Position numbers and translations under genes: made by a program
Origin: Oxalobacteraceae bacterium AB_14
GTDB lineage: Bacteria; Pseudomonadota; Gammaproteobacteria; Burkholderiales; Burkholderiaceae_D
NCBI GenBank assembly: GCA_000381565.1
Contig: KB906724.1
Span: 1,431,802-1,495,801 of the forward strand
Length of the DNA stretch: 64,000 nt
Direction: 5' to 3'
Notes under the pieces: generated by a model
Seen by the model: only the letters and a program-made list of their open reading frames with translations
Database searches by the model: none
Told to the model about the DNA's origin: nothing
Shown here: piece by piece, positions 1-64,000 of the stretch
How positions within the stretch are numbered: the stretch's first letter is position 1
Layout: every line of letters starts with the position of its first letter

Positions 1-1
1 G

Positions 2-1306
2 CTGGCCGCGCGCAAGGGCGGCAGCAAGAGCGTGATCGTCGAGCGCTTCATCGCCGGCAACGAACACCGCCTGCTGGTGGTGGGCAAGCGCCTGATCGCC
101 GCCGCCGCCGGCGAATCGCTGTGGGTCACCGGCAACGGCAGCTCCAACATCATCGAGCTGGTCGACGACCAGATCAACACCGATCCGCGCCGCGGCACCA
201 CCGAGGATGCGCCGCTGAACGCGGTGGCGCCCGAGCACGGCGCCGAGATCATCCTGGAGCTGGAGCGCCAGGGCATGACCGCGTATTCCGTGCCGCTGGA
301 CGGCCAGAAGGTGCTGATCCAGCCGAACGGCAACGTCGCCTTCGACGTCACCGACCAGGTGCACCCGCAGGTGGCCGCGATGGCCACCTTGGCCGCGCGC
401 GTGGTCGGCCTGGACATCGCCGGCATCGACTTGGTGGCCGCCGACATCACGCGTCCACTGGAAGAGCAGGGCGGCGCCATCATCGAAGTCAACGCCAGCC
501 CCGGCCTGCTGGCCCACCTGAAGCCGGCCAGCGGCGAGCCGCGCAACGTCGGCGAGGCCATCGTCGACCACCTGTTCGCGCCCGAACAGAGCGGCCGCAT
601 GCCCATCGTCGGCGTCGCCGGCAAGCACGGCACCACCATGGCCTCGCGCCTGATCGCCTGGCTGCTGCAAATCAGCGGCAAGAAGGTCGGCCTGGCCTGC
701 GCCGACGGCTTGTTCGTCAACGGCCGCCTGCTGCCGCGCGACGGCTTCAGCGACTGGGAAACCGGCGAACGGCTGCTGCTGAATAAAAATGTCGAAGCCG
801 GCGTGTTCGAAGCCAGCGCCCGCATGATCCTGACCGAAGGCCTGGCCTACGACAAGTGCGCGGTCGGCGTGGTCACCGACGTCAGCGACTTCGAGGACGT
901 CGGCGAGTTCTACATCGACAGCCACGACAAGCTGTACGGCGTGCTGCGCACCCAGGTCGACGTCGTCCTGCCGAGCGGCGCGGCGGTGCTCAACGCCGCC
1001 GACGCGCAGGTGGTCGACATGGCCGAGCTGTGCGACGGCGAAGTGATCTTCTACGGCGTCGACGAGCAGCTGGCCGCGATCGCCGAACACCGCCAGCACG
1101 GCAAGCGCGTGGTGTTCCAGCGCGCCGAGCGCATCGTGCTGGCGCAAGGCCACGAGGACGTCGCCAGCCTGCCGCTGTCGCCGCTGGTGCCGCCGGAAGC
1201 CGTGCTGGCCGCGATCGCCGCCGGCTGGGCGCTGGGCCTGTCGCCGGAGCTGATCAGCGCCGGCCTGCGCACCTTCGAGGCGAACCCGAAGCGAACTCAT
1301 CACTGA
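2..1306 (+). CDS. cphA': Cyanophycin synthetase paralogue (CphA' / CphA2-like), 5' end outside window
   Basis: This reading frame is open from the first codon of the window, so the N-terminus is missing. The visible part begins inside the ATP-grasp domain (VERFIAGNEHRLLVVGKRL), which aligns closely with the full-length cphA just downstream. It continues into a Mur-ligase-like domain. There the P-loop is degenerate: cphA reads GTNGKTTT, while this protein reads GKHGTTMA at bases 620-643, without the nucleotide-binding lysine. The protein stops soon after the motif RTFEANPKR, so the C-terminal Mur lobe present in cphA (YGHNPDAI region) is absent. Loss of Mur-ligase ATP binding plus a short C-terminus fits the CphA2 type, which in cyanobacteria polymerises beta-Asp-Arg dipeptides with its ATP-grasp domain; that activity is inferred here. 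The gap to cphA is 38 bp, suggesting one operon. Confidence 0.85.
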   Translation: MAARKGGSKSVIVERFIAGNEHRLLVVGKRLIAAAAGESLWVTGNGSSNIIELVDDQINTDPRRGTTEDAPLNAVAPEHGAEIILELERQGMTAYSVPLDGQKVLIQPNGNVAFDVTDQVHPQVAAMATLAARVVGLDIAGIDLVAADITRPLEEQGGAIIEVNASPGLLAHLKPASGEPRNVGEAIVDHLFAPEQSGRMPIVGVAGKHGTTMASRLIAWLLQISGKKVGLACADGLFVNGRLLPRDGFSDWETGERLLLNKNVEAGVFEASARMILTEGLAYDKCAVGVVTDVSDFEDVGEFYIDSHDKLYGVLRTQVDVVLPSGAAVLNAADAQVVDMAELCDGEVIFYGVDEQLAAIAEHRQHGKRVVFQRAERIVLAQGHEDVASLPLSPLVPPEAVLAAIAAGWALGLSPELISAGLRTFEANPKRTHH

Positions 1307-1344
1307 TATCACCGATACATTCCACGGAAAGAACAAGCAGATTT

Positions 1345-3915
1345 ATGGAAGTCATCCGCACCCGCGCCCTTCGCGGCCCGAATCTTTGGAGCCACCACAC
1401 GGCGGTGGAAGTGATCGTATCGTGCCCGCCCGAGGAGCAGTCGATCGCCGCGCTGCCCGGCTTCGAGCAGCGCCTGCGCGCGCGCTTTCCCGCCATCGGC
1501 GCCCTGCACACCAGCGGCCACACCGACGCCGTGCCGCTGGCGCGCGTGCTGGAAGTGGCGGCGCTGAGCCTGCAGGCGCAGGCCGGCTGCCCGGTCACCT
1601 TCAGCCGCACCACGGCCACGCTGGAAGACGGCATTTACCAGACCGTGGTCGAGTACAGCGAGGAAGCGGTCGGCCGCCTGGCGATGACGCTGGCGCACAA
1701 TCTGATCAACGCGGCCCTGGCCGACACCCCGTTCGACCTGACCGGCGCGCTCAACGAACTGCGCGACCTGGATGAAGACGTGCGCCTGGGCCCGAGCACC
1801 GGCGCCATCGTCAGCGCCGCCGTCGCGCGCGACATTCCGATCCGCCGCCTGACCGAAGGCAGCATGGTGATGTTCGGCTGGGGCTCGCGCCAGCGCCGCA
1901 TCCAGGCCGCCGAGATGGACAGCACCAGCGCCATCGGCGAGTCGATCGCGCAGGACAAGGAACTGACCAAGAAACTGCTGCACGCGGCCGGCGTGCCGGT
2001 GCCTATCGGCCGCACCGTCGAGGACGTCGACGACGCCTGGGCTGCCGCGCTGGAAATCGGCCTGCCGGTGGTGGTCAAGCCCAAGGACGGCAACCAGGGC
2101 AAGGGCGTCACGGTCAACGTGATGTCGAAGGAGCACCTGGCGATCGCCTTCCGCGCGGCCAAGGAATTCCGCGACGACATCATGGTCGAGCGCTACCTGC
2201 CGGGCCACGATTATCGCCTGCTCGTCATCGGCAACAAGCTGGTGGCCGCCGCCCGCCGCGATCCGCCGCAAGTGGTGGGCGACGGCGTGCACACCGTGCG
2301 TGAGCTGGTCGGCATCGTCAATTCCGACCCGCGCCGCGGCAGCGGCCATTCGACCTCGCTGACCAAGATCCGCTTCGACGACATCGCCCTGGCGCGCCTG
2401 GCGCTGCAAGACCTGGAAGCCGATTCGATCCCGGCCAAGGGCCAGCGCGTCATCCTGCGCAACAACGCCAACCTGTCGACCGGCGGCAGCGCCACCGACG
2501 TCACCGACGACGTGCACCCGGAAGTGGCGGCGCGCGCGGTGGAGGCGGCGCAGATGATCGGCCTCGATATCTGCGGCGTCGACGTGGTCTGCGACGGCGT
2601 GCTGCAACCGATCGAGAACCAGCGCGGCGGCGTGGTCGAAGTCAACGCCGCCCCCGGCCTGCGCATGCACATCGCGCCGTCGTTCGGCAAGGGCCGCGCG
2701 GTCGGCGAAGCGATCGTCAACACCATGTTCGCGCCGGGCGAGAACGGCCGCATTCCGGTGGTCGCCGTCACCGGCACCAACGGCAAGACCACCACCGTGC
2801 GCCTGATCGCCCACCTGCTGACCGCCAGCGGCCTGCGCACCGGCATGACCAACACCGACGGCGTCTACATCGAGGGCCGCCAGACCGACAGCGGCGACTG
2901 CAGCGGCCCGCGCAGCGCCCGCAACGTGCTGCTGCATCCGGACGTCGACGCGGCGGTGTTCGAAACCGCGCGCGGCGGCGTGCTGCGCGAAGGCCTGGCC
3001 TTCGACCGCTGCCAGGTGGCCGTCGTCACCAACATCGGCAGCGGCGACCACCTCGGCCTGAACTACATCACCACGGTGGAAGACCTGGCCGTGTTGAAGC
3101 GCGTGATCGTGCAGAACGTCTCCGAGAGCGGCTTCGCGGTGCTCAACGCGATCGACCCTATCGTCGCCAGCATGGCGGCCAACTGCCGCGGCAAGGTGAT
3201 CTTCTTCGGCGCCGAGCGCGGTCACCCGGTGATCGCCACCCACCTGGCGCAAGGCTGCCGCACCGTGTACGTGGAAGACGGCCACCTGGTCGCCGCCGAA
3301 GGCAAGAACCTGCAGCGCATCGCGCTGTCGGAAGTGCCGATCACCCGCAACGGCGCCATCGGCTTCCAGGTGGAGAACGTGATGGCGTCGGTCGCCGCCG
3401 CCTGGGGCGTGGGCATCAGCTGGGACGCGATCCGCCTCGGCCTGAAAACCTTCGCCAACGATTCCGACAACGCGCCCGGCCGCTTCAACGTGTTCGACTA
3501 CAAGGGCGCGACCCTGATCGCCGACTACGGCCACAATCCGGACGCCATCCTGGCGCTGGTGCAGGCGGTGGAAACCATGCCGGCCAAGCGCCGCGCGGTG
3601 GTCATCAGCGGCGCCGGCGACCGCCGCGACCAGGACATCACGCAGCAGACGCAGATCCTCGGCCGCGCGTTCGACGACGTGATCCTGTACGAGGACGCCT
3701 GCCAGCGCGGCCGCGTCGACGGCGAAGTGGTGGGCCTGCTGCGTTCGGGCCTGAACGGCGCCCCGCGCACCACGCACATCCAGGAGATCTACGGCGAGTT
3801 CCTCGCCATCGACACCGCTCTGGGCCGCCTGCAAGCGGGCGACCTGTGCCTGATCCTGGTCGACCAGGTGGAGGAAGCGCTGGCCCACATCGCCAAGCGC
3901 ATCGCCGAAGCGTAA
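1345..3915 (+). CDS. cphA: Cyanophycin synthetase
   Basis: This enzyme makes cyanophycin (multi-L-arginyl-poly-L-aspartate), an insoluble nitrogen and carbon reserve, by ATP-dependent addition of Asp and Arg. The 856-residue length is typical of CphA. An N-terminal domain (about 1-160) is followed by an ATP-grasp domain (about 215-470) and a Mur-ligase domain (about 470-856) with an intact P-loop GTNGKTTT at bases 2773-2796. The Mur C-terminal lobe with YGHNPDAI is present. The frame is open further upstream, but the ATG at 1345 starts the family-typical sequence MEVIRTRALRGPNLW and follows a purine-rich GGAAAGAAC. A strong terminator follows the stop. It probably forms an operon with the upstream paralogue. 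Confidence 0.96.
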   Translation: MEVIRTRALRGPNLWSHHTAVEVIVSCPPEEQSIAALPGFEQRLRARFPAIGALHTSGHTDAVPLARVLEVAALSLQAQAGCPVTFSRTTATLEDGIYQTVVEYSEEAVGRLAMTLAHNLINAALADTPFDLTGALNELRDLDEDVRLGPSTGAIVSAAVARDIPIRRLTEGSMVMFGWGSRQRRIQAAEMDSTSAIGESIAQDKELTKKLLHAAGVPVPIGRTVEDVDDAWAAALEIGLPVVVKPKDGNQGKGVTVNVMSKEHLAIAFRAAKEFRDDIMVERYLPGHDYRLLVIGNKLVAAARRDPPQVVGDGVHTVRELVGIVNSDPRRGSGHSTSLTKIRFDDIALARLALQDLEADSIPAKGQRVILRNNANLSTGGSATDVTDDVHPEVAARAVEAAQMIGLDICGVDVVCDGVLQPIENQRGGVVEVNAAPGLRMHIAPSFGKGRAVGEAIVNTMFAPGENGRIPVVAVTGTNGKTTTVRLIAHLLTASGLRTGMTNTDGVYIEGRQTDSGDCSGPRSARNVLLHPDVDAAVFETARGGVLREGLAFDRCQVAVVTNIGSGDHLGLNYITTVEDLAVLKRVIVQNVSESGFAVLNAIDPIVASMAANCRGKVIFFGAERGHPVIATHLAQGCRTVYVEDGHLVAAEGKNLQRIALSEVPITRNGAIGFQVENVMASVAAAWGVGISWDAIRLGLKTFANDSDNAPGRFNVFDYKGATLIADYGHNPDAILALVQAVETMPAKRRAVVISGAGDRRDQDITQQTQILGRAFDDVILYEDACQRGRVDGEVVGLLRSGLNGAPRTTHIQEIYGEFLAIDTALGRLQAGDLCLILVDQVEEALAHIAKRIAEA

Positions 3916-3933
3916 GGTCCAGCCTTGTGCGCC

Positions 3934-3959
3934 AAGCCGACCTGCGGGTCGGCTTTTTT
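3934..3959 (+). terminator. Rho-independent terminator after cphA
   Basis: A 9-bp perfect stem (AAGCCGACC / GGTCGGCTT) with a TGCG loop runs into a T-tract. It lies 18 bp after the cphA stop and ends the cyanophycin operon before the type VI island. Confidence 0.9.
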
Positions 3960-4057
3960 CATGGCCGGTGAGTTTTGGTGACATTGCAATCGGGCGCGGG
4001 ATTCCTGCGGTCAATGGGATAATGCTAAATCAGCAATTTCATTTATACCGATTGAGC

Positions 4058-6925
4058 ATGCAAATGACCGAAGTACTGGAGCAGCTGCGCGCGTCGCTGG
4101 CGGGCTACTCAAGCGAACGCCGCCTGTATGCGCTGAGCGTGGACAGCGCCAGCGCCGACGAGCTGATGGTGGAAGCCTTCTTCGCCGACGACCCGCTGCA
4201 GGGCGTGGGCGAGCGCGACATCATCGCGCTCTCGCCTAGCGCCCAGCTCGACCTGGCCAGCCTGCTGGGCAAGCGCGCCGTGCTGGAAGTGCGCCTGGCC
4301 GATGGCAGCCGCGCGCGCTTCAGCGGCCATGTCAGCCAGGCGGGCATGCTGGGCAGCGAAGGCGGCCTGGCGCGCTATCGCCTGCGCCTGACGCCGTGGC
4401 TGTCGCGCCTGTGGCACGTGCGCAACAGCCGCGTATGGCAGGACAGCAGCGTCACCGACATCGTCGACGCCGTGCTGGGCGGCTACGCGCCGGACGCGCT
4501 GTGGCGCTGGAGCGGCGACGTCGCCGCCTTCATGGAGCAGGTGACGCCGCGCAGCTATTGCTGCCAGTATCGCGAATCCGATCACGACTTCATCCTGCGC
4601 CTGCTGACCGAGGAAGGCCTGGGCTGGCGCTTCGAGGACACGCCCGACGGCGCCTGCATGGTGCTGTTCGCCGACAGCACGCAGGGCAGCGCCGTGCCGG
4701 AGGACGCCAGCAGCGCGGCCGGCGGCGGCCTGCGCTACCACGCCGCGCGCGTCGGCGAGAGCCAGGACACCATCCAGTCGCTGCGCGCCAACCGCCGCCT
4801 GCACGCCAGCCTGGTGTCTGTGCTCAGCTACGACTACAAGGCCAAGAAAGCGACCGCCGCCAGCGCGCCGACCCGCTTGCCGGCCGGCGGCGCCAAGGCG
4901 CCGATGGTCGAGAGCTATGATCATCCCGGCCAGTACTTCTACACCGATGCCGCGCAGGCGGAACGCTACGCCAGCCTGCAGATGCAGGCGCACGAAGCGG
5001 ACGGCCGTCTGTGGCAGGCCCGCTCCACCGTACGTACGCTGCGCGCCGGCACCCGCTTCACGCTCACGCAAGGCCCGCTGGCAGGCGGCGACAGCCCTGC
5101 CTACGTGGTGCTGCGCGTGCTCAGCGTCGGCATCAACAACCTGCCTGCGCCGGCGCGGCAAGGCATGGCCGAGCTGTTCGGTCCGATTCCCGAATTGCTG
5201 GAGGAAGTCGCAGCCGAACGCTCCGCGCAGTTGCCGCGCGAGTTCGCGCTGGCGTTGCAGCAGGCACGCGACAGCGGCTACGCCAACTGCTTCGAAGCGC
5301 TGCCGGCCGAACTGCCATGGCGGCCGATGGTTGACGTTGACGGCCGCTCCGCGCGCCACCACGCCAAACCGACCGCGCACGGCAGCCAGAGCGCCATCGT
5401 GGTTGGCGCCGACGGCGGCGACCAGCCCAGCGGCGCCGACGAACTGTATTGCGATGCGCTCGGCCGCGTGCGCATCCGCTACCACTGGCAGGACGAGGCC
5501 AACGCCACCTGCTGGGTGCGGGTGGCGCAGCGCTCGGCCGGCGGCGGCATGGGCAGCCAGTTCCTGCCGCGCATCGGCCAGGAAGTGCTGGTGCAGTTCA
5601 TCGAGAACGACATCGACCGCCCCATCATCATCGGTGCGCTGTACAACGGCCAGGGCGAAGGCGGCGTGCCGCGCACGCCGGGCGGCGAACCAGGCGCAGA
5701 CAGCGCCGCCGTGTTTGATCCGGCGCACGACCACGGTGTATCGGCCCAGGGCAATCTGGCCGGCGGCAACAGCCCGCCATGGCACGGCGCCTCGGGCGAC
5801 AGCGCCGGCCACCGCAACGGCGCGGCCCAGTGGGGCATCCGCAGCAAGGAGTTTGGCGGCGCCGGCTACAACCAGCTGCTGTTCGACGACACCGACGCGC
5901 AGGGACGCGTGCAGCTGCGCTCCACGCACGCGGCCAGCGAACTGACGCTGGGTCACCTGATCCACAGCGCCGACAACTATCGCGGCAGCCTGCGCGGGCA
6001 GGGGGCCGAGCTGCGCACCGATGCCTACGGCGTGGTGCGCGCCGGCGCGGGCCTGCTCGTCACGAGCTACCAGGTCAGCCACAGTGCCGCCGAGCGCGAA
6101 CCGATGGGCGACAACACGTCCGGCATCGCGCTGATGAAGCAGGCCGTCAAGCTCGGCGAAACCTTCAGCGCGGCGGCCAAGACGCACGAGACCGTGGCCT
6201 ACGCCAGCCACCTCGGCGGCGGCAAGGCCGATGCCAGCGTACTCGATGGGCAGTCGGCGCCGCTGAAGGCGATGCTGGCGGCGGTGTCCGGCATGGTCGG
6301 CGACGCCAGCCTGGATGCGGCGCAGGCCGACGCGGCGAGCAAGGACAGCAGCCCCGGCGACGGCAAGCTGCCGCACAGCAGTTCGGCCATCATCGCCGTC
6401 TCGGCCAAAAACGGTCTGGGCGTGACGGCCGGGCAGGGCTTGCAATTAGCGAACGGCGAGACGCTGACGCTGATGAGCGGCGGCGACAGCCAGTACGTCG
6501 CCGGCGGCCAGTTCCGGCTGCACAGCGGCCAGGCCATCGGCGTGCTGGGCGGCGCGGTCAAGGCGGGCGAGCAGGGTGTGGGCGTGCAGCTGATCGCGGC
6601 CAAGGACGCCGTCGACATCCAGGCGCAGGCCGACATATTGAAGGTGCAGGCGCGCGACGACATCAATCTGGTCAGCGCCAGCGCTTTCGTGGACTGGGCG
6701 GCGGCCAAGAGCATCACCCTGTCGACGGCGGGCGGCGCCAACATCACCATCGACGGCGGCAATATCACGGTGCAATGCCCCGGCAAGATTACGATTCGTG
6801 CGGGTACGAAGAATTTTGCGGGACCGGATAAGTTGAACTACCCGCTGCCCAAGTTGCCGCAGGCCGTGTGCCTGGAGTGCTTGCTGAAGGCGATGAAGAG
6901 CGGCAGTGCGTTTGCGCTGAAATAA
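4058..6925 (+). CDS. vgrG: Type VI secretion spike protein VgrG (Rhs/VgrG family, DUF2345 C-terminus)
   Basis: VgrG trimers form the tip of the T6SS puncturing device and carry effectors into target cells. The N-terminal two thirds match the gp27-like VgrG/Rhs domain (typical stretch YRESDHDFILRLLTEEGLGW). Next comes the gp5-like OB fold with VRVAQRSAGGGMGSQFLPRIG, QEVLVQFIENDIDRPIIIG and ALYNG. A beta-helix-like DUF2345 region ends in repetitive DINLVSAS and ITIDGGNITVQCPGKITI segments. The frame is open back to 3968, but I prefer ATG 4058 or 4064 (MTEVLEQLRASL), since VgrG proteins start near this motif; neither has a strong ribosome site. About 955 residues. No other T6SS structural gene is in the window, so this is an accessory vgrG locus. 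The DUF4123 adaptor gene follows 23 bp later. Confidence 0.93.
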   Translation: MQMTEVLEQLRASLAGYSSERRLYALSVDSASADELMVEAFFADDPLQGVGERDIIALSPSAQLDLASLLGKRAVLEVRLADGSRARFSGHVSQAGMLGSEGGLARYRLRLTPWLSRLWHVRNSRVWQDSSVTDIVDAVLGGYAPDALWRWSGDVAAFMEQVTPRSYCCQYRESDHDFILRLLTEEGLGWRFEDTPDGACMVLFADSTQGSAVPEDASSAAGGGLRYHAARVGESQDTIQSLRANRRLHASLVSVLSYDYKAKKATAASAPTRLPAGGAKAPMVESYDHPGQYFYTDAAQAERYASLQMQAHEADGRLWQARSTVRTLRAGTRFTLTQGPLAGGDSPAYVVLRVLSVGINNLPAPARQGMAELFGPIPELLEEVAAERSAQLPREFALALQQARDSGYANCFEALPAELPWRPMVDVDGRSARHHAKPTAHGSQSAIVVGADGGDQPSGADELYCDALGRVRIRYHWQDEANATCWVRVAQRSAGGGMGSQFLPRIGQEVLVQFIENDIDRPIIIGALYNGQGEGGVPRTPGGEPGADSAAVFDPAHDHGVSAQGNLAGGNSPPWHGASGDSAGHRNGAAQWGIRSKEFGGAGYNQLLFDDTDAQGRVQLRSTHAASELTLGHLIHSADNYRGSLRGQGAELRTDAYGVVRAGAGLLVTSYQVSHSAAEREPMGDNTSGIALMKQAVKLGETFSAAAKTHETVAYASHLGGGKADASVLDGQSAPLKAMLAAVSGMVGDASLDAAQADAASKDSSPGDGKLPHSSSAIIAVSAKNGLGVTAGQGLQLANGETLTLMSGGDSQYVAGGQFRLHSGQAIGVLGGAVKAGEQGVGVQLIAAKDAVDIQAQADILKVQARDDINLVSASAFVDWAAAKSITLSTAGGANITIDGGNITVQCPGKITIRAGTKNFAGPDKLNYPLPKLPQAVCLECLLKAMKSGSAFALK

Positions 6926-6948
6926 GAATTGAACTGATAGGAACCCGC

Positions 6949-7911
6949 ATGGAGATGTATTTTGCTGTCGACGAACTGCCACCTGCATTCATGGCTGATT
7001 TGCTGGGGGCATTTCGACTGGCAAGATCAAGTAATGCCAATTTGTCCCTTTACGCGCTGATCGACGCTTCCTTCGACTATGTTCGACCGGGCAGCGGCCG
7101 TAAGGCATGGAAGGACACGGCAGTGTCTTTGTACGAAGGAACGGCGCTCGACGCTTTGAGCAAGGAATCGCCTCATCTGTTCGCATTTTCCGATGAGCCT
7201 GCATCCGCGCGAGTGCAAATGCACGGCATGTTGGCGAGGGCCAGCGGCATGCCGATGATCAGTTTTGTTGCCAGCCAACTGAACCTCGACGCCTTGGCGC
7301 AGACCTTCAAGGCTTTTTTGGAGATAAACACCGCCGACGGGCAGAGTTTTTTGCTGCGGTTTGCCGATACCCGCGTGCTTCCTGTGCTCGATTCCGTCCT
7401 GCGGGATGAGTGTGGAGATCTGTGGCGGAAGGGTGTGGCGCACTGGTGGCTGCCTGGTAGGGACGGAAACTTGCACACAATGCCGGCGCACCATTGGAGT
7501 GGCGACCAGGAGGATCGAGCGGATAATACCTTCGTGTTATCACAGGATGCGTTCAACCGCGTGGTGAGTGAGGGGGACGCCGACGCCATTCTCGATGTAA
7601 TTGCCGATCAAAATCCCGAGGTGTTAAGCCAAGCGATGCCCTCGGAAAACTATTGCGCGATCCGCAGGCTTGTGCCAAAAATGGCTGAATTGGGAGTCGA
7701 GAGTTTCCCTGATGCCGTGGTTTTCTGTACTACTGCTTTGCTCACGTCGGAGAATTTTCACTTGCATCCAGATTTCAATGCGCTGTTGGCTAACAAGAAA
7801 TGGGTTCCAGGAAAGCTTGGCGAAGCGCTCTTCGAAGTTGATGATGCTTCGTGGGAGGAGATAGAGGCGATGAAAATTTCTCGCGATAAAAGTTGTGATA
7901 AGGTTTTTTAA
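6949..7911 (+). CDS. DUF4123 T6SS effector adaptor/chaperone (Tap/Tec-like)
   Basis: DUF4123 proteins load a cognate effector onto VgrG. The 320-residue product shows the family pattern near its start (NLSLYALIDASFDY, then LYEGTALDALSKESPHLFAF) and the later FLLRFADTRVLPVL block. The rest (about 180-320) is poorly conserved, as expected for the effector-specific half. ATG 6949 is preceded by AGGA at 6939-6942 with good spacing; the frame is open further upstream but overlaps vgrG. The stop TAA is directly followed by the ATG of the first DUF3304 gene, so vgrG, adaptor, immunity array and effector read as one transcript. From here to about 10750 the sequence is clearly less GC-rich than the chromosome, which suggests horizontal acquisition. 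Confidence 0.85.
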   Translation: MEMYFAVDELPPAFMADLLGAFRLARSSNANLSLYALIDASFDYVRPGSGRKAWKDTAVSLYEGTALDALSKESPHLFAFSDEPASARVQMHGMLARASGMPMISFVASQLNLDALAQTFKAFLEINTADGQSFLLRFADTRVLPVLDSVLRDECGDLWRKGVAHWWLPGRDGNLHTMPAHHWSGDQEDRADNTFVLSQDAFNRVVSEGDADAILDVIADQNPEVLSQAMPSENYCAIRRLVPKMAELGVESFPDAVVFCTTALLTSENFHLHPDFNALLANKKWVPGKLGEALFEVDDASWEEIEAMKISRDKSCDKVF

Positions 7912-8382
7912 ATGATTTTTCGAAAGAAAAAGCCGTTGCGGAAATATGTGACAGCTATTCTGCTGTTGCTGATTCTTTTTGCTGGATATTCTATTTATCA
8001 ATATTTTTTTGTTGAGAAGACTGTCATTGCATCCGTAAATCCTTATAATTTCACGAATGTTCCCATTGTTGATCTGTTTGTGGATGAACAGTGGGGCGGC
8101 TCGGTTCACGCACATTCTGGCGGAGGCTCTAGCGTCTGCTGCGTGCTCATCCCTGAAAAATGGCGGAAGGATTTGGTTGTACACGTTAAATGGCAGAGAG
8201 ATGACGATCCGAAGTGGCATACCGCGACTGTCAAGGTACCCGCCTACACGGAAACGGCCGGGTTAGAAGTTCTTTTTTTGCCGAATGATGAAATAAAGGT
8301 CTACGTGAATGACCATTGGCCATGTTCTGAAGACCATCCTATGCCGAAGGACGAGAAATTGTGTGGAGCTGACGAAAAGTGA
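7912..8382 (+). CDS. DUF3304 small membrane-anchored protein, copy 1 (probable T6SS lipase immunity)
   Basis: A 156-residue protein with a lysine/arginine-rich start (MIFRKKKPLRKY), one transmembrane segment at about 13-33, and an exported domain with the DUF3304 signature: WGG, then GGG-SSVCCVLIPEKW, then VHVKW. This topology places the domain in the periplasm, where Tle-type lipases act. Its position between a DUF4123 adaptor and a DUF2235 lipase effector supports an immunity role; that is inference from context. It is the first of three tandem copies. By my count copies 1 and 3 differ at 23 of 156 residues. Its stop codon (GTGA) overlaps the start of a dead effector remnant. Confidence 0.8.
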   Translation: MIFRKKKPLRKYVTAILLLLILFAGYSIYQYFFVEKTVIASVNPYNFTNVPIVDLFVDEQWGGSVHAHSGGGSSVCCVLIPEKWRKDLVVHVKWQRDDDPKWHTATVKVPAYTETAGLEVLFLPNDEIKVYVNDHWPCSEDHPMPKDEKLCGADEK

Positions 8383-8475
8383 CGATCGCCGCGCCAAGTA
8401 CTGTCAAAGCTCTCCCTTTGTCCGGGTAGGGCCCGCGCCAAAGAGCAGGTGAGAAGGTAGCAAGCTCTTGCATGA
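8379..8475 (+). pseudogene. Vestigial 5' end of the Tle1 effector gene, after immunity copy 1
   Basis: The bases after copy 1 align with the first 35 or so codons of the effector gene at 9606. The remnant would begin with GTG (not ATG) overlapping the immunity stop and read VTIAAPSTVKALPLSG before a TAG stop; the intact gene reads MTTAAANTAKPLPLSG followed by CAG. Similarity continues after the stop through AAGAGCAGGTG and GCAAGCTCTTGCATG. It is a by-product of duplication of an immunity gene plus the effector start. Confidence 0.75.
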
Positions 8476-8513
8476 AAATTTATTGCAATCAAAGTTATGA
8501 TAAGGTTTATTAA

Positions 8514-8983
8514 ATGATTTTTCGAAAAAAAAGCAGTTGCTGAAATATGTGATAGCTATTTTTCTGTTGCTGATTCTTGTTTCTGGATATTATTTTTATC
8601 AATATATTTTTGTTGAGAAGACTGTTATTGCATCCGTGAATCCTTATAATTTCACGAATGTTGCCGTTGTTGATCTGTTTGTGGATGAACAGTGGGGCGG
8701 CGCGGTTAATGTCTATTCTGGCGGAGGTTCTAGCGTCTGCTGCGTGCTTATTCCTAAAAAATGGCGGAAGGATTTGATCGTACACGTTAAATGGCAGAAG
8801 ACAGAAGACCCGAAGTGGTATACCGCGATTGCCCAAGTGCCCGCTTATACGGAAACAGCTGGGCTGCAAGTGCTTTTTTTGCCGAATGATGAAATAAAGG
8901 TTTATGTGAATGACTATTGGCCATGTTCTGCGAAGCATCCCATGCCAAAGGACGAGCAATTGTGTGGAACTGACGAAAAATGA
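8514..8983 (+). CDS. DUF3304 protein, copy 2 (N-terminal frameshift in a poly-A tract)
   Basis: The second tandem copy keeps the membrane segment, WGG, the CCVLIPKKW signature and the C-terminus of copies 1 and 3. The homologous ATG at 8514 is followed by eight A residues, where copy 3 has nine. This shifts the frame and gives a stop at 8541. The intact frame (148 residues) can be entered from a TTG at 8537, which loses only the basic MIFRKKK leader, or by transcript slippage on the A-tract. It may therefore be weakly expressed, phase-variable, decaying, or affected by a sequencing error in the homopolymer. Confidence 0.65.
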
Positions 8984-9075
8984 CGACTGCTGCGGCAAGT
9001 ACAGTCAAGCCTCTCGCTTTGTCCGGATAGGGTCCGTGCGAAAGAGCAGGTGCGAAGGTCGCAAGCTCTTGCATG
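8980..9075 (+). pseudogene. Vestigial 5' end of the Tle1 effector gene, after immunity copy 2
   Basis: A second effector remnant overlaps the copy 2 stop as ATGA, exactly as the intact effector overlaps copy 3. It reads MTTAAASTVKPLALSG and then TAG, the same codon position where the remnant after copy 1 stops. Similarity resumes after the stop to GCAAGCTCTTGCATG. The shared stop suggests that the two remnants descend from one already inactivated copy. Confidence 0.75.
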
Positions 9076-9138
9076 AATATTTTAGAGAAAAATTCGCCGA
9101 AAATTTCTCACAATAAAAGTTTTGATAGGGTTTATTAG

Positions 9139-9609
9139 ATGATTTTTCGAAAAAAAAAGCCATTGCGGAAATATGTGATAGCTATTTTGCTGTTGCTAAT
9201 TCTTTTTTCTGGATATTCTGTTTATCAATATTTTTTTGTTGAGAAGACTGTTATTGCATCCGTGAATCCTTATAACTTCACGAATGTTTCCGTTGTTGAT
9301 CTGTTTGTGGATGAAGAGTGGGGAGGCGAGGTTGACGCTCATTCTGGCGGAGGTAAAAGTGTCTGCTGTGTGCTCATTCCTGAAAAATGGCGCCAAGATT
9401 TGGTTGTACATGTTAAATGGAAGAAAACGAAAGACCCGAAGTGGTATACCGCAACTGCAAAAGTGCCTGCTTACGCGGAACCAGCTGGGCTGCAAGTTCT
9501 CTTTTTGCCGAATGATGAAATAAAGATTTATGTGAATGACTATTGGCCATGTTCCGCGAAACATCCCATGCCAAAGGACGAGAAATTGTGTGGAGCTGAC
9601 GAAAAATGA
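9139..9609 (+). CDS. DUF3304 small membrane-anchored protein, copy 3 (probable cognate immunity)
   Basis: A 156-residue copy with an intact basic leader (MIFRKKKPLRKY), a transmembrane segment at about 13-33 and the DUF3304 signature GGGKSVCCVLIPEKW. It directly precedes the effector: the stop codon overlaps the effector start as ATGA, the coupling typical of a matched pair. The preceding 45 bp (GAAAATTTCTCACAATAAAAG) resemble the 3' end of the DUF4123 gene ahead of copy 1, so the duplicated unit also includes the adaptor tail. Differences from copies 1 and 2 concentrate in the exported domain, as expected if the surface facing the toxin is diversifying. Confidence 0.8.
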   Translation: MIFRKKKPLRKYVIAILLLLILFSGYSVYQYFFVEKTVIASVNPYNFTNVSVVDLFVDEEWGGEVDAHSGGGKSVCCVLIPEKWRQDLVVHVKWKKTKDPKWYTATAKVPAYAEPAGLQVLFLPNDEIKIYVNDYWPCSAKHPMPKDEKLCGADEK

Positions 9610-10748
9610 CGACCGCTGCGGCAAATACAGCCAAACCTCTCCCTTTGTCCGGACAGCGCTCGCTTAGCGCAAAAGAGCAGATGCGACGGTCGCAAGCTCT
9701 TGCATGTAATCTACCCGAGAAAAATAAGCCAAGTTGCACCGGCCAAGCATTCCTGGGCGTGTTTTTCGATGGCACTGGTAATAATCGCGACGAAGATGTT
9801 GGACTGCACAAGCACAGTAATGTGGTCCGGCTTTGGCGCATTCATCAGGATAATAGCGATAAAATGAAGATCGCGCCGCCTGTATTTATTCGAGCGGAGT
9901 ACATTCCGGGCGTTGGAACACCATTTAAGGAAATAGGGGAAGCTAAATATTCAAAACTTGCCTTTCTGAAATCAGCCACTGGAAAGGCAATGGCGAATGG
10001 CGGCCAATCGAGAATTTTTTGGGGTTTAATACAAACGATCAACGCCTTGCACCGTTATGTGAACCAAGGTAAGGCGCTTTTATCGGATAAGGAGGCTGGC
10101 AAGTTTGCGGAAACGGAAGCGGATGGAGCCTGGAGTGATGGTATTGAGAAGCTGAAACCTTATCTTGCCACGCTGAAAACGGTGCTGGCTGCGAATAAAC
10201 CGCAAGTTACCCAATTCAATATATCAGTTTATGGTTTTTCCCGTGGGGCGGCGCAAGCCCGGGTGTTTTGTAACTTGTTCTACAAATTCTGCGAAAACAC
10301 TGGCGATGGTTACACTTTTGCAGGCGTCCCTGTACGTATCTATTTTCTTGGAATTTTTGACACCGTTGCGGCCGTTGGTGCAACCGGTGGCGATATCTTC
10401 AAGGATGAGATTGCGTCAGGGCATGCGGCTTGGGCCAAAGGAAACCTGGCTATTCACCCTGCCATTGAACGGTGTGTTCATTTTGTGGCATCGCATGAGG
10501 TTCGGGCCAGTTTCCCGTTGGACTCCGTAAGATATCTGGGGAAGTATCCGGCCAATTGTTTTGAAGTGACCTACCCCGGTGTCCATTCAGATGTAGGCGG
10601 CGGCTACCGGCCGATAACTCAGGGGCGGAGTGCCCTGCCTGCGGATGGAGTTTCCTATAGTTTTACCGCATTGCTGCCATGCATCGATATGTATCATCAG
10701 GCGCTGGCATCCCAATCCACCCAAGTTAAGGAAAATGTGCGCGGTTAA
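9606..10748 (+). pseudogene. Tle1-like DUF2235 phospholipase effector, 5' part, interrupted by an IS
   Basis: T6SS lipase effectors of the Tle1 family hydrolyse phospholipids in the target cell. The fragment has the DUF2235 signature FFDGTGNN (53-60), the nucleophile motif GFSRG (Ser212), FDTVAAVG (Asp252) and PGVHSDVGGGY (His327, Asp329). The native protein is cut after Ser369. The last 11 residues of the open frame (QSTQVKENVRG) are read from insertion-sequence DNA. Removing the IS and one target duplication joins this frame to the fragment at 12127-12730 and restores a 566-residue protein. The truncated product keeps the catalytic core but lacks about 197 C-terminal residues, the part proposed to contact membranes in Tle1 of Pseudomonas aeruginosa; activity is doubtful. 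Start ATG 9606 overlaps the stop of immunity copy 3. Confidence 0.88.
10703..10712. repeat. Target-site duplication, left copy
   Basis: GCTGGCATCC lies directly outside the left terminal repeat and recurs at 12127-12136. The first bases can also be assigned to the repeat, so the true duplication is 8-10 bp. Confidence 0.85.
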
Positions 10749-12126
10749 ATAATTTATTTTCAATATTTGCAAATATATACTTGACACCGTATTAAAAGTG
10801 CGGCCGCCAGTGTGAATTTTTATTCCCACTGCCTGCCATGTCTGTTCTGACCATTCTGTTTCAAGATTTCGCCGCCCGACTATGCTCAACAGAATTCCTC
10901 CTCGATGCGCGCCACGCGGACCATCCGACTGCGTTTTCGCGCTGTCGCAAGCTGCCCTTGCCGACGCTGGTCGCCATTATGCTGACGGGCATGCGGATGA
11001 GCATCCAGGCCGAACTGGACACCTTCTTTGCCCATCTTCGCCAACAAGCCCAGCTGGTCCGGGAAGTGTCGGAGCAGGCGTTCGCCCAAGCGCGTGCCAA
11101 GCTGTCCCCGACCGCCATTCCCGGCCTCAACGACTGGCTCATCGCGCGCGCCGAAACGGACAGGTTTGTGCCGCGCTGGCGCGGACTACGGCTGGTCGCC
11201 GCCGACGCTTCGACGATGCGTTTCGGTCTGCGGGCCAGCCATGTTAAGCGCGCCGCGCTGGCCGATCAAATCCTGTTCGGCCTGTTCTTGCCGGGGCCGG
11301 ACCTGATGCTCGCGGCCTCCCTGCACGACGTCCACGAATGCGGCGAACGCCAATTCCTGTTCGAACACCTGGACCGGCTTTCACCGGACGACTTGCTGTT
11401 GCTCGACCGAGGCTATCCCTGCCGCTGGTTGGTCGCCGTGCTCAACGATCGCGCCATCAAGTTCTGCATGCGCGTCGACAATACCAGCAGCTTTGCTTGC
11501 GTGCGCACGTTCATGCGCTCGAACGCGCTTGAACAGATCGTCATGTTGCCCGCGCCGAACAAGCGTGACGCACTTGACTACGAATGCCCGCGCAAACCAC
11601 AGCGCGTGCGTTTGGTTCGCAATGTCTCGCCCAGCGGCGAGCAGCGTGTTCTGATGACCAACCTATTCGATGAACAGCTCTTCCCGGCCGACTGCTTCGC
11701 CGAGCTTTACCACAAGCGCTGGGGCATCGAGGAGGCGTTCAAACGACTCAAGCACCGGCTCAATCTCGAGCACGTCACTGGATTGACCCAGCAAGCCGTG
11801 GCCCAGGACGTGGCCGCCAAAATCGTCTGCGACAATCTGCAGGCTCTCGTCGCTCTAACCGCGCATGCGGACGCCGATCTGCCCGACAACAGACGCGTCA
11901 ACCACGCCTATGCCCACACCGCACTCAAGCCGTTGTTGCCCATTCTTCTGCTTGGCGCGGGGATCGGCAGAAAGATCGGCAAACTGCTGCGGGGAATGCT
12001 CGACCTGATTGCCGGACGAACCTATCGCCATCGCGAAAATGTTTCAAAACCACGCAACCCAGGCCGGAAGCCGCACAAGTCGATGAGTCAGAAAAATTGC
12101 TGAAAAGTCTTAACTTGGGTGGATTG
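10713..12126 (+). mobile_element. IS4-family insertion sequence, 1414 bp
   Basis: A single transposase gene is bounded by perfect 18-bp terminal inverted repeats: CAATCCACCCAAGTTAAG at 10713-10730 and its complement at 12109-12126. The element is flanked by a 10-bp duplication, within the 8-13 bp range seen in IS4-family groups. Intact ends, an intact transposase gene and an unmutated duplication point to a recent insertion. It splits the lipase effector gene. Confidence 0.93.
10838..12103 (+). CDS. IS4-family transposase
   Basis: A 421-residue DDE transposase. The catalytic triad is visible: Asp123 (VAADAST), Asp190 (LLLLDRGYP) and Glu298 inside the IS4-family signature Y291-x2-R294-x3-E298-x6-K305 (YHKRWGIEEAFKRLK). 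Length and frame appear intact, so the element may still be mobile. The gene lies fully inside the 1414-bp element and shares the orientation of the disrupted effector gene. It is much more GC-rich than the effector and immunity genes around it. Confidence 0.95.
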   Translation: MSVLTILFQDFAARLCSTEFLLDARHADHPTAFSRCRKLPLPTLVAIMLTGMRMSIQAELDTFFAHLRQQAQLVREVSEQAFAQARAKLSPTAIPGLNDWLIARAETDRFVPRWRGLRLVAADASTMRFGLRASHVKRAALADQILFGLFLPGPDLMLAASLHDVHECGERQFLFEHLDRLSPDDLLLLDRGYPCRWLVAVLNDRAIKFCMRVDNTSSFACVRTFMRSNALEQIVMLPAPNKRDALDYECPRKPQRVRLVRNVSPSGEQRVLMTNLFDEQLFPADCFAELYHKRWGIEEAFKRLKHRLNLEHVTGLTQQAVAQDVAAKIVCDNLQALVALTAHADADLPDNRRVNHAYAHTALKPLLPILLLGAGIGRKIGKLLRGMLDLIAGRTYRHRENVSKPRNPGRKPHKSMSQKNC

Positions 12127-12136
12127 GCTGGCATCC
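12127..12136. repeat. Target-site duplication, right copy
   Basis: A perfect repeat of the left copy (GCTGGCATCC), directly outside the right terminal inverted repeat. Confidence 0.85.
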
Positions 12137-12730
12137 GGGGTGCCACTTAAAGTATTTGGGGCAATGAAAGAGGAAAGTCAACGCGACTTTCAGGCGGACC
12201 AGAAAACGGTGGAGGATTTCAACGCTTACATCAAGGCGGATACGGTCGCCGGGCCGCTAGAAGAAATGTTCAAGCAGCGGATGCACAGATATCGATATTA
12301 CCGTTACAAGAAGCTGGCAACGTTTGCCGATGACGCAGCCAAGCAAGGGGCGCCTGCCGAAGACGTGCAATTTCTTCGTTTGACCAACAAGGATTTTGAA
12401 GAAAAGTGCTTGGACTACAAGAGAAAATATGCCAATGTGACAGCCATAATAAAGAGGGAAGAGCTCCAGCAGTTGGCCAAGCACTCGGCCGGTACTGGTG
12501 AAACTTCAGCGCAGAGGAAGCGCGCCCTCTTGCAGAAGAGTATTCATCCCGAGGATTTAGAGATGTGGGAGGGAATGCACCGAGTCGGGGAATTACCAGG
12601 TGCGTTAGAGAAATTCTTTGATTATTATGTTCATGATTCCATTGCCGGGTTTGCGCAAGATAAAGTACATGAGTATCAGTTTAACGGCAGGGGACATTTT
12701 CGGTCTAGAACCATATATGATAAAGGGTAA
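12127..12730 (+). pseudogene. Tle1-like effector, 3' part, separated by the IS
   Basis: This frame continues the effector after the IS. From the right duplication it reads LASGVPLKVFGAMKEES and runs 197 residues beyond the junction Ser369, in frame with the 5' part once the IS and one 10-bp repeat are removed. It is rich in charged helices and ends NGRGHFRSRTIYDKG. A GTG at 12119 inside the IS end could start translation, but no ribosome site is evident. By position it is the C-terminal, probably membrane-interacting part of the lipase. Confidence 0.88.
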
Positions 12731-12819
12731 GTACGCCATTTAAAAAGAGGCATTCTCCAGCGTTGAGGCGGACGTCGCCGCCCAAGATGCATGAGGGCTC
12801 AGCCCAAGGAACACACGAA

Positions 12820-13785
12820 TTGAAAACAATTTTTGCAAGATGCATTTTCCCAATGAGCATGGTACTGCCGGCGCTCGCTGCTGCGGCTGATCCGGACGTA
12901 TTTTCGGGCATCTATTCCGTTACCGATCCCGTCACGGGCGTCGAGGTCGATATGCTGAAAATCCGCAAGTACGCGGACGGCTACGGCGTCTTTTCATATC
13001 TGTCGGGGGAAGCTCCACGCGGTTCGCTGAGGGCGACGGAGGGACCCGCTACCGGCCGCGTTCCGGCTGCATTCCCCGCAGACGCTAACGTCCGCACCTT
13101 GTCGGTGCCGGACGCTGGCAGCCTGCATTACGCCCCCGGCGGCGCCTACTCCCCAGTAGGGCGTTCCGACACCGGCTATATGGCGCAGATGGATGGACTC
13201 AATATGTACGCGCTGAAGCGGCGGCCTCTGCCCAAGACACCTGAGCGCGGCATCAACGGCATCCATGCCTACAGGCCGTCGGCAGAGGAACGAGAAGTCT
13301 CGATCCGCGCGTTGAACTACGGTCCGAGCGCTCTCCAGCTTGGCATCAGTTCCGCTGCGGACAGCAAGAATGCCGTCGATACCGATCCCTTGAATCCCTA
13401 CATGGCAGGCGCCCTCACTTGCTGCTTCTACCTCCCAGAAAAATGGAGCCCGTCGCTGCAAGTGAATATCGAGCTGCGCTCGCCTGACGGCAAGCTGAAA
13501 ACCGTCCCTGTGTCAGTGCCTCAGTATGAAAGTCCACAAGACTTTACCGTGGCGGTCAATCGCGATGGCCGCGTAGAGATTCTTTTTTCGCAAAACCGCC
13601 CATTGCCGAAGCCCCCGGAAGCCGAAAGCGCCATCGCGAAAGCCGCTGAATGGAAGCGCCGGCAGTTGTTCCTTGATGATTTGACCAAGCGGCTGCCTGA
13701 GCTACCTGAAGATGTCCAACAGAGCTACCGGGAAGAGATCGGATACCGCACCAGCGCCTTGCGGGATGCCAAACTCGGCAAGTAA
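12820..13785 (+). CDS. Exported DUF3304-type protein (possible additional immunity protein)
   Basis: The likely start is TTG 12820: AAGGA at 12806-12810 sits nine bases upstream and the product then begins with a clean signal peptide (KTIFARCIFPMSMVLPALAAA, cut before ADP). The mature protein is about 300 residues. Its N-terminal half has no family I recognise (FSGIYSVTDPVTGVEVDMLKI). The C-terminal half repeats the DUF3304 pattern of the upstream array (CCFYLPEKWSPSLQVNIEL, then FTVAVNRDGRVEILFSQNRPLP) and ends in a charged helix. Position after the effector remnant and a periplasmic location suggest a second type of immunity protein. Its GC content is closer to the chromosome than that of the small copies, so it may have a separate origin. 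Confidence 0.7.
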   Translation: MKTIFARCIFPMSMVLPALAAAADPDVFSGIYSVTDPVTGVEVDMLKIRKYADGYGVFSYLSGEAPRGSLRATEGPATGRVPAAFPADANVRTLSVPDAGSLHYAPGGAYSPVGRSDTGYMAQMDGLNMYALKRRPLPKTPERGINGIHAYRPSAEEREVSIRALNYGPSALQLGISSAADSKNAVDTDPLNPYMAGALTCCFYLPEKWSPSLQVNIELRSPDGKLKTVPVSVPQYESPQDFTVAVNRDGRVEILFSQNRPLPKPPEAESAIAKAAEWKRRQLFLDDLTKRLPELPEDVQQSYREEIGYRTSALRDAKLGK

Positions 13786-13795
13786 AACTCCTTTA

Positions 13796-13832
13796 ATAGC
13801 ACATGGCTATTGATTCAATAAGTTTAATTGCC
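13796..13832 (+). promoter_or_regulatory. Probable OxyR-binding site upstream of katA
   Basis: The sequence reads ATAG-N7-CTAT-N7-ATAA-N7-TGCC against the OxyR consensus ATAG-N7-CTAT-N7-ATAG-N7-CTAT. The first two quarters are exact and the third differs at one base. It ends directly before the katA -35 element, the position expected for activation. Confidence 0.75.
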
Positions 13833-13861
13833 TTTGTGTTTGCGCCTGCGCTCCTTACAAT
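13833..13861 (+). promoter_or_regulatory. katA promoter
   Basis: A -10 box TACAAT (13856-13861) lies 17 bp after a weak -35 TTTGTG (13833-13838). A poor -35 next to an OxyR-type site fits an activator-dependent promoter. Confidence 0.6.
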
Positions 13862-13894
13862 GATTTCACTATCAATATTCAAGGAGTCATAGTA

Positions 13895-15358
13895 ATGAGC
13901 CAGCCGCCAATCACCACCGCCTCCGGCATCCCGGTCGCCGACAACCAGAATTCCACCAGCGCCGGCCCGCGCGGCCCGCTGCTGCTGCAAGACTTCCACC
14001 TGATCGAAAAACTCCAGCACTTCAACCGCGAGCGCATCCCCGAGCGCGTGGTGCACGCCAAGGGTTCGGGCGCCTACGGCAGCTTCACCGTCACCCACGA
14101 CATCACCAAATACACCAAGGCCAAGCTGTTCTCCGAGGTCGGCAAGAAGACCGACACCTTCGTGCGCTTCTCCACCGTCGGCGGCGAGAAGGGCAGCGCC
14201 GACACCGAACGCGATCCGCGCGGCTTCGCCATGCGCTTCTACACCGAGGAAGGCAACTGGGACCTGGTCGGCAACAACACCCCGATGTTCTTCATCAAGG
14301 ACGGCATCAAGTTCCCGGACTTCATCCACACCCAGAAGCGCGACCCGCAGACCAACCTGAAATCGCCGACCATGATGTTCGACTTCTGGAGCAAGACGCC
14401 GGAAAGCCTGCACCAGGTCACGATGCTGTTCTCCGACCGCGGCACGCCGGACGGCTACCGCCACATGGACGGTTTCGGCAGCCACACCTTCAGTATGATC
14501 AACGCTGCCGGCGACCGTGTCTACGTCAAGTGGCACTTGAAGACGAAGCAGGGCATCAAGAACCTGCCCGCCGCCGAAGCCACCCGCCTCGCCGGCACCG
14601 ACCCGGACTACGCGCAGCGCGACCTGTTCGGCGCCATCGCCGCCGGCGACTTCCCCCAGTGGGACGTCAAGCTGCAAGTGGCGACCGAGGCCGAGCTGGC
14701 CGCATGGGAAGCGCGCACCGGCTGGAATCCGTTCGACCTGACCAAGGTCTGGCCGCACAAGGACTTCCCGCTGATCCCGGTCGGCGTGTTCGAGTTGAAC
14801 CGCAACCCGCTGAACTACCACGCCGAAGTGGAGCAGGCCGCGTTGTCGCCGGCTAACGTGGTGCCTGGCCTGGGCTACTCGCCGGACAAGATGCTGCAGG
14901 CGCGCCTGTTCGCCTACCACGACGCCCAGCTGTACCGGGTCGGCACCAACCACCAGCACCTGCCGGTGAACGCGCCGCGCTGCCCCTTCCACAACCAGCA
15001 GCGCGACGGCGCGATGGCGATCGCCAACGGCGGCGCGGAGCAGAACTACGCGGCCACCGAAGCGGGCGGCAGCCACCCGCAGGGTCTGGGGCACGGCGAA
15101 CCGGCACTGGCGCTGCAAGGCGGCGCGGCCCGCTACGACGGCCGCGGCAAGGAAGACGATTACACCCAGGCCGGTAATCTGTTCCGCCTGATGCCGGCGC
15201 GGGAGCAGCAGAACCTGTTCGACAACATCGCCGGTCCCCTGAGCCAGGTGAGCGCCGAGATCATCGCCCGCCAGCTGGCACACTTCGACCAGGCAGACCC
15301 GGCCTACGGCGCCGGCGTGCGCGCCGCGCTGGCGGCCAGGGGTGTAGTGGTGGCATAA
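13895..15358 (+). CDS. katA: Monofunctional haem catalase
   Basis: Catalase converts hydrogen peroxide to water and oxygen. The 487-residue length matches small-subunit (clade 3) catalases. The distal haem histidine is His54 in RVVHAKGSGAYG, the catalytic asparagine lies in LVGNNTPMFF (about 127-128), and the proximal tyrosine is in RLFAYHDAQLYR. AAGGAG at 13881-13886 sits nine bases before the ATG. There is no signal peptide, so it is cytoplasmic. The upstream OxyR-type site indicates peroxide induction. It stands alone, between the T6SS island and a patatin gene. Confidence 0.97.
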   Translation: MSQPPITTASGIPVADNQNSTSAGPRGPLLLQDFHLIEKLQHFNRERIPERVVHAKGSGAYGSFTVTHDITKYTKAKLFSEVGKKTDTFVRFSTVGGEKGSADTERDPRGFAMRFYTEEGNWDLVGNNTPMFFIKDGIKFPDFIHTQKRDPQTNLKSPTMMFDFWSKTPESLHQVTMLFSDRGTPDGYRHMDGFGSHTFSMINAAGDRVYVKWHLKTKQGIKNLPAAEATRLAGTDPDYAQRDLFGAIAAGDFPQWDVKLQVATEAELAAWEARTGWNPFDLTKVWPHKDFPLIPVGVFELNRNPLNYHAEVEQAALSPANVVPGLGYSPDKMLQARLFAYHDAQLYRVGTNHQHLPVNAPRCPFHNQQRDGAMAIANGGAEQNYAATEAGGSHPQGLGHGEPALALQGGAARYDGRGKEDDYTQAGNLFRLMPAREQQNLFDNIAGPLSQVSAEIIARQLAHFDQADPAYGAGVRAALAARGVVVA

Positions 15359-15440
15359 AGGAAGTCTGCGGCCTGCGCTGAATTGCACTACAATCGCATG
15401 GTGCAGTGCAGCGTAGTCCGCATCCTTCCGGAGGTCACAC

Positions 15441-16547
15441 TTGAATCGCAAACCCGCCCGTCTCTCGTCGCCTTCGATGCCGGGACAAGTCGTCCTGGCG
15501 CTGCAAGGCGGCGGCGCGCTGGGCGCCTACCAGGTGGGCGTCTACCAGGCCATGCACGAAGCCGGCGTCGAGCCGGACTGGGTGATCGGCACTTCCATCG
15601 GCGCCATCAACGGCGCCATCATCGCCGGCAACGAGCCGCGCTACCGCATGGACCGGCTGCGCCAGTTCTGGCAGCGCATGGAGCAGAACACGCTGGGCTT
15701 TTCCGTCATGCCGCGCGCGCTGGCCAACGCGGTGACGATGGGGCAGGGCATACCGGCCTTCTTCGAACCCAATCCGTCCTCGTGGTGGAATCCCGACGCC
15801 AAGGTCGGCATCGAACACGCCTCCTACTATCAAACCGCGCCGCTGCGCACCACGCTCGATACGCTGGTCGATTTCGAGCGCCTCAACGACTGCGACACCC
15901 GCTTCACGGTCGGCGCGGTCAACGCGCGCAGCGGCGGCATGCGCTATTTCGACAGCCGCAAGGACACGTTGAGCGCCTCGCACGTGATGGCCTCCGGCGC
16001 GCTGCCGCCGGCCTTTCCCGCCGTGCGCATCGACGGCCAGCCCTACTGGGACGGCGGCATCTATTCCAACACCCCGATCGAGGCGGTGCTGGACGACGAG
16101 CCGCGCCGCAGCTCGGTGATCTTCTCGGTGCAGGTGTGGAACCCCGACGGCAGCGAGCCGCAAAGCATGTTGCAGGTGCTGGACAAGTACAAGGAGATCC
16201 AATATGCCAGCCGCGCCAGCAACATCGAGCAGCAGCGCAAGCTGCACCGGCTGCGCCATGTGATCCGCCAGTTGACGCTGCACCTGTCTGACGAAGCGGC
16301 GATGTCGTCCGAGGTGCGCGAGCTGGCCGCGTGGGGCTGCGGCACCACCATGCATGTGGTGTCGCTCAAATCGCCGCGGGTCGGCAACGAGGACCACACC
16401 AAGGACATCGACTTCAGCGCCGCCGGCATCCGCGCCCGCTGGCAGGCCGGCTATGAAGACACCCAGCGCATGATCGCGCTGCGGCCATGGGACCGCGAGA
16501 TCGATCCGATCGAGGGCATTGCCATCCACGAGCTGCCGCCGCTCTAG
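15441..16547 (+). CDS. Patatin-like phospholipase (DUF3734 type)
   Basis: Patatin-like proteins are Ser-Asp dyad lipid acyl hydrolases. The 368-residue product has the oxyanion motif GGGALGAYQ (about 24-32), the nucleophile motif GTSIG, and the catalytic Asp in DGG (YWDGGIYSNTP). The C-terminal third matches DUF3734, common in proteobacterial patatins linked with polyhydroxybutyrate or lipid metabolism. The start is TTG 15441, chosen because GGAGG at 15430-15434 lies six bases upstream and no ATG fits as well. There is no signal peptide. It converges with the LysR gene with a 1-bp gap between stops. Confidence 0.9.
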   Translation: MNRKPARLSSPSMPGQVVLALQGGGALGAYQVGVYQAMHEAGVEPDWVIGTSIGAINGAIIAGNEPRYRMDRLRQFWQRMEQNTLGFSVMPRALANAVTMGQGIPAFFEPNPSSWWNPDAKVGIEHASYYQTAPLRTTLDTLVDFERLNDCDTRFTVGAVNARSGGMRYFDSRKDTLSASHVMASGALPPAFPAVRIDGQPYWDGGIYSNTPIEAVLDDEPRRSSVIFSVQVWNPDGSEPQSMLQVLDKYKEIQYASRASNIEQQRKLHRLRHVIRQLTLHLSDEAAMSSEVRELAAWGCGTTMHVVSLKSPRVGNEDHTKDIDFSAAGIRARWQAGYEDTQRMIALRPWDREIDPIEGIAIHELPPL

Positions 16548-16548
16548 C

Positions 16549-17430
16549 CTAGGCGCGCAGCACGTCCCGGCACACGTCCAGCCACGCGCGTGCCGCGTGC
16601 GAAAGGTAGGGGCCGCGCCACATATGCGCCGCCTGCCATTGCAGTTGCGGCTCCACCAGCCGCACCGCGTCCAGATGGCCGATCGCCAGCCGGTGGATGA
16701 ACGGTTCCGGCAGCAGCGCCACGCCCATGCCGGCCGAGGCCATCGCCACCAGCCAGTCCCACTGGCCGCTTTGCGCGGCGATCTGCGGCTCGAAGCCGGC
16801 CGCGCTGAAGGCGTGGCGCAGGCTGCGGGTCAGCGCGAAATCGTCCTTCAGCAGCACCAGCGGCATGCCGGCCAGCGCCTTCAGCTTGAGCGTGGTGCGC
16901 TGCTTTTGGAACGTGCCGCGCGCGGCCAGCGCCCAGATCGGGTAGCTGGCGATGGGCGCCGTCTGCAAGCCCAGTCGCGGATCGGCAGGCAGCACCGTCA
17001 TGCCGATCTCCAGTTCTCCCGCCGCCACCTGGCGCTCCAGCGCCTGCCCCGCATCCTCCCTCAGCGTCAGCGCGATGTCGGGGTGGCGCTGGCGGAAGGC
17101 CTTGAGCACGGGCGTGAACAGCAGGTTGATCATCGGCGGGATGCCGATCGTCAGCTGGCCGCGCTGCGCGGCCTGGGTGTCGCGCACTTCAGCCGCCAGC
17201 TGGCCCATGGTGGCCAGCATCTGCTCGCCGCGCGCGTAGACCACGCTGCCGGTGTCGGTCAGCGCCAGCTTGCGGCCGTCGCGTATCAGCAGCTGGGCGC
17301 CGACTTCCCGCTCCAGCTGGCGCACCATCTTGCTGATGGTCGATTGCGTGACGTGCAGCGACTCAGCCGCCTGGGTGAAGCTGTTCAGGCGGACGGTTTC
17401 GACGAAGTAGCGCAGCGAACGCAAGTCCAT
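16549..17430 (-). CDS. LysR-family transcriptional regulator
   Basis: A 293-residue LTTR: an N-terminal winged helix-turn-helix (MDLRSLRYFVETVRLNSFTQ, then VTQSTISKMVRQLE) and a C-terminal periplasmic-binding-protein-like effector domain (GQLTIGIPPMI, later GVALLPEPF). It is transcribed divergently from the CoA-transferase gene with an 87-bp gap, so that gene is the natural target; the effector is unknown. I see no clear T-N11-A box to assign. Confidence 0.92.
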   Translation of the reverse strand: MDLRSLRYFVETVRLNSFTQAAESLHVTQSTISKMVRQLEREVGAQLLIRDGRKLALTDTGSVVYARGEQMLATMGQLAAEVRDTQAAQRGQLTIGIPPMINLLFTPVLKAFRQRHPDIALTLREDAGQALERQVAAGELEIGMTVLPADPRLGLQTAPIASYPIWALAARGTFQKQRTTLKLKALAGMPLVLLKDDFALTRSLRHAFSAAGFEPQIAAQSGQWDWLVAMASAGMGVALLPEPFIHRLAIGHLDAVRLVEPQLQWQAAHMWRGPYLSHAARAWLDVCRDVLRA

Positions 17431-17517
17431 GAATAAAACGACTGGAAAGTGAGAATTTAAGTCATGCAGCGACTGATCTTCGAATTCTATACTGAATCAA
17501 AGAATGAGGAGATCGCC

Positions 17518-19011
17518 ATGTATGAAGACCGCATCCGCCGCCCGGCGCTGATGGAAAAAGTGATGAGCGCCGCGCAGGCGGCCAAACTGTTCAAGAAAGG
17601 CATGACCGTCGGCATGAGCGGTTTCACCCGCGCCGGCGACGCCAAGGCGCTGCCGCTGGCGCTGGTGGAGCGCGCCCGCGCCGAGCCGCTGAACCTGACC
17701 CTGTTGACCGGCGCCTCGCTGGGCAACGACAGCGACGGCTTGATGGCCAACGCCGGCGTGGTCGCCCGCCGCATGCCGTTCCAGGCCGACGCCGCGCTGC
17801 GCCGCAAGATCAACGCCGGCGAGGTGATGTTCATCGACCAGCACCTGTCGGAGACGGCCGAGCAGCTGCGCTCCGGCGACCTGAAGGCGGTCGACATCGC
17901 CGTCATCGAAGCGGTGGCGATCACGCCGGACGGCGGCATCGTACCCACCATGTCGGTCGGGAACTCGGCCAACTTCGCCCAGCAGGCGGACCAGGTGATC
18001 GTCGAGATCAACCTGAGCGCGCCGCTGGCGCTGGAGGGCTTCCACGACATCTACATTCCGGGCGCGCGTCCGCGCCGCGGCGCGATCCCCTTGCTGGCGC
18101 CGTGGCAGCGCATGGGCTGGACCTCGATCCCGGTGCATCCCGACCGCATCGCCGCCATCGTCATCACCGACAGCCCGGACAGCCCCTCCAACGCGCTGCC
18201 GCCGGACGCCGAGACCGACGCCATCGCCCGCCACGTGATCGCCTTCCTCGAGGGCGAGGTCAAGGCCGGCCGCATGGGGCCGGAGCTGCGGCCGCTGCAG
18301 GCGGGGATAGGCACCATCGCCAACGCGGTGCTGCATGGCCTGATCGACTCGCCGTTCCGCCACATGACGATGTATTCGGAGGTGCTGCAGGACAGCGCGA
18401 TCGAGCTGCTCGACTCGGGCCAGCTGGATATGGCGTCGGCCTCGTCGATCACGCTGTCGGCGGCGATGCACGAAAAATTCATCCGCAACATCGAGCAGTA
18501 CCGCGAGCGCATCGTGCTGCGGCCGCAGGAGATCAGCAACCATCCCGAGGTGGTGCGGCGGCTGGGGCTCATCGCGCTGAACACGGCGCTGGAGTTCGAC
18601 ATCTACGGCAACGTCAACTCCACCCATGTCGGCGGCACCCACATGATGAATGGCATCGGCGGCTCGGGCGACTTCGCGCGCAACGCCCAGATCTCGATGT
18701 TCGTCAGCAAATCGGTGGCCAAGGGCGGCGCCATTTCCAGCGTGGTGCCGTTTGCCGCCCATGTCGACCACACCGAGCATGACGTCGACGTGCTGGTGAC
18801 GGAATGGGGCCTGGCCGACCTGCGCGGCCTGGCGCCGCGCGAACGCGCGCCGCTGATCATCGAACGCTGCGCCCATCCCGACTATCGCCCGCAGCTGCGC
18901 GCCTACCTGGCCGAGGCGCTCACGCGCGGCGGCCAGACGCCGCACGTGCTGGAACAGGCCTTGTCCTGGCACGCCCGCCATCAGGCGGAAGGGAGCATGC
19001 TGGTAAAATAG
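17518..19011 (+). CDS. Acetyl-CoA hydrolase/transferase family protein (succinate CoA-transferase-like)
   Basis: Members exchange CoA between acetyl-CoA or other acyl-CoAs and carboxylates such as succinate or acetate. The 497-residue length and sequence match the AarC/Ach1 family. The catalytic glutamate is in MTMYSEVLQD, and the glycine-rich GGTHMMNGIGGSGDFARN block near the C-terminus is typical. ATG 17518 has GAGGAG at 17506-17511; the longer open frame upstream overlaps the promoter region and was rejected. It is divergent from a LysR gene that probably controls it. Confidence 0.93.
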   Translation: MYEDRIRRPALMEKVMSAAQAAKLFKKGMTVGMSGFTRAGDAKALPLALVERARAEPLNLTLLTGASLGNDSDGLMANAGVVARRMPFQADAALRRKINAGEVMFIDQHLSETAEQLRSGDLKAVDIAVIEAVAITPDGGIVPTMSVGNSANFAQQADQVIVEINLSAPLALEGFHDIYIPGARPRRGAIPLLAPWQRMGWTSIPVHPDRIAAIVITDSPDSPSNALPPDAETDAIARHVIAFLEGEVKAGRMGPELRPLQAGIGTIANAVLHGLIDSPFRHMTMYSEVLQDSAIELLDSGQLDMASASSITLSAAMHEKFIRNIEQYRERIVLRPQEISNHPEVVRRLGLIALNTALEFDIYGNVNSTHVGGTHMMNGIGGSGDFARNAQISMFVSKSVAKGGAISSVVPFAAHVDHTEHDVDVLVTEWGLADLRGLAPRERAPLIIERCAHPDYRPQLRAYLAEALTRGGQTPHVLEQALSWHARHQAEGSMLVK

Positions 19012-19043
19012 CGTCATCGGCATTCACTTCATATTGGATCGAC

Positions 19044-20168
19044 ATGACTATCAAAATCAGCCAAAACTTCGACTCCGGCGCCATCGAGGTGCTGCGCGCG
19101 GACAGCGCGGCGGAGATCGAACTGAATCTGCGCAAGGACTCGCACGCCGACATCCACCAGTGGTTCCACTTCCGCCTGCAGGGCGCGCGCGGCCAGCAGG
19201 TGCGCTTGCGCTTCCTGAACGCCGGCCAGGCCACCTACGCCAAGGGCTACGAGGACTACCAGGCCGTCGCCAGCTACGACACCGAAAACTGGTTCCGCGT
19301 GCCGACCGCCTTCGACGGCGAGGTCATGACCATCAAGCACACGCCGGAAACCGACAGCGTCTACTATGCCTACTTCGAGCCGTATTCGTTCGAGCGCCAT
19401 CTGCGCCTGCTGGGTGAAGTGGCCGAGCATCCGCTGGCCCGCGTGCACGACCTGGGCAACACCATCGACGGCCGCGACATGAACCTGGTCGTCATCGGCA
19501 AGCCGGAAGCGGAAAAGAAAATCTGGGTCATCGCGCGCCAGCATCCGGGCGAATCGATGGCCGAATGGTTTGTCGAAGGCCTGATCGATTCGCTGCTGGA
19601 CGACGCCAATCCGATCGCCCGCAAGCTGCTGCAGCGCTGCGTGTTCTACATTGTGCCGAACATGAATCCGGACGGTTCGGTGCGCGGCAACCTGCGCACC
19701 AATGCCTCGGGCGCCAACCTCAATCGCGAGTGGATGACGCCATCGGTCGAGCGCAGCCCGGAAGTGCTGTACGTGAAGCAGAAGATGCACGAAACCGGCA
19801 TCGACATGTTCTTCGACATTCACGGCGACGAGGCGCTGCCGTACAACTTCGTAGCCGGTAACGAGATGCTGGAGAACTTCAGCGAAGAGCGCCGCGTCAA
19901 GCAGCAGGCCTTCATCGACCGCTACAAGAACGCCAGTCCGGACTTCCAGGACAAATACGGCTACGCCGCCAGCAAGTACAAGGAAGACATGCTGACCTTG
20001 GCCTCCAAGTACGTGGGCCACCACTTCGGCTGCCTGGCGCTGACCCTGGAGATGCCGTTCAAGGACAACGCCGACCTGCCGGACCCGCACGTGGGCTGGA
20101 ACGGCGCCCGCAGCGCGGCGCTGGGCGCGTCCATCCTGCAGCCTATCCTGCTGTCGCTGGACGCCTGA
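19044..20168 (+). CDS. M14-family zinc carboxypeptidase (cytosolic carboxypeptidase-like)
   Basis: A 374-residue M14 metallopeptidase. An N-terminal beta-sandwich domain (about 1-120, typical of cytosolic carboxypeptidase relatives) precedes the catalytic domain. Visible zinc and catalytic motifs are HPGES (His and Glu ligands), NMNPDGSVRGNLRTN, HGDE (third ligand His) and the general-base Glu in LTLEMPF. There is no signal peptide, so it is cytoplasmic. Eukaryotic homologues remove glutamates from protein C-termini; the bacterial substrate is not known. The start is ATG 19044, 32 bp after the CoA-transferase stop; the open frame upstream overlaps that gene. The CYTH gene follows after one base. 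Confidence 0.9.
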   Translation: MTIKISQNFDSGAIEVLRADSAAEIELNLRKDSHADIHQWFHFRLQGARGQQVRLRFLNAGQATYAKGYEDYQAVASYDTENWFRVPTAFDGEVMTIKHTPETDSVYYAYFEPYSFERHLRLLGEVAEHPLARVHDLGNTIDGRDMNLVVIGKPEAEKKIWVIARQHPGESMAEWFVEGLIDSLLDDANPIARKLLQRCVFYIVPNMNPDGSVRGNLRTNASGANLNREWMTPSVERSPEVLYVKQKMHETGIDMFFDIHGDEALPYNFVAGNEMLENFSEERRVKQQAFIDRYKNASPDFQDKYGYAASKYKEDMLTLASKYVGHHFGCLALTLEMPFKDNADLPDPHVGWNGARSAALGASILQPILLSLDA

Positions 20169-20169
20169 G

Positions 20170-20634
20170 ATGGGCGTTGAAATCGAGCGCAAGTTCCTGT
20201 TGCGCGGCGATGCGTGGAAGAGCCTTGGCGAACCGGTGTTTTTTCGCCAGGGCTATCTGTCGTCGCACAAGGAGCGCGTGGTGCGGGTGCGCATCGAGGG
20301 CGATCATGCGGTGATGACGATCAAGGGCCGCAACGTCGGCGCCACCCGCGGCGAGTGGGAGTATCCGATCCCGATGGCCGACGCGGTCGAGCTGCTGGAC
20401 CGTTTGTGCGAACAGCCGCTGATCGAAAAATACCGTCGCTGCATCAGCTACGCGGGCAATGTGTGGGAGGTCGACGAATTCCTCGGCGCGAACGCGGGAC
20501 TGGTCGTGGCCGAGATCGAATTGAGCTCGGAAGACCAGGTCTTCGACAAGCCGGAGTGGATAGGGGAGGAAGTCACCGACGACCTGCGCTACCTGAACTC
20601 CAGCCTGATCAAGCACCCTTACTCGGAGTGGTAA
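20170..20634 (+). CDS. CYTH-domain protein (probable inorganic triphosphatase)
   Basis: A 154-residue CYTH protein with the diagnostic EIERKFLL at residues 4-11 and alternating charged residues lining the triphosphate tunnel (RVRIEGDHAVMTIK, EKYRR, AEIELSSE). Single-domain bacterial CYTH proteins of this length act mainly as metal-dependent tripolyphosphatases; some relatives are thiamine triphosphatases or adenylate cyclases. It is one base downstream of the M14 peptidase stop and thus translationally linked. A REP-like palindrome follows. Confidence 0.92.
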   Translation: MGVEIERKFLLRGDAWKSLGEPVFFRQGYLSSHKERVVRVRIEGDHAVMTIKGRNVGATRGEWEYPIPMADAVELLDRLCEQPLIEKYRRCISYAGNVWEVDEFLGANAGLVVAEIELSSEDQVFDKPEWIGEEVTDDLRYLNSSLIKHPYSEW

Positions 20635-20640
20635 GCGCCA

Positions 20641-20720
20641 CGTCGTTCCCGCGAAAGCGGGAACCCATGCTTCGCTTCCGTTGAGGCGATGTATGGATAC
20701 CGGCTTTCGCGGGTATGACG
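20641..20720. repeat. REP-like palindromic element, copy A
   Basis: Two GC-rich hairpins in inverted orientation flank a short spacer: CGTTCCCGCGAAAGCGGGAAC at the left and CCGGCTTTCGCGGG near the right end. It fills the gap between the convergent CYTH and DUF2863 genes. Copies B and C are at 46494 and 49835. Confidence 0.85.
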
Positions 20721-20725
20721 TGCAG

Positions 20726-21994
20726 TTAGTGGAAGTGCTCGGTACCGCTAGGCGTATCCTCGGGCATTTCCGCGTGCGCCAGTTCGCCGACCGGATCGGC
20801 GAACAGCGGCGCGCCGCAGTCGTCGCAGAACTCGGCCACGAAGCGCTCGCTGTGCTTCTTGATCTGCGTGATGCCGGCCTCGTTCAGGTTGTTGATGATT
20901 TCCTCCACCGGCGTCACCGGCTGCTGCACGATGCCGCCCGGACCGCCTTGCAGCGGACCTTCCGGCGGCGTGCCTTCCTCGTCTTCCTGCCCGTACAGCG
21001 GCCACACCACGCCGTAGATCACGTCCGGCGACGAACGCTGCGTGAACGCCACGCGGTATTCGTCGATCTGGCCGTCGGCGTTTTCCTCGCCGAAGCCTGC
21101 GATCACCGCGCGCAGCTCGGACGGCTCGACCGCCAGCGTATGCGTCAGGTAATGCACGGCGGCGCGGATCGACACCGGGCGGATCAGCTTGTCCGCCTCG
21201 CGGCAGGCCATGTAGTAGGCCTCCGGCAGCAGCAGCTCGACGCCGCAACCCGGCAGCAAGCGGTTGATGGTCGGCGTCACCTGCGCGCGCCACTGCTCCA
21301 GCGCGTTGGTGCGTTCGGTCACGAAGTTGGCCTGGTTGGCCGGCATCTGCCAGCGGAACAGCGGGCCGCCCGCCGGCGTCACCACGGCCACCAGCAGGTA
21401 GCGGGTGTCGGCCAGGAAGGGCGCCGTCTCCGGCACCTTGGTGTCGGGCTTGAGCACCGTGCCCTTGAGCGCGGCCTGGGCCAGCTTGTGCACCTTGGCA
21501 TAGGTCTCGACATGGCTGCGCGGCAGTTGGTCGATCGAGAACAGCGTCGGCGACATCGCCATGTGCGTGCCGTCGGCCAGCAGGTGGGCCGAGAAGTGCG
21601 CCGACAGCGTGCTCAGGATATCGGCCGGGATCGCGCCCGAGGCGATGGCGAAGCGGGTCCACGCCAGGATGGGCGCGGCCACCAGCAGCACGTCGTACCG
21701 CTTGGCGACGCCATCGGTCTCGACGGTGATGCTGCTCGACTCGCTGACCGCTTCCACGCCATCCATCAACACGTCATACGCGTTCAGGTCTTCCTTGAAC
21801 AGGCTGTTCAAGGTCGAATCGATGGTTTCCTGGTGGCCGGTCTTGAGGAGTTTGTGGAGCTGCGCATCGAGGCTGTGTTCCCATGCCCGCTCTTCGATAC
21901 GGCTGGCCGCCTGCCCGACAGCGAGGGCATAGGTGACGAGGCGTTGGCTCTCGGCAGACAACTTATGGGATGAATCTTTATTTGGACGACGCAT
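20726..21994 (-). CDS. DUF2863-family protein
   Basis: A 422-residue cytoplasmic protein of a family largely confined to Betaproteobacteria, function unknown. The N-terminus starts MRRPNKDSSHKLSAESQRL, followed by about 350 residues of mixed alpha/beta character. A CxxC pair near the end (FCDDCGAPLF) could bind metal. The last 25 residues are acidic and histidine-tipped (GTEHFH). It faces the CYTH gene across a REP-like element and is divergent from nothing close; its 5' side meets the acnA terminator region. Confidence 0.8.
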   Translation of the reverse strand: MRRPNKDSSHKLSAESQRLVTYALAVGQAASRIEERAWEHSLDAQLHKLLKTGHQETIDSTLNSLFKEDLNAYDVLMDGVEAVSESSSITVETDGVAKRYDVLLVAAPILAWTRFAIASGAIPADILSTLSAHFSAHLLADGTHMAMSPTLFSIDQLPRSHVETYAKVHKLAQAALKGTVLKPDTKVPETAPFLADTRYLLVAVVTPAGGPLFRWQMPANQANFVTERTNALEQWRAQVTPTINRLLPGCGVELLLPEAYYMACREADKLIRPVSIRAAVHYLTHTLAVEPSELRAVIAGFGEENADGQIDEYRVAFTQRSSPDVIYGVVWPLYGQEDEEGTPPEGPLQGGPGGIVQQPVTPVEEIINNLNEAGITQIKKHSERFVAEFCDDCGAPLFADPVGELAHAEMPEDTPSGTEHFH

Positions 21995-22091
21995 AGCGCA
22001 ATAAGAGTCTCATAAAAGTGAATAAAGCGGATCAGTCATGCAGATGATAACCCTTATGAACCGTATTGTAGTTGATTCAGCAAACGTGCAT

Positions 22092-22145
22092 AAAAAAACG
22101 CCCTGTGGCCATGAGGCGGCCTTGGCCGCCTCAGCACACAGGGCG
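22092..22145 (-). terminator. Rho-independent terminator after acnA
   Basis: On the minus strand a long hairpin (outer arms CGCCCTGTG / CACAGGGCG, inner arms GAGGCGGCC / GGCCGCCTC) is followed by seven T residues. It lies 25 bp after the acnA stop and ends the mdh-acnA operon. Confidence 0.9.
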
Positions 22146-22169
22146 CTCTTCTGTAAAACAACTAACTTT

Positions 22170-24878
<2,709 letters not shown>

Positions 24879-24971
24879 GACCTCTCCTTCGTGGGTATCG
24901 TCTATTATTGAAGTTAAAACCGTGGTGCTGGCGCCCGTGCCGGCGCGCCCCTTTGGAACTTGAAAACGGTA

Positions 24972-25481
24972 TTACTGAATCGTGATCTTGGTGCTGGTCG
25001 GCTCCGTCGCGCTCGGGGCTGCCGGTTTCCGTTGCTCGGCGTCGCGGCACTCGTTGGCCAGCTGGCGATTCCGCTTGGAGTCCAGCAGCATGGCCTTGGC
25101 CGGAATACCGATCCAGATCAGGCCGTACAAGTGGTTCTCGAAACGCTGCGCGCCGGTGGTGGTGCCCACGCGCGTCAGGCGGTGCAGGCGCTTCTTCCAG
25201 CGCAGCGCGATGTGCGCTTCGTCTTTGGCGTTGGCGTAGACCGTGATCTTGTTGCCCAGCTCGCAGTCGAACTCGGTCACTGCCGCATCGGCCACGTTAG
25301 GCTCGTCGGCGTCTTCATCCGGCACCTTGGTTTCGACAGGCTTGGCGACGGCCTTGGATTTGCCTGCCTTCTTGACGGATTTCTTGGCTGGCGCGGTGGT
25401 CTGCGCTTGCGCGCCGGCGGCCAGGGTCATGGAGGCTAGCGCGAAGCTGCAAGCGAGGAGTAGTTTGGAGATGGACATCAT
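24972..25481 (-). CDS. Secreted MliC/PliC-like domain protein
   Basis: A 169-residue exported protein. A signal peptide (MMSISKLLLACSFALASMTLAAGAQA) is followed by a lysine-rich linker and an 80-residue domain bounded by two cysteines (FDCELG and NECRDAE). The pattern, including tvYANAKDEAHIALRW, RVGTTTGAQRFENH and LYGLIWIG, resembles membrane-bound lysozyme inhibitors of the C-type family (MliC/PliC); I recognise the pattern rather than a strong match. Start ATG 25481 overlaps the stop of the upstream lyase gene as ATGA, so the two are coupled. Its presence between TCA genes is conserved in neither function nor logic that I know. Confidence 0.6.
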   Translation of the reverse strand: MMSISKLLLACSFALASMTLAAGAQAQTTAPAKKSVKKAGKSKAVAKPVETKVPDEDADEPNVADAAVTEFDCELGNKITVYANAKDEAHIALRWKKRLHRLTRVGTTTGAQRFENHLYGLIWIGIPAKAMLLDSKRNRQLANECRDAEQRKPAAPSATEPTSTKITIQ

Positions 25482-26482
25482 GGTGTTTCCAGTGTGGGGT
25501 CGGTGGGGCTGCCGTTGATCAGCGTGGTGGCGGACTCGGGCAAGCTCAGCCCGGCCAGCTTGGCGCGCTGTAAAACGGTCCAATAGTATCTGTAGCTTGC
25601 ACGGTCATGCAAGCGCCCGTTTTGGGAAATTGGCCCCCATTGCTTCGCCTCTGCTTCCAGCAGGATGGCGGCCGCCTCGCTGACCTCGGACAGGCGCGGC
25701 GTGAAGGTCTTGATAATTGGTTTGATCTGGTTCGGGTGGATGCTCCACATGCGCGTGTAGCCGAATTCGGCGGCGGCGCGCTGGGCATCGTTGGCGGCGA
25801 CCGCCGTGTCCTTGATCTCGGTGGTGACGTTATGCGACGGCACCTTGCCGTGCGCGTGGCAGGCGGCGGCGATCTCCAGCTTGGCGCGCACCACCAGCGG
25901 GTGCGTGAACTGGCCCGGCGTGCGCATCGCGTTGGCGGGAATCGCGCCGTAGTGCGCGGAGACGAAATCCATGATGCCGAACGACAGGCACTGCACCTGG
26001 GGCAGGGCGGCGATGTCGTAGGCTTCGCGCAGCGCGCCGTGGGTTTCGATCAGCACGTGCACCGGCAGGTCCTTGCGGCCGGCCTTGGCGGCGTGGGTGT
26101 TGATCAGCTTGATGGCGGCCGCCACTTCCTTGGCGCCGTGCACCTTGGGCAGCACGATATAGGCCAGGCGCTGGGCGGCGGCGCAGATGATCCCGACATC
26201 TTGCTCAAAATAGGGGCTGGCGACATCGTGCACGCGGGCGCCGATGCGGTTGAATTTGTTGTCGTCCGACAGCAGCAGTTCCGCCACCAGGCGGGCGTGG
26301 GCTTGCTCGTTGCCGGCGCTGGCGCCGTCCTCGCAATCGAGGGTGATGTCGAACAGGGGGCCAAGCTCTTGTTGCAGGGCGATCGATTTGCGCATCAGCT
26401 TTTCGGAGCCGGCGTAGTGGTCGCAGGCCGGCAGCAGCAGCGGCTGGCGATTGCCCTGGAATAAAACCTCGGATGGGTGCAT
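25478..26482 (-). CDS. HpcH/HpaI aldolase / citrate lyase beta-like family protein
   Basis: A protein of about 334 residues resembling CitE and malyl- or citramalyl-CoA lyases, which cleave or form C-C bonds on acyl-CoA esters with Mg2+. The metal and substrate motifs are visible: FDITLDCEDGA (acidic ligands), VLPKVHGAKE, LIETHGALREAYDIA and WSIHPNQIKPI. I start it at ATG 26482 (MHPSEVLFQGN), the conserved beginning; the frame is open to a GTG at 26566 that would add a low-complexity leader. It lies between mdh and the secreted protein gene in the same operon. The exact acyl-CoA substrate cannot be told from sequence. Confidence 0.85.
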   Translation of the reverse strand: MHPSEVLFQGNRQPLLLPACDHYAGSEKLMRKSIALQQELGPLFDITLDCEDGASAGNEQAHARLVAELLLSDDNKFNRIGARVHDVASPYFEQDVGIICAAAQRLAYIVLPKVHGAKEVAAAIKLINTHAAKAGRKDLPVHVLIETHGALREAYDIAALPQVQCLSFGIMDFVSAHYGAIPANAMRTPGQFTHPLVVRAKLEIAAACHAHGKVPSHNVTTEIKDTAVAANDAQRAAAEFGYTRMWSIHPNQIKPIIKTFTPRLSEVSEAAAILLEAEAKQWGPISQNGRLHDRASYRYYWTVLQRAKLAGLSLPESATTLINGSPTDPTLETP

Positions 26483-26585
26483 GCGGGAATCTTGAGTAGA
26501 TACAGACACCGCGCTGCTCTCGGCAGCGCGGCGGGTGCGGCGGATCGGTGGTTTAACCGGTTCCACTTGCGGGTGGTGTCAGAAC

Positions 26586-27578
26586 TTAGGCTGGCAGCAG
26601 GTGCTTGACGCCTTCGCGCTCTTCGGTCAGTTCTTTCAGGGTGATGTTGATGCGCTCTTGCGAGAACGCGTCGATTTCCAGGCCCTGGACGATTTTGTAT
26701 TCGCCGTTTTCGGTGGTCACAGGGAAGCCGAACATGGTGCCTTCAGGGATGCCATACGAACCATCCGAAGGAACGCCCATCGTGGTCCACTTGCCGGCGG
26801 TGCCCAGTACCCAGTCATGCACGTGGTCGATCGCTGCGTTGGCGGCCGAAGCAGCCGACGACAGGCCGCGCGCTTCGATGATCGCTGCGCCGCGCTTGCC
26901 GACGGTTGGCAGGAAGGTGTTGGCGTTCCATTCCTGGTCGTTGATCAGGTCTTTGACAGCTTTGCCGTTGACGCTGGCGAAACGGTAGTCGGCGTACATG
27001 GTCGGCGAGTGGTTGCCCCATACGCACAGCTGCTCGATGTCCTTGACGGCGGTGCCGGTCTTGGCGGCCACTTGCGACAGCGCGCGGTTGTGGTCCAGGC
27101 GCAGCATGGCGGTGAAGTTCTTGGCCGGCAGCGAAGGCGCCGATTTCATGGCGATGTAGGCGTTGGTGTTGGCTGGATTGCCGACCACCAGTACTTTGAC
27201 GTTGCGCGATGCGACGGCATCCAGTGCCTTGCCTTGCACGGTGAAGATCTGGGCGTTCGCTTCCAGCAGGTCCTTGCGTTCCATGCCTGGACCGCGTGGA
27301 CGGGCGCCAACCAGCACGGCGACGTCGACATCCTTGAAGGCGGTCATCGGGTCGGAGTGGGCGGTCATCTCGGTCAGCAGCGGGAAGGCGCAGTCGTCGA
27401 TTTCCATCATGACGCCCTTGAGTGCTTTCTGGGCTTTCTCGTCGGCGATTTCCAGCAATTGCAGAATGACTGGTTGGTCTTTGCCCAGCATGTCGCCATT
27501 GGCGATGCGGAACAGCAGAGCGTAACCGATTTGACCGGCGGCGCCGGTGACAGCAACACGCATTGGGGTTTTAGCCAT
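26586..27578 (-). CDS. mdh: Malate dehydrogenase
   Basis: This enzyme oxidises malate to oxaloacetate with NAD+ in the TCA cycle. The 330-residue length fits the betaproteobacterial type. The nucleotide-binding motif is [17 protein letters not shown] at the N-terminus, the substrate-binding loop [14 protein letters not shown], and the catalytic histidine is in [17 protein letters not shown] precedes the ATG. It is the first gene of the minus-strand operon ending with acnA; its promoter and a GntR-type operator are in the 246-bp gap upstream. Confidence 0.97.
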
Positions 27579-27709
27579 GATGAATCTCCAAAGTGGGAAT
27601 TAAAACGTTCTCGAAGCTGGACCGGTGCCGGTCCGGGAAATCGTAATCATACTGCAAATTGAGCGCTTAGAATGGTTGCCGAGGCGATAGCTAATGCGTC
27701 TCGCCGGGG

Positions 27710-27738
27710 AGTGTAGGCGTGTGGCAGGCATCTGTCAA
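27710..27738 (-). promoter_or_regulatory. mdh promoter
   Basis: On the minus strand a perfect -35 TTGACA (27733-27738) and a -10 TACACT (27710-27715) are separated by 17 bp. The untranslated leader would be about 125 nt. Confidence 0.75.
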
Positions 27739-27742
27739 TCCT

Positions 27743-27770
27743 ATCTTATGTCTTATATAAGACAGATAAG
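27743..27770. promoter_or_regulatory. Candidate GntR operator between mdh and the GntR gene
   Basis: The core GTCTTATATAAGAC (27750-27763) is a perfect 14-bp palindrome, flanked by CTTAT and ATAAG. It sits five bases upstream of the mdh -35 box and 62 bp before the divergent GntR gene. The size and symmetry fit a GntR dimer site. Confidence 0.7.
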
Positions 27771-27824
27771 TTATTGCTTGTTTTTGCTGGACGGCACCGG
27801 GCATTTGTGGTGAAATCTTGGTCT

Positions 27825-28634
27825 ATGAATTCAGTCCCGCCCAATCCGAACAGCAATTCCACTGCCGTCAGCAACGGCGGGGCTGCCGGACCGTCTGCGG
27901 GCTCCGCGGCCGCGCCGTCGCCGACTTTCTCCCCACTGTACCAGCAAATCAAGGCGCTGATCACGCAAAGCCTGCAATCGGGCGAGTGGAAGCCGGGTGA
28001 ATTGATCCCCAGCGAGGTGGAGCTGGCCAACCGCTTCAAAGTCAGCCAGGGCACGGTGCGCAAGGCGATCGACGAGCTGGCGGCGGAAAACCTGGTCATG
28101 CGTAAGCAGGGCAAGGGCACCTTCGTCTCCACCCACCATGAGGCGCGCGCCCATTTCCGCTTCCTGCGCCTGATGCCCGACGAAGGCGTGCCGCACTACC
28201 CCGAAAGCAAATTCATCGAAGTCAAGCGCATGCGCGCGCCGGCCGACGTGGCGCGCCTGCTCGACCTGAAGTCCGGCGACGCCGTCATCTTCATCAAGCG
28301 CGTGCAATCGTTCGACAGCCTGCCGACCATCGTCGAGGAGCTGTGGCTGCCGGGCATGACCTTCAAGGGACTGACCGCCGAGCGCCTGGTTGAATACAAG
28401 GGCCCGATGTACGGCCTGTTCGAATCCGAGTTCGGCACCCGCATGATACGCGCGACGGAGAAGATCCGCGCCGTCTGCGCCGGCGCCGACGATGCCGAAT
28501 TGCTGCATATTCCCGTCAATACGCCCCTGCTGGCGTCCGAGCGTGTGTCGTTCACCTATGGGGACAAGGCGGTGGAATTGCGCCGCGGCTTGTACTCCAC
28601 GGAACGCCATCACTATCACAACGAGTTGAATTGA
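27825..28634 (+). CDS. GntR-family regulator (HutC/UTRA type), probable TCA-cycle regulator
   Basis: A 269-residue regulator. A low-complexity leader (about 1-35) is followed by the GntR winged helix (PLYQQIKALITQSLQSGEW, then IPSEVELANRFKVSQGTVRKAIDEL) and a UTRA ligand-binding domain (about 105-260). It is divergent from mdh and directly upstream of sdhCDAB, so it probably controls both. A perfect palindrome in the intergenic region is the likely operator. The ligand is probably a TCA-related acid; that is inference. The longer open frame upstream of ATG 27825 overlaps the operator and was rejected. Confidence 0.88.
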   Translation: MNSVPPNPNSNSTAVSNGGAAGPSAGSAAAPSPTFSPLYQQIKALITQSLQSGEWKPGELIPSEVELANRFKVSQGTVRKAIDELAAENLVMRKQGKGTFVSTHHEARAHFRFLRLMPDEGVPHYPESKFIEVKRMRAPADVARLLDLKSGDAVIFIKRVQSFDSLPTIVEELWLPGMTFKGLTAERLVEYKGPMYGLFESEFGTRMIRATEKIRAVCAGADDAELLHIPVNTPLLASERVSFTYGDKAVELRRGLYSTERHHYHNELN

Positions 28635-28753
28635 GGAGACCCTGGAGCACCAAGAAACCCGCTTCAGGAAGCGTAAGCAGGGCGCCGTCACACCCCGGTA
28701 GCATTGTTGCGCTGATAATACGTTGAGCTACGGAAAGTAGCCGCCGCTTAGTG

Positions 28754-28781
28754 TTGCCAAACACTATTTTAGTTATATGTA
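28754..28781 (+). promoter_or_regulatory. Possible sdh promoter
   Basis: TTGCCA (28754-28759) and TATGTA (28776-28781) lie 16 bp apart in the 228-bp gap before sdhC, within the most AT-rich part of that gap. The match is moderate. Confidence 0.35.
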
Positions 28782-28862
28782 ACAATAGATATTGGTTATG
28801 AGTGCGAAAATCGGCGAAAATCGCAGTCTCGATATTTTTGTTTAAGCTTAGGAGGTCTTGTT

Positions 28863-29285
28863 ATGTCAGAAGCCGTAAGGGAAACCCCAAAAAAAGAACG
28901 GCCGGAGTTCCGTAACATTCATGTTACCGAATTGTCCAACTACCGCATGCCTTTGGCGAGTATTGTATCCATCCTGCACCGCATCAGCGGCTTCATGATG
29001 TTTGCACTGCTGCCTTTCGTGCTCTATCTGTTGGAGCAGAGCTTGCGCTCCGAGATCTCCTTCGCCTACTACCAGGGGATTGTTTCCTACCCGCTGGTCA
29101 AACTGATCATCCTGGCCCTGGTCTGGGGTTATATGCATCACTTCTGCGCTGGCGTACGCCACCTGGTGATGGATGCCCACATCGGCCTGGACAAGGATTC
29201 CGCCCGCAAATCGTCCGTCGGCGTGCTGGTCGTCAGCCTGACGCTGACCGCGATCGTCGCCCTCAAATTGTTTGGAGTTTTCTGA
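28863..29285 (+). CDS. sdhC: Succinate dehydrogenase cytochrome b556 subunit
   Basis: A membrane anchor subunit of complex II that helps bind haem b and ubiquinone. 140 residues, with three transmembrane segments at about 33-58, 68-93 and 113-138. Family motifs are SILHRISGFMM (quinone site Ser/Arg region) and HHFCAGVRHLVMD (haem-ligand histidine). AGGAGGT lies six bases before the ATG. It is the first gene of sdhCDAB-sdhE-gltA. Confidence 0.96.
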   Translation: MSEAVRETPKKERPEFRNIHVTELSNYRMPLASIVSILHRISGFMMFALLPFVLYLLEQSLRSEISFAYYQGIVSYPLVKLIILALVWGYMHHFCAGVRHLVMDAHIGLDKDSARKSSVGVLVVSLTLTAIVALKLFGVF

Positions 29286-29286
29286 G

Positions 29287-29652
29287 ATGGCAAATAACAA
29301 TATTGGTCCAAAACGCCTGGTGGTCGGCGCCGGCTACGGCATGCGCGACTGGCTGGCACAACGCGTGACCGCCGTCATGATGGTGCTGTACACCGCCATC
29401 CTGCTGATTTCCTTCCTGACCGGCCAGAACTTCACGTATGAAGGCTGGGCTGGCCTGTTCGCGCAGCAATGGTTCAAGCTGATCAGCGCAGTGACCCTGT
29501 TCGGCCTGTTCTTCCACGCCTGGATCGGCGTGCGCGACATCTGGATGGACTACGTCAAAGCCGTCGGCCTTCGCCTGACCCTGCAAATCGCCACCATCCT
29601 GTGGTTGGTCGCTTGTGCCGTTTGGTCGGTACAGATACTCTGGAGTGTGTAA
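29287..29652 (+). CDS. sdhD: Succinate dehydrogenase hydrophobic membrane anchor subunit
   Basis: The second membrane anchor of complex II: 121 residues, three transmembrane segments. The haem/quinone motif [15 protein letters not shown] is present. It starts one base after the sdhC stop at ATG 29287 ([18 protein letters not shown]), so the two are translationally coupled. The stop is two bases before the sdhA start. Confidence 0.95.
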
Positions 29653-29654
29653 TC

Positions 29655-31433
29655 GTGGCAGCTATTAAATCTGCAATCCCTACCCGCCGCTTTGACGCGG
29701 TAATCGTCGGCGCCGGCGGCTCCGGCATGCGCGCATCCCTGCAACTGGCTGAAGCCGGTCTGAACGTGGCGGTGCTGTCGAAAGTTTTCCCTACCCGCTC
29801 GCACACCGTGGCGGCGCAGGGCGGCATCGGCGCATCGCTGGGCAATATGGCGGAAGACAACTGGTTCTGGCACATGTTCGACACCGTCAAGGGTGGCGAC
29901 TACCTGGGCGACCAGGATGCGATCGAATTCATGTGCCGCGAAGCACCGAAGGTCGTCTACGAGCTGGAACACTTCGGCATGCCGTTCGACCGCAACCCTG
30001 ACGGCACCATCTACCAGCGTCCGTTCGGCGGCCACACCGCCAACTTCGGCGAGAAAGCCGTGCAGCGCGCCTGCGCCGCGGCCGACCGTACCGGCCACGC
30101 GCTGCTGCACACCCTGTACCAGCGCAATGTCCGCGCCCGCACCCACTTCTTCGTTGAGTGGATGGCGATCGACATCATCCGCGACGCCGAAGGCGACGTG
30201 GTCGGCGTGGTGGCACTGGAAATGGAAACCGGCGAAACGATGATCCTGGAAGCGAAGACCACGATCTTCGCCACCGGCGGCGCAGGCCGCATCTTCGCCG
30301 CGTCGACCAACGCCTTCATCAACACCGGCGACGGCATGGGCATGGCGGCACGCGCCGGCCTGCCGCTGCAGGACATGGAGTTCTGGCAGTTCCACCCGAC
30401 CGGCGTGGCCGGCGCGGGCGTCCTGATCACCGAGGGTGTGCGCGGCGAGGGCGGTATCCTGATCAACTCCGAAGGCGAACGCTTCATGGAGCGCTACGCG
30501 CCGACGCTGAAGGATCTGGCGCCGCGCGACTTCGTGTCGCGCTCGATGGACCAGGAGATCAAGGAAGGCCGCGGCTGCGGTCCGAACAAGGACCACGTCA
30601 TGCTGGACCTGCGCCACATCGGCGCCGACACCATCGCCAAGCGCCTGCCGTCGATTCTGGAAATCGGCCACAAGTTCGCCAACGTCGATGCGACCAAGGA
30701 ACCGATCCCGGTCGTGCCAACCATCCACTACCAGATGGGCGGTATTCCAACCAACATCCACGGCCAGGTCGTCACGCCTGGCGCCGACGGTACGCAGAAG
30801 GTCGTGGGCGGCCTGTACGCGATCGGCGAATGCGCCTGCGTCTCGGTGCACGGCGCCAACCGCCTGGGCACCAACTCGCTGCTGGACCTGCTGGTCTTCG
30901 GCCGCGCCGCGGGCAACCACGTGGTCGCCTCCAACCTGAAGCAGAAAGAGAACAAGCCTCTGCCGAAGGACGCCGCCGACTTCGCACTGGGCCGCCTGAA
31001 CAAGCTGGAAACCTCGACCGGCTCGGAAAAAGTGCAGGGCGTCGCCAACGACATCCGCGCCACGATGCAGAAGTATTGCGGCGTGTTCCGTACCGACGAA
31101 ATGCTGACCCAGGGCGCCAAGGAAATCATGGTGCTGGACGAGCGTCGCAAGCACGTCTCGTTCAAGGACAAGTCCATGGTGTTCAACACCGCGCGCGTCG
31201 AAGCGCTGGAACTGGACAACCTGATCGAAACCGCGAAAGCGACGATCACGTCGGCCGTGGCCCGCAAGGAATCGCGCGGCGCCCACGCCCACAACGATTT
31301 CCCGCACCGCGACGACGACAACTGGATGAAGCACACCCTGTGGTATTCGGAAGGCAACCGACTGGAATACAAAGCGGTCGTTACCAAGCCATTGACGGTT
31401 GATACCTTCAAACCGAAACCACGTACTTTCTAA
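29655..31433 (+). CDS. sdhA: Succinate dehydrogenase flavoprotein subunit
   Basis: The catalytic subunit oxidises succinate to fumarate on a covalent FAD. 592 residues from GTG 29655 ([14 protein letters not shown]), the start that leaves the normal N-terminus; no ATG fits. Dinucleotide-binding [20 protein letters not shown] is near the start; the flavin-linking histidine is in [11 protein letters not shown]; the active-site [25 protein letters not shown] is present; the C-terminal [11 protein letters not shown] is typical. Confidence 0.97.
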
Positions 31434-31443
31434 GGGCTAGAAC

Positions 31444-32154
31444 ATGGCACGCACTCTCAAACTGAAAATTTATCGTTACGATCCGGACCAGGACGCCAAG
31501 CCGTACATGCAGGACGTGACGGTCGAGCTGAAGGACACCGACAAGATGCTGCTCGACGCACTGCAGCGGATTAAATCGGACGTGGACGACTCGCTGGCCC
31601 TGCGCCGCTCGTGCCGCGAAGGCGTGTGCGGTTCGGACGCGATGAACATCAACGGCAAGAACGGCCTGGCCTGCACCACCAACCTGAACGAGCTGAGCGA
31701 GCCTATCGTGCTGCGCCCGCTGCCGGGTCTGCCGGTGATCCGCGACCTGATCGTCGACATGACCCAGTTCTTCAAGCAGTACGATTCGATCAAGCCTTAC
31801 CTGATCAACGATACCATCCGTCCTGAAAAAGAGCGCCTGCAATCGCCGACCGAGCGCGAAGAGCTCGACGGCCTGTACGAGTGCATCCTGTGCGCCTGCT
31901 GCTCGACGTCGTGCCCATCGTTCTGGTGGAATCCGGACAAGTTCGTCGGCCCGGCCGGCCTGCTGCAAGCCTACCGCTTCATCGCCGACTCGCGCGACGA
32001 AGCCACCGGCGCGCGCCTGGACAACCTGGAAGATCCGTACCGCCTGTTCCGTTGCCACTCGATCATGAACTGCGTCGACGTTTGCCCCAAGGGTCTGAAC
32101 CCGAACAAGGCGATCGGCAAGATCAAGGAATTGATGGTCCGCCGCGCGATCTAA
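31444..32154 (+). CDS. sdhB: Succinate dehydrogenase iron-sulfur subunit
   Basis: This subunit passes electrons from FAD to quinone through three Fe-S clusters. 236 residues. The [2Fe-2S] cysteines are in SCREGVCGSDAMNINGKNGLAC; the second and third clusters use CILCACCSTSCPS and CHSIMNCVDVCPKGL. It follows sdhA by ten bases. A hairpin with a short T-run lies between it and sdhE. Confidence 0.97.
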   Translation: MARTLKLKIYRYDPDQDAKPYMQDVTVELKDTDKMLLDALQRIKSDVDDSLALRRSCREGVCGSDAMNINGKNGLACTTNLNELSEPIVLRPLPGLPVIRDLIVDMTQFFKQYDSIKPYLINDTIRPEKERLQSPTEREELDGLYECILCACCSTSCPSFWWNPDKFVGPAGLLQAYRFIADSRDEATGARLDNLEDPYRLFRCHSIMNCVDVCPKGLNPNKAIGKIKELMVRRAI

Positions 32155-32164
32155 GCGGCACCAC

Positions 32165-32191
32165 ACGGGCGGCGGCCTCGTCGCCCGTTTT
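32165..32191 (+). terminator. Possible terminator or attenuator between sdhB and sdhE
   Basis: A 7-bp perfect stem (ACGGGCG / CGCCCGT) with a 10-nt loop is followed by only four T residues, so it is probably leaky and would lower sdhE-gltA expression relative to sdhCDAB. Confidence 0.45.
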
Positions 32192-32212
32192 CGTATAAAG
32201 TAGCACATCCAT

Positions 32213-32494
32213 ATGACTGAACCGAACAGCTCAGCGCATCAGGCCGACCCCGCCAACCGAGCGCGCCTGCGGTGGCGTTCCCGCCGGGGCCTGCTGGAAA
32301 ACGACATTATCCTGACCCGTTTTCTCGATGCGCATGAAACCGAATTGACCGACGAAGAAGTGGACGCGTTCACGCGGCTCCTCGATTTGTCGGACAATGA
32401 CCTGATGGATCTGGTACTGGCCCGCAAGGAGCCCGAAGGCGAGGTCGATTTGCCGCATGTGCACGCACTGCTGCAGCGACTGCGTCGCGCGTAA
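32213..32494 (+). CDS. sdhE: FAD assembly factor SdhE
   Basis: SdhE promotes covalent flavinylation of SdhA. The 93-residue product has the signature [17 protein letters not shown], including the conserved RGxxE motif, followed by a small helical bundle ([18 protein letters not shown]). It sits between sdhB and gltA, the classical position in Betaproteobacteria. Confidence 0.94.
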
Positions 32495-32556
32495 AGACAC
32501 ACCCAGAAAAATTTCGTTTTTTTTATTTGCCGCATCTCTCCAAGAAGGAAGAGTCC

Positions 32557-33858
32557 ATGAACACCTCTGATAACAAAGCCACCCTATCGTTTTCCGATGG
32601 CAGCCCATCGGTAGAATTCCCGATCTACAAGGGCACCGTCGGTCCCGACGTGATCGACATCCGCAAACTGTACGCCGGCACCGGCAAGTTCACCTACGAT
32701 CCGGGCTTCATGTCGACCGCGGCATGCAATTCGTCGATCACCTACATTGACGGCGACAAGGGCGAGCTGCTGTACCGCGGCTACCCGATCGAGCAGCTGG
32801 CCGTGAACGCCGACTTCCTGGAATCGTGCTACCTGCTGCTGAACGGCGAACTGCCGAACAAGGTCGAGAAAGCCGAATTCGTGGAAACCGTGACCAAGCA
32901 CACCATGGTCCACGAGCAGATGCAATTCTTCTTCCGCGGCTTCCGCCGCGACGCCCACCCGATGTCGGTGCTGGTCGGCACCGTCGGCGCGCTGGCCTCG
33001 TTCTACCACGACTCGCTGGACATCAACGATGCCAAGCACCGTGAAGTGTCGGCCATCCGCCTGATCGCCAAGATGCCTACCCTGGTGGCGATGGCGTACA
33101 AATACTCGATCGGCCAGCCGTTCGTGTACCCACGCAACGACCTGTCGTACAGCGCCAATTTCATGCGCATGATGTTCGGCAATCCGTGCGAAGAATACAA
33201 GGTCAACGACGTGCTGGTGCGCGCGCTGGACCGCATCCTGATCCTGCACGCGGACCACGAGCAGAACGCATCGACCTCGACCGTCCGTCTGGCCGGTTCG
33301 TCGGGCGCGAATCCCTTCGCCTGTATCGCTGCCGGTATCGCCTGCCTGTGGGGCCCTGCCCACGGCGGCGCCAACGAAGCGGCACTGAACATGTTGAAGG
33401 AAATCGGCACCGTCGAGAACATTCCTGCCTTCATCGCTCAGGTGAAAGACAAGAACTCCGGCGTCAAGCTGATGGGCTTCGGTCACCGCGTGTACAAGAA
33501 CTTCGACCCGCGTGCAAAACTGATGCGCGAAACCTGCTACGAAGTGCTGGAAGAGCTGGGCCTGCAAGACGATCCGCTGTTCAAGCTGGCGATGGAACTG
33601 GAAAAGATTGCACTGAACGACGAGTACTTCGTTTCGCGCAAGCTGTACCCGAACGTCGACTTCTACTCGGGCATCGTGCAATCGGCGCTGGGCATTCCGG
33701 TGTCGCTGTTCACCGGTATCTTCGCCATGGCCCGCACCATCGGCTGGATCGCCCAGTGGAACGAAATGATCGCCGATCCGGAACAGAAAATCGGCCGTCC
33801 ACGCCAGCTGTTCGTCGGTTCGACGACGCGCGACGTCAAGCCGCTGGACCAGCGTTGA
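32557..33858 (+). CDS. gltA: Citrate synthase
   Basis: This enzyme condenses oxaloacetate and acetyl-CoA to citrate. 433 residues, the type II hexameric form regulated by NADH in Gram-negative bacteria. Catalytic histidines are in [20 protein letters not shown] and [14 protein letters not shown]; the catalytic Asp is in [18 protein letters not shown] before ATG 32557 supports that start over the upstream open frame. A terminator follows. Confidence 0.97.
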
Positions 33859-33881
33859 TCGCCGGTCTTTGCGTCAAATAG

Positions 33882-33907
33882 AAAACGGGCTTCGGCCCGT
33901 TTTTTTA
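33882..33907 (+). terminator. Rho-independent terminator after gltA
   Basis: Perfect stem AAAACGGGC / GCCCGTTTT with a TTCG tetraloop and a T-tract. The A-rich 5' side makes it usable from both strands, so it may also serve the convergent membrane-protein gene. Confidence 0.92.
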
Positions 33908-34327
33908 TGCGTCGGATTCGGCTTGCGGCTGGCGGCGGTCAGGCCGCACCACCAGCAGCCACCAGACCAGCACGCCCAGCGTCGCCTGCGGCAGGTTGAA
34001 CAGGAATTTGTCGATGACCACCTGCTGGCGCTGCGGCCAGGGCAGGTTGGCGGTGTCCGCGATGATATTGGTGTGATACAGGCAAGCGCCCAGCAACAGC
34101 ACCATGGCGATCGCCCAGATCGATGGCAGGCTGGTGACCCGGTGGCGCAGCAGCGCCGCGACCGGATAGGCCACGATCAGGCAAGCGAAATAGGCGAACA
34201 GATTGGCCGGCAAATCCTGCAGGCGGAAGTGCGGCAGCAGGATGGGCACGGCGCAAATGGCCAGCGCGAGCATGACGGCGATGACGGGGTGAGGGCGTTC
34301 GGGCCAGTGGTTGAAGCGGCTGATCAT
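33905..34327 (-). CDS. Membrane protein of unknown function
   Basis: I do not recognise this 140-residue protein. It has about four hydrophobic segments (AVMLALAICAVPILLPHF, NLFAYFACLIVAYPVAALL, SIWAIAMVLLLGACLY, ATLGVLVWWLLVV) and a short charged C-terminal tail (RPDRRQPQAESDA). It converges on gltA. Its upstream gap holds a long inverted repeat shared with the BlaI gene's 3' side. Confidence 0.7.
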   Translation of the reverse strand: MISRFNHWPERPHPVIAVMLALAICAVPILLPHFRLQDLPANLFAYFACLIVAYPVAALLRHRVTSLPSIWAIAMVLLLGACLYHTNIIADTANLPWPQRQQVVIDKFLFNLPQATLGVLVWWLLVVRPDRRQPQAESDA

Positions 34328-34375
34328 GAGTAAGGCTCCGATGAATGGGGCCTCATTGTAGTAGAAAGCAACGGA

Positions 34376-34458
34376 GGGTCAAGTCTGACATTCGGACACG
34401 GTCTTAGCCGTAGCGAGACGATAAGGTTGAGCTTGTGTCCGAATGTCAGACTTGACCC
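34376..34458. repeat. Long inverted repeat (24-bp perfect arms, 35-nt loop)
   Basis: Arms at 34376-34399 and 34435-34458 are exact complements, beginning GGGTCAAGTCTGACATTCGG on the left. The loop itself contains a weaker CTTA/TAAG pairing. There is no T-tract on either side and no open frame, so it is not a standard terminator. It may be a small non-autonomous mobile palindrome or a cruciform-type site. Confidence 0.8.
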
Positions 34459-34463
34459 CCGCT

Positions 34464-34841
34464 CTATTTCTCCTGATCCAGCAGCGCCTGGATTTCCTCG
34501 CGTTCCTTCTTGCTGACATGGCCGCCGCGCAGCGCGGCCAGCACCAGCGCCTTGCCGGAGCCGGAGAAGGCTTTCTGGATCAGCTCTTTCAGCAGATTGG
34601 TTTGCAGCGAATCCTGCTCCTGCGCCGGCGCGTAGACGTGGGCGCGCTGGCTTTCGTCGCGGGTCAGCAGGCCTTTGGTGTGCATCACCTGCAGCAGCCG
34701 CAGCACCGTCGCGTAGTTCATGTCGGGACGCGCCTCCAGCGCCGCCTGGTGCACCTGCTTGGCGGTCGCCGGTCCGCTTTGCCATAACAGGCGCAGCATT
34801 TCCAGTTCGGACGGGGTGGGCTTCGGTGGGGCAGTGGTCAT
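34464..34841 (-). CDS. BlaI/MecI/CopY-family repressor
   Basis: A 125-residue regulator with the family winged helix (PTPSELEMLRLLWQSGPATAKQVHQAAL, then NYATVLRLLQVMHTKGLLTRDE) and a C-terminal dimerisation helix bundle (VLAALRGGHVSKKEREEIQALL). BlaI relatives are usually inactivated by a membrane BlaR1-type M56 protease encoded next door. No such gene is present here. A perfect palindrome in its promoter region suggests autoregulation. Confidence 0.9.
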   Translation of the reverse strand: MTTAPPKPTPSELEMLRLLWQSGPATAKQVHQAALEARPDMNYATVLRLLQVMHTKGLLTRDESQRAHVYAPAQEQDSLQTNLLKELIQKAFSGSGKALVLAALRGGHVSKKEREEIQALLDQEK

Positions 34842-34863
34842 GATGGTGATGGAATGCGGGACA

Positions 34864-34893
34864 ATGCATCTAGAATAAAATATCTAGATGCAT
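34864..34893. promoter_or_regulatory. Candidate BlaI operator
   Basis: Perfect 11-bp inverted arms (ATGCATCTAGA / TCTAGATGCAT) flank an 8-bp AT-rich spacer in the 79-bp gap between the metallo-beta-lactamase-fold gene and the BlaI gene. It is the only strong symmetry near the BlaI start. Confidence 0.65.
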
Positions 34894-34920
34894 TTGTCTA
34901 GTTCTACCGCGCTTTTTACA

Positions 34921-35784
34921 TCACCACTTCATTTCACCCTTGGCGACCTTGGCGCTGGTTTCCAGCGCGCCGTTCAGGCCGGCGTTCGGATACAGCTCCT
35001 TCATGCGGGCGATCAGCGCGGCCGAGTTGGCTGCCTTGGCCGTCTCGGCTTCGAAGCGCACCAGGTAGTCGCGGGTGAAGGCGATGCTGTCCGGCGTCAG
35101 CGCGGCGCCTTGCTTAAAGTGGCCCGGCACGATGGTGGCCGGCTTCAGCGCGGCGACGCCGTCCAGGGTCGCCAGCCACTGCTTGCGCGACTCAGCCGTT
35201 TGCGTATCGGCGGTCCACACATGCAGTTCGTTGAACAGCACCACGCCGCCCACCACCGCCTTGATCGACGGGATCCACACGTAGCTGCGTTCCGGCGTCG
35301 CGCCTTTCAGGCCTTCGATCTTCAAGGTCTGGCCTTCCAGCTTGATGGTGTCGCCCTGCAGCGGCTGCGGCACGATGATGCTCTTCGGCGCGTTGTCTTT
35401 CAGGATAGGTCCCCAGAACGCCACCTTGGCGTCCTTCTTCTTCTCGATGCCGGCGATGGTTTGCGGCGTGGCGACGATCTTCGCGTCCGGGAAGGCGGCG
35501 TGGATCACGTCCAGGCCGAAGTAGAAGTCCGGGTCGCTATGGCTGACGTAGACCGTGGTCAGGTGCTTGCCGCCGGCGCGGATCCGCTCGACCAGCTTGA
35601 GCGCTTCGCCGCGCGAGAACTGGGCGTCGATCAGCACCGCATCCTTGGCGCCGCTGACGATCACCGAGGCGACCGGGAAGATGGCCGCTTCGCCCGGATT
35701 GAACACTTCCAGTGTCAGCGGTGCGGCGGTGGCGCCGGCAACGGTGGCGGCGAGGGCGGCGGACAACAGGCTTTGCTTGATCAT
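34921..35784 (-). CDS. Exported metallo-beta-lactamase-fold protein with atypical metal motif
   Basis: A 287-residue protein with a signal peptide (MIKQSLLSAALAATVAGATA) and an MBL-fold layout: VIVSGAKDAVLIDAQ, then the metal loop, then VPGH late in the sequence. The usual HxHxDH motif reads H82-S-D84-P-D86-F87, so two of the three histidines are replaced. Metal binding may be altered, and hydrolase activity cannot be assumed. It is divergent from a LysR gene (104-bp gap) and upstream of BlaI, so two regulators frame it. Confidence 0.82.
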   Translation of the reverse strand: MIKQSLLSAALAATVAGATAAPLTLEVFNPGEAAIFPVASVIVSGAKDAVLIDAQFSRGEALKLVERIRAGGKHLTTVYVSHSDPDFYFGLDVIHAAFPDAKIVATPQTIAGIEKKKDAKVAFWGPILKDNAPKSIIVPQPLQGDTIKLEGQTLKIEGLKGATPERSYVWIPSIKAVVGGVVLFNELHVWTADTQTAESRKQWLATLDGVAALKPATIVPGHFKQGAALTPDSIAFTRDYLVRFEAETAKAANSAALIARMKELYPNAGLNGALETSAKVAKGEMKW

Positions 35785-35888
35785 GATGGTCTTTCGTGTG
35801 GAGTTGAAGTGACACCATCTTAAATTTCTTTATCCGATAGAAAAATAGGGTAATCTGCAGCTATTAATTGCATAAATCGGACGAATAG

Positions 35889-36806
35889 ATGGACAGGATC
35901 ACTGCGGCGCAGGTTTTCGTCAGCATCGCCGAGCGCGGCAGCATGATCGCGGCGGCCGAGGCGCTGGACATGTCGCGCGCCATGGTCACGCGCTATCTGG
36001 CCGAGATGGAGGAGTGGGCCGGCGCCCGCCTGCTGCACCGGAGCACGCGCCGCCTTAGCCTGACCGACGCCGGCGACCTCACGCTGGCGCGCTGCCGCCG
36101 CATGCTGGAGCTGGCCGATGCGATGGCAGTGAGCAGCGGCGCCGATGCCGATACGCCGCAAGGCCTGCTGCGTATCACCAGTTCGCAATCGCTGGCGCAG
36201 GCCGCGCTGGCGATCGCCGTCACGGCCTTCCTGAAGCGCTACCCGCGCACGGCGGTCGACCTGCAGATGAATAACCGCGCCGTCAATCTGGTCGAGCAGC
36301 GTATCGACCTGGCGCTGCGCATCACCAACGCGCTGGAACCGAACCTGATCGCGCGCCAGCTGGGTTGGTGCGATTCGGTGGTGTGCGCGGCGCCGTCCTA
36401 CCTGGCAGAACGCGGCATGCCGCTGCGGGCCGAAGACCTGGCCGTGCACAACTGCCTGACCTACACGTATTTCGGCAAGAGCCTGTGGCAGTTCACGGAC
36501 CGCGATGGCGAGGCGGTGTCGGTGCCGGTCAGCGGCAACCTGTCGGCCAACGAGGATTTGATTTTGCTGAAGGCGGCCGAGGAGGGCGCCGGCATCGCGC
36601 TGCAACCCTGGTACAGCGCGGCGCCGCTGATCGCCGAAGGCCGGCTGGTGGCGCTGCTGCCGGACTACGTGCCGCAGCAGATGGGCATCTACGGCATCTA
36701 CACCTCGCGCCAGCACATGTCGCCGGCGCTGCGGGCGATGCTGGACTTCCTGCTGGACTGGTTCGCCCGCGACCCGGCATGGCTGGGCCACGCCACGCCG
36801 CGTTAA
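35889..36806 (+). CDS. LysR-family transcriptional regulator
   Basis: A 305-residue LTTR of the subgroup with an N-terminal MDRITAAQVFVSIAERGS helix and an effector domain from about residue 90 (GLLRITSSQSLAQ). It is divergent from the MBL-fold gene and probably regulates it. Its stop codon overlaps the stop of the convergent LRR-kinase gene by four bases. Confidence 0.92.
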   Translation: MDRITAAQVFVSIAERGSMIAAAEALDMSRAMVTRYLAEMEEWAGARLLHRSTRRLSLTDAGDLTLARCRRMLELADAMAVSSGADADTPQGLLRITSSQSLAQAALAIAVTAFLKRYPRTAVDLQMNNRAVNLVEQRIDLALRITNALEPNLIARQLGWCDSVVCAAPSYLAERGMPLRAEDLAVHNCLTYTYFGKSLWQFTDRDGEAVSVPVSGNLSANEDLILLKAAEEGAGIALQPWYSAAPLIAEGRLVALLPDYVPQQMGIYGIYTSRQHMSPALRAMLDFLLDWFARDPAWLGHATPR

Positions 36807-38116
36807 ACTTGAAGCGCCATCATCCGCTGTTCGACATCGGCCAGCGACGGCCGGGCGGCGGGATCGGTTTGAACGCAGGCTGCTTGCAGTTTCGCCAGCG
36901 CCGCCTGCTGCGCGGCCGGCAGTTCGCAGCGCGCCATCAACTCATCGAGCAAATGGCCGAAGGCCCGTACTTCCAGCCGTTGCAGGCCGGCCGCGTGCGG
37001 CGCACCCGGCGCGAACAGCGAGGCCGCGCCGAAGTCGCCCAGCAGGCTGCGGCCCTGGCCGCAATGCAGGATGTTGTGGCCGTACAGGTCGCCATGCATG
37101 ATGCCTCGCTCATGCAGGTGGCGTGCTGCCGAAGCAATGCCGCCGGCGATGCCGAATAATTCCGCCGGGCTGAAACGCTTGCCGTCCGGGTAGGTGTCGC
37201 GGGTGCAGCTGTCCAGGCTGGGCGGGCCGGCCAGGTTGCCGAAGCCGGGATCGATCAGCGGCATCACGCAGCCTTTCGCGCCCTCCGGATGATCGGACAC
37301 TTCGCCAAGCACGGGGATCAGATTGGGATGTTCGCCCGAACTCACGCAGGCCGTCATCTCGCAGCGCGGCAGGCCATCGCTGGTGACCGCGCCCTTGAAC
37401 ATCTTGACGGCCACGGCCCGTTCGCCGTCGCCCTGCCGCAGGGCGGCCTGGTGGATCACGCCGGATGCGCCTTCGCCCAGCTTCTGCTGGAATTGCAAAC
37501 GATCCCACGCGATGCCGGCGATGCCGGCGCCGGTTTCGGCGGCCAGTTCGTCCGCCGCGCAGAAAGGATTGCCGGCGTAAGCCAGCCAGGACAGGCGCGG
37601 CATGGCGAGCAGCCAGACCGGCAGCTCGGCCAGCCGGTTGGCGGCTATGCGCAGCAGTTCCAGTCGCGAGCAGGCGGCCAGTTCGGACGGCAAGGTGCAC
37701 AGCTGGTTCCCCGCCAACATCAGCTTTTGCAGTTGCATGCACTGGCCGATGGCGGCCGGCAGTTCCGCGACCTGGTTGTCGGTCAGGATCAGCCAGCGCA
37801 GGTCCGGCGGCAGCGCGGCGGCCGGAACTTCGCGGATCTGGTTGCTTTTGAAGCCGATCATCGTCAAAGCGGGGCAGGCGCCCAGCACCGCCGGCAGCGT
37901 CGTGAACTGGTTGGCGGAGCAGAAAATCACGCGCAGCTTGTGCAGGCGCGGCAGATCGGCCGGCAGCGAGGACAGGGCGTTGCCCGACAAGTCCAGGATT
38001 TCCAGGGTGTCGGCCAGGGCGAATATCTCGTTGGGAAACTCGGTCAGGCCGCAGGACATTTGCAGGCGCTGGACGCCGGCCAGTTGTCCGGCGCGTAACT
38101 GCTCTAAGGTGTGCAT
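36803..38116 (-). CDS. Leucine-rich-repeat protein kinase
   Basis: A 437-residue fusion. The first part (about 18-185) has roughly seven leucine-rich repeats of LxxLxLxxNxLxxLP type (LEILDLSGNALSSLPADL; LQKLMLAGNQLCTLPSEL). The second part (about 205-437) is a Ser/Thr kinase-like domain: glycine loop GEGASG (214-219), Lys238 in AVAVKMF, catalytic loop HGDLYGHNIL (Asp343, Asn348) and DFG at 361-363. The HRD motif reads HGD and the APE segment is not evident, a pattern of small atypical kinases. No membrane segment is present. The LRR part probably recognises a protein ligand and gates the kinase. No substrate is obvious nearby; the PP2C-like gene at 46592 is a possible but distant counterpart. 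Confidence 0.88.
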   Translation of the reverse strand: MHTLEQLRAGQLAGVQRLQMSCGLTEFPNEIFALADTLEILDLSGNALSSLPADLPRLHKLRVIFCSANQFTTLPAVLGACPALTMIGFKSNQIREVPAAALPPDLRWLILTDNQVAELPAAIGQCMQLQKLMLAGNQLCTLPSELAACSRLELLRIAANRLAELPVWLLAMPRLSWLAYAGNPFCAADELAAETGAGIAGIAWDRLQFQQKLGEGASGVIHQAALRQGDGERAVAVKMFKGAVTSDGLPRCEMTACVSSGEHPNLIPVLGEVSDHPEGAKGCVMPLIDPGFGNLAGPPSLDSCTRDTYPDGKRFSPAELFGIAGGIASAARHLHERGIMHGDLYGHNILHCGQGRSLLGDFGAASLFAPGAPHAAGLQRLEVRAFGHLLDELMARCELPAAQQAALAKLQAACVQTDPAARPSLADVEQRMMALQV

Positions 38117-38445
38117 GAGGGGAGGGCGGGATCGGAAAGCGCTATTCTACAACCTCCACCGCAGGCCCAAAAAGCCGTTAAAGATATGGAAACATTACGC
38201 CCGAACCGAGCAGCCATGCGGTTTAAGTGAAAACCCGTACCGAAACATTTGTTACGCTTTTTGTCGCGGAATTGGTTGTTGGGATACAATACCGGTGCTA
38301 TCCTGAATGACCGATTTTTGTAGTACTGAAGAACTATAGCCCTTCCCCACAACTTGATGTGCAATCCGCTAACCGGTCAGGCCGTGTCGCGGAAGGTTAG
38401 ATTAACCCGCTAATTCCTCGCGAAGCGCGAAGAAAGGTGAGCAAG
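38117..38445 (+). promoter_or_regulatory. sucA upstream region with promoter
   Basis: This 329-bp gap has no convincing gene. It separates the divergent LRR-kinase and sucA. A promoter for sucA is visible: TTGTCG at 38261-38266, an 18-bp spacer and TACAAT at 38285-38290, giving a leader of about 150 nt. The leader has no T-tract hairpin that I can identify. AAGGTGAG before the start is the ribosome site. Confidence 0.6.
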
Positions 38446-41301
38446 ATGATGCAACAATATACGTCCAATTCCTACCTGTTTGGTGGGAACGCACCGTACG
38501 TCGAAGAACTGTACGAGGCGTACCTCAACAATCCAGGTTCCGTGCCAGACAACTGGCGCGCCTACTTCGACGCCATGCAGCACGTGCCGGCCGTCGACGG
38601 TTCCAATAAGCCAGACGTCGCTCACGCTTCGGTCATCGCCTCCTTCGCCGAACGCGCGAAAGCCGGCCCGATCCGCACCGTGGTTGCCTCCGCCGACGCT
38701 GAAATGGGCCGCAAGCGCGTCGCCGCGACCCAGCTGATCGCCGCTTACCGCTACCTGGGTTCCCGCTGGGCCAACCTGGATCCGCTGCAACGCCAGGAAC
38801 GTCCGTCGATTCCTGAGCTCGAGCCGAGCTTCTACGGCTTCTCCGATGCGGACATGGACACCGTATTCAACATCAGCAACACCTACTTCGGCCCTGAAAC
38901 CGCGACCCTGCGCGACCTGCTGAACTTCCTGCGCGACACCTACACCCGTTCGATCGGCGCAGAGTACATGTACATCTCCGATCCGGCTGAAAAGCGCTGG
39001 TTGCAGGAACGCCTGGAATCGATCCGCTCGACCCCGAGCTTCACTGCCGAGAAGAAAAAGCACATCCTGGAACGCCTGACCGCGGCCGAAGGCCTGGAAC
39101 GCTACCTGCACACCAAATACGTCGGCCAGAAACGCTTCTCGCTGGAAGGCGGCGAAACCTTCATCGCCTCGATCGACGAAATCATCCAGCGCGCCGGCGA
39201 AAAAGGCGTGCAGGAGATCGTTATCGGCATGGCCCACCGCGGCCGCCTGAACGTGCTGGTCAACACCCTGGGCAAGTCGCCCAAGGAACTGTTCGAAGAA
39301 TTCGAAGGCAAGCACGGCGACGACCTGCCGGCCGGCGACGTCAAATACCACCAAGGCTTCTCGTCGGACATCTCGACCGCCGGCGGTCCGGTCCACCTGT
39401 CGCTGGCGTTCAACCCGTCGCACCTGGAAATCGTCAACCCTGTGGTTGAAGGTTCGGTCAAGGCGCGCATGGACCGTCGCGGCGACACCCTGGGCAAGCA
39501 AGTGCTGCCTATCCTGGTGCACGGCGATGCCGCCTTCGCAGGCCAGGGCGTTGTGATGGAAACCCTGAACCTGGCGCAGACCCGCGGCTACGGCACGGGC
39601 GGCACGGTGCACATCGTCATCAACAACCAGATCGGCTTCACCACGTCCGACCCGCGCGATGCGCGCTCGACCATCTACTGCTCGGACGTCGTCAAGATGA
39701 TCGAGGCACCGGTGCTGCACGTGAACGCCGACGATCCTGAAGCCGTGGTGCTGGCTTCGCAGATCGCCATGGACTACCGTCTGCAGTTCCAGAAGGATAT
39801 CGTTGTCGACATCATCTGCTACCGCAAACTGGGCCACAACGAACAAGATACGCCGGCGCTGACCCAGCCGCTGATGTACAAGAAGATCGGCACCCACCCA
39901 GGCACCCGCAAGCTGTACGCCGACAAGCTGGTGGCGCAGACCGTGATCGCGGCCGATGGCGGCGAGCAGATGCAAGCGGCCTTCCGCGATGCGATGGACG
40001 CCGGCAAGCACACCGTCGATCCAGTGATCTCCAACTTCAAGAACAAGTACGCGGTCGACTGGCTGCCGTTCCTGAACCGCAAATGGACCGACTCGGCCGA
40101 CACCGCCGTGCCGATGACCGAACTGAAGCGCCTGGCCACCCGCATCACCACCGTGCCGGAAAACTTCAAGGTCCACTCGCTGGTCGAGAAAGTACTGGGC
40201 GACCGCGCCAACATGGGCAAGGGCGAACTGAACCTGGACTGGGGCATGGGCGAACACCTGGCCTACGCATCGCTGGTCGCTTCGGGCTACGCTGTGCGCC
40301 TGACCGGCCAGGACGCCGGCCGCGGCACCTTCGTGCACCGCCACGCCGTGCTGCACGACCAGAACCGCGAGCGTTGGGACGCAGGCACCTACGTGCCGCT
40401 GCAGAACATCGCCGAAGGCCAGGCGCCGTTCACCGTGATCGACTCCGTGCTGTCCGAAGAGGCGGTGCTGGGCTTCGAATACGGCTACTCGACCGCCGAG
40501 CCGAACACGCTGACGATCTGGGAAGCCCAGTTCGGCGACTTCGTCAACGGCGCGCAAGTGGTCATCGACCAGTTCATCAGCTCCGGCGAAGTGAAATGGG
40601 GCCGCGCTTCGGGCCTGGTCATGATGCTGCCGCACGGTTACGAAGGCCAGGGTCCCGAGCACTCGTCCGCACGTCCGGAACGTTTCCTGCAGCTGTGCGC
40701 CGACAACAATATGCAAGTGGTGCAGCCGACCACCGCGTCGCAGATCTTCCACGTGCTGCGCCGCCAGATGGTGCGTCAGTTCCGCAAGCCGCTGGTGATC
40801 CTGACGCCTAAGTCGCTGCTGCGTAACAAGGACGCAGGTTCCGCGCTGACCGAACTGGCCAAGGGCGCGTTCCAGACCGTGATCGGCGAAGTCGACGAGA
40901 AAATCGACGCCAAGAAAGTCAAGCGCGTGGTCGCCTGCTCGGGCAAGGTCTACTACGACCTGGTCAACGCACGCAAGACCCGTGGCCAGACCGACACCGC
41001 CATCATCCGCGTTGAACAGCTGTATCCGTTCCCGCACAAATCGTTCGCTGCCGAACTGAAGAAGTTCCCGAACCTGGCGGAAGTGGTGTGGGCGCAGGAC
41101 GAGCCGCAGAATCAGGGCCCATGGTTCCAGATTCAGCACAACATCTTCGAGAGCATGGACGCCGGTCAGCGCCTGGCATACGCCGGCCGCCCAGCGTCGG
41201 CATCGCCGGCTGTCGGCTACTACGACAAGCACTACGCCCAGCAAAAAGACCTGCTGGAGACGGCGTTCTCGAAGCTCAAAGGCTTTATTCTGACGAAATA
41301 A
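38446..41301 (+). CDS. sucA: 2-Oxoglutarate dehydrogenase E1 component
   Basis: The thiamine-diphosphate-dependent E1 decarboxylates 2-oxoglutarate and passes the succinyl group to the E2 lipoyl arm. About 951 residues. The N-terminal motif SYLFGGNAPYVEELYEAY is typical of OdhA. AHRGRLNVLVNTLGK, and GDAAFAGQGVVMETLNL with a TPP-binding INNQIGFTT segment, are present. The frame opens with GTG at 38437, but ATG 38446 or 38449 (MMQQYTSNSYLFGG) is the conserved start. It heads the sucA-sucB-pspC-lpdA cluster. Confidence 0.96.
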   Translation: MMQQYTSNSYLFGGNAPYVEELYEAYLNNPGSVPDNWRAYFDAMQHVPAVDGSNKPDVAHASVIASFAERAKAGPIRTVVASADAEMGRKRVAATQLIAAYRYLGSRWANLDPLQRQERPSIPELEPSFYGFSDADMDTVFNISNTYFGPETATLRDLLNFLRDTYTRSIGAEYMYISDPAEKRWLQERLESIRSTPSFTAEKKKHILERLTAAEGLERYLHTKYVGQKRFSLEGGETFIASIDEIIQRAGEKGVQEIVIGMAHRGRLNVLVNTLGKSPKELFEEFEGKHGDDLPAGDVKYHQGFSSDISTAGGPVHLSLAFNPSHLEIVNPVVEGSVKARMDRRGDTLGKQVLPILVHGDAAFAGQGVVMETLNLAQTRGYGTGGTVHIVINNQIGFTTSDPRDARSTIYCSDVVKMIEAPVLHVNADDPEAVVLASQIAMDYRLQFQKDIVVDIICYRKLGHNEQDTPALTQPLMYKKIGTHPGTRKLYADKLVAQTVIAADGGEQMQAAFRDAMDAGKHTVDPVISNFKNKYAVDWLPFLNRKWTDSADTAVPMTELKRLATRITTVPENFKVHSLVEKVLGDRANMGKGELNLDWGMGEHLAYASLVASGYAVRLTGQDAGRGTFVHRHAVLHDQNRERWDAGTYVPLQNIAEGQAPFTVIDSVLSEEAVLGFEYGYSTAEPNTLTIWEAQFGDFVNGAQVVIDQFISSGEVKWGRASGLVMMLPHGYEGQGPEHSSARPERFLQLCADNNMQVVQPTTASQIFHVLRRQMVRQFRKPLVILTPKSLLRNKDAGSALTELAKGAFQTVIGEVDEKIDAKKVKRVVACSGKVYYDLVNARKTRGQTDTAIIRVEQLYPFPHKSFAAELKKFPNLAEVVWAQDEPQNQGPWFQIQHNIFESMDAGQRLAYAGRPASASPAVGYYDKHYAQQKDLLETAFSKLKGFILTK

Positions 41302-41309
41302 AGGTCCAA

Positions 41310-41334
41310 GGCGTCGTGCGGGTCGCACGACGCC
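41310..41334 (+). other. Intercistronic hairpin between sucA and sucB
   Basis: A perfect 11-bp stem (GGCGTCGTGCG / CGCACGACGCC) with a 3-nt loop lies 8 bp after the sucA stop, without a T-tract. A second GC-rich hairpin (GCGCCC / GGGCGC) follows at about 41364-41390. Such structures usually stabilise the upstream message or adjust the ratio of subunits. Confidence 0.55.
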
Positions 41335-41418
41335 TGACCAAATAATCGCACTTACTTGACGGAGCGCCCTGCTGCTACGCGGCGGGGCGCCGCAACAATA
41401 AAATATACGGAGTTTTAC

Positions 41419-42684
41419 ATGGCACAAATCGAAGTCAAAGTCCCCCAGCTGTCGGAATCGGTAGCAGAAGCAACCATGCTGACCTGGCATAAAAAAGTCG
41501 GCGACGCAGTCGCTCGCGACGAAAACCTGATTGACATCGAAACCGATAAAGTCGTTCTGGAACTGCCGGCGCCAGCCGCCGGCGTTCTGGTCAAGATCAT
41601 CAAGGGCGACGGCAGCACCGTGGTTGCTGACGAACTGATCGCTGTTATCGACACTGACGGCGTCGCCGCAGCAGCCGCTCCAGCAGCCGCGGCAGACGCT
41701 CCAGCAGCAGCCGCTCCAGCAGCTGCCGCACCAGCCGCTGCCCCAGCAGCCGCAACCGGCGGTTCCAAAGGCGACGTGGCCATGCCTGCCGCCGCCAAGA
41801 TCCTGTCGGAAAAAGGCCTGAGCGCTGGCGATGTCGCCGGTTCGGGCAAAGACGGCCGCGTGACCAAGGGCGACGCCCTGGCCGCTTCCGCTCCTTCGAC
41901 GCCAGCCGTTGCCGCCCTGGCGCCAGCTGCCGCCAAGCCAGCCCTGCAGCAAGTTGCCGCGCCGTCGGTCGCCAGCCTGGGCGCACGTCCGGAAGAGCGC
42001 GTGCCGATGAGCCGCCTGCGCGCACGTATCGCCGAGCGCCTGATCCAGTCGCAATCGACCAACGCCATCCTGACCACGTTCAATGAAGTGAACATGGCGC
42101 CGGTCATGGAACTGCGCAACAAGTATAAAGACAAGTTCGAAAAAGAGCACGGCGTCAAGCTGGGCTTCATGTCCTTCTTCGTCAAGGCGGCTGTGGCAGC
42201 GCTGAAGAAATACCCGATCATCAACGCATCAGTCGACGGCAACGATATCGTCTACCACGGCTACTTCGACATCGGCATCGCGGTCGGTTCGCCACGCGGC
42301 CTGGTCGTGCCTATCCTGCGCAACGCCGACCAGATGTCGATCGCCGACATCGAGAAGAAAATCGGTGAATTCGGCGCCAAGGCCAAGGACGGCAAGCTGA
42401 CCCTGGACGACCTGACCGGCGGCACCTTCTCGATCTCGAACGGCGGCACCTTCGGCTCCATGCTGTCGACCCCGATCATCAACCCGCCACAATCGGCCAT
42501 CCTGGGCGTGCACGCGACCAAGGACCGCGCCGTGGTGGAAAACGGCCAGATCGTGATCCGCCCGATGAACTACCTGGCTATGTCCTACGACCACCGCATC
42601 ATCGACGGTCGCGAAGCCGTGCTGGGCCTGGTCGCGATGAAAGAGGCGCTGGAAGATCCGGCACGCCTGCTGCTGGACCTGTAA
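41419..42684 (+). CDS. sucB: 2-Oxoglutarate dehydrogenase E2, dihydrolipoyllysine succinyltransferase
   Basis: 421 residues in the standard order: lipoyl domain (about 1-80, lipoylated Lys in IETDKVVLE), an Ala/Pro-rich flexible linker, an E3-binding domain ([28 protein letters not shown] region) and the catalytic core with the active-site His in [17 protein letters not shown] lies seven bases before ATG 41419. It forms the core of the complex with SucA and the dihydrolipoyl dehydrogenase encoded two genes downstream. Confidence 0.97.
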
Positions 42685-42803
42685 TTTCATAAGGCTTGAC
42701 CCCGGCAGTTCGGGGGCTGACCCAGGGACCGGATAGGGGCTACGCCCCGCCGGCCCTGCGGCCCGGCCCCCAGGCTCGCGGGTTTCATCTCCGAGGATCA
42801 TCA

Positions 42804-43115
42804 ATGAGCGTATCTGAAGAAATCAAGCGTTTGCACGAATTGCAGCAGGCTGGCGCGCTGTCGGACGAAGAGTTCGCCGCCGCCAAGGCCCGGTTGCTGG
42901 ACCAGGAAGCCTCTTCCGGCATCGCCAACGACATCACCCGATTGCGCCGCTCGAACACCGATCGCTGGCTGGGCGGCGTTTGTGGCGGGCTGGGCCAGAT
43001 CACCGGGGTTGAATCCTGGATCTGGCGCTTGCTGTTCGTACTGTTTGTGCTGACCTTTGGCTTCGGACTCGCCATCTACATTCTGTTATGGATTTTCGTA
43101 CCAGAAGAGAACTGA
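42804..43115 (+). CDS. SHOCT and PspC domain membrane protein
   Basis: A 103-residue protein. The N-terminal 32 residues match a SHOCT motif (EEIKRLHELQQAGALSDEEFAAAKARLL). Residues about 46-103 are a PspC-like domain (NTDRWLGGVCGGLGQITG) with one transmembrane segment (LLFVLFVLTFGFGLAIYILLWIF). PspC proteins act in the phage-shock response to membrane stress; whether this hybrid does so is unknown. GAGG precedes ATG 42804. It is placed between sucB and lpdA, 14 bp before lpdA, so it is co-expressed with the 2-oxoglutarate dehydrogenase genes. Confidence 0.88.
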   Translation: MSVSEEIKRLHELQQAGALSDEEFAAAKARLLDQEASSGIANDITRLRRSNTDRWLGGVCGGLGQITGVESWIWRLLFVLFVLTFGFGLAIYILLWIFVPEEN

Positions 43116-43129
43116 TTGGAAAATAAAAA

Positions 43130-44560
43130 ATGAGTAAACAATTTGACGTGGTAGTCATCGGCGCCGGTCCTGGCGGTTACATCGCGGCGATCCGCGCAGC
43201 GCAACTGGGTTTCTCGGTCGCTTGCGTGGACGCATGGGAAAATGAAAAGGGCGGCCCGGCCCCAGGCGGCACTTGCACCAACGTAGGCTGCATCCCGTCG
43301 AAGGCGCTGCTGCAATCGTCGGAACACTTCGAGCACGCCGGTCACGCGTTCAAGGAACACGGCATCGATGTCGCCGGCCTGTCGCTGAACCTGCCGCAAA
43401 TGCTCAAGCGCAAGAACACCGTTGTGAAGCAGAACAACGACGGCATCCTGTTCCTGTTCAAGAAAAACAAGGTCACCTTCTTCCACGGCCGCGCAGCGTT
43501 CGCCGGCGCCGCCACCGCCGACGGCTACCCGCTGGCGATCTCCGCGCCCGCCAACGAGACCATCAACGCCAAGCAAGTGATCATCGCCACCGGCTCCAAC
43601 GCCCGTGCCCTGCCGGGCGCGGAGTTCGACGAGAAACTGATCCTGTCGAACACTGGCGCGCTGGCCATCGAAGGCGTGCCTGCCAAGCTGGGCGTGATCG
43701 GCGCCGGCGTGATCGGCCTGGAAATGGGTTCCGTATGGCGCCGCCTGGGTTCCGAAGTGACCGTGCTGGAAGGCTTGCCTGTGTTCCTGGGCGCGGTCGA
43801 TGAGCAGATCGCCAGGGAAGCCGGCAAGCTGTTCGCCAAGCAGGGCCTGAACATCAACCTGGGCTGCAAGATCGGCACCATCACCAAGGGCGCCGACAAC
43901 GTCACCGTGGCCTACGAAAACGCCAAGGGCGAAGCGCAGAGCGCCGTGTTCGACAAGCTGATCATCTCGATCGGCCGCACCCCGAACACCGACGGCCTGG
44001 CCGCCGACAAAGTGGGCCTGAAGCTGGACGAGCGCGGCTTCGTCGCCGTCGACGACGACTGCAAGACCAACCTGCCAGGCGTCTGGGCAGTGGGCGACGT
44101 GGTACGCGGCCCGATGCTGGCGCACAAGGCGGAAGAAGAAGGCGTTGCCGTCGCCGAGCGCATGGCTGGCCAGCACGGCCACACCAACTTCAACACCATC
44201 CCTTGGGTCATCTACACCTCGCCGGAAATCGCGTGGGTAGGCCGCACCGAGCAGCAGCTGAAGGCGGACGGCGTGGCCTACAAGGCCGGCACCTTCCCAT
44301 TCCTGGCGAACGGCCGCGCACGCGCGCTGGGCGACACCTCGGGCATGGTCAAGTTCCTGGCCGACGCGACCACCGACGAAATCCTGGGCGTGCACATCAT
44401 CGGACCGATGGCTTCCGAGCTGATCTCCGAAGCGGTGGTGGCGATGGAGTTCAAGGCTTCGGCTGAGGACATCGCGCGCATCTGCCACGCACACCCGTCG
44501 CTGTCGGAAGCGACCAAGGAAGCGGCGCTGGCGATCGACAAGCGCACGCTGAACTTCTAA
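43130..44560 (+). CDS. lpdA: Dihydrolipoyl dehydrogenase (E3)
   Basis: This flavoprotein reoxidises the E2 lipoyl group with NAD+. 476 residues: FAD-binding [20 protein letters not shown], redox-active disulfide in [19 protein letters not shown]-binding [20 protein letters not shown], and the C-terminal interface His-Glu pair in [15 protein letters not shown]. It is the last gene of the suc cluster, with a terminator 22 bp after the stop. Confidence 0.97.
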
Positions 44561-44582
44561 GCAGGACCCATAAGCGGACTGC

Positions 44583-44608
44583 GGGCGGACTGCGGTCCGC
44601 CCGTTTTT
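44583..44608 (+). terminator. Rho-independent terminator after lpdA
   Basis: Perfect 8-bp stem GGGCGGAC / GTCCGCCC with a TGCG loop, then a G and five T residues. Confidence 0.9.
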
Positions 44609-44639
44609 ATTTTGCGCGCCGCCACAAAGAATCGAACAC

Positions 44640-45737
44640 ATGAACGTCGAAGAGTTTTATCAGCATGCGCTGCAAGAGCGCAATTTCAAGGCCGACGCCG
44701 CCCAGCGGCGCGCGGTCGACCGCCTGCAACTGTGCTATGACGAATGGGTGGCCTACAAGGGCCAGCGCTCCAGCACGTTCAAGCGGCTGATCAATCGTCC
44801 CGGCGTGCCGAAAGGCGTCTACATGTGGGGTGGGGTGGGGCGCGGCAAGTCCTTCCTGATGGACAGCTTCTATTCGGTGGTGCCGCTGGTGCGCAAGACG
44901 CGCCTGCACTTCCACGAGTTCATGCGCGGCGTGCACCGCCAGCTCGACGAGCTGACCGGCGTCGCCAATCCGCTCGACGAGGTGGCCAAGCGCATCGCCA
45001 AGAAATACCGTTTGATCTGCTTCGACGAGTTCCACATCTCGGACGTGGCCGACGCCATGATCATGTACAACCTGTTGAGCGCACTGTTCGACAACGGCGT
45101 GTCCTTCATCATGACCTCGAACTACGATCCGAAACTGCTGTACCCGGACGGCCTGCACCGCGACCGCATCCTGCCCACCATCGCCCTGCTGTACGACAAG
45201 CTGGACGTGATGAACATCGACGCCGGCGTCGACTACCGCGGCCGCGCGCTGGAGCAGGTCGATTCCTACCTGACGCCGCTCAACGCCCATACCGACGAGG
45301 CGCTGCGCGAGGCCTACGCCCGCATCGCCGAGACCGCCGACGAAGATCCGGTGGTGCGCATCGAGGCGCGTGAAATCCGCGCGCTGCGCCGCGCCGGCAC
45401 CATCATCTGGTTCGACTTCAACACCCTGTGCGGCGGTCCCCGCTCGCAGAACGATTACCTGGAAATCGCCAGCCGCTTCCATACCGTGATATTGTCCGGG
45501 ATTCCGATGATGTCGGCCGCGATGTCGTCGGAGGCGCGGCGCTTCACCTGGCTGATCGACGTGTTCTACGACCAGGGCGTCAAGCTGCTGATGTCGGCCG
45601 AGGTGGAGCCGGAAGAGCTGTACACCAACGGCACGCTGGCCAACGAATTTCACCGCACGGTGTCGCGCATCGTCGAGATGCAATCGCGCGAGTACATGGA
45701 TAAGGAGCAGCGCGCCGCGGCCGGCGCGCTGGCGTGA
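44640..45737 (+). CDS. zapE: Cell division ATPase ZapE (AFG1-like)
   Basis: ZapE is a Z-ring-associated ATPase needed under stress or low oxygen. 365 residues. Walker A is GGVGRGKSFLMD, Walker B is LICFDEFHISDVADA, and sensor-like TSNYDPKLLYPDGLHRDRILP follows. The family C-terminal FDFNTLCGGPRSQNDYLEIA is present. It starts 80 bp after the lpdA stop, past a terminator. Its stop overlaps the possible upstream start codons of the next gene. Confidence 0.95.
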   Translation: MNVEEFYQHALQERNFKADAAQRRAVDRLQLCYDEWVAYKGQRSSTFKRLINRPGVPKGVYMWGGVGRGKSFLMDSFYSVVPLVRKTRLHFHEFMRGVHRQLDELTGVANPLDEVAKRIAKKYRLICFDEFHISDVADAMIMYNLLSALFDNGVSFIMTSNYDPKLLYPDGLHRDRILPTIALLYDKLDVMNIDAGVDYRGRALEQVDSYLTPLNAHTDEALREAYARIAETADEDPVVRIEAREIRALRRAGTIIWFDFNTLCGGPRSQNDYLEIASRFHTVILSGIPMMSAAMSSEARRFTWLIDVFYDQGVKLLMSAEVEPEELYTNGTLANEFHRTVSRIVEMQSREYMDKEQRAAAGALA

Positions 45738-45754
45738 TGCAACAGGAAAAAAAT

Positions 45755-46456
45755 ATGAGACCAAGTTTGAAACCGTTGGGTGAGATGATTGCGCTCGCCG
45801 CGCTGGCGGCCCTGGCGGCGCTGGCCGCGCCGGTGCAAGCCCAGACCGCCGGCCCGACGCATTCGGTCGCGCAGGCCAACGCCACGCTGGAGCAAGTGGC
45901 CAAGGACCGTCTGGTGGTCCAAGACGAATTCGCCGCCAGCGAGAGCGTTTGCTACACCAAGTTCTTCGTCAACCACTGCCTGGACCAGGCCAAGGAAAAG
46001 CGCCGCGCCGCGCTGGCCAAGCTGCGCGCCACCGAGGTGGAGGCCCAGCATTTCAAGCGCGCCGACTCGGTCGAGAAGCGCGACGCCGACCTGGCCGAGC
46101 GCGCCCGCAAGGATGCGGCAGACGAGGCGCAACGCGCTGCGCTGCCGCCCAAGGAAGCCAAGGTCGTCAATGAAACGCCGCGCCCGGCGCCGAACGGCGG
46201 CAAGGTGGTCGACCGCGAGGCCGAGCATGCGGCCAAGCTCCAGCGTCAGGCAGCGCAGGATGCGGCCGACGCCGGCAAGCGCGCCGCCAATGTCGCCGCG
46301 TTCGCGCGGAAACAAGCCGAGTCGGAAAAACGCCGGGCGCAGGTAGCCAAGAAGAAGGCCGAAAGCGAGGCCAGGCGCGCCGCGCACGAGGCGTCCGAGA
46401 AGAAGAAGGCGGCAGCCGCCGAGGCGGCCGCTGCCGCAGCTTCCGCCAGGAAATAG
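45755..46456 (+). CDS. Exported alanine- and lysine-rich coiled-coil protein
   Basis: I do not recognise a named family. ATG 45755 has AGGA nine bases upstream and gives a signal peptide (MRPSLKPLGEMIALAALAALAALAAPVQA); GTG 45734 and ATG 45737 are possible longer starts. The mature part (about 204 residues) begins with two close cysteines (ESVCYTKFFVNHCLDQAKEKRR), which may pair. The remainder is a long, highly charged Ala/Lys/Glu/Arg helix, predicted coiled coil, with a short Pro/Gly break in the middle. It probably acts in the periplasm. A REP-like element follows. Confidence 0.75.
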   Translation: MRPSLKPLGEMIALAALAALAALAAPVQAQTAGPTHSVAQANATLEQVAKDRLVVQDEFAASESVCYTKFFVNHCLDQAKEKRRAALAKLRATEVEAQHFKRADSVEKRDADLAERARKDAADEAQRAALPPKEAKVVNETPRPAPNGGKVVDREAEHAAKLQRQAAQDAADAGKRAANVAAFARKQAESEKRRAQVAKKKAESEARRAAHEASEKKKAAAAEAAAAAASARK

Positions 46457-46493
46457 TGACGGCGCTTTAAGCCTGGCGCCAATGCCATTCAGC

Positions 46494-46572
46494 GTCATTC
46501 CCGCGCAGGCGGGAATCCATGCTGAGTTTGCTTCAGAGGCGTTCCATGGGTTCCCGCCTTCGCGGGAACGAC
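46494..46572. repeat. REP-like palindromic element, copy B
   Basis: Left hairpin TCATTCCCGCGCAGGCGGGA and right hairpin TTCCCGCCTTCGCGGGAAC in opposite orientation. It lies between the convergent coiled-coil and PP2C-like genes. Confidence 0.88.
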
Positions 46573-46591
46573 CTCGTTTAGCTGGACGGCA

Positions 46592-47404
46592 TCACACCGC
46601 GCGGCGCATTTTCTGGATGGTGTAGTTCGGAATTTCCTTGGGCTGCTCGACCAGCTTGATGATGGCCATCGAACAGTTGTCGCCCTTGCCTTGGGCGCGT
46701 TCGCCGGCCTTGCTGATCAGGCGTTCGGCCGCCTGGCGCGGCGTGTTGCGCGCCACGGCCGCCGCCAGTTCCGTGTCCTTGAATAATTGCCACAGCCCGT
46801 CCGAGCACAGCAGGAAGGCATCGCCCGCCTGCAAGCCGTCGTGGTAGCCGGCCGTGACGAAGGGCGCTTTGAAGTTGTTGCCCAGCGCGTTGTTGAGCAG
46901 CTTGGAACTGCGGTGCCGCTTGGCCGCTTCCAGCGGCAGCTTGTCCTGCTGGACCAGGTGTTCGATGTAGGCGCCGTCGTTGCTGCGCATGGCGCAGGTC
47001 TCGCCTTCGAAGCGGTACACCCGGGCATCGCCGACATGGGCCCACACCGCCTGGCCGGCCGGCGTCAGCACCATCAGCGCCAGCGCGCTTTGCGGTTCGG
47101 CGGTCTTGGCGATCGGGTTCATCTTGATGACCTGGTGCGCTTCCTCGGCTATGTTACGCATCAATTCTTGCAGGCGCGGAATGCTGGGCGTGTCGCCGAC
47201 GCGCATTTCGTCGAACAAGTGTTTGCTGGTCAACAGCACCTGGTCCGAGCCGATGGCGCTGGTGTTGCCGTCGGCCAGCACCGCCATCACGTAGCCGGGC
47301 GCCTGGGCGGCCGTGTACAGGGCCACCCGGTCGTTTTGCTGGGACCGGTTTCCGATATGTTGGGCCGTGCCGGCTTCTATTTTGTATGCGCTCATGGTTG
47401 ACAC
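46592..47404 (-). CDS. PP2C-family protein phosphatase-like protein
   Basis: A PPM-type Ser/Thr phosphatase-like protein of 270 residues. Several metal-binding motifs are present: QNDR with Asp25, VLADG with Asp45, VGDARVYR, LCSDGLWQLF and GDNCSMAII. The usual DGMGG motif is replaced by DGNTSAIG, and some spacing is unusual, so activity is likely but not certain. The start is GTG 47404 with AGGA close upstream, or ATG 47395. It probably reverses Ser/Thr phosphorylation; the LRR-kinase about 9 kb away is the only kinase seen in the window. It is divergent from a DUF465 gene. Confidence 0.85.
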   Translation of the reverse strand: MSTMSAYKIEAGTAQHIGNRSQQNDRVALYTAAQAPGYVMAVLADGNTSAIGSDQVLLTSKHLFDEMRVGDTPSIPRLQELMRNIAEEAHQVIKMNPIAKTAEPQSALALMVLTPAGQAVWAHVGDARVYRFEGETCAMRSNDGAYIEHLVQQDKLPLEAAKRHRSSKLLNNALGNNFKAPFVTAGYHDGLQAGDAFLLCSDGLWQLFKDTELAAAVARNTPRQAAERLISKAGERAQGKGDNCSMAIIKLVEQPKEIPNYTIQKMRRAV

Positions 47405-47543
47405 TGTATCCTACTAGGGTGGTGAGCGATCATTATGTTGGCGGCAAGCCCGCCGTAGATTAAACTATGCACCGTGTCGCAGTTTGTTTGCAATACTTTT
47501 GTTGTTCCAGTGAAACTATTTGTGTGGGTAAAGACTGAGAATT

Positions 47544-47744
47544 ATGACTGATGTACAAGATATCCAGCGTCGTCTGATAGAACTCGACGTCGAACACCGC
47601 GATTTGGACGCGGTCATCGACCTGCTCACGCTGGACGGCCATCACGACCAGCTGCAATTGCGCCGCCTCAAGAAGCGCAAGCTGCAATTGAAAGACCATA
47701 TCACTCTGCTGAAAATGCAATTAGTGCCCGACGTTCCGGCCTGA
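47544..47744 (+). CDS. DUF465 / YdcH-family small protein
   Basis: A 66-residue helical hairpin protein (MTDVQDIQRRLIELDVEHRDLDAVI, then QLQLRRLKKRKLQLKDHI). The family is widespread in proteobacteria, short and charged, function unknown; it may bind nucleic acid or assist another protein. It is 30 bp upstream of the helicase gene, in the same direction, so they are probably co-transcribed. Confidence 0.85.
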   Translation: MTDVQDIQRRLIELDVEHRDLDAVIDLLTLDGHHDQLQLRRLKKRKLQLKDHITLLKMQLVPDVPA

Positions 47745-47774
47745 GTCCGGTTCAGCGCCACAACTAAGCTTACC

Positions 47775-49811
47775 TTGACCGACCACCTTCCCACGCCCGC
47801 CGACACCATCCCCGCCGTAGTCGGCGCCACGCCCGACCAGCCCCCCGGAAAACATGACGCCGAGGTCGAACGCCTGTTCGGCGCCGGTGGACCGTTGGGT
47901 CCGGCTGTGGGGGAGTACCGCCCGCGCCGTTCGCAGACCGAGATGGCCAAGGCGGTGGCCGACGCCATCGCCAACCAGACCACGCTGATCGCCGAGGCCG
48001 GCACCGGCACGGGCAAGACTTTCGCCTACCTGGTGCCGGCGCTGTTGTGGGGGGGCAAGACCATTGTTTCCACCGGCACCAAGAACTTGCAGGACCAGCT
48101 GTTCCTGCGCGACATCCCGACCGTGCGCGCCGCCTTGCAGGCGCCGGTGTCGGTGGCGCTGCTCAAGGGCCGCTCGAATTACGTCTGCCATTACCACCTG
48201 GAACGCACGCTGCAGAACGGCCGCATGACCTCGCGCGACGACGTCGGCCACCTGCGCGAAATCTCGCGTTTCCTGAAGATGACCAGCTCCGGCGACAAGG
48301 CCGAGCTGGCCCGCGTGCCGGAAAACGCGCTGATCTGGAACCTGGTGACCTCGACCCGCGACAATTGCATGGGCGCCGAGTGCCAGTATTACCAGGATTG
48401 CTTCGTCATGAAGGCGCGCAAGGAGGCCCAGCAGGCCGATGTGGTGGTGGTCAATCACCACCTGTTCTTCGCCGATGTGGCGCTGAAGGATTCCGGCATC
48501 GCCGAGCTGCTGCCGTCCGCCAACACCGTGATCTTCGATGAGGCGCACCAGCTGCCGGACACCGCCACCTTGTTCTTCGGCGACACGTTTTCCACCTCGC
48601 AAGTGCTGGAACTGTGCCGCGATGTGCTGGCCGAGGGCTTGTCCAACGCCCGCGACGGCGCCGACTGGGGCAAGGTGGTCACGGTGGTGGAGAAGGCCGC
48701 GCGCGACCTGCGCCTGACTTTCCCGCAAGATATCGTGCGCTTGTCGCTGCCGCAGATCGCGCCGTCGAGCGACTTTTTCCCGGCCTTGCAGACGCTCAAG
48801 GACGAGCTGGACGGCATGCTGGCGGTGCTGGAAACCCAGGCGGCCCGCGCGGAAACGCTGGAACAATGCCGCCAGCGCGGCCTGGAACTGGCGCAAAAGT
48901 TAAAAGATTGGAAATTCGACCCCAAGGCGCGGGTGGAAAAAGGCGCCGAGGCGGTGTTCTGGGTCGAGGCTTACGCGTCGTCCTTGCAGCTGCACAAGAC
49001 GCCTTTATCGATCGCGCCGATCTTCAACGGCCAGCGCGAAGGCGTGCCGCGCAGCTGGATTTTCACTTCCGCGACCTTGGCCGTGAAGAATGATTTCAGC
49101 CATTTTTCCGAGCAAATGGGACTGGATGGCGAGCCGTCGAAGACTTGGCCGAGCCCGTTTAACTACGAGCAGCAGGGGATTTTGTACGTCCCGCAAGGCT
49201 TGCCGGACCCGAATTCCATGGGCTACACCGATGCCGTGCTGGACCATGCGCTGCCGATCATCGAAGCAGCGGGCGGAAAAACCTTCCTTTTGTGCACAAC
49301 TTTGCGCGCCGTCAAGCGCGCCGCCGAGCGTTTGCGCGACGAATTCGAGAAGCGCGGCCTGCCATATCCGTTGTTTGTCCAGGGCGACAAGGGGCGCACC
49401 GAGCTGCTCGATCAGTTCCGCAAGGCGGGAAATGGCGTGCTGATCGGGTCGCAAAGCTTCTGGGAAGGCGTCGACGTGCGCGGCGATGCGCTGTCTTTGG
49501 TGATTATCGACAAGCTTCCGTTCGCGCCGCCGGACGATCCGGTGCTGGCCGCGCGCATCGAAGTGATGGAAAAACAGGGCAAGAACGGCTTCATGCACCA
49601 CACTTTGCCGGAGGCGATTATTAACCTGAAGCAAGGTGCCGGTCGTTTGATACGCGACGAAGGCGATCGCGGCGTGCTGATGTTGTGCGATCCGCGGGTG
49701 ATTTCCAAGCCCTACGGCAAGCGGATCTGGCAGAGTTTGCCGTCCTTCAAGCGCACCCGCGAGCAGGCGGAAGTCATTGAATTCTTCAAGAACAAGAATT
49801 CCGATCAGTAA
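47775..49811 (+). CDS. XPD/DinG-type ATP-dependent DNA helicase (YoaA-like)
   Basis: A superfamily 2 iron-sulfur helicase of 678 residues. Walker A is AEAGTGTGKT (Lys81) and the DEAH box is at 255-258. Between them are four cysteines (C138, C198, C203, C209) spaced as in the [4Fe-4S] cluster of XPD and DinG. The C-terminal motif VI region QGAGRLIRDEGDRG is present. It lacks the N-terminal nuclease of some DinG proteins. YoaA relatives act in replication-stress repair. The start is TTG 47775; no good ATG precedes the conserved part. Confidence 0.92.
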   Translation: MTDHLPTPADTIPAVVGATPDQPPGKHDAEVERLFGAGGPLGPAVGEYRPRRSQTEMAKAVADAIANQTTLIAEAGTGTGKTFAYLVPALLWGGKTIVSTGTKNLQDQLFLRDIPTVRAALQAPVSVALLKGRSNYVCHYHLERTLQNGRMTSRDDVGHLREISRFLKMTSSGDKAELARVPENALIWNLVTSTRDNCMGAECQYYQDCFVMKARKEAQQADVVVVNHHLFFADVALKDSGIAELLPSANTVIFDEAHQLPDTATLFFGDTFSTSQVLELCRDVLAEGLSNARDGADWGKVVTVVEKAARDLRLTFPQDIVRLSLPQIAPSSDFFPALQTLKDELDGMLAVLETQAARAETLEQCRQRGLELAQKLKDWKFDPKARVEKGAEAVFWVEAYASSLQLHKTPLSIAPIFNGQREGVPRSWIFTSATLAVKNDFSHFSEQMGLDGEPSKTWPSPFNYEQQGILYVPQGLPDPNSMGYTDAVLDHALPIIEAAGGKTFLLCTTLRAVKRAAERLRDEFEKRGLPYPLFVQGDKGRTELLDQFRKAGNGVLIGSQSFWEGVDVRGDALSLVIIDKLPFAPPDDPVLAARIEVMEKQGKNGFMHHTLPEAIINLKQGAGRLIRDEGDRGVLMLCDPRVISKPYGKRIWQSLPSFKRTREQAEVIEFFKNKNSDQ

Positions 49812-49834
49812 CTTCTGGTACCAAACCAAGCGTG

Positions 49835-49916
49835 GTCATTCCCGCGCAAGCGGGAATCTATGCTGAGTATGCCGGAACTCAAGCTGTGCATGGATCCCCG
49901 CTTTCGCGGGGACGAC
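49835..49916. repeat. REP-like palindromic element, copy C
   Basis: Left hairpin TCATTCCCGCGCAAGCGGGA and right hairpin CCCCGCTTTCGCGGGG in opposite orientation, between the convergent helicase and quinone oxidoreductase genes. Confidence 0.88.
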
Positions 49917-49921
49917 AACGG

Positions 49922-50896
49922 CTAGGGCACGATTACTATCTTGCCCGTGACCTTCCTGGCCGCCATATCGTTGAGCGCCTGCGCCGTCTCCTCCAGCTTG
50001 TACCGGCCCGAAATATGCGGCTTGATCTTTCCCTCCTGCAACCACCCCATCAACTGACGCATGCCGGCCAGGTTGGCTTTCGGTTCGCGTTTGGCGAACT
50101 CGCCCCAGAACACGCCGACCAGTGACGCACCTTTGAGCAAGGTCAAATTGAGCGGCAGTTTCGGAATCTCGCCGTTGGCGAATCCCACCACCAGATAACG
50201 CCCGCGCCACGCGATCGAACGGAACGCCGGCTCCGCATATTGGCCGCCGACCGGGTCGTAAATCACGTCCGGACCCTTGCCGCCGGTGGCCGCCTTGATC
50301 GCCTCGCGCAAATCCTCCCGGCTGTAGTTGATCAACACGTCCGCGCCATGCGCCTTGCACACTTCCAGCTTCTCATCGGTCGAGGCGCAAGCAATGATGC
50401 GGGCTCCAAGCGCTTTGCCGATCTCGATCGCAGCCAGCCCCACACCGCCAGCCGCGCCAAGTACTAGCATGGTCTCGCCAGCTTTTAGCGCGGCACGGTC
50501 CACCACCGCATGATGCGAGGTGCCGTAGGTGAGGGTGATCGCCGCCGCCGTCTCGAAATCCATGCCGGGCGGCATGGGCGCCAGGGCTTGCGCGGACGCC
50601 ACTAGTTGTTGCCCAAAACCACCGGTCGGAGTGAAGGCGATGACCTGGTCGCCCGGCTTGAAAGTTGTCACATCGTCAGCAACCGAGCGCACCACGCCGG
50701 CCACTTCGCTGCCTGGAACGAAAGGCAATTCCGGCTTGAATTGATACTTGCCCTGGATGATGAGTACGTCCGGAAAGTTGACGCCGGCCGCCTTGACGTC
50801 GATCACGACCTGTCCCGGACCGGCTTGTGGATCGGGCAATTCCTGGACGGTGAGGGTATCGGGCAATCCCCAGCTTTGACATACGACAGCTTTCAT
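49922..50896 (-). CDS. NADPH:quinone oxidoreductase, zeta-crystallin type
   Basis: A 324-residue medium-chain dehydrogenase/reductase without the zinc ligands of alcohol dehydrogenases. The N-terminal GroES-like domain has AAGVNFPDVLIIQGKYQ and PGSEVAGVV; the Rossmann domain has VLGAAGGVGLAAIEIGKALGA. These enzymes reduce quinones or enones with NADPH. AAGGAG precedes the ATG. A partly symmetric AACGGTCGTT at 50922-50931 in its leader could bind a TetR-type repressor, but no such gene is close. Confidence 0.92.
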   Translation of the reverse strand: MKAVVCQSWGLPDTLTVQELPDPQAGPGQVVIDVKAAGVNFPDVLIIQGKYQFKPELPFVPGSEVAGVVRSVADDVTTFKPGDQVIAFTPTGGFGQQLVASAQALAPMPPGMDFETAAAITLTYGTSHHAVVDRAALKAGETMLVLGAAGGVGLAAIEIGKALGARIIACASTDEKLEVCKAHGADVLINYSREDLREAIKAATGGKGPDVIYDPVGGQYAEPAFRSIAWRGRYLVVGFANGEIPKLPLNLTLLKGASLVGVFWGEFAKREPKANLAGMRQLMGWLQEGKIKPHISGRYKLEETAQALNDMAARKVTGKIVIVP

Positions 50897-50921
50897 GGTG
50901 GTCTCCTTGGTTTAAAAATAG

Positions 50922-50931
50922 AACGGTCGTT
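50922..50931. promoter_or_regulatory. Possible TetR-type operator upstream of the quinone oxidoreductase gene
   Basis: AACG-GT-CGTT, a short inverted repeat in the AT-rich leader 26 bp before the start. The rest of the 178-bp gap to the TIR gene shows only the GGAGG ribosome site of that gene and a weak GGCAC/GTGCC repeat at 50998-51010. Confidence 0.3.
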
Positions 50932-51074
50932 AGATTTTTATGATACCTGAATCCGCCACCGGTTTGCGCAAAGTTCGGCCTGCCGCACGTTTGCGTTGGC
51001 ACAAAGTGCCGGTCGAGACGATTGTTAGAGTTGGTTAAACGCTGCGTCGCTGTAGGGCAGCAACGGAGGATGTC

Positions 51075-51680
51075 ATGACTATCCGTCACGGCTGCTTTTT
51101 CAGTTATGCACACGGCCAGCACGCGTACATGAGCAAGTTCAAGAACGACCTGGTCGAAGCGCTCAAGTGCTACCTGGAGCCGCACTTCGACAACGAGAAC
51201 GAACTCTTTGTTGATAGCGAACAACTTGGCGGCGGCGACGACCTGGACCAAAAGATCGCGCGCGCCATGTGTGAGAGTGCTTGCATGATTGTGATTTATA
51301 CACCGAAGTACGAAGCCCACGCCTACACCCGCCGCGAGTTTGCAGCAATGCAACTTATTGAAAGTGAACGCAGGCAGTGGTATCCGCTGCCCAGCCACCT
51401 GATCATCCCCGTCATCATGACCCGCCACCCGGACGGGTTGCCGCCGCAAATTTCCGGGCCCGGCATGTATGTCGATTTTTCCCGCTACACGCTGGCCAGC
51501 GGCGATCTGAAAACCAATCCCGAATTTCTGCCGGACATAGAAAAAATTGTCTTGCGCATTGCCGAGCATTACCACTACCTAAAACGATGCACGCCGCCGG
51601 GGCATGACTGTGGTCGTTTTGTCATGCCGGAGATCCCGCCTGAATGGCGTGCCCATCCTCCTCCACATTTCCCACGCTAA
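51075..51680 (+). CDS. TIR-domain protein
   Basis: A 201-residue protein that is essentially one TIR-like domain. The first strand is CFFSYAHG (7-14). The BB-loop/alpha-C region is FVDSEQLGGGDDLDQKIARAM (45-65). The segment CMIVIYTPKYEAHAYTRREF (70-89) carries Glu88 at the position of the catalytic glutamate of NAD-hydrolysing TIR domains. No membrane segment or recognised sensor domain is fused. GGAGG precedes ATG 51075. The next gene starts nine bases after the stop, so the two are an operon: a possible effector enzyme with an NTPase-TPR partner. Whether it cleaves NAD, makes a nucleotide signal or only binds partners cannot be told from sequence. Confidence 0.85.
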   Translation: MTIRHGCFFSYAHGQHAYMSKFKNDLVEALKCYLEPHFDNENELFVDSEQLGGGDDLDQKIARAMCESACMIVIYTPKYEAHAYTRREFAAMQLIESERRQWYPLPSHLIIPVIMTRHPDGLPPQISGPGMYVDFSRYTLASGDLKTNPEFLPDIEKIVLRIAEHYHYLKRCTPPGHDCGRFVMPEIPPEWRAHPPPHFPR

Positions 51681-51689
51681 AGGTTTGCC

Positions 51690-53657
51690 ATGGACATCAC
51701 TGCCTTGTCGCTGCCGCCGTTGACTGGAACCGGCGAAGTCGTCACCTTCTATTCTTACAAGGGCGGGACCGGGCGCACGATGGCCCTGTCCAATATCGCC
51801 GTGTTGTTGGCGCGACAACAGAACGCCACCACGCCGGTATTGATGATCGACTGGGACCTGGAGGCGCCGGGCCTGCATCACTACTTCGACCACCACGACG
51901 AGGGGCCGGGCGTGCTGGAATTGTTCGAAGCTTGCCGCGAGCAACTAATGCGCCGAGGCAAGGGGGCAGGGGGCCTGCTGGACGAGGAGGAACTGGCGCG
52001 CGACGTGCTGGCCGCCGTCGGCTGGGAGCAGTATGTCAGCCGGGTCGACCAGAGCAGCCAGCTGTACCTGATGCGCGCCGGCCGCTTCGACGACAGTTAC
52101 GGCGAGCGGCTGGCGGCGATGCACTGGGATGAGCTGTTCAACAGCTGCCCGGCGCTGTTCCGCTGCTTTGCCGACAATCTGGCGCGGCATTTCCGCTACG
52201 TGCTGGTCGATTCGCGCACCGGCCGCACCGACAGCGCAGGCATCTGCACGACCTTGCTGCCGCGCAAGCTGGTGGTGGTGTTCACGCCCAACCGGCAAAG
52301 CCTGGAGGGCGTGCAGGCGCTGGTCACCCGTGCGACCGCCTACCGCCGCAGCCACGAGGATGAACAGCGGCCATTACTGGTCTATCCTCTGCCATCACGC
52401 ATCGAAATGGGCGACAGCGCGCAGCGCGCGCAATGGCGGCGCGGCGACCGGCAGCAGCGCATCCTGGGCTATCAGCCGATCTTCGAACAGCTGCTGTGTT
52501 CGTGCTACGGCATGTCGCAGATGTCGCTGGACAGCTATTTCGACGAAGTCCAGCTGCAGCAGACCCGCACCTTTGCCTACGGCGAGCAGCTGGCGGTGCG
52601 CATGGACCAGGGCGGCGACCGCTTTTCGCTGACGCGCACCTTCGAAGCCTTCCTTGACTGGCTGGCCGGCGGCTATTTCCCGTGGCAATCGAGCCGCGAG
52701 ATTCACCTGCTGGCCGCGATCGGCGATGCGCGCCGGGCGCTGGAGGATGGCGGCGTGCGGGCGCTGTCGCAGCCGCTGGCGCGCGACCTCAACCTGCTGG
52801 GCGAACTCTACCGTCGCGAGGGGAGGCTGCGGCAGGCGCTGGCGTGTTTCGAGGAGAGCATGAGCCTGCGCCAGCGCGGCCTGGGTGTAGACCATCCCGA
52901 CACACTGGCCAGCAAGAGCAATCTGGCCGGCGTGCTGCGCGTGCAGGGCCAGCTGGACGAAGCGCAGTTCCTCGAAGAATGCATCGTCGAGGCGCGCGAG
53001 CGCCTGCTGGGGCGCGAGCATCTCGATACGCTGGCGGCGCGCGCCAACCTGGCGGCCACGCTGGCCGAGCAGGGGCGCGCGGCCGAAGCGCTGGCCATGC
53101 TGGACGCGGTGCTGGACGCCTATCTGCGCCTGCTGGGCTCGGAACACCTGCTGACCCTGGCCTGCAAGGCCAGCCGGGCCGACATGCTGTTCCTGCGCGG
53201 CGACACCGAACACGCCCGCATCGCGCAGGAGCAGGTGCTGGCGGCGCGCAAGCGCCTGCTGGGCGCCGAGCATGCCGACACCCTGCGCAGCAAGACCGCG
53301 CTGGGCTGCACCTTGTTGCGGATGCAGGAGCTGGAAGCGGCCGGCAGCCTGTTCGATGCCGTAGTCCAGGCGCAGATCCGGCGCCTGGGGCCGGACCACC
53401 CGGACACCCGCAAGGCGCGCGCCCGGCTGGCGGACGTGCAGGTGCAACTGGGCGGGCCGGTCGGCGGGCGCATGGGCGAGCCGGCGCTGGTGCCGGAGCT
53501 GCATCAGGACGCCGCCGGGGCCGATTACGGCGACGCCCTGTCACGGCCGCCGCGCCCGCGCGAGCGGCCCGGCGCCAGCGACCTGTGGACCCGCGCGGCC
53601 GAAGAGTTGCTGGCGTTGGACGGCCATTTGACCGCTACCCGGCCGCTGTCGCGCTAG
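51690..53657 (+). CDS. KGGTGRT-motif ParA-like NTPase fused to tetratricopeptide repeats
   Basis: A 655-residue two-part protein. The N-terminal about 330 residues form a SIMIBI-class NTPase resembling ParA/MinD. The P-loop SYKGGTGRTMALSNIAVLL has Lys24, while the usual P-loop lysine before Thr30 is Arg29. IDWDLEAPG (Asp54, Asp56) and YVLVDSRTGRTDSAG follow. Residues about 360-570 are kinesin-light-chain-like TPRs, with repeats around HPDTLASKSNLAGVL, LDTLAARANLAATL, ADTLRSKTALGCTL and HPDTRKARARLADV. The C-terminal tail is Pro/Arg-rich. It follows the TIR gene by nine bases (AAAGG ribosome site). The layout recalls the TIR-like FxsC and TPR-NTPase FxsT proteins of actinobacterial FxSxx-COOH systems and the nucleotide-switch-plus-repeat plan of NLR-type receptors; the role here is unknown. 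Confidence 0.85.
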   Translation: MDITALSLPPLTGTGEVVTFYSYKGGTGRTMALSNIAVLLARQQNATTPVLMIDWDLEAPGLHHYFDHHDEGPGVLELFEACREQLMRRGKGAGGLLDEEELARDVLAAVGWEQYVSRVDQSSQLYLMRAGRFDDSYGERLAAMHWDELFNSCPALFRCFADNLARHFRYVLVDSRTGRTDSAGICTTLLPRKLVVVFTPNRQSLEGVQALVTRATAYRRSHEDEQRPLLVYPLPSRIEMGDSAQRAQWRRGDRQQRILGYQPIFEQLLCSCYGMSQMSLDSYFDEVQLQQTRTFAYGEQLAVRMDQGGDRFSLTRTFEAFLDWLAGGYFPWQSSREIHLLAAIGDARRALEDGGVRALSQPLARDLNLLGELYRREGRLRQALACFEESMSLRQRGLGVDHPDTLASKSNLAGVLRVQGQLDEAQFLEECIVEARERLLGREHLDTLAARANLAATLAEQGRAAEALAMLDAVLDAYLRLLGSEHLLTLACKASRADMLFLRGDTEHARIAQEQVLAARKRLLGAEHADTLRSKTALGCTLLRMQELEAAGSLFDAVVQAQIRRLGPDHPDTRKARARLADVQVQLGGPVGGRMGEPALVPELHQDAAGADYGDALSRPPRPRERPGASDLWTRAAEELLALDGHLTATRPLSR

Positions 53658-53726
53658 CGCAAATTTATCTGGTTTGGAGGCCGCAGGTACGCGCAGTCAG
53701 GCCATTGCTTCAGGTAAAATCTGCGT

Positions 53727-54464
53727 ATGAGAATCCTGATCAGTAATGACGACGGCTACCTTGCGCCGGGCATCAACGCGTTGGCGGAAGCCCTGGCGCC
53801 CATCGCCGACATCGTGGTCGTGGCGCCGGACAGCAACCGCTCCGGCGCTTCCAACTCGCTGTCGCTGGACCGGCCCTTGTCGGTGCAGCGCGCGGCCAAT
53901 GGTTTCTATTTTGTCAATGGAACGCCGACCGACTGCGTCCACGTGGCGCTGACGGGCATGCTGGACTACAAGCCCGACCTGGTGGTGTCCGGCATCAACA
54001 ACGGCCCCAACATGGGCGACGACACGCTGTACTCCGGCACCGTCGCCGCCGCCACCGAGGGCTATCTGTTTGGCATCCCGGCCATCGCCTTCTCGCAGGG
54101 CGCCTACGGCTGGGAGCACATCGAGGACGCCGCCCGTCATGCGCGTGACATCATCCAGCGCTATTATGCAACGTTGCCGGCGCCGTATCTGCTGAACGTC
54201 AACATCCCGAACCGGCCCTACGATCAGCTGGCCACCCCAGTCGCCACGCGGCTGGGGCGGCGTCACCAGGCCGAGCCGGTGATACGGGCCAGCGACCCGC
54301 GCGGCAAGGAAATTTTCTGGATCGGCCCGCCGGGCGCGACCAAGGACGCAGGCGAGGGCACGGATTTCTTTGCCTGCGCCCAGGGCCAGACCTCGATCAC
54401 GCCGCTGCAGATCGACCTGACCCACAAAACTCAACTCGATGCATTGGCAAAGGCCCTGGCATGA
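53727..54464 (+). CDS. surE: 5'/3'-nucleotidase SurE
   Basis: A metal-dependent nucleoside monophosphatase of 245 residues. [12 protein letters not shown] holds the two metal-binding aspartates, SNRSGASN the phosphate site, and [25 protein letters not shown] the core loop. It heads the classical surE-pcm-nlpD-rpoS order; the TGA stop overlaps the pcm start as ATGA. Confidence 0.97.
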
Positions 54465-55336
54465 ACGACAAGAACCGTAGCTTTCCCCTCCCGCTATCCT
54501 CGGTAGTCGATAAGGGGGCCAAGAAGGCGACGGTATTCGCGCCGGTGGCGACGCCGCAGACGGCGACCCAGAACGCGGCCCGCCACGTGGCGCCGCAGCA
54601 CGCTTATGCCAACCCGCGGCCGGTGGCGGTGCCGTCCAAGTCGCACAGCTACGCGCTGGAGCGGGCGCAGCCGGTGGCGGCGCCGGCGCCGCGCGGCAAT
54701 CCGCTGGTGTCGGACGCGGTGCGCCGCGCCATGGTGCAGCGCATCGCCAGACAGGGCGTCAAGGATGCGGTGGTGCTGGCGGCGATGGAGAGCGTGCCGC
54801 GCCATCTGTTCATGGACGAGGCGCTGGCCTCGCAAGCGTATATCGACGCCTCGCTGCCGATCGGCCACCACCAGACCATTTCCCAGCCCTACATCGTGGC
54901 CCGCATGATCGAGGTGATGCGCAACGGCGGTCCCTTGCAGCGGGTGCTGGAGATCGGCACCGGTTGCGGCTACCAGGCGGCGGTGCTGTCGTGCGTGGCG
55001 CAGCAGGTGTATTCGATCGAGCGCATCAAGCCGCTGCACGAGCTGGCCAAGGCCAATCTGCGCCCGCTGCGCGTGCCGAACCTGCGCTTGCATTACGGAG
55101 ATGGTATGCTAGGCCTGCCGCAAGCGGCCCCGTTCGACGGTATCATCCTGGCCGCGGCCGGCCTGGAAGTGCCGCAAGCGCTGCTGGACCAGCTGACCAT
55201 CGGTGGCCGGCTGGTGGCGCCGGTGGGCGTCCGCGCGCAGCACCTGGAGTTAATTACACGCATCGGCAAGGCGGAATGGGCCAGCGTCACGCTGGAAGAC
55301 TGCCATTTCGTGCCGCTGCGTCCGGGCACGATATGA
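54461..55336 (+). CDS. pcm: Protein-L-isoaspartate O-methyltransferase
   Basis: This enzyme repairs isoaspartyl residues in aged proteins with S-adenosylmethionine. 291 residues, about 80 more than the usual 210: a Pro/Ala-rich, basic N-terminal extension (about 1-80) precedes the enzyme core. The core has [16 protein letters not shown] and the AdoMet loop [14 protein letters not shown]. Extensions of this type are seen in betaproteobacterial Pcm. Coupled to surE by the ATGA overlap. Confidence 0.95.
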
Positions 55337-55359
55337 CGTGCCCGTATCATTAGACTAAG

Positions 55360-56286
55360 ATGAGAATGACTAATAAAAGTAACTTGCTCGCCATGAGCTT
55401 TGCGCTCGCTTTATTGAGCGCCTGCAGCACCACCCCGAATCTGGCACCGGTCGTCGACCGCACCGTGCCGCCTCCAGTCAAGCCCGCCACGCCCAGCGAA
55501 ACGGCGCAGATCGCCCGCGACGAGCGCGGCCTGTACACCGTCAAGAAGGGCGATACGCTGATCCGCATCGCGCTCGAATACGGCCAGAACTACCGCGACC
55601 TGGTGACCTGGAACAGCCTGGCCAATCCGAACGACATCAAGGTCGACCAGGTGCTGCGCGTGCTGCCGCCGGACAGCGCGGCCAACGGCGTGCAGACCGG
55701 CGCCATCGTCATGGCGCCGGCGGAAAAGACGCCGCCGACCCCGCCCGTGGTCAAGAAAACCGAGCCCAAAGGCGAGAAGAAGCCCTATTCGGACAGTGCG
55801 CTGGCGGAATTGCAACGCGCCGACGGCAACGGCAAGGCCGAGGGCAGCGTCAGGCCGGCCCCGGCGCCATCGCCCGCCGTGGCCGCCGCGCCGCCGGCCG
55901 CCGCCAGCGCCGACGACGAAAAATTGAGCTGGATGTGGCCGTCCGAAGGCCGCGTCATCGCCACCTTCGACGAGGGCAAGAACAAGGGCGTGGACATCGC
56001 CGGCAAGGCGGGCCAGCAAGTCGTGGCTGCCGGGGCCGGAAAAGTGATGTATGCCGGCAGCGGCATCCGTGGATATGGTAATCTCGTTATTGTGAAACAC
56101 AGTAATAGCTTGTTGTCGGCCTACGCCCACAATCGCACCATAGTGGTCAAGGAAGGCCAGAGCGTGACCAAGGGACAAATGATTGCTGAAATGGGCGATT
56201 CGGACGCCGATTCCGTCAAGCTGCACTTTGAGATCAGGCAGCAGGGCAAACCGGTGGACCCGTCCAGATTCCTGCCTAACCGCTAG
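55360..56286 (+). CDS. nlpD: LysM and M23-domain lipoprotein NlpD
   Basis: NlpD is an envelope activator of amidases in cell separation. 308 residues: lipoprotein signal (LLSAC, Cys at about 22), LysM domain at about 57-105 (YTVKKGDTLIRIALEYGQN), a Pro/Ala/Lys linker, then a LytM/M23 domain (WPSEGRVIATFDEGKNKGVDIAG to KLHFEIRQQGKPVDP). The first metal histidine of active M23 peptidases is replaced by the Val in NKGVDIAG, so the domain is probably a regulator rather than an enzyme, as in other NlpD proteins. The rpoS gene starts seven bases after the stop. Confidence 0.94.
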   Translation: MRMTNKSNLLAMSFALALLSACSTTPNLAPVVDRTVPPPVKPATPSETAQIARDERGLYTVKKGDTLIRIALEYGQNYRDLVTWNSLANPNDIKVDQVLRVLPPDSAANGVQTGAIVMAPAEKTPPTPPVVKKTEPKGEKKPYSDSALAELQRADGNGKAEGSVRPAPAPSPAVAAAPPAAASADDEKLSWMWPSEGRVIATFDEGKNKGVDIAGKAGQQVVAAGAGKVMYAGSGIRGYGNLVIVKHSNSLLSAYAHNRTIVVKEGQSVTKGQMIAEMGDSDADSVKLHFEIRQQGKPVDPSRFLPNR

Positions 56287-56293
56287 CTGAACC

Positions 56294-57301
56294 ATGACAC
56301 AGACGCCGCACGACCCGATGGATGACGACGCTGCCCCGGACGAATTCCCGGACGAGGGCAATGATGATGTCGCCATCGAGGCTGCGGATGGCGAGGCGGA
56401 AACCGTCGAGCCGGGCGCGGTGCTGGAAAGCGTCGATGAACTGAAAAAAGTGCTGGCGGCCGAGCTGTCGACCGACACCACCCAGCACTACCTGAACCAG
56501 ATCGGCACCCGTCCGCTGCTGACGGCGCCGCAGGAGGTGCACTACGCCACGCTGGCCAAGGCCGGCGACTTCAGCGCCCGCCAGACCATGATCGAGCACA
56601 ACCTGCGGCTGGTGGTGTCGATCGCCAAGCACTACATCAACCGCGGCGTGGTCCTGCTCGACATGATCGAGGAGGGCAACATCGGCCTGATGCGCGCCAT
56701 CGACAAGTTCGAGCCGGAGCGCGGCTTCCGCTTCTCGACCTACGCCACCTGGTGGATACGCCAGAGCATCGAGCGCGCCATCATGAACCAGGCCCGCACG
56801 GTGCGCCTGCCGGTGCACATGGTGCGCGAGCTGAACCAGATCCTGCGCGGCAAATACCATCTCGAAGCCCAGCACCACAACGGCAAGGACGCCACCGCCG
56901 AGGACATCGCCGAGCTGGTCGGCCGCCCGGTGGAGGAGGTGCAGGACATCCTGGCGCTGTCCGAGCACGCCACCTCGCTCGACGCGCCGCTGGACAACGA
57001 TCCGCAATCGTCGCTGATGGACATGCTGCCCGGCGACGCCGACGACAGCCCGGACGCCCGCGCCGAACACCACGAGATGACCTTGCTGGTGCGCGACTGG
57101 CTGACCAAGCTGCCGGACAAGCAGCGCATCGTCATCATGCGCCGCTTCGGCCTCGACAACGACGATCCGGCCACCTTGGAAACGCTGGCCGAGGAAATGG
57201 GCGTCACCCGTGAGCGCGTGCGCCAGATCCAGCAGGAAGCGCTGGTCAAGCTGAAACGCGCCATGGCCGCGCGCGGCGTGGTGCGCGATTCCCTGCTGTA
57301 G
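56294..57301 (+). CDS. rpoS: RNA polymerase sigma factor RpoS
   Basis: The general stress and stationary-phase sigma factor. 335 residues: an acidic N-terminal extension (about 1-50), region 1.2 ([21 protein letters not shown]), region 2 ([35 protein letters not shown]), region 3 and region 4 ([12 protein letters not shown]-type [22 protein letters not shown]). In E. coli rpoS has a promoter inside nlpD; I could not fix one here. Confidence 0.96.
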
Positions 57302-57390
57302 TTCCCTTCTGCTATCATGTTGGCCCGGCCAGGCCAGGCCCCGGCGCTTGAGTGCCGGCGTCAGCCATTCCCTATCCAATATTGAACGTT

Positions 57391-58728
57391 ATGCAAGAAA
57401 ATACAATTTTCATCAAGTCGCTCGACATGGACGCCCGCGGCGTCGGCCATCTGGAAAATGAAGACGGCTCCCAAGGTAAAGTGGTGTTTGTCGAGGGCGC
57501 GCTGCCTGGCGAGACGGTGAAATTCACCACGTTCAAGAAGAAGAAAAACTGGGAAATGGCCCGCATGGACGAGCTGCTGCACGAGTCCCACATGCGCGTC
57601 AAGCCGCAGTGCGTGCACTTCGAGATGTGCGGCGGCTGCTCGATGCAGCACCTGGAAGCGACCGCGCAGGTGGCGATCAAGCAGCGCGTGCTGGAAGACA
57701 ACCTGCGCCATATCGGCAAGGTCCGACCGCTGACGGTGATGCGCCCGATGTACGGCCCGACCTGGGGCTACCGCTACCGCGCCCGCCTGTCGGTGCGCCA
57801 CGTGGCCAAGAAGAACACGGTGCTGGTCGGCTTCAAGGAAAAGAAAACCATCTTCGTGGCCGACATCCAGAGCTGCGAGATCCTGCCCAGGCACGTGTCG
57901 GACCTGCTGCTGCCGCTGCGCGGCCTGATCGGCTCGCTGACCCTGTTCGACCAGGTGCCGCAGATCGAAGTGGCGATCGGCGAGGGCGTGACCGCGCTGG
58001 TGCTGCGCATCATGGCGCCGCTGGGCAGCGGCGACGACGCCAAGCTGAAGGCCTTCGCCGACCTGCACCAGGTGCAGTTCTGGCTGCAAACCAAGGGCCC
58101 GGAAACGGCCGAGCCCTTCTACCCGCTGGACCAGCAACTGTACTACCAGCTGCCGGAGTTCGGCATCAAGATGCCGTTCAAGCCGGTCGACTTCACGCAG
58201 GTCAACCACTACATCAACCGCGTGCTGGTGGCCAAGGCCCTGCGCCTGCTGGACGTGCAGCCGGAAGACCGCGTGGCCGACCTGTTCTGCGGCCTGGGCA
58301 ACTTCACGCTGCCGCTGGCGACGCAGGCAAGGGTAGTGGTGGGCATCGAAGGCCTGACCTCGCTCACCGAGCGCGCGCTGGACAACGCCAAGGCCAACGG
58401 CCTGTCGGACAAGACCACCTTCTACACCCGCAACCTGTTCGAGATCACGGCCGATCACCTGGTCGAGCTGGGCAAGTTCGACCGCATGCTGATCGACCCG
58501 CCGCGCGACGGCGCCATGGCGCTGAGCGAAGCGCTGGTGGCCCTGAGCCAGAGCCGCGCCGACCTGCTGCCCAAGCGCATCGTCTACGTTTCGTGCAGCC
58601 CGTCGACCCTGGCGCGCGACGCCGGCATCCTGGTCAACGCCGGCTATGTGCTCGACAAGGCCGGCGTGATCAATATGTTCCCGCACACCTCGCACGTGGA
58701 ATCGATGGGCGTATTTAATCTGAGTTAA
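57391..58728 (+). CDS. rlmD: 23S rRNA (uracil(1939)-C5)-methyltransferase
   Basis: A TrmA/RumA-family RNA methyltransferase of 445 residues. A short TRAM domain at the N-terminus leads to an Fe-S cysteine cluster (CVHFEMCGGCSMQHL, plus SCEIL). The AdoMet loop is DLFCGLGNFTLPLA, the substrate motif DPPRDGA, and the catalytic cysteine is in VYVSCSPSTLARD. ATG 57391 (MQENTIFIKSLDMDARG) is the conserved start; the frame is open upstream to 57352. Confidence 0.95.
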   Translation: MQENTIFIKSLDMDARGVGHLENEDGSQGKVVFVEGALPGETVKFTTFKKKKNWEMARMDELLHESHMRVKPQCVHFEMCGGCSMQHLEATAQVAIKQRVLEDNLRHIGKVRPLTVMRPMYGPTWGYRYRARLSVRHVAKKNTVLVGFKEKKTIFVADIQSCEILPRHVSDLLLPLRGLIGSLTLFDQVPQIEVAIGEGVTALVLRIMAPLGSGDDAKLKAFADLHQVQFWLQTKGPETAEPFYPLDQQLYYQLPEFGIKMPFKPVDFTQVNHYINRVLVAKALRLLDVQPEDRVADLFCGLGNFTLPLATQARVVVGIEGLTSLTERALDNAKANGLSDKTTFYTRNLFEITADHLVELGKFDRMLIDPPRDGAMALSEALVALSQSRADLLPKRIVYVSCSPSTLARDAGILVNAGYVLDKAGVINMFPHTSHVESMGVFNLS

Positions 58729-58833
58729 TGCGCTGGCATGATGCGCTGGCCTGATGTTTTTTCTGTAATATTGTTGACATTGCCGGGGGCGTTTGCAACA
58801 CTGGTCTGATTCCCCATCAGCACCGGAGTTGGC

Positions 58834-61800
58834 ATGCGCCTCCTGACCCGCTTTATCGGCCTGGCCGCCTTGTGCAGCCTGCCGTTGGCCGTCCTGGCCC
58901 AGACCTCCGTCACCTCCTTTTCTCCCTCCGGCGTCGTCAAAGGCGTGCGGCAGGCGAGCGCGCGCTTCAGCGGCCAGATGGTCCCGCTGGGCGACATGCG
59001 GCTGGGCGATCCGTTCACCGTCGATTGTCCGGAACAGGGCAAGGGCCGCTGGATCGACGGCAAAAACTGGCGCTACGATTTCGTCCGCGACCTGCCGGCC
59101 GGCGTGGCGTGCAGCTTCACGCTGAAGCCGGACGCGCAGGACCTGGCAGGCAAGCAGCTCGCCGGCGAACGCCGCTTCGCCTTTAACACCGGCGGCCCCG
59201 CCATTGTGCAGTCGATGCCGCGTGAGGGCGCTTCGGATATCGACGAGCAGCAGATCTTCATCCTCGGCCTGGACGCGCCGGCCAGCGACGAAACGGTCGC
59301 CGCCCATGCCTGGTGCCGCGCCGAAGGCATCAACGAAAGAATCGGCGTGCGCGTGCTGGACGGCGCGCAACGCAAGCAGATATTGGAACAGCGCAAGTCC
59401 TTCATGGACCGCTATCTGACCGTCTACTTCAAGGCGCGCGGCGTGGTGTGGGGCGCGACGGCGACGGTGCGCAGCAGGCGCCTGGAAAAGCTGCCGCTGG
59501 CGGTCCTGCAATGCAAGCGCCGCCTGCCGGCCAACGCGGAGGTGTCGCTGGTCTGGGGCGCTGGCATCGCGGCCGACAGCGGCATCGCGACCACGCAGGA
59601 GCAGACCTGGTCGTACAAGACGCGGCCTGAATTCACCGCCAGGTTCAGTTGCGACAGGCTGAAAACCAACGGCGGCTGCATTCCCTTCCTGCCTGCGCGC
59701 CTGGAGTTCACCGCGCCGGTCCGCATGGCCGATGCCCTGGCCGTCAGGCTGACCGGCCCAGGCGGCAAAGTCTTCAAGGCCAGCGTCGACAAGGAAGATG
59801 CCAGGGCCGACTACGTCAGCTCGCTGACCATCGAAGGCCCGTTCCCGGAGAAGTCCAAACTGACGCTGTCGCTGCCGGCCGGCTTGAAGGACGACGCCAG
59901 GCGCCCCCTGCTGAACCAGGCGCGCTTCCCGATGACGGTGCTGACGGATGTGCAGCCGCCGCTGGTCAAGTTCCCGGCGCGCTTCGGCATCATCGAGGCC
60001 AAGGGCGACCGCCTGCTGCCGGTCACGGTGCGCAATGTCGAGGGCAGCCTGGCCGGACGCAAGTCGCGGGTCGACGGCGCCGCCTTGCGCGTCAACGACA
60101 GCGGCGTCGCGCAGGATGAGCAGGACCGCCAGATCATGTCCTGGCTGCGCCGCATGTCCGGCTATGGCTGGGAGCCGCGGGAACTGTACGGCGACGCCTT
60201 GTACCAGCCGCTGCTCGGCGAGAGCAGGAAGGCGCCGGCCGGCGCGGTCGAGCGCTTCACCATGCCCAAGCCGGGCGGACGCCGGGCCTTCGAGGTGGTC
60301 GGCATCCCGCTGCGCAAGCCGGGCTTCTACGTGGTCGAACTGGCCAGCCCCAAGCTGGGCGCGGCGCTGAACGTCAAGCCATCCACCGCCTATATCAGCA
60401 CGGCGGCGCTGGTGACCAATATGGTGGCGCACTTCAAGCGCGGCGCGCAGTCGTCGCTGGTGTGGGTGACGTCGCTGGACAAGGGCAAGCCGGTGCCGCA
60501 GGCGCAGGTGACGGTGCGCGATTGCGCCGGCAAGCAGATATGGCAGGGCGCCACCAACAGCATGGGCGTGGCCGGCATCGCGCAGGAGCTGCCGGAGGCC
60601 AGCTGCGAATCCGCCGGCGGCTACTTCATCAGCGCGCGCAATGGCGCCGACATGACCTTTACGCTGTCCAGCTGGACGCGCGGCATCGAGAGCTGGCGCT
60701 TCAATCTGCCGACCGAAGGCAGCAGCGCCGACAACGTCATCGCCGCCACGGTGTTCGACCGCACGCTGCTGCGCGCCGGCGAGACGCTGCACATGAAGCA
60801 CTTCCTGCGTCGCCACGTCAATCAAGGCATCGCGCTGCTTGGCGGGAACGACGCCGCGCGCAAGGCGCAGCCGGGCAGCATCTTCGTCATGCATGAAGGG
60901 AGCGAGCAGAAATACGAGCTGCCGATCGCCTGGAGCGCCAACGGCAGCGCGGAGAACCAGTGGGCGATCCCGGCCGACGCCAAGCAGGGCTGGTACACCG
61001 TCCTGCTGGGCGGCCGCACGGCGGGGCGCTTCCGCGTCGAGCAGTTCCGCGTGCCGACCATGAAGGCCGTGCTGCAAGGGCCGAAGACGCCGGCCATCCA
61101 GGCGCCGGCGGTGGATCTGGATGTGCAGCTCAGCTACCTGTCCGGCGGCGGCGCCGGCGGCGCGGCGGTGCAGTTGCGCACCGTGGTGCAGGACAAGGCG
61201 GTCGGCTTTGAAGACTACCCGGACTTCAGCTTCAGCACCGGCGACGTCAAGACCGGCGTGGAGCGCAGCAACGGCGCCTTCGACGAGGATGAGGGCATGT
61301 TCGGGGAGGGCGAGGCCGACGCCGACGCCAACGGCGGCGCGGTCAGCGGCCCGTCCGGCATCAAGACCCGCAGCCTCACGCTGGACAAGGCCGGCGGCGC
61401 GCGCGTCAAGCTGGACCAGCTGCCGACGGTGCAAACGCCGCACGACCTGACGGCCGAGATGTCCTACCAGGACGCCAGCGGCGAGACGCTGTCCGTGTCG
61501 ACCCGGATTCCCCTGTGGCCGTCCAGCTACCTGATCGGCATCCAGCCGGACGGCTGGGTGTTGAGCAAGGACGCGCTGAAATTCCAGGTGGTGGTGCTGG
61601 ACCTGCAAGGCAAGCCGGTGGCCGATGCGCCGGTGTCGGTGGACTTCTTCCAGCGGCAGTCGTACTCGCACCGCCGGCGCCTGATCGGCGGCTTCTACGC
61701 CTACGAGAACAACCACGAAGTCAAGGCGCTGGGCGCCGCCTGTGCCGGCAAGACCGACAACAAGGGCCTGCTGATCTGCCAGGTCAAGGCGCCCGCGTCG

Positions 61801-64000
61801 GGCAACCTGATCCTGCGCGCCAAGACGCAGGACGGCCAGCAGCGCGTGGCGATGACCAACCGCGAAACCTGGGTGGCCGACGGCGCCGACTGGTGGTTCA
61901 ACGCCACCGACAACGACCGCATCGACCTGCTGCCGGAGAAGAAGCGCTACGAGCCGGGCGAAACGGCCAGCTTCCAGGTGCGCATGCCGTTCCGTGAAGC
62001 GACCGCGCTGATCACCGTGGAGCGTGAAGGCATCATCGACACTTACGTGCGGCCGTTGTCGGGCAGCTCGCCGGTGTTCACCATTCCGGTCAGGAACAGC
62101 TACGCCCCGAATGTGTATGTGTCGGCGCTGGTGGTGCGCGGCCGCGTGGCCAGCGTGCAGCCGACCGCGCTGGTCGACCTGGGCAAGCCCGCCTACAAGC
62201 TGGGCATCGCGCCGCTGCGGGTGGGCTGGTCGGCCAATGAGCTGAAGGTGCAGGTCACGGCCGACAAGCCGGTCTACAACATCCGCGACAAGGCCGCGGT
62301 GGCGGTCAAGGTCACGCGCGCGGACGGCTCCGCGCCGCCCGCCGGCGCCGAGGTGGCGCTGGCGGCGGTCGATGTCGGCCTGCTGGAGCTGATGCCCAAC
62401 AGCAGCTGGGATCTGCTGGAGGCGATGATGCAGCAACGCAGCCTGCAAGTGGAGACGGCGACCGCGCAGATGCAGGTGGTCGGTAAGCGCCACTTCGGCC
62501 GCAAGGCCGTGCCGCACGGCGGTGGCGGCGGCAAGGGCGCGGGGCGCGAGCTGTTCGACACGCTGCTGTTCTGGAAGGCCCGCGTCACGCTGGACGCACA
62601 TGGCGAAGCCACGGTGCAGGTGCCGATCAACGATTCGTTGACGGCCTTCCGCATCGTCGCCATCGCCAGCGCCAACGCCGACTTGTTCGGCACCGGCCGC
62701 ACCGAGGTGCGCAGCTCGCAGGACCTGATACTGCTGTCAGGCCTGCCCGCGCTGGTGCGCGAGGGCGACCGTTTCCGCGCCGGCTTCACGCTGCGCAACA
62801 CCACCAATGCCGCCGTCAAGGTGGCGCTGAGCGCCATTGCGGGCGGCAAGGCGCTGGCGCCGCAGCAGGTGTCGCTGGAGGCGGGGCAGGCGCAGGATAT
62901 CGGCTGGGACTACCAGGTGCCGTTGGCCGTCGGCACGCTGGCGTGGGACGTGAGCGCCAGCATCGTCGCGCAAGGCGAGGGCGGTGCGGCCACGCGCGAC
63001 CGTCTGAATGTCAAGCAGAAGGTGGTGGCTGCCGTACCGGTGCGCACCACGCAGGCGACCCTGCTGCAACTGGATGGCAAGCAGTCGATGCAGGTGCGCC
63101 TGCCGGACGATGCGCTGCCTGGACGCGGCGGCGTGCGGGCGCAGTTCAGCGCCAGGCTCGGTGGCGATTTGCCGGGCGTGCGCGATTACATGAGCGCCTA
63201 TCCTTACCGCTGCTTCGAGCAGGTCGGCTCGCGCGCCATCGCGCTGCATGACAAGGCGCTGTGGCAGTCGGCGGTCGACACGCTGCCGGCGCACCTGGAC
63301 GCCGATGGCCTGGTCAAGTACTTCGCCAGCATGCAGCAGGGCTCCGATACCTTGACCGCCTATGTGCTGTCGGCCTCGCAGGAAGCCGGCTACGCCATTC
63401 CCGATGAGCTGAAGGGCCGCATGGAGAGCGGCCTGATGGCCTTCGTGCAGGGCAAGGTGACGCGCTACTCGTCGTTGCCGACCGCTGACCTGGCGGTCCG
63501 CAAGATGGCCGCGCTGGAGGCGCTGTCGCGTTCCAACGGCATCCTGCCGGAAGCGCTGGAGTCGTTCTCGGTCGAGCCGAATCTGTGGCCGACGTCCGCC
63601 GTCATCGACTGGTACCTGGTGCTCACGCGCTCGCCCAAGCTGCCGCAGCACGCGCAGCGATTGACGCAGGCGGACCAGATCCTGCGTTCGCGCCTGAACC
63701 TGCAGGGCACGACGATGGGCTTCTCGACCGAGCGCAGCGACGACTGGTGGTGGCTGATGGCCTCCGCCGACAGCAACGCCAACCGGCTGTTGCTGGCGAT
63801 GGTGGACAACCCGGCCTGGAAGGACGACATCGGCCGCCTGGCGCGCGGCGCGCTGGGACGCCAGAAGAAAGGCCGCTGGGGCACGACGGTGGCCAATGCC
63901 TGGGGCACGCTGGCGATCGACCGCTTTTCGCAGAAGTTCGAGAGCGTCGCCGTGACCGGCACCAGCAGCGCCACGCTGGCGCAGGCCAGCAAGAGCATCG
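58834..64000 (+). CDS. Bacterial alpha-2-macroglobulin family protein, 3' end outside window
   Basis: A large exported protease trap or envelope-defence protein, open for more than 1720 residues to the end of the window. A signal peptide (MRLLTRFIGLAALCSLPLAVLAQ) lacks a lipobox. Many macroglobulin beta-domains follow, then the bait-like segment near HFGRKAVPHGGGGGKGAG and ELFDTLLFWKARVTLD. The thioester motif YPYRCFEQVGSRA places Cys at about 1460 with the CxEQ spacing of thioester-forming members such as E. coli ECAM. Helical barrel repeats follow (LTAYVLSASQEAGY; WWWLMASADSNANRLLLAM). GGAG precedes ATG 58834. In many proteobacteria pbpC follows such genes; here that lies outside. Confidence 0.93.
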   Translation, partial: MRLLTRFIGLAALCSLPLAVLAQTSVTSFSPSGVVKGVRQASARFSGQMVPLGDMRLGDPFTVDCPEQGKGRWIDGKNWRYDFVRDLPAGVACSFTLKPDAQDLAGKQLAGERRFAFNTGGPAIVQSMPREGASDIDEQQIFILGLDAPASDETVAAHAWCRAEGINERIGVRVLDGAQRKQILEQRKSFMDRYLTVYFKARGVVWGATATVRSRRLEKLPLAVLQCKRRLPANAEVSLVWGAGIAADSGIATTQEQTWSYKTRPEFTARFSCDRLKTNGGCIPFLPARLEFTAPVRMADALAVRLTGPGGKVFKASVDKEDARADYVSSLTIEGPFPEKSKLTLSLPAGLKDDARRPLLNQARFPMTVLTDVQPPLVKFPARFGIIEAKGDRLLPVTVRNVEGSLAGRKSRVDGAALRVNDSGVAQDEQDRQIMSWLRRMSGYGWEPRELYGDALYQPLLGESRKAPAGAVERFTMPKPGGRRAFEVVGIPLRKPGFYVVELASPKLGAALNVKPSTAYISTAALVTNMVAHFKRGAQSSLVWVTSLDKGKPVPQAQVTVRDCAGKQIWQGATNSMGVAGIAQELPEASCESAGGYFISARNGADMTFTLSSWTRGIESWRFNLPTEGSSADNVIAATVFDRTLLRAGETLHMKHFLRRHVNQGIALLGGNDAARKAQPGSIFVMHEGSEQKYELPIAWSANGSAENQWAIPADAKQGWYTVLLGGRTAGRFRVEQFRVPTMKAVLQGPKTPAIQAPAVDLDVQLSYLSGGGAGGAAVQLRTVVQDKAVGFEDYPDFSFSTGDVKTGVERSNGAFDEDEGMFGEGEADADANGGAVSGPSGIKTRSLTLDKAGGARVKLDQLPTVQTPHDLTAEMSYQDASGETLSVSTRIPLWPSSYLIGIQPDGWVLSKDALKFQVVVLDLQGKPVADAPVSVDFFQRQSYSHRRRLIGGFYAYENNHEVKALGAACAGKTDNKGLLICQVKAPASGNLILRAKTQDGQQRVAMTNRETWVADGADWWFNATDNDRIDLLPEKKRYEPGETASFQVRMPFREATALITVEREGIIDTYVRPLSGSSPVFTIPVRNSYAPNVYVSALVVRGRVASVQPTALVDLGKPAYKLGIAPLRVGWSANELKVQVTADKPVYNIRDKAAVAVKVTRADGSAPPAGAEVALAAVDVGLLELMPNSSWDLLEAMMQQRSLQVETATAQMQVVGKRHFGRKAVPHGGGGGKGAGRELFDTLLFWKARVTLDAHGEATVQVPINDSLTAFRIVAIASANADLFGTGRTEVRSSQDLILLSGLPALVREGDRFRAGFTLRNTTNAAVKVALSAIAGGKALAPQQVSLEAGQAQDIGWDYQVPLAVGTLAWDVSASIVAQGEGGAATRDRLNVKQKVVAAVPVRTTQATLLQLDGKQSMQVRLPDDALPGRGGVRAQFSARLGGDLPGVRDYMSAYPYRCFEQVGSRAIALHDKALWQSAVDTLPAHLDADGLVKYFASMQQGSDTLTAYVLSASQEAGYAIPDELKGRMESGLMAFVQGKVTRYSSLPTADLAVRKMAALEALSRSNGILPEALESFSVEPNLWPTSAVIDWYLVLTRSPKLPQHAQRLTQADQILRSRLNLQGTTMGFSTERSDDWWWLMASADSNANRLLLAMVDNPAWKDDIGRLARGALGRQKKGRWGTTVANAWGTLAIDRFSQKFESVAVTGTSSATLAQASKSI

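Follow-up and report, generated by a model that had tools for sequence, protein, structure and literature searches.

REPINs are described as inverted doublets that form one hairpin, with conserved ends, a variable spacer and a cognate RAYT, and compensatory changes in their spacers have already been noted (PMC3116915, excerpt). In the TIRtrons or TIRYTs, a Y1/HUH tyrosine transposase lies between inverted repeats with GGGGWSAS, and the TIR families are dispersed in some genomes as singles, dimers and clusters (PMC3733652, excerpt); most TIRYTs have been equated with subclass 2.1 of TnpAREP (PMC6006769, excerpt). Two TnpAREP groups have co-evolved with their REPs (PMC8266576, excerpt), and in what has been called an orthoswitch, REP classes differ beside orthologous RAYTs, with old copies proposed to persist and decay as new ones spread, by a mechanism on which the excerpted source offers speculation only (PMC3686654). 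The title of Higgins 1988 asks whether REPs evolve by gene conversion. Accordingly, the kind of element discussed below is already known, and the question that stands open is how the match between hundreds of dispersed repeats and a transposase is kept up. The group considered here offers the needed contrast, with the same sites across species, several RAYT types, changes in one arm and a short sequence. Paired switching of arms in place was not reported in the literature searched, a body of work that excluded most subscription papers.

The window, by which we mean the whole stretch of 64,000 nucleotides analysed, corresponds to C1:1431802-1495801 of a 7.03-Mb genome, hereafter the home genome. 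It contains a hairpin (Table 1) for which the initial annotation recorded an isolated, perfect inverted repeat with no T-tract and no open frame. The arms are indeed exact reverse complements of 24 nt each, separated by 35 nt. At up to 3 mismatches, the window holds just these 2 arms, and the arm appeared 0 times in 100 dinucleotide-preserving shuffles of it. The DNA fold of 34376-34458, in which the loop is also partly paired, reaches -32.3 kcal/mol (z -11.7) and the RNA fold of 34360-34475 reaches -68.7 kcal/mol (z -10.4), with 0 of 200 shuffles equal in either case. The lack of a T-tract is borne out by the absence of terminator-like sites within 33800-35000. Over the same interval, no Rfam family was matched at its gathering score; ten matches fell below that score, five of them miRNA models over the hairpin, and are read as chance. 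The hairpin is nevertheless crossed by an open frame, a 181-aa ORF (34324-34869, minus strand) in a frame different from that of the PF03965 gene it overlaps, and the description as isolated does not hold either, the hairpin being one of 16 doublets in the home genome.

Table 1. Positions in the window of the hairpin, its parts and the adjoining genes
Feature	Position	Strand	Remarks
Complete hairpin doublet	34376-34458		83 nt
Left arm	34376-34399	+	GGGTCAAGTCTGACATTCGGACAC; AAGTC, C-type copy of the end repeat of the RAYT
Loop	34400-34434		35 nt; inner stem partly degenerate (self-comparison, DNA fold)
Right arm	34435-34458	-	Inverted copy of the 24-nt unit of the left arm
140-aa ORF	33905-34327	-	Context; start 48 nt from the left arm
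BlaI/MecI-type repressor gene	34464-34841	-	PF03965, 4.3e-25; context, outside the element

The window copy sits between two ORFs, with the stop codon of the BlaI/MecI-type gene 5 nt from the right arm; the 140-aa ORF on the other side has no Pfam match at E 0.001. Directly upstream of the repressor gene lies a perfect 12-bp inverted repeat (34863-34894, AATGCATCTAGA / TCTAGATGCATT, 8 nt between), which, judged from its sequence and position, could be a candidate operator of that gene. A promoter-like site on the minus strand (34355-34382; TTGACC, 16 nt, TACAAT; 10/12) reads outward to the 140-aa ORF with its TTGACC inside the left arm, and by eye its spacing is shorter in Rugamonas aquatica.

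The search for further copies suggested in the initial annotation recovered 36 arms from the home genome at up to 3 mismatches, compared with 0 for a reversed-pattern control, so that the sequence is not single-copy. These arms make up 16 hairpin doublets, 2 singlets (L157 and L164) and one pair whose members are separated by 1 kb. Doublet length ranges over 75-84 nt, with 82 or 83 nt in 14 of the 16, and 12 doublets have identical arms, a number reached by 2 of 20000 shuffles of the right arms (mean 5.8). The match continues into the loop: in the 15 doublets that measure 80 nt or more, an average of 11.1 of the inner 13 positions match, compared with 9.7 for mixed halves, and the match is full in 8, whereas the window copy matches at 7 of the first 13 loop positions. 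The window copy is also set apart by an odd GGAG at its left edge, which the other 15 doublets lack. Its arm type (AAGTC) is found in 18 of the 32 doublet arms, and 6 of the 32 are exactly of a second, AGATC type; among 74 genomes of the genus, the home genome contains the AGATC 22-mer 9 times and three others contain it once each. A plasmid collection yielded no match to 34340-34475.

The distant pair of arms (C3:86597-87600) encloses a 285-aa ORF (L148:1116-1973) that matches Y1_Tnp at 2.8e-12 and the NCBIfam model REP_Tyr_transpos at 86.3 bits, above its cut-off of 80. Against PDB sequences, the only match of this RAYT up to E 1 is a weak one to TnpArep (4er8, E 0.019), and its C-terminal helix-turn-helix (HTH) is matched only below Pfam cut-offs. 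The end repeats of this gene are of the AGATC type, from which the window arm differs at 2 positions, and a RAYT homologue in Rugamonas sp. A1-17 (L102:6252-7103), downstream of a similar peptidase-like ORF, has window-type arms outside it. We compared 39 RAYT loci from 294 family genomes, namely 29 of 30 retrieved loci with matches at 1e-60 and 10 added loci; the truncated L190 was excluded, and L229, which lies at the end of a contig, was read separately. At all 39 loci, the best inverted repeat across the flanks (scores 11.5-44.5) exceeds the best of 10 shuffles. The repeats can be anchored on GGTCA at 35 loci, so that this motif itself is a product of the anchoring and the remaining positions are not; the base that follows is G at 31 of the 35. 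Flank repeats are 78.1% identical between loci and 95.6% identical between the two sides of a locus, the latter value being inflated by the choice of the best repeat, and repeat identity rises with RAYT identity (r 0.32, 0/5000 permutations, 36 of 39 loci usable). The HUH histidines are present in 39/39 of the proteins and the RYIVLNP tyrosine, which we take to be the catalytic tyrosine of the RAYT, in 38/39, and with the HTH below Pfam cut-offs these are traits of TIRtron transposases. Two of the 39 loci have an internal stop. Given a dispersed arm family and a RAYT enclosed by a pair of its arms, we conclude, with a probability of about 0.9, that the window hairpin is a non-autonomous, REPIN-like, RAYT-linked mobile doublet of RAYT end repeats. 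The palindromic mobile unit that the initial annotation had listed among its options is thus favoured by dispersed copies, by occupied and empty sites, and by the presence, within the same genome, of a transposase gene whose ends match.

Among described systems, the TIRtrons are the closest, the window family likewise consisting of inverted repeats around a Y1/HUH RAYT-like gene (PMC3733652, excerpt). Their GGGGWSAS is fitted by the GGGGTCAG of most RAYT flanks, whereas the window type, which reads GGGGTCAA in the right arm and GAGGGTCAA in the left, misses the last S. The families described here reach 119 core matches per genome (G245), and Massilia, Janthinobacterium and Herbaspirillum are absent from the main text of the TIRtron paper. 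TnpAREP subclass 2.1 has a C-terminal helix-turn-helix extension, a trait that the HTH matches below cut-off suggest for the protein here as well, when compared by description; in the excerpted account, however, subclass 2.1 genes have no REP-like sequences nearby (PMC6006769), whereas the flank repeats considered here recur as dispersed doublets. The likeness to REPINs lies in two inverted units that form one hairpin, in multiple copies (16 doublets in the home genome, 44 in R. aquatica), and in a cognate RAYT in the same genome that is flanked by units of the same kind. Unlike REPINs, these units have no GTAG-type tetranucleotide and read (C)GGGGTCA, and for several repeat types no fold is predicted when the arm stands alone: DNA folds of 14 single-unit types range from -5.5 to 0.0 kcal/mol, with 2 lacking structure and further ones no more stable than their shuffles. 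As in an orthoswitch, the repeats beside orthologous RAYTs change type and copies of the new type appear (PMC3686654, excerpt); the difference is that here both arms at old sites are of the new type.

Comparison of orthologous sites, another check proposed in the initial annotation, revealed both occupied and empty ones in relatives. The window site is occupied by an orthologous doublet in R. aquatica (G302), whereas G299, G308, G254 and G294 have no such element. With the doublet at the same place in R. aquatica, and the odd left-edge GGAG common to both, the recent arrival suggested earlier finds no support for the window copy. In BJB480 (G296, L224), the window site contains a different insert of ~370 nt, apparently with a short ORF. 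Elsewhere, site C1:1498484 is filled in G302, empty in G299 and occupied by unrelated sequence in G310, and C2:1371248 is filled in G302 and G296. Eight relatives could be compared at C2:1524382, of which G300 and G308 are empty and six are filled, with simple doublets in G302, G303 and G299 and clusters in G296 and G310. Across the six, all 15 arms that start with GGTCA equal a RAYT flank repeat of their own genome (22/22), the outer fourth arm in G310 being degenerate and missed by the GGTCA anchor; G303, G310 and G299 also carry other RAYTs with differing repeats. G089 (L255) has a hybrid doublet, one arm being equal to the repeats of the first of its two RAYTs and the other arm to those of the second; if hairpins are indeed rewritten to follow their RAYT, this doublet would capture two transposases at work on a single site. 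The home copy at this site is of the AAGTC type and not an exact match to the AGATC of its own RAYT. As for the empty sites, G300 has no RAYT at 1e-30 and G308 does have one. Apparent empty sites at named loci are mostly nested extra arms. No target-site duplication, the mark expected of a MITE of a DDE insertion sequence, is apparent at the sites compared, where the empty sites are those of diverged species.

The change of type in both arms is most evident in R. aquatica, for which 46 stretches yielded 44 doublets, with a contig-end doublet (C1:9-74) excluded. At position 18 of the arm, 23 doublets have T in both arms (T/T), 15 have C in both (C/C) and 6 are mixed, a mixed count so low that 0 of 100000 shuffles reached it; over the entire arm, 34 of the 44 doublets have identical arms (shuffled mean 18.3, 0/20000). 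The RAYT of R. aquatica has T at position 18 on both ends. Six of the 16 home doublets, including the window copy, have an orthologue among the R. aquatica loci retrieved, and all six are C/C in the home genome and T/T in R. aquatica. When named loci are added to the home genome, 24 R. aquatica doublets have orthologues, and these 24 divide into 13 T/T, 9 C/C and 2 mixed. The orthologues themselves are C/C in 33/33, a count biased because the loci outside the home genome were found via exact C-type arms. The home genome presents comparable cases of its own: both arms of L026 and of L166 read AGATC, where those of BJB476 and BJB480 read AAGTC; in L007, AGATC is confined to one arm, and L030 had no orthologue within the compared set. 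Over 15 distinct comparisons, the arm changes were 11 paired and 5 unpaired (16 rows, one locus counted double). The loops are a less uniform record. Unrelated copies have a baseline loop identity of 0.65 (sd 0.10, 95th percentile 0.83), with a maximum of 0.97 in a baseline that includes true orthologues, and loop identity alone is no proof of descent. Orthologous copies include more alike loops (0.97 for L001/L314, then 0.94, 0.91 and 0.91) and also several at 0.69-0.79, no closer than unrelated ones; in L013/L312, the loop identity is 0.71, and 26 of 43 other loops match better.

We propose that the unit, when single-stranded, would fold into one long hairpin, the ends of which the Y1/HUH RAYT of the genome would recognise, nicking the unit and moving or copying it. 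As the end repeat of the RAYT changes, resident copies may be rewritten in place: a repeat of the new type would first convert one arm, through gene conversion or strand exchange, and the other arm would then be corrected against the converted one through the hairpin. That dispersed hairpins track their RAYT by such conversion, without new insertions, is a suggestion drawn from sequence comparison, and we regard the odds for and against it as even. A switch in place requires copies identical by descent, for which the flanks, the left edge and some of the loops provide support. The main competing account retains the RAYT-linked hairpin and dispenses with conversion: old copies would have been lost, and new-type copies inserted or recombined whole at the same sites. 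Several orthologous T/T loops that differ as much as unrelated ones, five quite different arm types at the single site C2:1524382, and nested or clustered copies, which reveal elements landing on or beside others, are what this account leads one to expect. It fits less well with L026/L060, where flanks of 95-97% identity and an irregular loop 94% identical accompany changes at the same two positions in both arms, with the 97% identical loop of L001/L314, with single-arm changes (the 6 mixed doublets of R. aquatica and L007), or with the odd left edge that the window copy has in common with R. aquatica. We consider such whole replacement a serious possibility that falls short of an even chance. 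Tracking of the RAYT is itself imperfect, in that the window copy and most home doublets mismatch the repeat of their own RAYT and 9 of the 24 R. aquatica doublets with orthologues kept C/C; draft assemblies can be in error at repeats. If conversion in place is true, such repeat families would persist through rewriting in addition to insertion, and the reading of copy numbers and ages would change.

Two further explanations were considered. The hairpin lies just past the stop codon of the repressor gene, and the next ORF on the same minus strand starts 48 nt beyond it. This position would suit a regulatory role in RNA, with a 3' hairpin protecting or attenuating the blaI-type message, and REPs are reported to lie for the most part downstream of genes, with transcription plausible (PMC3733652, excerpt). 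Yet the dispersed copies in the home genome adjoin many different genes, according to rough ORF calls with many spurious overlaps, and G299, G308, G254 and G294 lack the hairpin at the window site. We therefore regard this explanation as unlikely, and an RNA role may be additional to a mobile origin, not instead of it. A stable long stem between two genes could also be an ordinary intrinsic terminator or a chance inverted repeat, both of which were rejected as very improbable: the stem has no T-run and its surroundings no terminator-like site, and chance would have to account for 36 related arms in one genome and for an arm that shuffling never reproduced.

The RAYT-linked doublet family extends well beyond the home genome. 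The exact 24-nt arm occurs in at least 117 stretches of named Duganella, Rugamonas, Pseudoduganella and Massilia contigs, and its 16-nt core in 30 of the 294 genomes of the family. Of these 294, 60 gave a RAYT match at 1e-60, comprising 18 of the 30 arm-positive genomes and 42 of the 264 others, a co-occurrence that is weak because just 8 candidates were scored in most genomes. Twelve arm-positive genomes gave no such match; a rescan of 7 of them, the other five being G012, G149, G232, G239 and G274 (one core match each), recovered only distant or broken RAYT copies. Among the rescanned genomes, G181 and G238 (90 and 14 core matches) have broken RAYT pieces, and G138 and G223 (48 and 23) have only distant RAYTs; these four families were perhaps orphaned after RAYT loss. 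The home genome contains a second, distant RAYT-like match (L168, C2:154855-158286; 31% identity), which is flanked by the inverted repeats TAATTGGGGACAGAGTGATG / TAATCGGGGACAGAGTGGTG, fitting GGGGWSAS.
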